Shown here piece after piece: positions 1 to 21,879 of a stretch of DNA of 21,879 bases. The notes under the pieces were generated by a model, which worked only from the letters and a program-made list of their open reading frames with translations, did not search any database and was not told where the DNA came from. Origin of the DNA: a virus; the IMG/VR virus record IMGVR_UViG_3300044489_000172, positions 1-21,879 of that record; one strand, 5' to 3'. Both the position numbers and the translations under genes were made by a program. Within the stretch, counting starts at the first letter, position 1; every line of letters begins with the position of its first letter.

Positions 1-2
1 CT

Positions 3-1481
3 GACGCCGGTCCGGCCGACATCTACATCGGCTTCCGGCACCCGGTCACTCGAAGACCTACCAATCCGCTGCCTGCGCAGGCTGCGTTCCTCTCCAGCCG
101 CGCCAAGCATCGGGGGCTCTTCGGCGGGTACGGGTCGGGCAAGTCCGTGGTCGGCGGGATGGCCGCCAACATCGAGTGTGAGATGTACCCCGACAACCTG
201 GGGATCATCGGGCGCCGCATCTGGAACGACCTGCGCGACTCCACGATGGAGGTCTTCTTCCGCGAGGTGCTGCCGCCCGAGCGCAACCCGCTCATCGGCG
301 ACAAGCGGGCCGAGGGGAAGTGCAAGTGGATCGCCACCTCGAAGGACCTGATCTACCCCAACGGCTCGAAGATCATGTTCCGCCACATGGACGACCCCTC
401 GCGCTACCTGTCGGAGGAGCTGGGCTGGTTCTACCTGGACGAGGGGATCGAGAGCGGGATGGACTTCGCGTACAAGGTGCTCTCGTCTCGGTTGCGTCGC
501 GGGCGCTCTTCGCGTCGCGGCTGGACGACCAGCAACCCCGGGCCCCGATCCTCGTGGCTGCACCAGAAGTTCATCGAGGGCATGAAGCGGGACCCGAACA
601 GCTACTTCGCCATCTCGGCGTCGTCCCTCGAGAACCGCTACCTGCCACGGGACTACCTCGCGGAGCTGATGGAGTACCCCGACGAGGAGTTCAAGATGTA
701 CGTCATGGGGCAGTTCATCGCGGCGCAGGGGGCGGTCTTCCCGAAGTTCCGGCGCGACGTGCATGTGGTGCGCCCGTTCGAGATTCCTGAGGAGTGGCCG
801 AAGCTGCGAGCCATCGACTACGGGCTGAACCATCCCTTCGTGTGCCTGTGGATCGCGGTGGACGAGTTCGACCGGAAGCTCTACGTGTACCGGGAGTGGG
901 TGGCGACGGACCTGGACCTGGCGCAGCAGTGTCAGATGGTGCATGGCCTGAGCATCGGCGAGAAGTACCTGCACACGGCGATCGACCCGTCTACTCAGGC
1001 GAGGGTCATCACGGGTGGGCTGCCGGTGATTGACCAAGTGCGGATGTACCTGGACAACGTGATCCCGGGCTTCAACGACGTGAACTCCGGCGTGACGCGC
1101 ATCCGCACGTTGCTGAACTGGAACGTGGATCAGCAGGGGAACTTGACGCGGCGCCCGATGCTCTACTTCTTCGACAGCTGCCCCACGGCCATTGACCAAA
1201 CTGAGGCGCTTCAGTATGATGTCCGCAAGGGTGTGAGCACGGGGAAGCCGGTGGATCGTGACGACGACGCGGTGGACGCGCTGAAGTACGGGGTGCAGAG
1301 CATCGGCGGTTTCGAGGGGTTCAAGGTGGAAGAGGCAACCCCCAGAGATACGATCCAGAGCCGGTGCCGCAAGCAGGCCGAGAGGGAGCATGGCAGGAAG
1401 TTCAGGGGAGGGCGTGGAAGGAAGAGCTTGAGGGACGAGCTGATCGAGCGTGAGGTAGCACGGCTTCAGGTGAGCGCATGA
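3..1481 (+). CDS. terL: Phage terminase large subunit (5' end missing)
   Basis: ATP-driven DNA-packaging motor and headful/cohesive-end nuclease that docks on the portal. The frame is open from base 3 to the TGA at 1479-1481, so the gene runs off the left edge. The first ATG in the window (147) cannot be the start because the Walker A motif GGYGSGKS is encoded just before it, at 123-146. Walker B (GWFYLDEG) lies at 423-446. The RuvC-like nuclease domain begins with AIDYG near 810-824, and the late acidic motif DRDDDAVDALKYG lies near 1255-1292. All these are standard for the family. The C-terminus is very basic (Arg/Lys-rich). The stop overlaps the portal ATG (ATGA), which indicates translational coupling. 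The small terminase subunit is not in the window and presumably lies to the left. Confidence 0.95.
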   Translation, partial: DAGPADIYIGFRHPVTRRPTNPLPAQAAFLSSRAKHRGLFGGYGSGKSVVGGMAANIECEMYPDNLGIIGRRIWNDLRDSTMEVFFREVLPPERNPLIGDKRAEGKCKWIATSKDLIYPNGSKIMFRHMDDPSRYLSEELGWFYLDEGIESGMDFAYKVLSSRLRRGRSSRRGWTTSNPGPRSSWLHQKFIEGMKRDPNSYFAISASSLENRYLPRDYLAELMEYPDEEFKMYVMGQFIAAQGAVFPKFRRDVHVVRPFEIPEEWPKLRAIDYGLNHPFVCLWIAVDEFDRKLYVYREWVATDLDLAQQCQMVHGLSIGEKYLHTAIDPSTQARVITGGLPVIDQVRMYLDNVIPGFNDVNSGVTRIRTLLNWNVDQQGNLTRRPMLYFFDSCPTAIDQTEALQYDVRKGVSTGKPVDRDDDAVDALKYGVQSIGGFEGFKVEEATPRDTIQSRCRKQAEREHGRKFRGGRGRKSLRDELIEREVARLQVSA

Positions 1482-3460
1482 GTACCCTGGCGACCGACCC
1501 GGGCATTCAGAAGAGCCCTGACAGGAAGCGCGCGATCACCGATGCAGTGATGCAGCGGTACCGTGACGCTTCGATGGCGCGGCACGACTGGGAGAACCAG
1601 GCGTACATGAACATCGCCTTCTTCCTGGGCTACCAGTGGATCGGGTGGTCTGACGGGACCGGGTGGATTCAGAAGGCCGAAGACGCGGAGATGCGCTACC
1701 ACCTGGTCTACAACCTGCTGCAGCCGGCGGTGCGGACGCAGGTGAGCCGCACGATGAGCCACAAGCCCTGGGTGACGTGCCTGCCGACGACGGCGGAAGA
1801 GGAGGACGTGCAGGCGGCGAGGTTGGGCACGAAGCTCCTGCAGCATTGGCGCCGGCGGCTGTTCACTCCAACGCTGGAGGCTGAGTTCTACACCTGGCAG
1901 GCGGTGTGTGGGACGGCCTTCTGGCGAGTCGGGTGGGATGCGTATGCTGGACGTTCGATCATTCAAAGGCCGCTCGCACCCTTCGGCGAAGGTATTCTCT
2001 CTCCACACCGGGCGGAAGCATTTCGTGCCCGGCCCGCGAAACCAGACACCCGGGCCCCCTTTGAGCGGTACCTGGCCGAGAGCATCGAGGCAGCGGGTAG
2101 TGGGGGCGTTGGGGGGAGTCCTGAGAGCGAAGCAGCGATAGAGGAGCTGCCGGAGGGGGATGTGCTGCTGGAGGTCGTGAACCCCTTCGAGATCTACCCT
2201 GAGCCTGGCGTGGAGTCGTGGGACAAGGCGTCATGGGTCATCCATGCGCGACGGAGGAGCCGAGATGATGTGCGGGCTGCGTGGGGTGATACGGTGGCTC
2301 GCACAGCGCTGGGCATCCCGGCGAACACGCTGACGGAGGGGCCGGGCTTCAACCCGGACCGGGTACCGAAGTCGGGGGATCCGCAGAACCTCAACGCGCT
2401 CTTCGGGGTAAGCGAGAAGGTTGAGGACGACATCCCGGTGGTGGAGTACTGGGAGCGCCCGAGCAAGGGGTTCCCGAGCGGCCGGCATGTGCTGGTGGTG
2501 GGGAGCGTGTTGGTGCACGATGGGCACAACCCGTTCCCGTTCAACGATGTCCCGCTGGTGCATGTGCCGTTCGAGCGGGTGCCGGGGACGGTGTGGGGTC
2601 GGGGGATGGTGGAGTCGGTGCGCCCGATGCAGGAGGAGTTCAACCGGACGATCAGCCAGTTGGCGGAGGCCCGCGACTACAGCAGCTTCCCGAAGGTGCT
2701 GGTCCCGAGGGGCACCAACCTGTCGCCGATCGTGGGGGACAACCTGCCCGGGGAGTTCTGGGAGTACAGCGGGGCGATGCCGCCGCATGTGATGCAGGCG
2801 CCGCAGATGCCCGCGTACATGGGAACGATCCTGCAGCAGAGCTATCAGATGTTCATGGACCTCACGCACCAGCATGAGGTGACGCGGGGGACGACGCCGC
2901 CGAACGTGGAGTACGGGATCGCGATCCAGCTGCTGCACGAGGCAGACAACAGTCCGTTGCGCTCGACGTATGACATGATCGACGACGGTCTGGTGCGGGT
3001 GTCTCGGATGCTGCTGGCGGTGGCGCAGAAGTACTACACGGAGCCGCGTTACCTGCGACTGGTGGGGCAGCGCAAGGAGCCGCAGGTGATCGCGTTCACG
3101 GGGAGTGACCTGCACGGGATCGTGGACGTGTACGTGGAGCCGAGGAGTGCTCAAGCGAACACGCTCGCGGCGAAGCGGCAGGAGATCATGTCTCTCTACC
3201 AGAGCGGTCTCTTCGGACCTCCGGGTGATCCGGTGGTGACGCAGCGGGTGCTGCAGGCGCTGGAGATGGGCCACCTGAGCGAGATGTTCGAGGAGAACAT
3301 GACGGTGGAAGAGGCCGTGATGCTGCACCTGCAGCAGATGGTCTCCCAGCCCGGGGGACTGGAGATGCTGGTGCAGTGGCTTCAGCAGTTGGGGGCTCCG
3401 GCTGGGGCCCAAGGGGCGCCCGTGGGGCAGCCCATGATGATGTTGCCGGCGGCAGGGTAG
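1478..3460 (+). CDS. Phage portal protein
   Basis: Dodecameric ring at the capsid vertex through which DNA is packaged and ejected. This 660-residue protein follows the terminase with an ATGA overlap. It has the N-terminal helix and FFLGYQW-type motif seen in podovirus portals (residues about 45-55), a VVNPFEIYPEPG strand-turn near 230-241, and the long helical segment beginning GMVESVRPMQEEFNRTISQL near 376-395, which corresponds to portal wing/stem regions. The C-terminal tail is rich in Gln, Gly and Met. Residues about 156-195 have different codon use from the rest (see findings) and may be an inserted loop. Identification rests on position, length and these motifs. Portal function is nearly certain; the exact subfamily is not determined. 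Confidence 0.93.
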   Translation: MSTLATDPGIQKSPDRKRAITDAVMQRYRDASMARHDWENQAYMNIAFFLGYQWIGWSDGTGWIQKAEDAEMRYHLVYNLLQPAVRTQVSRTMSHKPWVTCLPTTAEEEDVQAARLGTKLLQHWRRRLFTPTLEAEFYTWQAVCGTAFWRVGWDAYAGRSIIQRPLAPFGEGILSPHRAEAFRARPAKPDTRAPFERYLAESIEAAGSGGVGGSPESEAAIEELPEGDVLLEVVNPFEIYPEPGVESWDKASWVIHARRRSRDDVRAAWGDTVARTALGIPANTLTEGPGFNPDRVPKSGDPQNLNALFGVSEKVEDDIPVVEYWERPSKGFPSGRHVLVVGSVLVHDGHNPFPFNDVPLVHVPFERVPGTVWGRGMVESVRPMQEEFNRTISQLAEARDYSSFPKVLVPRGTNLSPIVGDNLPGEFWEYSGAMPPHVMQAPQMPAYMGTILQQSYQMFMDLTHQHEVTRGTTPPNVEYGIAIQLLHEADNSPLRSTYDMIDDGLVRVSRMLLAVAQKYYTEPRYLRLVGQRKEPQVIAFTGSDLHGIVDVYVEPRSAQANTLAAKRQEIMSLYQSGLFGPPGDPVVTQRVLQALEMGHLSEMFEENMTVEEAVMLHLQQMVSQPGGLEMLVQWLQQLGAPAGAQGAPVGQPMMMLPAAG

Positions 3461-3491
3461 CCGTCGAGCCATGAGGCCAGGAGGCTGAAGG

Positions 3492-4487
3492 ATGGCTGCG
3501 GACAGGAGCGAGCAGGTGCCGTTGGACGACTACGCAAGTGAGCGTGTGGCCGGCGGCGACGAGGCGATGCCGAGCCTGGATGATGTGGAGGCATATCTGG
3601 CAGGGGCTCTGGAGGGCGCTGGAGCGCCCCCGGACTACGGAGTGGGGCTCCAACCCGATTCCGGCGTCGGAGTGCCACAGAATGCGCCACAGGGGCTTCC
3701 TGTAACGCCTACAGCGCGAGGCGAGGAAGACTTCGTCGGACAGGGGCTGGACCGGCTGTACTCTCGGCAGGAGGTCGAGGACCAGCAGCCTGGGGTGCCG
3801 GCCAAGGGGCCGGAGTCTGGGTTCGTGGTGCGCGAGGCCTATGAACGGGTCAAAGCGGCACGTGATGCAGCCCAGGCGGAACTGGAGCAGTGGAAGCCTC
3901 TGCTCGACCAGGCGAGGCAGTATGGGCGGAACGGCCAGGAGGTTGTGGACTCCTTCCAGCGGGCGTTGATGGTGCAGAACGCGCAGTCGAGCCCCTACGG
4001 GGTGGACAGCTACAACCAGAACCCTAACCCTCCGCTCCCGTTGCCCACACGACAGGCGGAAGGTACGAAGCTTGACCCAGAAGACCGTGCGATGCTGAAG
4101 CAGGTCCTGGAGCGCCAGGAGAAGGCTGACCTTCAGATCGAGCAGCAGCGGCTTCAGCAGGAGATCGCGACGGGGTTGCAGCGCTACCAGTTGGAGCGCG
4201 ACCCCCTGGCTCTGGACTACGTTCGCATGGCGATGGCGAGCTTCCCGAACGCCACGATGGATCAGATCCTGAAGTCCTACCTGTCGAAGCGACACGCGAG
4301 CCTGCAACAGACCACGGCGCTGAAGCGCGAGGCAGGTTCGCTCACACCAGACGTGCGAGGTGGAAGGACAGCAGCCGGAGCATCCAATCGCATCGAGGAT
4401 CGGATCGCTCAGATGAGTGACACGGAGCGGCGCCAGGCGGCGGCCGCAGCCCTCGCCCGGGCGGGCGGGTTGGCAGACCTCAGGTAG
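3492..4487 (+). CDS. Putative capsid scaffolding protein
   Basis: A 331-residue hydrophilic protein between portal and major capsid genes, the usual place for the scaffold that templates procapsid assembly and is then lost. The N-terminal 110 residues are acidic and low in predicted structure. Residues about 113-160 and 196-236 are charged, Gln/Glu-rich helical stretches likely to form coiled coils, and the C-terminus is basic and Ala/Arg-rich, as in scaffolds that bind coat protein electrostatically. A strong AGGAGG site (3479-3484) precedes the ATG by 7 bases. No protease motif is visible. The call is by position and composition, since scaffold sequences diverge quickly. Confidence 0.75.
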   Translation: MAADRSEQVPLDDYASERVAGGDEAMPSLDDVEAYLAGALEGAGAPPDYGVGLQPDSGVGVPQNAPQGLPVTPTARGEEDFVGQGLDRLYSRQEVEDQQPGVPAKGPESGFVVREAYERVKAARDAAQAELEQWKPLLDQARQYGRNGQEVVDSFQRALMVQNAQSSPYGVDSYNQNPNPPLPLPTRQAEGTKLDPEDRAMLKQVLERQEKADLQIEQQRLQQEIATGLQRYQLERDPLALDYVRMAMASFPNATMDQILKSYLSKRHASLQQTTALKREAGSLTPDVRGGRTAAGASNRIEDRIAQMSDTERRQAAAAALARAGGLADLR

Positions 4488-4505
4488 TCGGCGCTCGGGC
4501 CACCT

Positions 4506-4540
4506 GTCTGACCTCGCATTCGACCACGAGGAGGTCAGAC
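4506..4540 (+). promoter_or_regulatory. Hairpin over the major capsid gene ribosome binding site
   Basis: A perfect 10-bp inverted repeat (GTCTGACCTC at 4506-4515 and GAGGTCAGAC at 4531-4540) with a 15-base loop lies in the 57-base gap before the capsid gene. The Shine-Dalgarno run GAGGAGGT (4528-4535) is split between the loop and the 3' arm, so folding would partly hide it. No T-run follows, so it is not a typical intrinsic terminator. It could tune capsid translation or protect or process the mRNA. The pairing is seen directly; the function is inferred. Confidence 0.55.
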
Positions 4541-4544
4541 CGAG

Positions 4545-5759
4545 ATGGCGTCAACCAGCACGCTGACGACGCTGGACAACCTCCTGAAGACCCTGTACCT
4601 GCCGGGTCTCAGGTGTCAGATCAACAACACAGTCCCGCTCTTCTCTCAGCTCAAGCGCGACGAGGAGTCGGTGAGCGGGAAGAACTTCACCATCGGGCTG
4701 CACGCGGCCAACAACCAGGGCGGCGGTGCCGCGGCCGAGAACGCAGCCCTCCCCGACCCGGGCGAAGAGGACTACCGGGTCTGTGTGATTCCTCAGCGGT
4801 ACGTGTACTGGCGGCTGCGCCTCACGGGTCAGACGATCCGGGCGACGCGGACGAGCGTCGGCGCCTTTGCGAACGCCTTGGAGAAGGCGGTTGCGGGGTG
4901 CGGCGAGGCGATGAAGCGCGACATCAACCGCCAGCTCTTCGGAACGGGCGCGGCCACGCTCTGTCTCGTGAACGGAGCGGTGACGGGCGCGGCGTCGATC
5001 ACCTGCGACAACGGGGTCAGTTCCACTGTGGGCACCACCCGTCGCATCTACAAGGACATGCTCATCGACATCTGGGACGCGGCGGGCACGACGCGCCAGG
5101 CCCAGAACATCAAGGTCAGCGCGGTGTCTTCGGCGACGGTGTTCACCACGTCCGAGAACGTCACGGTTGAGAACAACGCCATCGTGACGCGGGCGGGTGC
5201 GAAGACGGCCTCCGGCGGCCTGGAGATGATGGGCATCGACCTGATCGCCGACAGCGCGGGCGCGCTCCAGAGCCTCAACCCGGCCACGAGCGGCGAGGAG
5301 TTCTGGACTGCCTACGAGCGGGCCCTCGGCGGTGCGCTGACGCAGGCGGCCATGCTGACGGCGGTGGACGGCATCAACACCAACAGCGGCGAAGACCCGA
5401 ACCTGATCGTGACGACCAAGGGCGGGCGCCGCGCGTACTTCGATCTCTTCGACACGCAGGTGCAGTTCAGCCCGCAGGTGCTGCGGGGCGGCTGGCGTGT
5501 CCTGACGTTCGCGGCCGGAAGCCAGGAGATTCCGATCCTGGTGGACGACGACTGTCCGCTGACGAACTGGTACTTCCTGAACACGCGGCACCTGTCGGTG
5601 TACCAGATGGCGGACTTCGACTGGATGGACATGGACGGGTCGAGGCTGGTGCGCGTCCAGGACCGGGATGCCTACGAGGCGGTGCTGTACATCTACGCCA
5701 ACCTGGGCACGGACAAGCGCAACGCGCACGGCAAGATCACCGGCGCAACCGAGGGCTAA
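4545..5759 (+). CDS. Major capsid protein (HK97-fold expected)
   Basis: A 404-residue protein in the canonical place after portal and scaffold. The N-terminus lacks a long cleavable delta domain. Residues about 85-140 contain the motif TGQTIRATR followed by GAFANALEKAV and KRDINRQLFGTG, a spine-helix-like arrangement common in phage coat proteins where a helix of about 25 residues ends at RQLFG. The C-terminal half has alternating short beta strands and an acidic DFDWMDMDG patch. The start is the ATG at 4545 with GAGGAGGT 9 bases upstream. It is expected to be the most abundant late product. The fold assignment is family knowledge, not shown directly. Confidence 0.88.
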   Translation: MASTSTLTTLDNLLKTLYLPGLRCQINNTVPLFSQLKRDEESVSGKNFTIGLHAANNQGGGAAAENAALPDPGEEDYRVCVIPQRYVYWRLRLTGQTIRATRTSVGAFANALEKAVAGCGEAMKRDINRQLFGTGAATLCLVNGAVTGAASITCDNGVSSTVGTTRRIYKDMLIDIWDAAGTTRQAQNIKVSAVSSATVFTTSENVTVENNAIVTRAGAKTASGGLEMMGIDLIADSAGALQSLNPATSGEEFWTAYERALGGALTQAAMLTAVDGINTNSGEDPNLIVTTKGGRRAYFDLFDTQVQFSPQVLRGGWRVLTFAAGSQEIPILVDDDCPLTNWYFLNTRHLSVYQMADFDWMDMDGSRLVRVQDRDAYEAVLYIYANLGTDKRNAHGKITGATEG

Positions 5760-5772
5760 GGAGGCACCCACG

Positions 5773-6099
5773 ATGGCAATCGAAGAGCTGAACCTCAGCC
5801 AGTTGGCGACTCGGGAGCGCCTGTTTGTGATGAACGGGTCGGAGACGGTTTCCGGCTACAAGCAGCTTCAGACAGGGCTCTCCGAGGTGATCGGCGTCTG
5901 GGCGACGCTGGACCAGTTCCCGACTGCAACGCACATGGACACGGGTGCGGCAATCTCGGACCAGTCCACCGAGCCCGGGCAGATCGAGCTGTACGTGACC
6001 ATCCCGACCTCCATCTCGACGAACGCTACACCGACGACGGCGGCGACGGCGGCGAAGGTGTCGTGGATCGCGATTGGGGCGAAGCCTGGCCTGATGTAA
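5773..6099 (+). CDS. Small head-region protein, possible decoration protein
   Basis: A 108-residue protein directly after the capsid gene (stop at 5759). The ATG at 5773 is chosen because AAGGAGG (5758-5764) lies just upstream; the same frame is open further 5' but without a better site. The sequence has an N-terminal stretch of about 40 residues, a Thr/Ala-rich low-complexity segment (residues about 80-95), and a short hydrophobic end. I recognise no domain. Its position suggests a minor capsid, decoration or head-completion protein, which is an inference from gene order only. Confidence 0.7.
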   Translation: MAIEELNLSQLATRERLFVMNGSETVSGYKQLQTGLSEVIGVWATLDQFPTATHMDTGAAISDQSTEPGQIELYVTIPTSISTNATPTTAATAAKVSWIAIGAKPGLM

Positions 6100-6121
6100 C
6101 ACGCGGGGCAGGTGGGCGCGG

Positions 6122-6167
6122 GGTCCCCCCGGGGGGATCACCCCCTTTCCTCCCGGGGGGAAGGACC
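6122..6167 (+). promoter_or_regulatory. Large GC hairpin between two head-region genes
   Basis: In the 81-base gap between stop 6099 and start 6181, bases 6122-6136 can pair with 6149-6167. GGTCC pairs with GGACC at the base, then C-runs with G-runs, with two 2-base bulges (6155-6156 and 6161-6162). The core includes the palindrome TCCCCCCGGGGGGA (6124-6137). The 3' arm ends immediately before the AGAGGAG ribosome site (6168-6174) of the next gene. There is no T-tract, so it may act as an mRNA stability or attenuation element rather than a full terminator. Structure is seen; role is inferred. Confidence 0.5.
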
Positions 6168-6180
6168 AGAGGAGTCGGCT

Positions 6181-6453
6181 ATGAGCAGCATTCAGGTGCG
6201 GGATCGTCTGACGAAGGAGCAGCATGAGCGGAGGCAGCACAACGCCCGTGTGCTGGAGCGCGTGGACCGTGACAACGCGCGGATGAAGGCGGAGGCAGCG
6301 CAGAAGCAGTCCGACCTCATCCAGGACAGCAGTCGCTACTTCGGGAAGATGATCCAGCAAGAGGCGTCGGGCGAAGCCGTGCGTCACGGGAGCCGGATGG
6401 GCGACGCCATCCGGGCATACAAGCGGCAGGCGGGCCTGTCGGTAGATGACTGA
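6181..6453 (+). CDS. Small charged helical protein of unknown function
   Basis: A 90-residue, strongly charged protein rich in Arg, Lys, Glu and Gln, almost certainly helical, with a likely coiled coil across residues about 10-45. The ATG at 6181 is preferred over an in-frame upstream start at 6112 because AGAGGAG (6168-6174) lies 6 bases before it and the upstream stretch would be encoded by the GC hairpin. It sits between capsid-proximal genes and the head-tail adaptor and is probably co-translated with the latter, which starts 13 bases after its stop. No family recognised; a minor structural or assembly role is only inferred from position. Confidence 0.75.
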   Translation: MSSIQVRDRLTKEQHERRQHNARVLERVDRDNARMKAEAAQKQSDLIQDSSRYFGKMIQQEASGEAVRHGSRMGDAIRAYKRQAGLSVDD

Positions 6454-6465
6454 GGAGGTTCCGTC

Positions 6466-7389
6466 ATGGTACTTTCCGAGCTGGTCGAGCACGCGATGCA
6501 GGCGGCCAATGCCGAGAACTCAGATCGGCATTCCCCGTCCTCGGTGCGGCGTCTCATCAACAACGCGCAGAACGCCATCGTGAAGGCCGGCAACCTGCTG
6601 GTGACTGACCCACTCACGGTGACGGAAGACCTCAAGGCCCATGTGACACAGATCAACGGGGCCCAGACGGCGAGCAACGTCTTCTACGTGGACTCCGTGA
6701 AGTACCTGAAGGTCGGAGACCGGATCGACGTGCTGAACATCGGGGGCAGCAGCCCCGGCGAGACGCTGACGCGGAAGTTCTCCGACAAGCGCATCTCGGC
6801 GCTCAACCAGAACTCGATCTCCGTGCAGATCGGCACGACCATCTCGTGCGCGGACAACGACTACCTGCTGTTCGCGAACGACGTGGGGTTGATCGACGCG
6901 GTGGAGGATGAGCCGGTGTATCGGTCTCCGATCCGGTCGCTGGACATCCTGAAGGTGGAGTACAAGCGGTCGGCAACTGGGACGTACATCCCGCTGCGCC
7001 AGACGGACCAGAAGCGCATCGCGCGTTCCCAGCGCACCGACACGGGCTTTGCTCCCGGTTCGGTCGGGACGGGTTGGCCGACCGAGTGGTACATGATCGG
7101 GGTGCATCAGTTCGGCTTGTACCCGGCGCCGGACGCTGCGCTGGCAGAGGCGCTGCGCCTCACCTACGTGCGGCAGCCGCTGGAGCTGATCGAGCAGGAC
7201 GACGAGCCGGAGATCCCGGACTACTACCATGATGTGCTGTGGCAGTACGCGGCGGCGCAGATGCTGAAGCGCGACGCGAACTTCGACGGCGCGGCGGCGT
7301 TGCTCCAGGACGTGAACGGCTCGATGATGATGGCCCTGATGCAGACGGGCGGCAACCCGCGAGAGCCGATGACGAGGGGCGGTTCCTGA
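6466..7389 (+). CDS. Head-tail adaptor (connector) protein with beta-domain insert
   Basis: A 307-residue protein expected to form the ring beneath the portal that joins head and tail nozzle, as P22 gp4 or T7 gp11 do. The two halves of an adaptor are visible: an N-terminal helix pair (residues about 1-45) and a C-terminal part with the motif YVRQPLELIEQDDEPEIP, then a helix YHDVLWQYAAAQML typical of these connectors. Between them, residues about 60-140 form a beta-rich stretch with a VGDRIDVLN motif, resembling a small barrel domain inserted into the adaptor. GAGGAGGT (6452-6459) overlaps the previous stop and sets the ATG. Its stop overlaps the next start (TGATG), so it is coupled to the nozzle gene. 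Confidence 0.78.
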   Translation: MVLSELVEHAMQAANAENSDRHSPSSVRRLINNAQNAIVKAGNLLVTDPLTVTEDLKAHVTQINGAQTASNVFYVDSVKYLKVGDRIDVLNIGGSSPGETLTRKFSDKRISALNQNSISVQIGTTISCADNDYLLFANDVGLIDAVEDEPVYRSPIRSLDILKVEYKRSATGTYIPLRQTDQKRIARSQRTDTGFAPGSVGTGWPTEWYMIGVHQFGLYPAPDAALAEALRLTYVRQPLELIEQDDEPEIPDYYHDVLWQYAAAQMLKRDANFDGAAALLQDVNGSMMMALMQTGGNPREPMTRGGS

Positions 7390-9674
7390 TGCCCGACCAG
7401 CGGATCACGTTCGCCGACTTCCGTGGGATGGACCAGAGGACGCCGGCGGATCAACTGGGTCCACAGGTGGCGCGCTCCATCCAGAACCTCTACCTGGATC
7501 GGGGCGCGCTACGCTTGAGGAGTGGGCGGAGCAAGCACAACAGCTCCGAGGTCTCGGGCGGGGCGGTGCAGGGGTTGCACAAGTACTACCCCATCTCCGG
7601 CACGGACAAGGTGCTGATCGTGGTGGGCGGCAAGCTCTACCACGCCAGCGCGGGGACCTTCACGGAGGTGAAGGACACCACTGCGCCGACTCCGCAAAGC
7701 CTGGCGGCCGGCTCGGGCGACGTGCACTTCGTGACGTTCAACGACAAGGTGTACTTCGTCTCGGGGAGTGGGGGGCCCTGGTACTACGACGGGACCAACT
7801 GGTTCCTGATCAACGCGCCTGCGAAGCCTGCTGCGGCGCCTGTGCTGGAGCCGAGGTACACGGTTCTTGAGGACTGCAACGACACGACGAACTGGGCAAC
7901 GACGGACGCGGGCAACACGCCGATCGCGCAGGAGACGGCGATCAAGCGTATCGGTTCCGGCTCGCTGAAGATCAGCATCTCCTCCGGCAGTAGTCGCGGG
8001 GACCGTGTGTACTACGACAACACGACCGGCGTGGACCTGAGCGGGGTGCGCCAGATCGCCTTCTGGATGCGAGGGACGGTCACGGGTGCACTGGTCGCGT
8101 TCGGCATAGGGGAGACCTCGCCAGCAGGGGCGCCTTTCGACTACACCTGGACCATCGAGGTCATCGAGGCCAACACCTGGCAACTGGTCTTCGTGGATCT
8201 CACCGACATCGCCGACAGCAGCACGACATCTGGCGAGGGCAAGGACGCGATTCGCTACTGGGGCTTCGAGGTGCTGGAGGACGGTAGTGCGGCCACGGTC
8301 TACGTGGATCACATCGTCTACACGGGCGGGTTGGTCGGCCAGTACCTGTACCGCTACAGCTACTACAACCCGACCACGGGGCTTGAGGGAGAGAGCAGTT
8401 CCGATGCCCTCATCACAGTGGGGGACGGGCAGTACCAGTCGGTGCGTCTGAGGATGACGACCTCCGGCAGCGCTGCGAACGACATCAAGATCTACCGCAA
8501 GGGCGGGATCAGTTCCATCTGGCGCCATGTGGCGACGATGGACGACAGCGGTTCGGGGGTGCAGACCTACACCGACACCGACGCCGAGCACCTCCTGGGC
8601 GCGGAGGAGCCGACCGCCCGGGGGAACCCGCCGAGTGATGCTCGCTTCATCGCGCGCTTCAAGAACCGGATGGTGTACGCGCGGACCACGACGAACCCGG
8701 CGAAAATCTGGCTCTCGAACTACGAGTCGCCCGAGGTGGTGCCCGACCTCACGCTGCTGGAAACGGAGCCCAACGCCGGAGGTCACATCCGGGTGGCACA
8801 CGGCGAGGGCGACCACATTCGGGGTCTGTGCGTCTTCAACGACCGGCTGCTGATCTTCAAGCGCAACAGCATCTGGGCTCTGGTGGGGACGAACTTCCTG
8901 GACTTCACGCTGCAGTCCGTCACGCGGGACCTGGGGTGCATGAGCCACAAGAGCATCGCCCAGTACCAGAATGGGATCATCTGGTACACGGGGAAGGAGA
9001 TCGTGCTCTTCGACCAGAGTGGCTTCCGGGTCTTGAGTGACGCGGTGCAGGACCACTTGGACGACGTGCGCGACGGCTACCGCAACCAGTCCGTGGGCGT
9101 CATCTACAACATGCGCTACTACTTCTTCTACACGCCCACCGGCCAGACGCGGAACACGAAGTGCATCGTGTACGATCTGCGGGTGCAGGGGTGGGTGGAG
9201 CTGACGGGCTGGGAGATACAGTGCGCGCTGTCGTTGCGCGGGGACTCTGAGACGTGGAGCCTGTACTGCGGGGACTCGGCCTCCGGCTTCGTGTGGGATA
9301 GCGACACGGGGTTCACGGACAACACGGCAGCTATCCCGTGGTTGGTTCAGCTGGGGGACTTCACGGGCGGGAACCCGGTAGACGAGAAGGTCGTGACGGG
9401 GTACACGCTGGCGGTGAAGAATGCGGACGAGCTGGCGGTCGTGGAGGTGGACGCGGACCAGGGGCGCGCGAAGCTCCAGTACGTGCACTCGATGCGAAAC
9501 GAGAGGGCGGGCGACGAGGTGCCCGAGCAGACGCTGGTGCGGTACCGTCCGCGGCCGGCTCCGGGGCGCCAGTTGCGGATGGAGTTGAGTGGGTCGGCGG
9601 ATGAGGAGGTCGCGCTGTATCGAGTGGAAGCGGAGGTGCGCCTTGTCAGCAACCGAGCGCCGGTTGCCGGTTGA
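7389..9674 (+). CDS. Tail nozzle / tail stabilisation protein with carbohydrate-binding-like insert
   Basis: A 761-residue tail protein. The start is the ATG at 7389, which overlaps the adaptor stop (TGATG); an earlier in-frame start would lie inside the adaptor gene. Residues 1-155 contain repeated short strands ending in VYFVSGSG, like the start of a beta-propeller. Residues about 155-315 look like a galactose-binding/CBM jelly roll: NDTTNW near the start, GSGSLKIS, VDLSGVRQIAFWMRG, TWQLVFVDLTDI and a final VYVDHIVY. Residues about 316-420 resemble a fibronectin-like segment (YLYRYSYYN, GLEGESS). The rest resumes propeller-type strands (CVFNDRLLIFKRNSIWAL), as in P22 gp10-like and T7 gp12-like nozzle proteins. 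The propeller/nozzle call is strong; sugar binding is inferred. Confidence 0.83.
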   Translation: MPDQRITFADFRGMDQRTPADQLGPQVARSIQNLYLDRGALRLRSGRSKHNSSEVSGGAVQGLHKYYPISGTDKVLIVVGGKLYHASAGTFTEVKDTTAPTPQSLAAGSGDVHFVTFNDKVYFVSGSGGPWYYDGTNWFLINAPAKPAAAPVLEPRYTVLEDCNDTTNWATTDAGNTPIAQETAIKRIGSGSLKISISSGSSRGDRVYYDNTTGVDLSGVRQIAFWMRGTVTGALVAFGIGETSPAGAPFDYTWTIEVIEANTWQLVFVDLTDIADSSTTSGEGKDAIRYWGFEVLEDGSAATVYVDHIVYTGGLVGQYLYRYSYYNPTTGLEGESSSDALITVGDGQYQSVRLRMTTSGSAANDIKIYRKGGISSIWRHVATMDDSGSGVQTYTDTDAEHLLGAEEPTARGNPPSDARFIARFKNRMVYARTTTNPAKIWLSNYESPEVVPDLTLLETEPNAGGHIRVAHGEGDHIRGLCVFNDRLLIFKRNSIWALVGTNFLDFTLQSVTRDLGCMSHKSIAQYQNGIIWYTGKEIVLFDQSGFRVLSDAVQDHLDDVRDGYRNQSVGVIYNMRYYFFYTPTGQTRNTKCIVYDLRVQGWVELTGWEIQCALSLRGDSETWSLYCGDSASGFVWDSDTGFTDNTAAIPWLVQLGDFTGGNPVDEKVVTGYTLAVKNADELAVVEVDADQGRAKLQYVHSMRNERAGDEVPEQTLVRYRPRPAPGRQLRMELSGSADEEVALYRVEAEVRLVSNRAPVAG
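9632..9638 (+). promoter_or_regulatory. Ribosome binding site that sets a TTG start
   Basis: GGAGGTG lies 4 bases before a TTG codon at 9643 (6 bases counted from the GGAGG core) inside the 3' end of the nozzle gene. The other in-frame candidates, GTG 9589 and ATG 9601, have no comparable site. This decides the start of the overlapping small gene. Confidence 0.6.
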
Positions 9675-9846
9675 GATCGGCTTCAACCCGCTGGTGGATG
9701 AGTACCAGTCCGAGGAGCGGCCGCCACGGCTGAGGACCGAGAAGCCCACTGAGCCGCGCCAAGGGATGATGTGGCTGGACAAGGAGAACCGCAGGATCGA
9801 AGTCTACGTGAACGGGGAGTGGCTGTACCTCTTCCTGTCCGGTTAG
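9643..9846 (+). CDS. Small tail-associated protein, TTG start
   Basis: A 67-residue protein that overlaps the last 32 bases of the nozzle gene. Starting at TTG 9643 gives a product beginning MSATERRLPVEIGF. The C-terminal third, with QGMMWLDKENRRIEVYVNG then EWLYLF, has the look of a short beta-hairpin unit often found in phage tail and fibre proteins (Trp, Asp, Asn-Gly turns and a Trp-containing last strand). It may be a tail tip, plug or fibre-attachment peptide. No named family is recognised. Its tight coupling to the nozzle gene supports a stoichiometric tail role. Confidence 0.65.
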   Translation: MSATERRLPVEIGFNPLVDEYQSEERPPRLRTEKPTEPRQGMMWLDKENRRIEVYVNGEWLYLFLSG

Positions 9847-9855
9847 GAGTCGGTG

Positions 9856-10896
9856 ATGGGAGCGCTCTTTGGCAGTAGTGATCCTGGGGGTGCCGGCGCG
9901 ATGTCGGCCCAGGCGCAGCAGATGCTGATGCGGATGGCGCGGCAGCAGTGGGACATCGCGCGGCCTGGGGTGCAGAACTACTGGGACCAGCAGATCTGGC
10001 AGTCGGGGATGTCGCGGGAGCTGGTGCCCTGGTTGGTGCAGACCTTCGTGGATCGGTACGGTGGGACGCCGAACGTGCGCTACCAGATACCGGGGCTCTC
10101 TCCGGAGTCTCCTGGCCCTGGGGAGTCGGCGCCTACGACACCTGTGCGCGGCCCTGCCCCTCGCCCGCCGGGCGGCGGGGACGTTGCGTCGGTAGCGGAT
10201 CAGCGGAACACCGGGTGGCGCATCGACCCCTTCCCGAACGCGCCTGCGCCCACACCGAGTCCAGCACCTACGCCTCCGCCGGCACCTCCGCCCACGCCTC
10301 CGCCGGCGAACCAGCCGCAGTTCGACTTGCCTCCACGGGGTGGGGTGGGGACCTTCGACACGACGCTCTACGACCTGGAGCGCCAGATCATGGAGCAGAG
10401 CCGCACGAACATCGAGCGGTTCGGGCGCCAGAACATGGACATGCTCCAGCAGAACCTGGGGAGTCGGTTCGGGATCAGCGGGGCGTCGGGGAGCCTGGCG
10501 GCGGGGGCGAGCGCGGAGCTGGCCGGGAAGATGAACGAGCAGTACATCGGGGCGCAGCAGCAGGTAACGTCGCAGATGCTGGGGTTGCAGCAGGCTCGGG
10601 AGGCAGCGTTGGCGGGGATCATCATGCCGATGATGGGTCTGGACCCGAGCGCGGTGTCGTGGGCGAGCGCGAACGCGAACCAGGCGTTGCAGGGTAGCGC
10701 GCAGGTGGGGGCGCAGTTGGCAGCGCAGGCGGCGCAGCGGAAGCAGGCGTTGTGGGGGAGCTTGCTGGGGTTGGGGCAGGCATTCGGTGCGGGCGCGTTC
10801 GGGGACCTCTTCAGTGGCGGGGCGTCGTACCCGATTGTGGGAAGCACGGTTCCGGGGACTCCACCGTCGTACTACAACAATCCTCTGAACCCATGA
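9856..10896 (+). CDS. Putative DNA-ejection (internal virion) protein with proline-rich linker
   Basis: A 346-residue protein. ATG 9856 is used because AGGAG (9845-9849) is 6 bases upstream; GTG 9853 would be too close. Three parts are visible: an N-terminal helical, Met/Gln-rich region (residues 1-80), a Pro/Ala/Thr-rich linker (about 81-161) with repeated APTP and PPPAP units, and a long Ala/Gln/Gly-rich helical region (about 165-330) ending in a hydrophobic Gly/Ala segment. This composition, and its place between nozzle and the giant virion protein, match small ejection proteins of podoviruses (T7 gp14 or P22 gp7 type) that enter the host envelope. No sequence motif proves it. Confidence 0.68.
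   Translation: MGALFGSSDPGGAGAMSAQAQQMLMRMARQQWDIARPGVQNYWDQQIWQSGMSRELVPWLVQTFVDRYGGTPNVRYQIPGLSPESPGPGESAPTTPVRGPAPRPPGGGDVASVADQRNTGWRIDPFPNAPAPTPSPAPTPPPAPPPTPPPANQPQFDLPPRGGVGTFDTTLYDLERQIMEQSRTNIERFGRQNMDMLQQNLGSRFGISGASGSLAAGASAELAGKMNEQYIGAQQQVTSQMLGLQQAREAALAGIIMPMMGLDPSAVSWASANANQALQGSAQVGAQLAAQAAQRKQALWGSLLGLGQAFGAGAFGDLFSGGASYPIVGSTVPGTPPSYYNNPLNP
10270..10307 (+). repeat. Short direct repeats coding the proline-rich linker
   Basis: The 14-base unit ACGCCTCCGCCGGC occurs at 10270-10283 and again at 10294-10307, a 24-base period that keeps frame and encodes alternating Pro/Ala/Thr. Slippage here could lengthen or shorten the linker by whole codons. Confidence 0.7.
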
Positions 10897-10906
10897 GGGG
10901 TGAACC

Positions 10907-12124
10907 ATGAACGAGCTCTTCTCGTTGGCGGCCGGGTACGCGCAGGGTCGCGTGCAGCGTCAGCAGATGGAGCAGGAGCAGAAGAACTGGGAGCGACAGC
11001 AGACGCTCTCGGAAGAGCTTGGACGCCGGGGGGCAACGGTCCAAGAGCGCGGGGCGACGGTTCAGGAGCGTGGAGCCGATCTGGCGCAGCAGGCTCAGAC
11101 GTTTCAGGAGTGGGCCTTCGGCCAGATACCGGCAGAGCAGCGAGAGGCGTTTCGCATTCAGGAGCTTGGGATTGAGCGGGACTTTGAAGCCACGTTGAGG
11201 GGCCAGGACTTCGACAAGATGGCTCGTGACGGATCGCTCAAGGAGATGATCCGGCAGTTTGACGAGACGATGTCGAAGATCAGCATCCCGGAACTTCAGA
11301 TGAGACAAGACGCCGAAGGTCGGGCGAAGATGTTGTTCTCGTTCGATCGGGCTATCAAGATGGCCGAGACTATCGGGGCATGGGTGCGGGAGAGGTACAA
11401 CGTCGCGACGCTGAACGACAGGATTGAGCTGTCGAAGCTCGCGGGTCTTGCTGCGAAGATGCAGCTCGATGCCGAGAGGCTGAAGTTGCAGTCGCTCCCT
11501 GCCGACCTCGCTGCCGAGTTGTACTTCAAGAAGGCTCAGGGGTACGCCACCAGGAGACAGGGTGACATGACGACGGAGCAGATCATCACCGAGAGGGCTC
11601 TTCGTCCGTACCGGGAGAGCGGGATGATCTCCGAGCAGGCTTACCAAGCTGCGATGGCGGATGCGGCGCAACAGAATGCTGCCACGGGGGCCTACAGCGC
11701 GGAAACGGAACGCATGGGGGTTATCTTGGGGGGGGACAGGAACTCGGGGGGGTTGACGAACCAGCTCGTGACCGCCTTTCAGGATGTGGACGAGACAGCG
11801 CAAGCCTTCAAACTTCTCCAGGGTAGCGGGAAGGCTTCTGAGGGCGAGTTGTCCGCTGCTGCTAGTAGCGTTGGTGATGCCCGGAGGCGGCTTGCAGTAC
11901 TGCTCGACAAGCTCGGTGTGGTCTATGACCCATACACCAAGCAGGTCGATGGTGTTCCGATAGACGTCTTCCGCAAGAACCTGGTCCAGGGAAAGTCGGA
12001 GGGAGCGTCGAGAGGGATTGGTCCGCGACCGGCAATCGTTGACCCCGATCTGCAGTCACAGTATCGGGTGGACAGAGAGGGACGCCTCATCAAGCGGCCC
12101 GAACCTACGAGCATGAACTTCTGA
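10907..12124 (+). CDS. Putative internal virion / ejection protein, coiled coil
   Basis: A 405-residue hydrophilic protein, rich in Gln, Glu and Arg, almost wholly helical. Residues 11-60 form a strongly charged coiled coil that contains two exact seven-residue repeats, RGATVQE at 41-47 and 48-54, followed by a degenerate third copy. There is no membrane segment. It follows the preceding ejection candidate by 10 bases, with GAGGGGTG before the ATG, and precedes the hydrolase and giant virion protein, which matches the medium-sized ejection protein of podoviruses (T7 gp15 position). Runs of eight and seven G lie in codons near residues 274-282. The role is assigned by order and composition only. 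Confidence 0.65.
   Translation: MNELFSLAAGYAQGRVQRQQMEQEQKNWERQQTLSEELGRRGATVQERGATVQERGADLAQQAQTFQEWAFGQIPAEQREAFRIQELGIERDFEATLRGQDFDKMARDGSLKEMIRQFDETMSKISIPELQMRQDAEGRAKMLFSFDRAIKMAETIGAWVRERYNVATLNDRIELSKLAGLAAKMQLDAERLKLQSLPADLAAELYFKKAQGYATRRQGDMTTEQIITERALRPYRESGMISEQAYQAAMADAAQQNAATGAYSAETERMGVILGGDRNSGGLTNQLVTAFQDVDETAQAFKLLQGSGKASEGELSAAASSVGDARRRLAVLLDKLGVVYDPYTKQVDGVPIDVFRKNLVQGKSEGASRGIGPRPAIVDPDLQSQYRVDREGRLIKRPEPTSMNF
11027..11068 (+). repeat. Tandem 21-bp heptad repeat
   Basis: Two adjacent 21-base units (11027-11047 and 11048-11068) each encode RGATVQE. They differ at a few synonymous positions, so the peptide repeat is kept while the DNA has drifted. One unit is one coiled-coil heptad. 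Confidence 0.75.
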
Positions 12125-12408
12125 TGATCGAGCTACCGAACAGCCAGTCGATCACCGGGGCGGGGCGCGGCCAGGGGCGAGACACAGCCACCGGCCGCTT
12201 CTCGCGCAAGCCTGGGATGCAGGGGCAGTTGCTCCAGCATCTTGCAGGTCCGAAGCCCACCGGACATGCGCTTATCTGGAGCATCCTGGAGCGTAGCGCT
12301 CCGCGCGTTTCTGGGCTACTCCAGGCGCTTGCGGGTGCCGGAGTGGCACAAGGGGGCGGGGCCTCGTCAACAGGCCCACAGAATGGCTCAGAACGCCTGC
12401 TACGGTAG
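12124..12408 (+). CDS. Small Gly/Ala-rich protein of unknown function
   Basis: A 94-residue protein whose ATG overlaps the previous stop (TGATG), so it is probably made by re-initiation. The first 45 residues are basic and polar (SITGAGRGQGRDTATGRFSR region). Residues about 48-80 are more hydrophobic and end in a Gly/Ala-rich helix-like stretch (LLQALAGAGVAQGGG). It stops 11 bases before the hydrolase gene. A small envelope-interacting component of the ejection apparatus is possible but nothing in the sequence shows it, and I do not recognise a family. Confidence 0.65.
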   Translation: MIELPNSQSITGAGRGQGRDTATGRFSRKPGMQGQLLQHLAGPKPTGHALIWSILERSAPRVSGLLQALAGAGVAQGGGASSTGPQNGSERLLR

Positions 12409-12419
12409 GGGGTAGTAGG

Positions 12420-13181
12420 ATGTCCGACCTTCCGTTCGCCGGAAGCTCAGTCGCGGGCAGGCCCAAGGGGCCTCCACGACCGTCTGTTCCTCAGTCGGTG
12501 CGGGCTCCTGCGGGACCGGCGCGGCCGTCGATGCCCTCTCCTGCCGGAGCGGTGATCGTGGGAAGCTGGAAGACCGCCGGAGGAACCCCGCGCTACAGCG
12601 AGGACCCCATCGACTGGGGGAATGCTGTCATCTGGCGCTTCCCGGACGAGACCCGCAAGAAGCTGTTCGGAGGCCTCGTCGAGTACGGGCGTACAGGTCG
12701 GCTCACCGAGGGCGGAAGCCGCTGTGCGGCCTGGGTGCAGCGATTGGGCGTCAAGGTTGGGGCGCCCGGGTTCTACCAGGGCATGGGCAACGCGAACTCG
12801 ATGGGTGGTGCACTGGCGCAGGCGGGTGGTGTGCGGGTGACGGATGGAACCGTGTTGCCCGGGGATGTCGTGCAGTACGTGAGAGGGCACGGGCGCTACG
12901 GGCACATCGGGATCGCTGCGGGGATGGGCCGTGGGCAGACCTACCGTCCGGCTCCCCCTCAGCAACGGGTGAGCGTCAGTCGGAGGATAGGCCGTGTGGC
13001 GCGCAACTGGACCCCGCCCGAGATCATCAACCGACAGCCCGACCCGATGCAGGAACTCATGGTGCAGTCCAGGCTGACGCGGGAGCCGGAACTGAGCATG
13101 GGCGAGAGGACCATCCTCGGCCAGATCGCGCAGATGGTGCCAGACGTGGCGGGCATTCTGGAACGGCTCTTCTTGGAGTAA
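12420..13181 (+). CDS. NlpC/P60- or CHAP-like peptidoglycan hydrolase
   Basis: A 253-residue protein with an N-terminal Pro-rich arm (residues 1-45) and a cysteine-peptidase core. The likely catalytic Cys102 lies in GGSRCAAWVQ, the family GD turn is at 148-149 (LPGDVVQYV), and the likely catalytic His162 lies in RYGHIGIA. Spacing and context match NlpC/P60 and CHAP enzymes, which cut peptide bonds or the amide bond of bacterial peptidoglycan. Residues about 205-253 are a helical C-terminal extension. Its place between ejection-protein genes suggests a virion enzyme that opens the wall for DNA entry, like the lytic domain of T7 gp16, rather than the release endolysin. No other wall hydrolase is visible here, so it could serve for lysis too. 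Confidence 0.8.
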   Translation: MSDLPFAGSSVAGRPKGPPRPSVPQSVRAPAGPARPSMPSPAGAVIVGSWKTAGGTPRYSEDPIDWGNAVIWRFPDETRKKLFGGLVEYGRTGRLTEGGSRCAAWVQRLGVKVGAPGFYQGMGNANSMGGALAQAGGVRVTDGTVLPGDVVQYVRGHGRYGHIGIAAGMGRGQTYRPAPPQQRVSVSRRIGRVARNWTPPEIINRQPDPMQELMVQSRLTREPELSMGERTILGQIAQMVPDVAGILERLFLE

Positions 13182-13183
13182 CC

Positions 13184-16100
13184 ATGGGCTACGACCCGTA
13201 TGCGTCTACTGCTGGTATAGCAGACCTCATGCCGCTGCTCGGCGGGGGAGTCCCCTCTCCATCTCCCAGTGACCCGCTGAAGTCTCTGCGCGGGGAGTCT
13301 CTCCTCGGCAACCTCCTGGAAGAGTCCGACTTCCGCAAGCGTCAGCGCATGGAGCGTGGGTACTGGAACCCTCCGGCGTGGCTGAACGCGCTGGTCTACG
13401 CAGGCGTCGGAGCCCTGCCGGCCATGGCGGCCCATGAGGTCATCCAGTGGCACGCGAAGCGCGCGGCGCGTGGCCTGGACGAGGAGATGGGGTTCCAGGG
13501 GCGGCCTGTTGACTGGATCGAGGCACCCGCTGGAGCGGCCATGGCGGCGGCGGCCTTGGCGATTGGTCGTTGGCAGGACCGCGTGATCCCCGAGCCCGTT
13601 GCCCGGAGGAACGAGGCGCTGCAGGGGATGCGTCGGATCGCCTACGGGGCGGCGGATGCGTCCTTTGCGATGCAGGCAGCGCTCCCCGAGTTCATCCGGC
13701 AGTCGGCACTTGCGGTCTACAAGAAGGTCGCAGGGACCTACGACCCGCTCAACGATCAGCCGGTGATCTTGCCGAATGCCGAGGTCCTGCACACCTACCA
13801 CCCGGGCTGGGCTTCGACCACGTTGTACGACAACCAGGATGTGCTGGCAGCGCTAACTCCCTGGTCGAACCTGCTGGCCCCGGAGGGCAAGCCGGGGCTC
13901 GGGAACTGGATGGCGCGGAAGTGGCTGCGGATCGGCGTTGACATGCCGGGCGCCATGTTGCAGCACGTCGCCAAGATGCCGCGTGGAGAAGCGCTGGGCC
14001 TGGGCATGGACATCCTGCTGGACCCCTCGACCTACTTCTCCCCCAACGTGGGGAAGCTGCTCAAGGACAGCGGACTGAAGTTCGGGAGCAAGATCTCCCA
14101 GGTGTTGGAAGGGCGTTTGCGCTTCGCGGTAGCTGGGGCCGAGAACGCCGACGACCTGCTGCGTATCGAGCGGTCCTGGTCGTATCGCGCTAACCAGTGG
14201 ATGCTCCGACAGGATCAGGGCATTCGTCGTCTGCTGTGGCGAGGCTTTCACCTGCCGACGACAGCCGAGGAGGGGATGACCTACGAAGCCCTGGGTCAAG
14301 CCATCCAGCAGGCGACAGCCAATGCCGGGCATGTGTCGAGGTCTCTCGGGAACACACTGAAGGACATCCGCGAGATCGTGAAGACGAGACTCCCGGGGCG
14401 GTTGGTGGATCAGGTACCGGACACGACGAACGCGGAGTCGGTGCTGCGGTATCTCTACGAGAAGGCCGGCGAAACGTACAACAAGCCCTGGTGGCGTTAC
14501 GCCACGCGGGCAGGCAAGGACTGGCGCCCGGTCATTGAGCACATCGAGTCCCTGGTCCAGCGCGGGGGCTTCTCTGCCTGGGATCGCTTCATGGAAGAAG
14601 GCCCGAAGGTCATGGAGCGTCTCGGAGCAGTCGGCGAGGGTGAGAGTGCCAGCGAGGCTTTCCTCCGCCTCCTCAACAGCGACGACCTGGACGACCCCGC
14701 CGTGGGAGCCTTGCGCGATCTGCGGGACAGCGCGCTGAAGTCCCAGTGGGAGGATGTCGGCCAGAACTTCGGCGGCGAGGTTCGGAAGACCGTGGAGGAA
14801 GTCGCAGAGCGCTGGAAGCTCTACCAGCAGGACCTCGCTACTTCGCTCAACGCGATGCGAGTGATGGGGGGTGTGAGGCGCGAGCTTCTTCCGGCGATGC
14901 ACAGCTTCCGCAGCTACGCCTGGCACTATCGTCCGGAAGAGATGGCGGCCATGCTGGAGTTGAGTGACCCGCAGGCGGCCGCCGTGCTGGAGGGACGGAT
15001 TGGTGGGAAGGTTGGTCCGTTGGAGTTCCTGGGGATCGCCGACTCCCGACGCCCCCACGTGCGGAACTTCCGCCTCGTCAAGGGGCAGAACCCAGGACAG
15101 GGCCTGCTGAAGATGCGCGAGGCTTCCCCCGAGTTGGCGGAAGCTCTGGGCATCCTGAGCATGGAAGAGTCGGCGCTGTTGGAGGGGCGTTCCCAGGCCA
15201 ACCTCCAGGCACAAGCCATTCTGCGCGACCAGATACAGCAGATGGCGATCAGAGGAATGCCGGGCGTTCGCACCGTCGAGGAAGGCTGGGCGTGGGTGTT
15301 CCAGGGCTTGCCCCCCGAGGCGCTTCAGGAGTACGGAGTCAAGAGCTACACGGAGCTGTCGCGTCGCTTCTTCCCTGTGGTGCATGGGCGCAGTCGGGCG
15401 CAGGAAGTGACTGCCGTGATGAACCTCGTGGACAACAACTGGGAGTTCGCGAAGCAGGTGCTCGACCGTGACAGCATCCGCAAGTGGCGCTCGATGGCGT
15501 TTCCCGACAACAGCATGTACGGCTCCATCATGGGAGAGGGGCTCTTCCCGCGCGAGATTGTGGAGCGTCTGACCAGCAGCGAGTGGCATGTGAACCGCAA
15601 CTGGTACACGAACCTTGTGGCGAAGTGGCGCTTCGGGAAGGCGGTCTGGAACCTGGGCGGGCAGGCGCGCAACATCCTGTCCAACGTGATCCAGACCTAC
15701 AATGCCGTTGGCTTCCCGGTCTCGTTCAACGACCTGCGCGGCATCTGGCGCGACGACAGCGAATGGGCCCTGGCCCGCGAGGAGCTGGGCTCCAGCCGAG
15801 CGATGAGTTTCGAGGAGGGAGCGGGTTTCGCCAACGGGCTAAGGAAGAACTTCGCCCGTCACGCGGACAAGATCACCTGGTCCAGCGAACTGAAGGAGGC
15901 GCTCGACCCGATCTTCGACAGCTTCGGTCGGATGTGGGCCTTCTCGGAAGACACGCAGTCCGCGGTCCCGCACAAGTACATCTTCGAGCGCCTGATGGAG
16001 CGCTTCCAGAAGGCCGGTGGCGCCATCGTGGGGGCTCCCGATCTCCACAGTGACCTGTCGCAGGAGTTCGTGAAGCGTGGTGGGCGTATCCTGGAGGAGA

Positions 16101-17350
16101 GTCGGCTCGCGGTCGGCAAGGCGCGGGAGCTGTCGGACGGTCGTGTGGCGATGATGAATGCCAAGGGGGAGTGGGTACCGTGGACCCGTCAGGCTCTGGC
16201 GGCCCAAGCGGCTGCCGAGCATATCGCCAACAAGGCGGTCGTGGAGTACAGCCGGGTCCCGCCGGTGATTGAGGCGATGCGCGGCTACGGCCTCGTACCG
16301 TTCATCGCCTTTCCGTACAAGGCTCTCCCGATCACCTTCCAGGCGGCGCTGGATCATCCCAACCGCTTCGCCAACTGGGGGCGGTTGATACAGACCGTGG
16401 AGAACATGGACCGGCAGGGCGCCGAGGAGCGGGCACACTTCTCCGACTGGATGAGCAGGTCTGGATACCTGCGGGTGCCTGGGGAGAATGGGGCTCTCAT
16501 CACGAACCTCAGCTACCTGTTGCCTTGGGGCGACATGTTCGACATGGGAAGCCTCTTCGTTCAGCGGGAAGCGTTGCCGCTGGACCCCAGTGCAAGCCTC
16601 GGGGCAAGGGCAGAGGACTTGGCGGATCGGGTAATGCTCAGTATCCCATTTGCCAACTTCATAGAGGAGATTCGCACGAAGCAGTCCACCCTCACGGGCC
16701 GTTCCTACGTGGAGAAGGACGATCCGCCCAGCGTGGTACGCAAGAAAGTGCTGGCGCGCCTGTGGATGAACGTCTTGCCGCCTGCGTTGTTCGGGTCGCA
16801 GTCTACGCAGGAGTTCGCTCGGGCATGGATCAAGGAGTGGGAGAAGTACCGGACGACGGGCAAGGTGCCAACGGTGGTCGGGTCGAAGCTCGTGGACCTG
16901 CCGGCGGGTGAGGCGCTGCTGCGGGCTTACGACGAGTTCAGCCAACTGGTCTACAAGTTCCCGGCCGTGTACCAGGGAGCGAGGGCGGGGGACTCTGCCC
17001 CGAGCTTGACCACGGCAGCGTGGCGCAGCTTCGGGTTGAGGGCTCTGCCGTTTGACCGCGAGAAGCAGCGGGAAAGCCTGGAGTCCGGTCTCGACCGTGC
17101 GGAGGAGTCGCTCGACAAGGAACTGCAGTTCATCGAGGAGGAGCGTCGCGGGAACAAGTACTCGAAGGACGCCGGCCGTAACGACGAGATCGCCGACGCC
17201 TTGCGCGCGGGCAAGCTGAGGGGCTTCAAGGAGTGGTACGAGAACCAGCCCTACGTGCGTTGGCATCGGTACTACTACACGCCCCCCAGCTACGGGGATC
17301 AGACTTGGTTCGAGCGCGAGTTGGCGGAGCTTGAAGGGAGCCGTGAGTGA
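13184..17350 (+). CDS. Giant internal virion / ejection protein
   Basis: At 1388 residues this is the largest gene of the window, starting 2 bases after the hydrolase stop with GGAG ahead of the ATG. Two hydrophobic segments lie near residues 66-84 and 114-129. Three motifs recur in very large phage virion proteins: LGLGMDILLDPSTYF (271-285), a segment near 818-845 with AVWNLGGQARNILSNVI, and one near 1038-1065 with FIAFPYKALPITF. Most of the protein is predicted helical and charged, and the C-terminus carries a charged helix then an aromatic-rich tail. It occupies the place of T7 gp16, the protein that crosses the envelope during DNA injection, but its lytic activity seems to be supplied by the separate upstream hydrolase. 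Function is inferred. Confidence 0.78.
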   Translation: MGYDPYASTAGIADLMPLLGGGVPSPSPSDPLKSLRGESLLGNLLEESDFRKRQRMERGYWNPPAWLNALVYAGVGALPAMAAHEVIQWHAKRAARGLDEEMGFQGRPVDWIEAPAGAAMAAAALAIGRWQDRVIPEPVARRNEALQGMRRIAYGAADASFAMQAALPEFIRQSALAVYKKVAGTYDPLNDQPVILPNAEVLHTYHPGWASTTLYDNQDVLAALTPWSNLLAPEGKPGLGNWMARKWLRIGVDMPGAMLQHVAKMPRGEALGLGMDILLDPSTYFSPNVGKLLKDSGLKFGSKISQVLEGRLRFAVAGAENADDLLRIERSWSYRANQWMLRQDQGIRRLLWRGFHLPTTAEEGMTYEALGQAIQQATANAGHVSRSLGNTLKDIREIVKTRLPGRLVDQVPDTTNAESVLRYLYEKAGETYNKPWWRYATRAGKDWRPVIEHIESLVQRGGFSAWDRFMEEGPKVMERLGAVGEGESASEAFLRLLNSDDLDDPAVGALRDLRDSALKSQWEDVGQNFGGEVRKTVEEVAERWKLYQQDLATSLNAMRVMGGVRRELLPAMHSFRSYAWHYRPEEMAAMLELSDPQAAAVLEGRIGGKVGPLEFLGIADSRRPHVRNFRLVKGQNPGQGLLKMREASPELAEALGILSMEESALLEGRSQANLQAQAILRDQIQQMAIRGMPGVRTVEEGWAWVFQGLPPEALQEYGVKSYTELSRRFFPVVHGRSRAQEVTAVMNLVDNNWEFAKQVLDRDSIRKWRSMAFPDNSMYGSIMGEGLFPREIVERLTSSEWHVNRNWYTNLVAKWRFGKAVWNLGGQARNILSNVIQTYNAVGFPVSFNDLRGIWRDDSEWALAREELGSSRAMSFEEGAGFANGLRKNFARHADKITWSSELKEALDPIFDSFGRMWAFSEDTQSAVPHKYIFERLMERFQKAGGAIVGAPDLHSDLSQEFVKRGGRILEESRLAVGKARELSDGRVAMMNAKGEWVPWTRQALAAQAAAEHIANKAVVEYSRVPPVIEAMRGYGLVPFIAFPYKALPITFQAALDHPNRFANWGRLIQTVENMDRQGAEERAHFSDWMSRSGYLRVPGENGALITNLSYLLPWGDMFDMGSLFVQREALPLDPSASLGARAEDLADRVMLSIPFANFIEEIRTKQSTLTGRSYVEKDDPPSVVRKKVLARLWMNVLPPALFGSQSTQEFARAWIKEWEKYRTTGKVPTVVGSKLVDLPAGEALLRAYDEFSQLVYKFPAVYQGARAGDSAPSLTTAAWRSFGLRALPFDREKQRESLESGLDRAEESLDKELQFIEEERRGNKYSKDAGRNDEIADALRAGKLRGFKEWYENQPYVRWHRYYYTPPSYGDQTWFERELAELEGSRE

Positions 17351-17622
17351 TGGCAGAGGGTACGATCTCCGAGAAGACGAGGCTGCCCTTGTCGCTGGTG
17401 ATTGCCGTGGCGGTGCTGGTGGCCGGCGCCGCCGGAGGGTTCCAGGTGGTGAAGTCCAGCTTGGACGAGCACAAGGGCAACTGTGCCTTGCACCACGACA
17501 CGGAACAACTGGACGAGCGGTACGTGTTGCAGCAGGTCAGCACTGAGCGCTACGAACGCTTGTCGAAGGTCATGGAGCGGATCGAAGCCAAGCTCGACCG
17601 GATCGAGGAGCGCGGACGATGA
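17350..17622 (+). CDS. Single-span membrane protein, holin- or spanin-like
   Basis: A 90-residue protein whose ATG overlaps the last base of the giant virion gene stop (TGATG); a GTG one codon earlier is possible. It has a short N-terminus, one membrane segment (about residues 12-34, Val/Ala/Gly-rich) and a periplasmic-type charged coiled coil (about 58-88) ending in ERGR. This topology suits an inner-membrane spanin (Rz-like) or an atypical holin. The next gene overlaps it by ATGA. The position at the end of the late operon supports a lysis role, but no signature proves which one. Confidence 0.7.
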   Translation: MAEGTISEKTRLPLSLVIAVAVLVAGAAGGFQVVKSSLDEHKGNCALHHDTEQLDERYVLQQVSTERYERLSKVMERIEAKLDRIEERGR

Positions 17623-17846
17623 GACGAACCCTGGCATTACTGACGTTGCTCGCGATTGTGGGGGGGTTGTCGGTGGCGTTGGTGGTGTTCGGGGTAGCGC
17701 AGCTGTCGATGGGTTCCACGGCGCCCTGTGCTCTACCGACCGAAGCGCTGCCGACTGGGGAGCCCAACCTGTCGCCCGAGTACGAGAAGCTGCTGCTGCA
17801 ACTGGAACTGGCGGAGTATCGTGTGGACGCGATGGCCGAGCAGTAG
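17619..17846 (+). CDS. Small membrane-anchored protein, possible lysis protein
   Basis: A 75-residue protein beginning MRRT, with one strong hydrophobic helix (about residues 5-30) followed by a short, mostly acidic tail with a likely helix (SPEYEKLLLQLELAEY). A Cys occurs at 37 but the residues before it (STAP) are not a convincing lipobox, so a lipoprotein call is weak. It overlaps the previous gene by 4 bases and is the last plus-strand gene before the terminator. Either partner of a spanin pair, or a small holin, would fit. Function is inferred from size, topology and place. Confidence 0.62.
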   Translation: MRRTLALLTLLAIVGGLSVALVVFGVAQLSMGSTAPCALPTEALPTGEPNLSPEYEKLLLQLELAEYRVDAMAEQ

Positions 17847-17848
17847 GG

Positions 17849-17880
17849 AAGAGCCCTCCCGATGCACTGGGAGGGCTCTT
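17849..17880. terminator. Bidirectional terminator between convergent operons
   Basis: A perfect 12-bp inverted repeat, AAGAGCCCTCCC (17849-17860) and GGGAGGGCTCTT (17869-17880), with an 8-base loop. It starts 2 bases after the last late-gene stop (17846) and ends 4 bases before the stop of the minus-strand primase gene (17885). The A-rich 5' end and T-rich 3' end give short T-runs on both strands, so it can stop transcription from either side, although the U-tracts are short. Confidence 0.88.
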
Positions 17881-17884
17881 GCTG

Positions 17885-19870
17885 TCACCTCTCGCTGACG
17901 GTCTTCCCTGCCTCCTTCAGGTATCCCGTACTCTCCAGGTACTCCAGCACTTCGTCGGCTTGACGCTTCGTGCAGCGCATTCGCTGCAGCAGCCTCCCGC
18001 GATCGACACGCGCTTCCGAGCAGCGCTCGATGAACTTCTGCGCCACGGCCACGATACGCTGGAAGTCTCCCTCCAGGCGGCCCTTCAGCACCCACCGCAC
18101 CAGACGCTGCTGATGCTTCACTAGGGGTTCCGCCAGCTCCACGATGGAGAGCGGGATCGTATCGCTTTGCGGTTGCAGGTCGATGCTCAGGAGGATGCAG
18201 AGCTTCACCAGCATGGTCGGGATCCGGGCGTAGAAGCTGCCCAGGTACTCGTCTCCCTCCACCTCCGGCGCGTGGAAGAGGTTCGTGCCGATCTGTCCGA
18301 TACGGGTCAGGGCTGCCTCCTCGAAGCGCAGCAGGTGGGTGGGCTGGTCGTCTTCGGGTCGGTTCCACTGGTCGCGCAGTCCGCGCAGGAAGTTCCGCAG
18401 GTACTCCCGCATGTGACGGTCGCGCGGCTGCGGGCTGCTGTTCCACTCCTGCGAGTAGTGCTCCCACTGGGGAGCCAGCAGCACGAAGCGTGGCAGGAAG
18501 CCCCCGTACAGCATCTCGCTGGGGAGCTTCTCGGAGAAGAAGCGGGGCTGGACGCCGGCCATGAGGTTGATGCAGGGGTTCTGGACGACGAAGGTGTCCT
18601 GCCGCGTGTCCTTGGTGAACTCCCCCTCGCTGTCGTAGAGCTGGGCCAGCAGCTCGAACCAGCCTCCCATGTACTCCCGGCGGGCGGTCTGCACTTGGAC
18701 GCTGAACTCGGGCCAGAGAAGCACGCCCCAGGCGCACGGGTTGCGCCGAGACAGACGGGCGATGAAGGCCTCCGGCGTCGTGCTGGTAGGCAGCATGTAG
18801 GTGTTGTTGATGTCCGTCTCCGGCAGCGAGGCGACCTTCTCCCCCAGCGGCTGGAGAATCTCCGACACGCCGGAGATGGCGCTGGACTTGAAGCTGCGTC
18901 CCGACTCGCCAATGCAGATGACGAACAGGTTGGGGAACGTGGGCTTCGGGCCCCACTCGACGGCCGTGCGGCGCCCGAGCACTGTGGACAGGGCCACCAG
19001 TCCCCCGTAGTAGATGAACTCGGCCGGGGCGGAGACGCTGTTTCGCATCCAGCGGTAGTACAGGGTGAGGAAGTTGCTCTCTTCGGGTAGCAGCTTCTCG
19101 ATGGGGAAGCGCGGGCAGTTCTTCGGGTGGTCCTCTTCCGAGGTCTTCAGCCTCAGGTCGTTGGCGCGGGAGATGTGGTTCTTCAGGCTCTCCAGTCCCT
19201 GGTTCAACCGGACCCAGGAGTGCAGACCCTGCGATGGTACGGTGATCCTCTGCACGGCAACGCCGGCCAACCGCAGGGCCTTCACGATGTCCACGAGGAC
19301 GTGGGCGCTGTCGGGCTCCGGCTCGGTGAAGAGCACGAAGCAGGGTTCCTCGCCGGAGCGAGCGGCAATCATGCGAGCCGCCTCATCGTAGGCGTAGGGG
19401 TCCTTCCCGAGGCAGGTGGCATTGAAGCCCAGGCGCGTCAGCGTACAGGCGTCCAGCACGCTCTCGCAGAGGAAGACGCTCATCCCCTGCGAGAGCGCAT
19501 CGGGTCGCCACAGCACGGGGCTTGTGGTCGATCCCCACCAGAGCCAACGGCCGGTCTTCGGGTCGAGGTCAAGCAGCCCCATGAGCCGGTCTTCCGCCTC
19601 CCAGGGGAAGATGTACCGTTGGCGCTGTTGATCCCACCCGATCCCCAACGCCTCTACCTGGGGCAGGTTGAAGCCACGCACTTGCCACCACGACAGGAGC
19701 CCTCGCTCTGCCAGGCACAGGGTGCGGCGGCAGTGGGCTACGTACTCCTCGGGCTTGTGCACGATGTCGGGGTCTCTCCCCTTGTCCACGTTGAGAAGCT
19801 CCTCGTACAGCTTGAGGTGCTGTCGCACGAGTTCGGTGGGCATGACTCGACTGTAGTCGATGGCCTGCAC
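17885..19870 (-). CDS. TOPRIM / DUF3987-like primase-helicase
   Basis: A 661-residue replication protein, last gene of the minus-strand operon. The GTG start at 19870 has AAGGGGGT just upstream. N-terminal part: a DnaG-core-like strand YIFPWEAEDR (85-94), then a TOPRIM motif VFLCESVLDACTL with Glu136 and Asp140. The second TOPRIM acidic motif is EPDSAH (185-190) instead of the usual DxDxAG. From about residue 285 the protein resembles DUF3987 (YfjI-like) ATPases: Walker A-like GESGRSFKSS (321-330) lacks the usual Gly before Lys, the Walker B region reads LLWPEFS (384-390) with Pro where Asp is usual, and GGFLPRF (457-462) supplies an arginine-finger-like Arg. It probably primes and unwinds DNA at the phage fork; the altered motifs leave activity uncertain. 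Confidence 0.75.
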   Translation of the reverse strand: MQAIDYSRVMPTELVRQHLKLYEELLNVDKGRDPDIVHKPEEYVAHCRRTLCLAERGLLSWWQVRGFNLPQVEALGIGWDQQRQRYIFPWEAEDRLMGLLDLDPKTGRWLWWGSTTSPVLWRPDALSQGMSVFLCESVLDACTLTRLGFNATCLGKDPYAYDEAARMIAARSGEEPCFVLFTEPEPDSAHVLVDIVKALRLAGVAVQRITVPSQGLHSWVRLNQGLESLKNHISRANDLRLKTSEEDHPKNCPRFPIEKLLPEESNFLTLYYRWMRNSVSAPAEFIYYGGLVALSTVLGRRTAVEWGPKPTFPNLFVICIGESGRSFKSSAISGVSEILQPLGEKVASLPETDINNTYMLPTSTTPEAFIARLSRRNPCAWGVLLWPEFSVQVQTARREYMGGWFELLAQLYDSEGEFTKDTRQDTFVVQNPCINLMAGVQPRFFSEKLPSEMLYGGFLPRFVLLAPQWEHYSQEWNSSPQPRDRHMREYLRNFLRGLRDQWNRPEDDQPTHLLRFEEAALTRIGQIGTNLFHAPEVEGDEYLGSFYARIPTMLVKLCILLSIDLQPQSDTIPLSIVELAEPLVKHQQRLVRWVLKGRLEGDFQRIVAVAQKFIERCSEARVDRGRLLQRMRCTKRQADEVLEYLESTGYLKEAGKTVSER

Positions 19871-19881
19871 GGCGACCCCCT

Positions 19882-20493
19882 TCAGTCGGGCGGCATGGTC
19901 ATCTCATGCTCCGGCGGCGGCTCGCTGATGGTGTCCCCGAACATGCTCTCCCCGTCGTCGAACGGGTCCACCGGCACCTCCTCGCTCATGTACGGGTCGT
20001 CGGGCGGAACGTCGGGCTCGGGCAGCCCCGGCCCGGGAGGTCGGTATGCGTGCGCGGAGGCGGGTTGCGGGACTCGCCGGTCGTTGAGGGGCAGCACGTC
20101 CCACGGGGCGATGTCGGGCCAGCGCCCTCCGCGTTCGCCCTCCCGGTACTTCTTGATCTCTATGCCGATCTCTTCTCCCACCAACGACGACCACCCGTTG
20201 TTCATGTCCAGCACGTTGCGCTCGAAGTCGTGGGTCGGGTACACGGCCTGGAGTAGCGGGAGGGCATACTGTAGCTTGTCCGCGTCGGTGGGTATGCCGA
20301 ACGACAGCCTGCGGCCGCTGTAGTGTTCCGGTAGCAGCACGGTGCACATGATCCGCAGGCGTCCGGTACCTCGTCGGGTTGTGGTCAGCTCGTAGTCGGT
20401 GATGCAGACGCGGTAGAAGCCAAGCGGCAGCGGGGTCCTCTCCTTGCTGTGGGCGCCTTCACTTGCCGCCTGGCGTCGCATGTCAAGTCGCAT
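19882..20493 (-). CDS. Putative single-strand DNA-binding protein (OB-fold/DUF669-like)
   Basis: A 203-residue protein. Residues about 25-138 show the pattern of small phage OB-fold binding proteins: GFYRVCITDYELTTT, an aromatic/hydrophobic strand series, a GRRLSFG turn, EEIGIEIKKY and a final WDVLPLND. The C-terminus (about 158-203) is acidic and Pro-rich with several Asp/Glu pairs, like the acidic tails through which SSBs and T7 gp2.5 contact partner proteins, although it does not end in Phe. AAGGAG (20500-20505, minus strand) precedes the ATG, which overlaps the upstream ATPase gene by 11 bases. Sitting between a Sak4-like ATPase and a primase supports DNA binding. The fold is a reading from pattern, not proof. 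Confidence 0.65.
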   Translation of the reverse strand: MRLDMRRQAASEGAHSKERTPLPLGFYRVCITDYELTTTRRGTGRLRIMCTVLLPEHYSGRRLSFGIPTDADKLQYALPLLQAVYPTHDFERNVLDMNNGWSSLVGEEIGIEIKKYREGERGGRWPDIAPWDVLPLNDRRVPQPASAHAYRPPGPGLPEPDVPPDDPYMSEEVPVDPFDDGESMFGDTISEPPPEHEMTMPPD

Positions 20494-21295
20494 CCGATGC
20501 TCCTTCCTCCGTCTCTTCGGGCGGGGCCATCGACCCGTTGCCGGCCTTCGCCGGCTTCAGGTCGCGGCGAGGGAGTTCCTTGGCGATCTTCGCCAGCTCC
20601 TCTGTCGTCAGTTCGTCCTTCCCCTGCTTGTGCATCCACTGGTCGATCAGCCGGCAGCGGTTCCCGGCCACCCGGTGATCGGCCATGAAGCTGACGATCC
20701 GCACGGTGCTCTTCACCGAGAAGCGGCCGTCGTCTCCCATCTGGCGGTCCACGTAGGAGCGCAGGTGGCCGATGCTGTCGCAGGCGCGCTGCACGTAGCC
20801 GGCCGTCTGGCCGGCGAGGTCGGGGCGCACCTCGATCATGCCGTTCGACTCATGCTCCTTGGCGTGGCAGAGTACCAGCACATGCGTGGGCAGGCTGAAC
20901 AGCGTGTCGATCACGAACTGCATCTCCCGCAGCAGCAGCCCCCAGTCCTGCATCTCCATCGTCTGGTGACTGGTGGCCCGCAGGATGTCCTGGATGGCGA
21001 GGCTCTGCGCTGCCGAGAGCGTGTCCACCACCACCGTCTCGTAGCGGAGGGCCTGGTGTAGCTGGAGTTCACGGATGGCGCTCTTCCACTCGGACCACGA
21101 CTCGCAGCACATCCGGTGCACGTTCTTGCCGGCGAAGCCTTGCAGCCCGTCGTCGAAGTCCAAGATCAGCGGGGCAGGCCACTGGACACCGAGGGTGGTC
21201 TTCCCCACCTTCGGGTCGCCGTAGAGCAGCATCCGCAGGCGGGTGCCGGGCGTCACGTCCTTCATGGACTGGATCGGCAGCCGGTCATTCCCCAT
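20483..21295 (-). CDS. Sak4-like RecA-fold ATPase (AAA_24-like)
   Basis: A 270-residue P-loop ATPase. Walker A is GDPKVGKTT (26-34), DFDDG (46-50) follows as in AAA_24/Sak4 proteins, Walker B is YETVVVDTLSA (85-95) and a DWG motif occurs at 117-119, followed by a LREMQF helix. His144 in VLCHAKEH fits the sensor-like position. Sak4-type proteins are single-strand annealing recombinases or recombination mediators that work with the phage SSB, which is encoded next (11-base overlap). The C-terminal 50 residues are lysine/glutamate-rich and probably flexible. The start overlaps the stop of the upstream alpha-CTD-like gene by 11 bases, so the genes are translationally coupled. Another RecA-type role is less likely. 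Confidence 0.85.
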   Translation of the reverse strand: MGNDRLPIQSMKDVTPGTRLRMLLYGDPKVGKTTLGVQWPAPLILDFDDGLQGFAGKNVHRMCCESWSEWKSAIRELQLHQALRYETVVVDTLSAAQSLAIQDILRATSHQTMEMQDWGLLLREMQFVIDTLFSLPTHVLVLCHAKEHESNGMIEVRPDLAGQTAGYVQRACDSIGHLRSYVDRQMGDDGRFSVKSTVRIVSFMADHRVAGNRCRLIDQWMHKQGKDELTTEELAKIAKELPRRDLKPAKAGNGSMAPPEETEEGASDAT

Positions 21296-21656
21296 GGTAT
21301 CCAGCCTCCTCCGCTGCTCTTCGCAGCAGCTCCGATGCTACCTCAAGTGGGCTTGGGGAATACTCGGCGAGTCGAAGGCCAACCTGTTCCAGCCCGACGA
21401 TGATGTAGTGGAGACCCTGCTTCCCGATGCCGGGTATGGCAAGGATGTCTTCCTCGGTGCGGAAGAGTAGCTGACCCGGCAACACAATGCCAGAAGCCGC
21501 AAGGGAGTAGAACGTCCTATTGGGCAGCTCCAGCAAGAAGCGCTTCCAGTCTTTCGAGAAGCCGTTGACCACGTACTCGGTCCACGCTGTACGCCCTCTT
21601 CTACCGTAACTCGAAGCGTGGGGGGCGTATGGCTGAGGCTGTGGTTCTGGTCTCAT
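21285..21656 (-). CDS. Protein with RNA polymerase alpha C-terminal-domain-like helix-hairpin-helix
   Basis: A 123-residue protein taken from ATG 21656, which has AGGAAG about 7 bases upstream and begins just after the previous stop; ATG 21677, in the same frame and overlapping that gene by 11 bases, is the alternative. Residues 1-30 are Pro/Gln-rich and basic. Residues 41-98 align with the bacterial alpha-CTD without gaps as I recall the E. coli sequence: LELPNR (LELTVR), then I, then RTEEDILAIPGIGK (RTEVELLKTPNLGK) and a C-terminal GLRL (GLSL). Arg47 is at the position of E. coli Arg265, the residue that binds UP elements and CRP. Other DNA contacts (Asn268, Lys298, Ser299, Glu302) are not kept. 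It could bind DNA or activators and redirect host polymerase. It has no other polymerase domain. A plain HhH DNA-binding protein is the alternative. Confidence 0.75.
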   Translation of the reverse strand: MRPEPQPQPYAPHASSYGRRGRTAWTEYVVNGFSKDWKRFLLELPNRTFYSLAASGIVLPGQLLFRTEEDILAIPGIGKQGLHYIIVGLEQVGLRLAEYSPSPLEVASELLRRAAEEAGYHGE

Positions 21657-21666
21657 CCCTCTCTTC

Positions 21667-21879
21667 CTACTCCCCATTCGACTCGCCCCCTTTGTCGTCC
21701 ATGTAGTCCAACGAGTCCTGGGTAATGGTGCCCAGCAGGTGTCTCGCCCAATCGACCCCTGACCAGAATCCCGTGAGGAAACAGGTTTCGGTATCGACCA
21801 AGCCCTTCTTCCGGAGTTTCTCAACAAGTTCAGCAGCCTTCTTCTCGATGGGCTTATCGTAGGCCAAGCGGATCAGAAC
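21667..21879 (-). CDS. Hypothetical protein, 5' end missing
   Basis: An open frame running from the right edge to the TAG at 21667-21669. A TTG at 21867 could be its start, but the frame is open to the edge, so I treat it as partial. The visible 71 or so residues include a Lys/Glu-rich helix (IEKKAAELVEKLRKKG), an aromatic patch (FLTGFWSGVDWARHLLG) and an acidic end. No family recognised. It is followed, about 10 bases later, by the alpha-CTD-like gene, so it probably belongs to the same early operon. Confidence 0.5.
   Translation of the reverse strand, partial: VLIRLAYDKPIEKKAAELVEKLRKKGLVDTETCFLTGFWSGVDWARHLLGTITQDSLDYMDDKGGESNGE

Follow-up and report, generated by a model that had tools for sequence, protein, structure and literature searches.

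A CBM11-like jelly roll predicted at a variable domain site of a podovirus tail nozzle protein

In the usual view, nozzle proteins act as structural gates, and recognising the host is the task of fibres and spikes. A nozzle gene in a 21,879-base IMG/VR record, a fragment of a virus (IMGVR_UViG_3300044489_000172, hereafter the window), encodes a protein that appears to carry a carbohydrate-binding-like segment between propeller parts, and raises the question of what such a segment might do at the end of a tail.

The nozzle gene and its neighbours

The nozzle ORF (7389..9674) lies on the forward strand, as do all window features given below; it runs from the ATG at 7389 to the stop at 9674 and its product has 761 aa. 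Judged by sequence comparison, this product is the tail nozzle of a podovirus, of the P22 gp10 / SU10 gp17 type. Its core matches PHROG 3287 (E 5e-21), PHROG 511 (E 2.5e-19) and PHROG 578 (head closure Hc3, E 1.7e-14). A profile of 12 homologues retrieves from the PDB the P22 gp10-type stabilization/hub chains 9vyg (9e-12) and 7eeq (5e-11), and also 8tvr, 8eap and 7sg7 at about 1e-3; the core profile aligns with residues 581-1005 of SU10 gp17 (E 1.9e-5). The neighbouring genes support the same identity: the portal is P22/SU10-like (1478..3460; PF16510 E 9e-28, PF23899 E 1e-8) and the gene upstream of the nozzle encodes an SU10-type adaptor (6466..7389; Pfam SU10_adaptor PF24175 E 9.2e-12), so that the order portal - MCP - adaptor - nozzle is present in the window, as read from its ORFs and their Pfam and PHROG matches. 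A genome scan with the nozzle as query found no relative, and Pfam and PHROG scans found no enzyme family in the protein outside the insert.

Seven blade-like repeats can be read in the nozzle by eye, two before the insert and five after it. Homologue alignments assign to the N-terminal part (aa 1-148, 7389..7832) a platform strand and the first two of these apparent repeats; the alignment to SU10 gp17 581-1005 and to homologues of 476-553 aa assigns the remaining blades and a C-terminal platform to aa 412-761 (8622..9671). A structure model of the whole nozzle made without an alignment has a pLDDT of 33.5.

Two further window genes are of note in their own right. A CHAP-domain protein (12420-13181; E 2.5e-4, just under the cut-off) is encoded between ejection-like proteins and is a probable virion-associated wall hydrolase, and the 1388-aa product of 13184-17350, which gave no convincing PHROG or NCBIfam match, would by its position be a large ejection/internal virion protein.

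A carbohydrate-binding-like segment and its companion domain

The original prediction placed a carbohydrate-binding-like jelly roll at 7853-8335, limits that prove about right: the in-frame segment spans about aa 155-313 (7851..8327). All five motifs on which it drew are located in the protein read from 7389, namely NDTTNW at aa 164, GSGSLKIS at aa 189, FWMRG at aa 225, WQLVFVDL at aa 264 and YVDHIVY at aa 305. The isolated segment matches Pfam CBM_11 with an E value of 1.2e-4 (22.7 bits; 3.8e-4 when the whole protein is used) and CBM_4_9 weakly (E 0.042, 14.6 bits); these scores lie under the curated Pfam cut-offs of 27 bits and 25.9 bits, respectively, and by the curated cut-off the insert falls short of CBM_11 membership. 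Other searches returned little: phmmer against the PDB gave a single chance-level match (E 0.83), tblastn found nothing in phages and one weak match in plasmids (E 0.7, a GH17 protein of Ca. Chlorohelix), and IMG/VR scans with the insert recovered the same virus only.

The insert has a GC3 of 0.855 against 0.90 in the flanking core, which it resembles in codon usage and in GC at each codon position, indicating that it is truly coding. Recent foreign acquisition is unsupported by this codon usage, and an assembly chimera is ruled out because another and longer contig of this virus has the identical insert.

An AlphaFold model of the isolated domain (aa 149-319, single sequence) has eight strands in order and is of low confidence (pLDDT 43.8, pTM 0.42). 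A Foldseek comparison had been suggested with the original prediction as a check; against the PDB, the best matches of this low-confidence model are mostly CBM jelly rolls, including CBM4-2, CBM61, CBM11 (1v0a, 6r31), CBM30 and CBM6. In a second fold comparison (VIA) the best match is the CBM4 structure 1gu3, with a Z of 8.1, close to what common arrangements give. Taken at the same low pLDDT, the model compares with CBM11 6r31 at a Z of 7.3 over 116 residues (rmsd 4.0). Foldseek and VIA matches together span CBM4, 11, 22, 29 and 30, and the viral fold matches include beta-helix proteins as well as CenC-like phage proteins. As a rough control, a fold search with the equally poor whole-protein model yielded no CBM and no meaningful match; the CBM matches are thus not what bad models of this nozzle return by default.

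The segment might instead be propeller sequence that has expanded, or a beta region of unrelated origin, and resemble CBMs by chance, as the Pfam score under threshold and the low pLDDT would allow. This is very improbable, since the Pfam profile and the fold search, two separate methods of which neither is sufficient alone, agree on one superfamily, and since the segment is missing from canonical homologues while the flanking blades align across it. The CBM resemblance of the insert is above chance at the level of sequence profiles, and we regard the insert, with low confidence because of the model, as a CBM/galactose-binding-type jelly roll. The predicted setting of a jelly roll between propeller parts is therefore borne out by a sequence profile and by low-confidence fold support.

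A second domain, missed by the original prediction, follows at aa 314-408 (8328..8612) and forms the second part of the insert. It is nearest to an FN3-like domain of another nozzle, L015 (27% over 86 aa, E 0.002 in a 23-sequence set), and a domain of the phage esterase/lipase family phrog_19622 (E 7.4e-5); a Pfam scan gave no match. From these alignments it looks like an FN3/Ig-like domain, a fold name that is provisional.

Different occupants of the site in related nozzles

SU10 gp17 has four Ig-like nozzle domains between propeller blades 2 and 3 (PMC9509320). The segment from SU10 residue 581, which aligns to the window nozzle from aa 413 onward, begins right where this Ig-like stretch stops; the insert in turn stops at aa ~411 with a propeller blade immediately after it, as in an SU10-type insertion ahead of the third blade. 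Cross-family nozzle alignments run at about 20% identity, which makes such positions approximate; on these alignments the insert and the SU10 Ig-like domains would precede the same blade, with starts that may be offset by one blade repeat. The site is no odd insertion but a known nozzle-domain site that holds Ig-like domains in SU10 and the tip barrel in T7.

The content of the site varies among homologues. Eight of the canonical homologues compared, with 476-553 aa, are without the CBM-like segment; of the longer ones, L015 (606 aa) has FN3-like domains, and HTVC104P (603 aa) and C75C1 (728 aa) have other sequence there. Relatives sharing the MCP family, drawn from IMG/VR and phages, add to this picture. 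Shocker (514 aa), L035 and L036 (572-573 aa) have nozzles without a large extra domain, L008, L032 and L041 (607-614 aa) fill the same site with another beta domain, and Jasmine, L039 and DS1 (684-744 aa) have an extra C-terminal module at a different site. The L039 and DS1 modules match tail/fibre families (phrog_14138, 2.5e-5; phrog_9229, 1.8e-8). The three C-terminal modules were considered as kin of the insert and rejected, as neither a sequence relation to it nor a Pfam CBM match was found, and for that of Jasmine even a jelly-roll fold is doubtful. An NPSFE-type module, common to tail/fibre families, stands after the propeller in the nozzles of DS1 (L028:3369-3950) and L039 (L039:12343-12816).

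Because SU10 and the closest MCP relatives hold other beta domains there, these alignments point to the CBM11-like insert as a new kind of domain at a nozzle site already known to vary in content. The unrelated modules of DS1 and L039 at another position support modular swapping, and nozzles of this MCP family appear to accept different accessory modules at two places.

The nature of the site also makes a purely structural role a serious rival, in which the domain lengthens or braces the tail tip, or docks a tailspike or needle, and binds no sugar. A nozzle may have jelly rolls or Ig-like domains that serve structure alone, examples being the T7 fibre dock and tip, which are beta barrels or jelly rolls, and the SU10 nozzle extension; moreover, the insertion site is that of the SU10 nozzle domains and unrelated beta domains fill it in relatives. 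In both the profile and the fold searches, however, it is CBMs and not phage docking domains that come closest, even if a shared fold shows no function. We regard the structural role as a distinct possibility that falls short of being probable.

Attachment, proposed role and known systems

The original prediction saw no separate tail fibre or receptor-binding gene and proposed that the insert could contribute to attachment to capsule or lipopolysaccharide. The window is indeed without a tail fibre annotation; the virus probably is not without such a gene. A contig of 42,058 bases from the same virus (IMGVR_UViG_3300024054_000030, here L009) contains the window at its positions 13103-34981, with four mismatches only, all at window positions 4562-4721 and none in the nozzle. 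Upstream of its terminase gene lies a candidate tailspike of 460 aa (L009:6586-7968; Pfam Beta_helix E 0.2), the start of which presumably forms a right-handed beta-helix, going by its sequence pattern, with a short beta C-terminal region; small beta proteins are also encoded upstream of the terminase. In the related podovirus Jasmine, a gene between MCP and adaptor is annotated as a tailspike. That the window has no fibre gene does not, then, imply that the nozzle replaces the fibre. That the insert is the main receptor-binding element, with the nozzle alone attaching to capsule or LPS, would fit the window's annotation and the one reported precedent for tail tubular proteins that bind a host receptor (PMC7241545), but is quite improbable in view of the tailspike-like ORF and small beta proteins of the longer contig and the tailspike of Jasmine. 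LPS itself is a doubtful target and not a safe assumption as ligand, since Arthrobacter, Microbacterium and Cellulosimicrobium, the hosts of the nearest cultured relatives, are Gram-positive actinobacteria.

Three other ORFs were noted in the course of the analysis. Beside structural genes of the longer contig are a glycosyltransferase and methyltransferase fusion (L009:9744-11447) and a long ORF that matches radical SAM/SPASM weakly (L009:3680-5836), both possible glycan-modifying cargo; a peptidase M23 ORF on the opposite strand (L010:16522-17364, E 8e-9) is a likely endolysin.

The reading that we prefer, with about an even chance of being right, is that the nozzle jelly roll and the FN3-like domain make an accessory, low-affinity and multivalent contact with host envelope glycans, primary attachment being left to a separate tailspike. 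The CBM11-like jelly roll and the FN3/Ig-like domain would lie in the loop between blades that bears the nozzle-tip domains of SU10 and T7, and assembly into a hexamer would ring the distal tail end with six copies; we infer both the tip location and the hexamer. Attachment by the tailspike would come first. The tip domains would then bind envelope glycans, for example capsule or cell-wall polysaccharide, weakly and multivalently, and this contact might help the tail to settle against the cell or to sense it. The insert is likely to touch the host envelope at the tail tip, and its glycan binding is putative. In a more ambitious version the nozzle would be a glycan sensor, its six CBM-like modules binding polysaccharide and helping to open the channel or trigger ejection, in a family that would repeatedly swap such modules at two sites as it adapts to different hosts; this we consider rather unlikely.

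A sugar-binding-like tip module that differs from those of relatives would suggest that the nozzle, in the accessory role that we prefer, is a second and evolvable point of contact with the host. A contribution of the nozzle to adsorption and trigger sensing, for which there are few cases so far (PMC7241545), would thereby become testable. CBM-like domains in nozzles went unreported in the literature searched, which included few subscription papers.

Among known systems, the insert is matched by profile and fold search to CBM family 11 (CtCBM11, 1v0a/6r31) and to the wider CBM4/22/29/30 jelly rolls. Unlike family 11 members, it scores under the curated cut-off and resides in a nozzle, where it is not attached to a glycoside hydrolase, and its binding is only putative. 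Cellulosimicrobium phage DS1 and the IMG/VR locus L039 share the MCP family and also have an extra module in the nozzle, one of the NPSFE type (phrog_9229, 14138, 15641) that occupies the C-terminal site and is unrelated in sequence to the insert. The packaged DNA stabilization (hub) proteins of the P22 gp10 type (8tvr, 8eap, 9vyg) have a propeller core homologous to that of the window nozzle; with chains of 446-472 aa, they are without its extra domain. SU10 gp17 from the Kuravirus group has the same gene order, belongs to the same family and places beta domains before the same propeller blade, four of them Ig-like, whereas the window nozzle has one CBM11-like jelly roll and one FN3-like domain.
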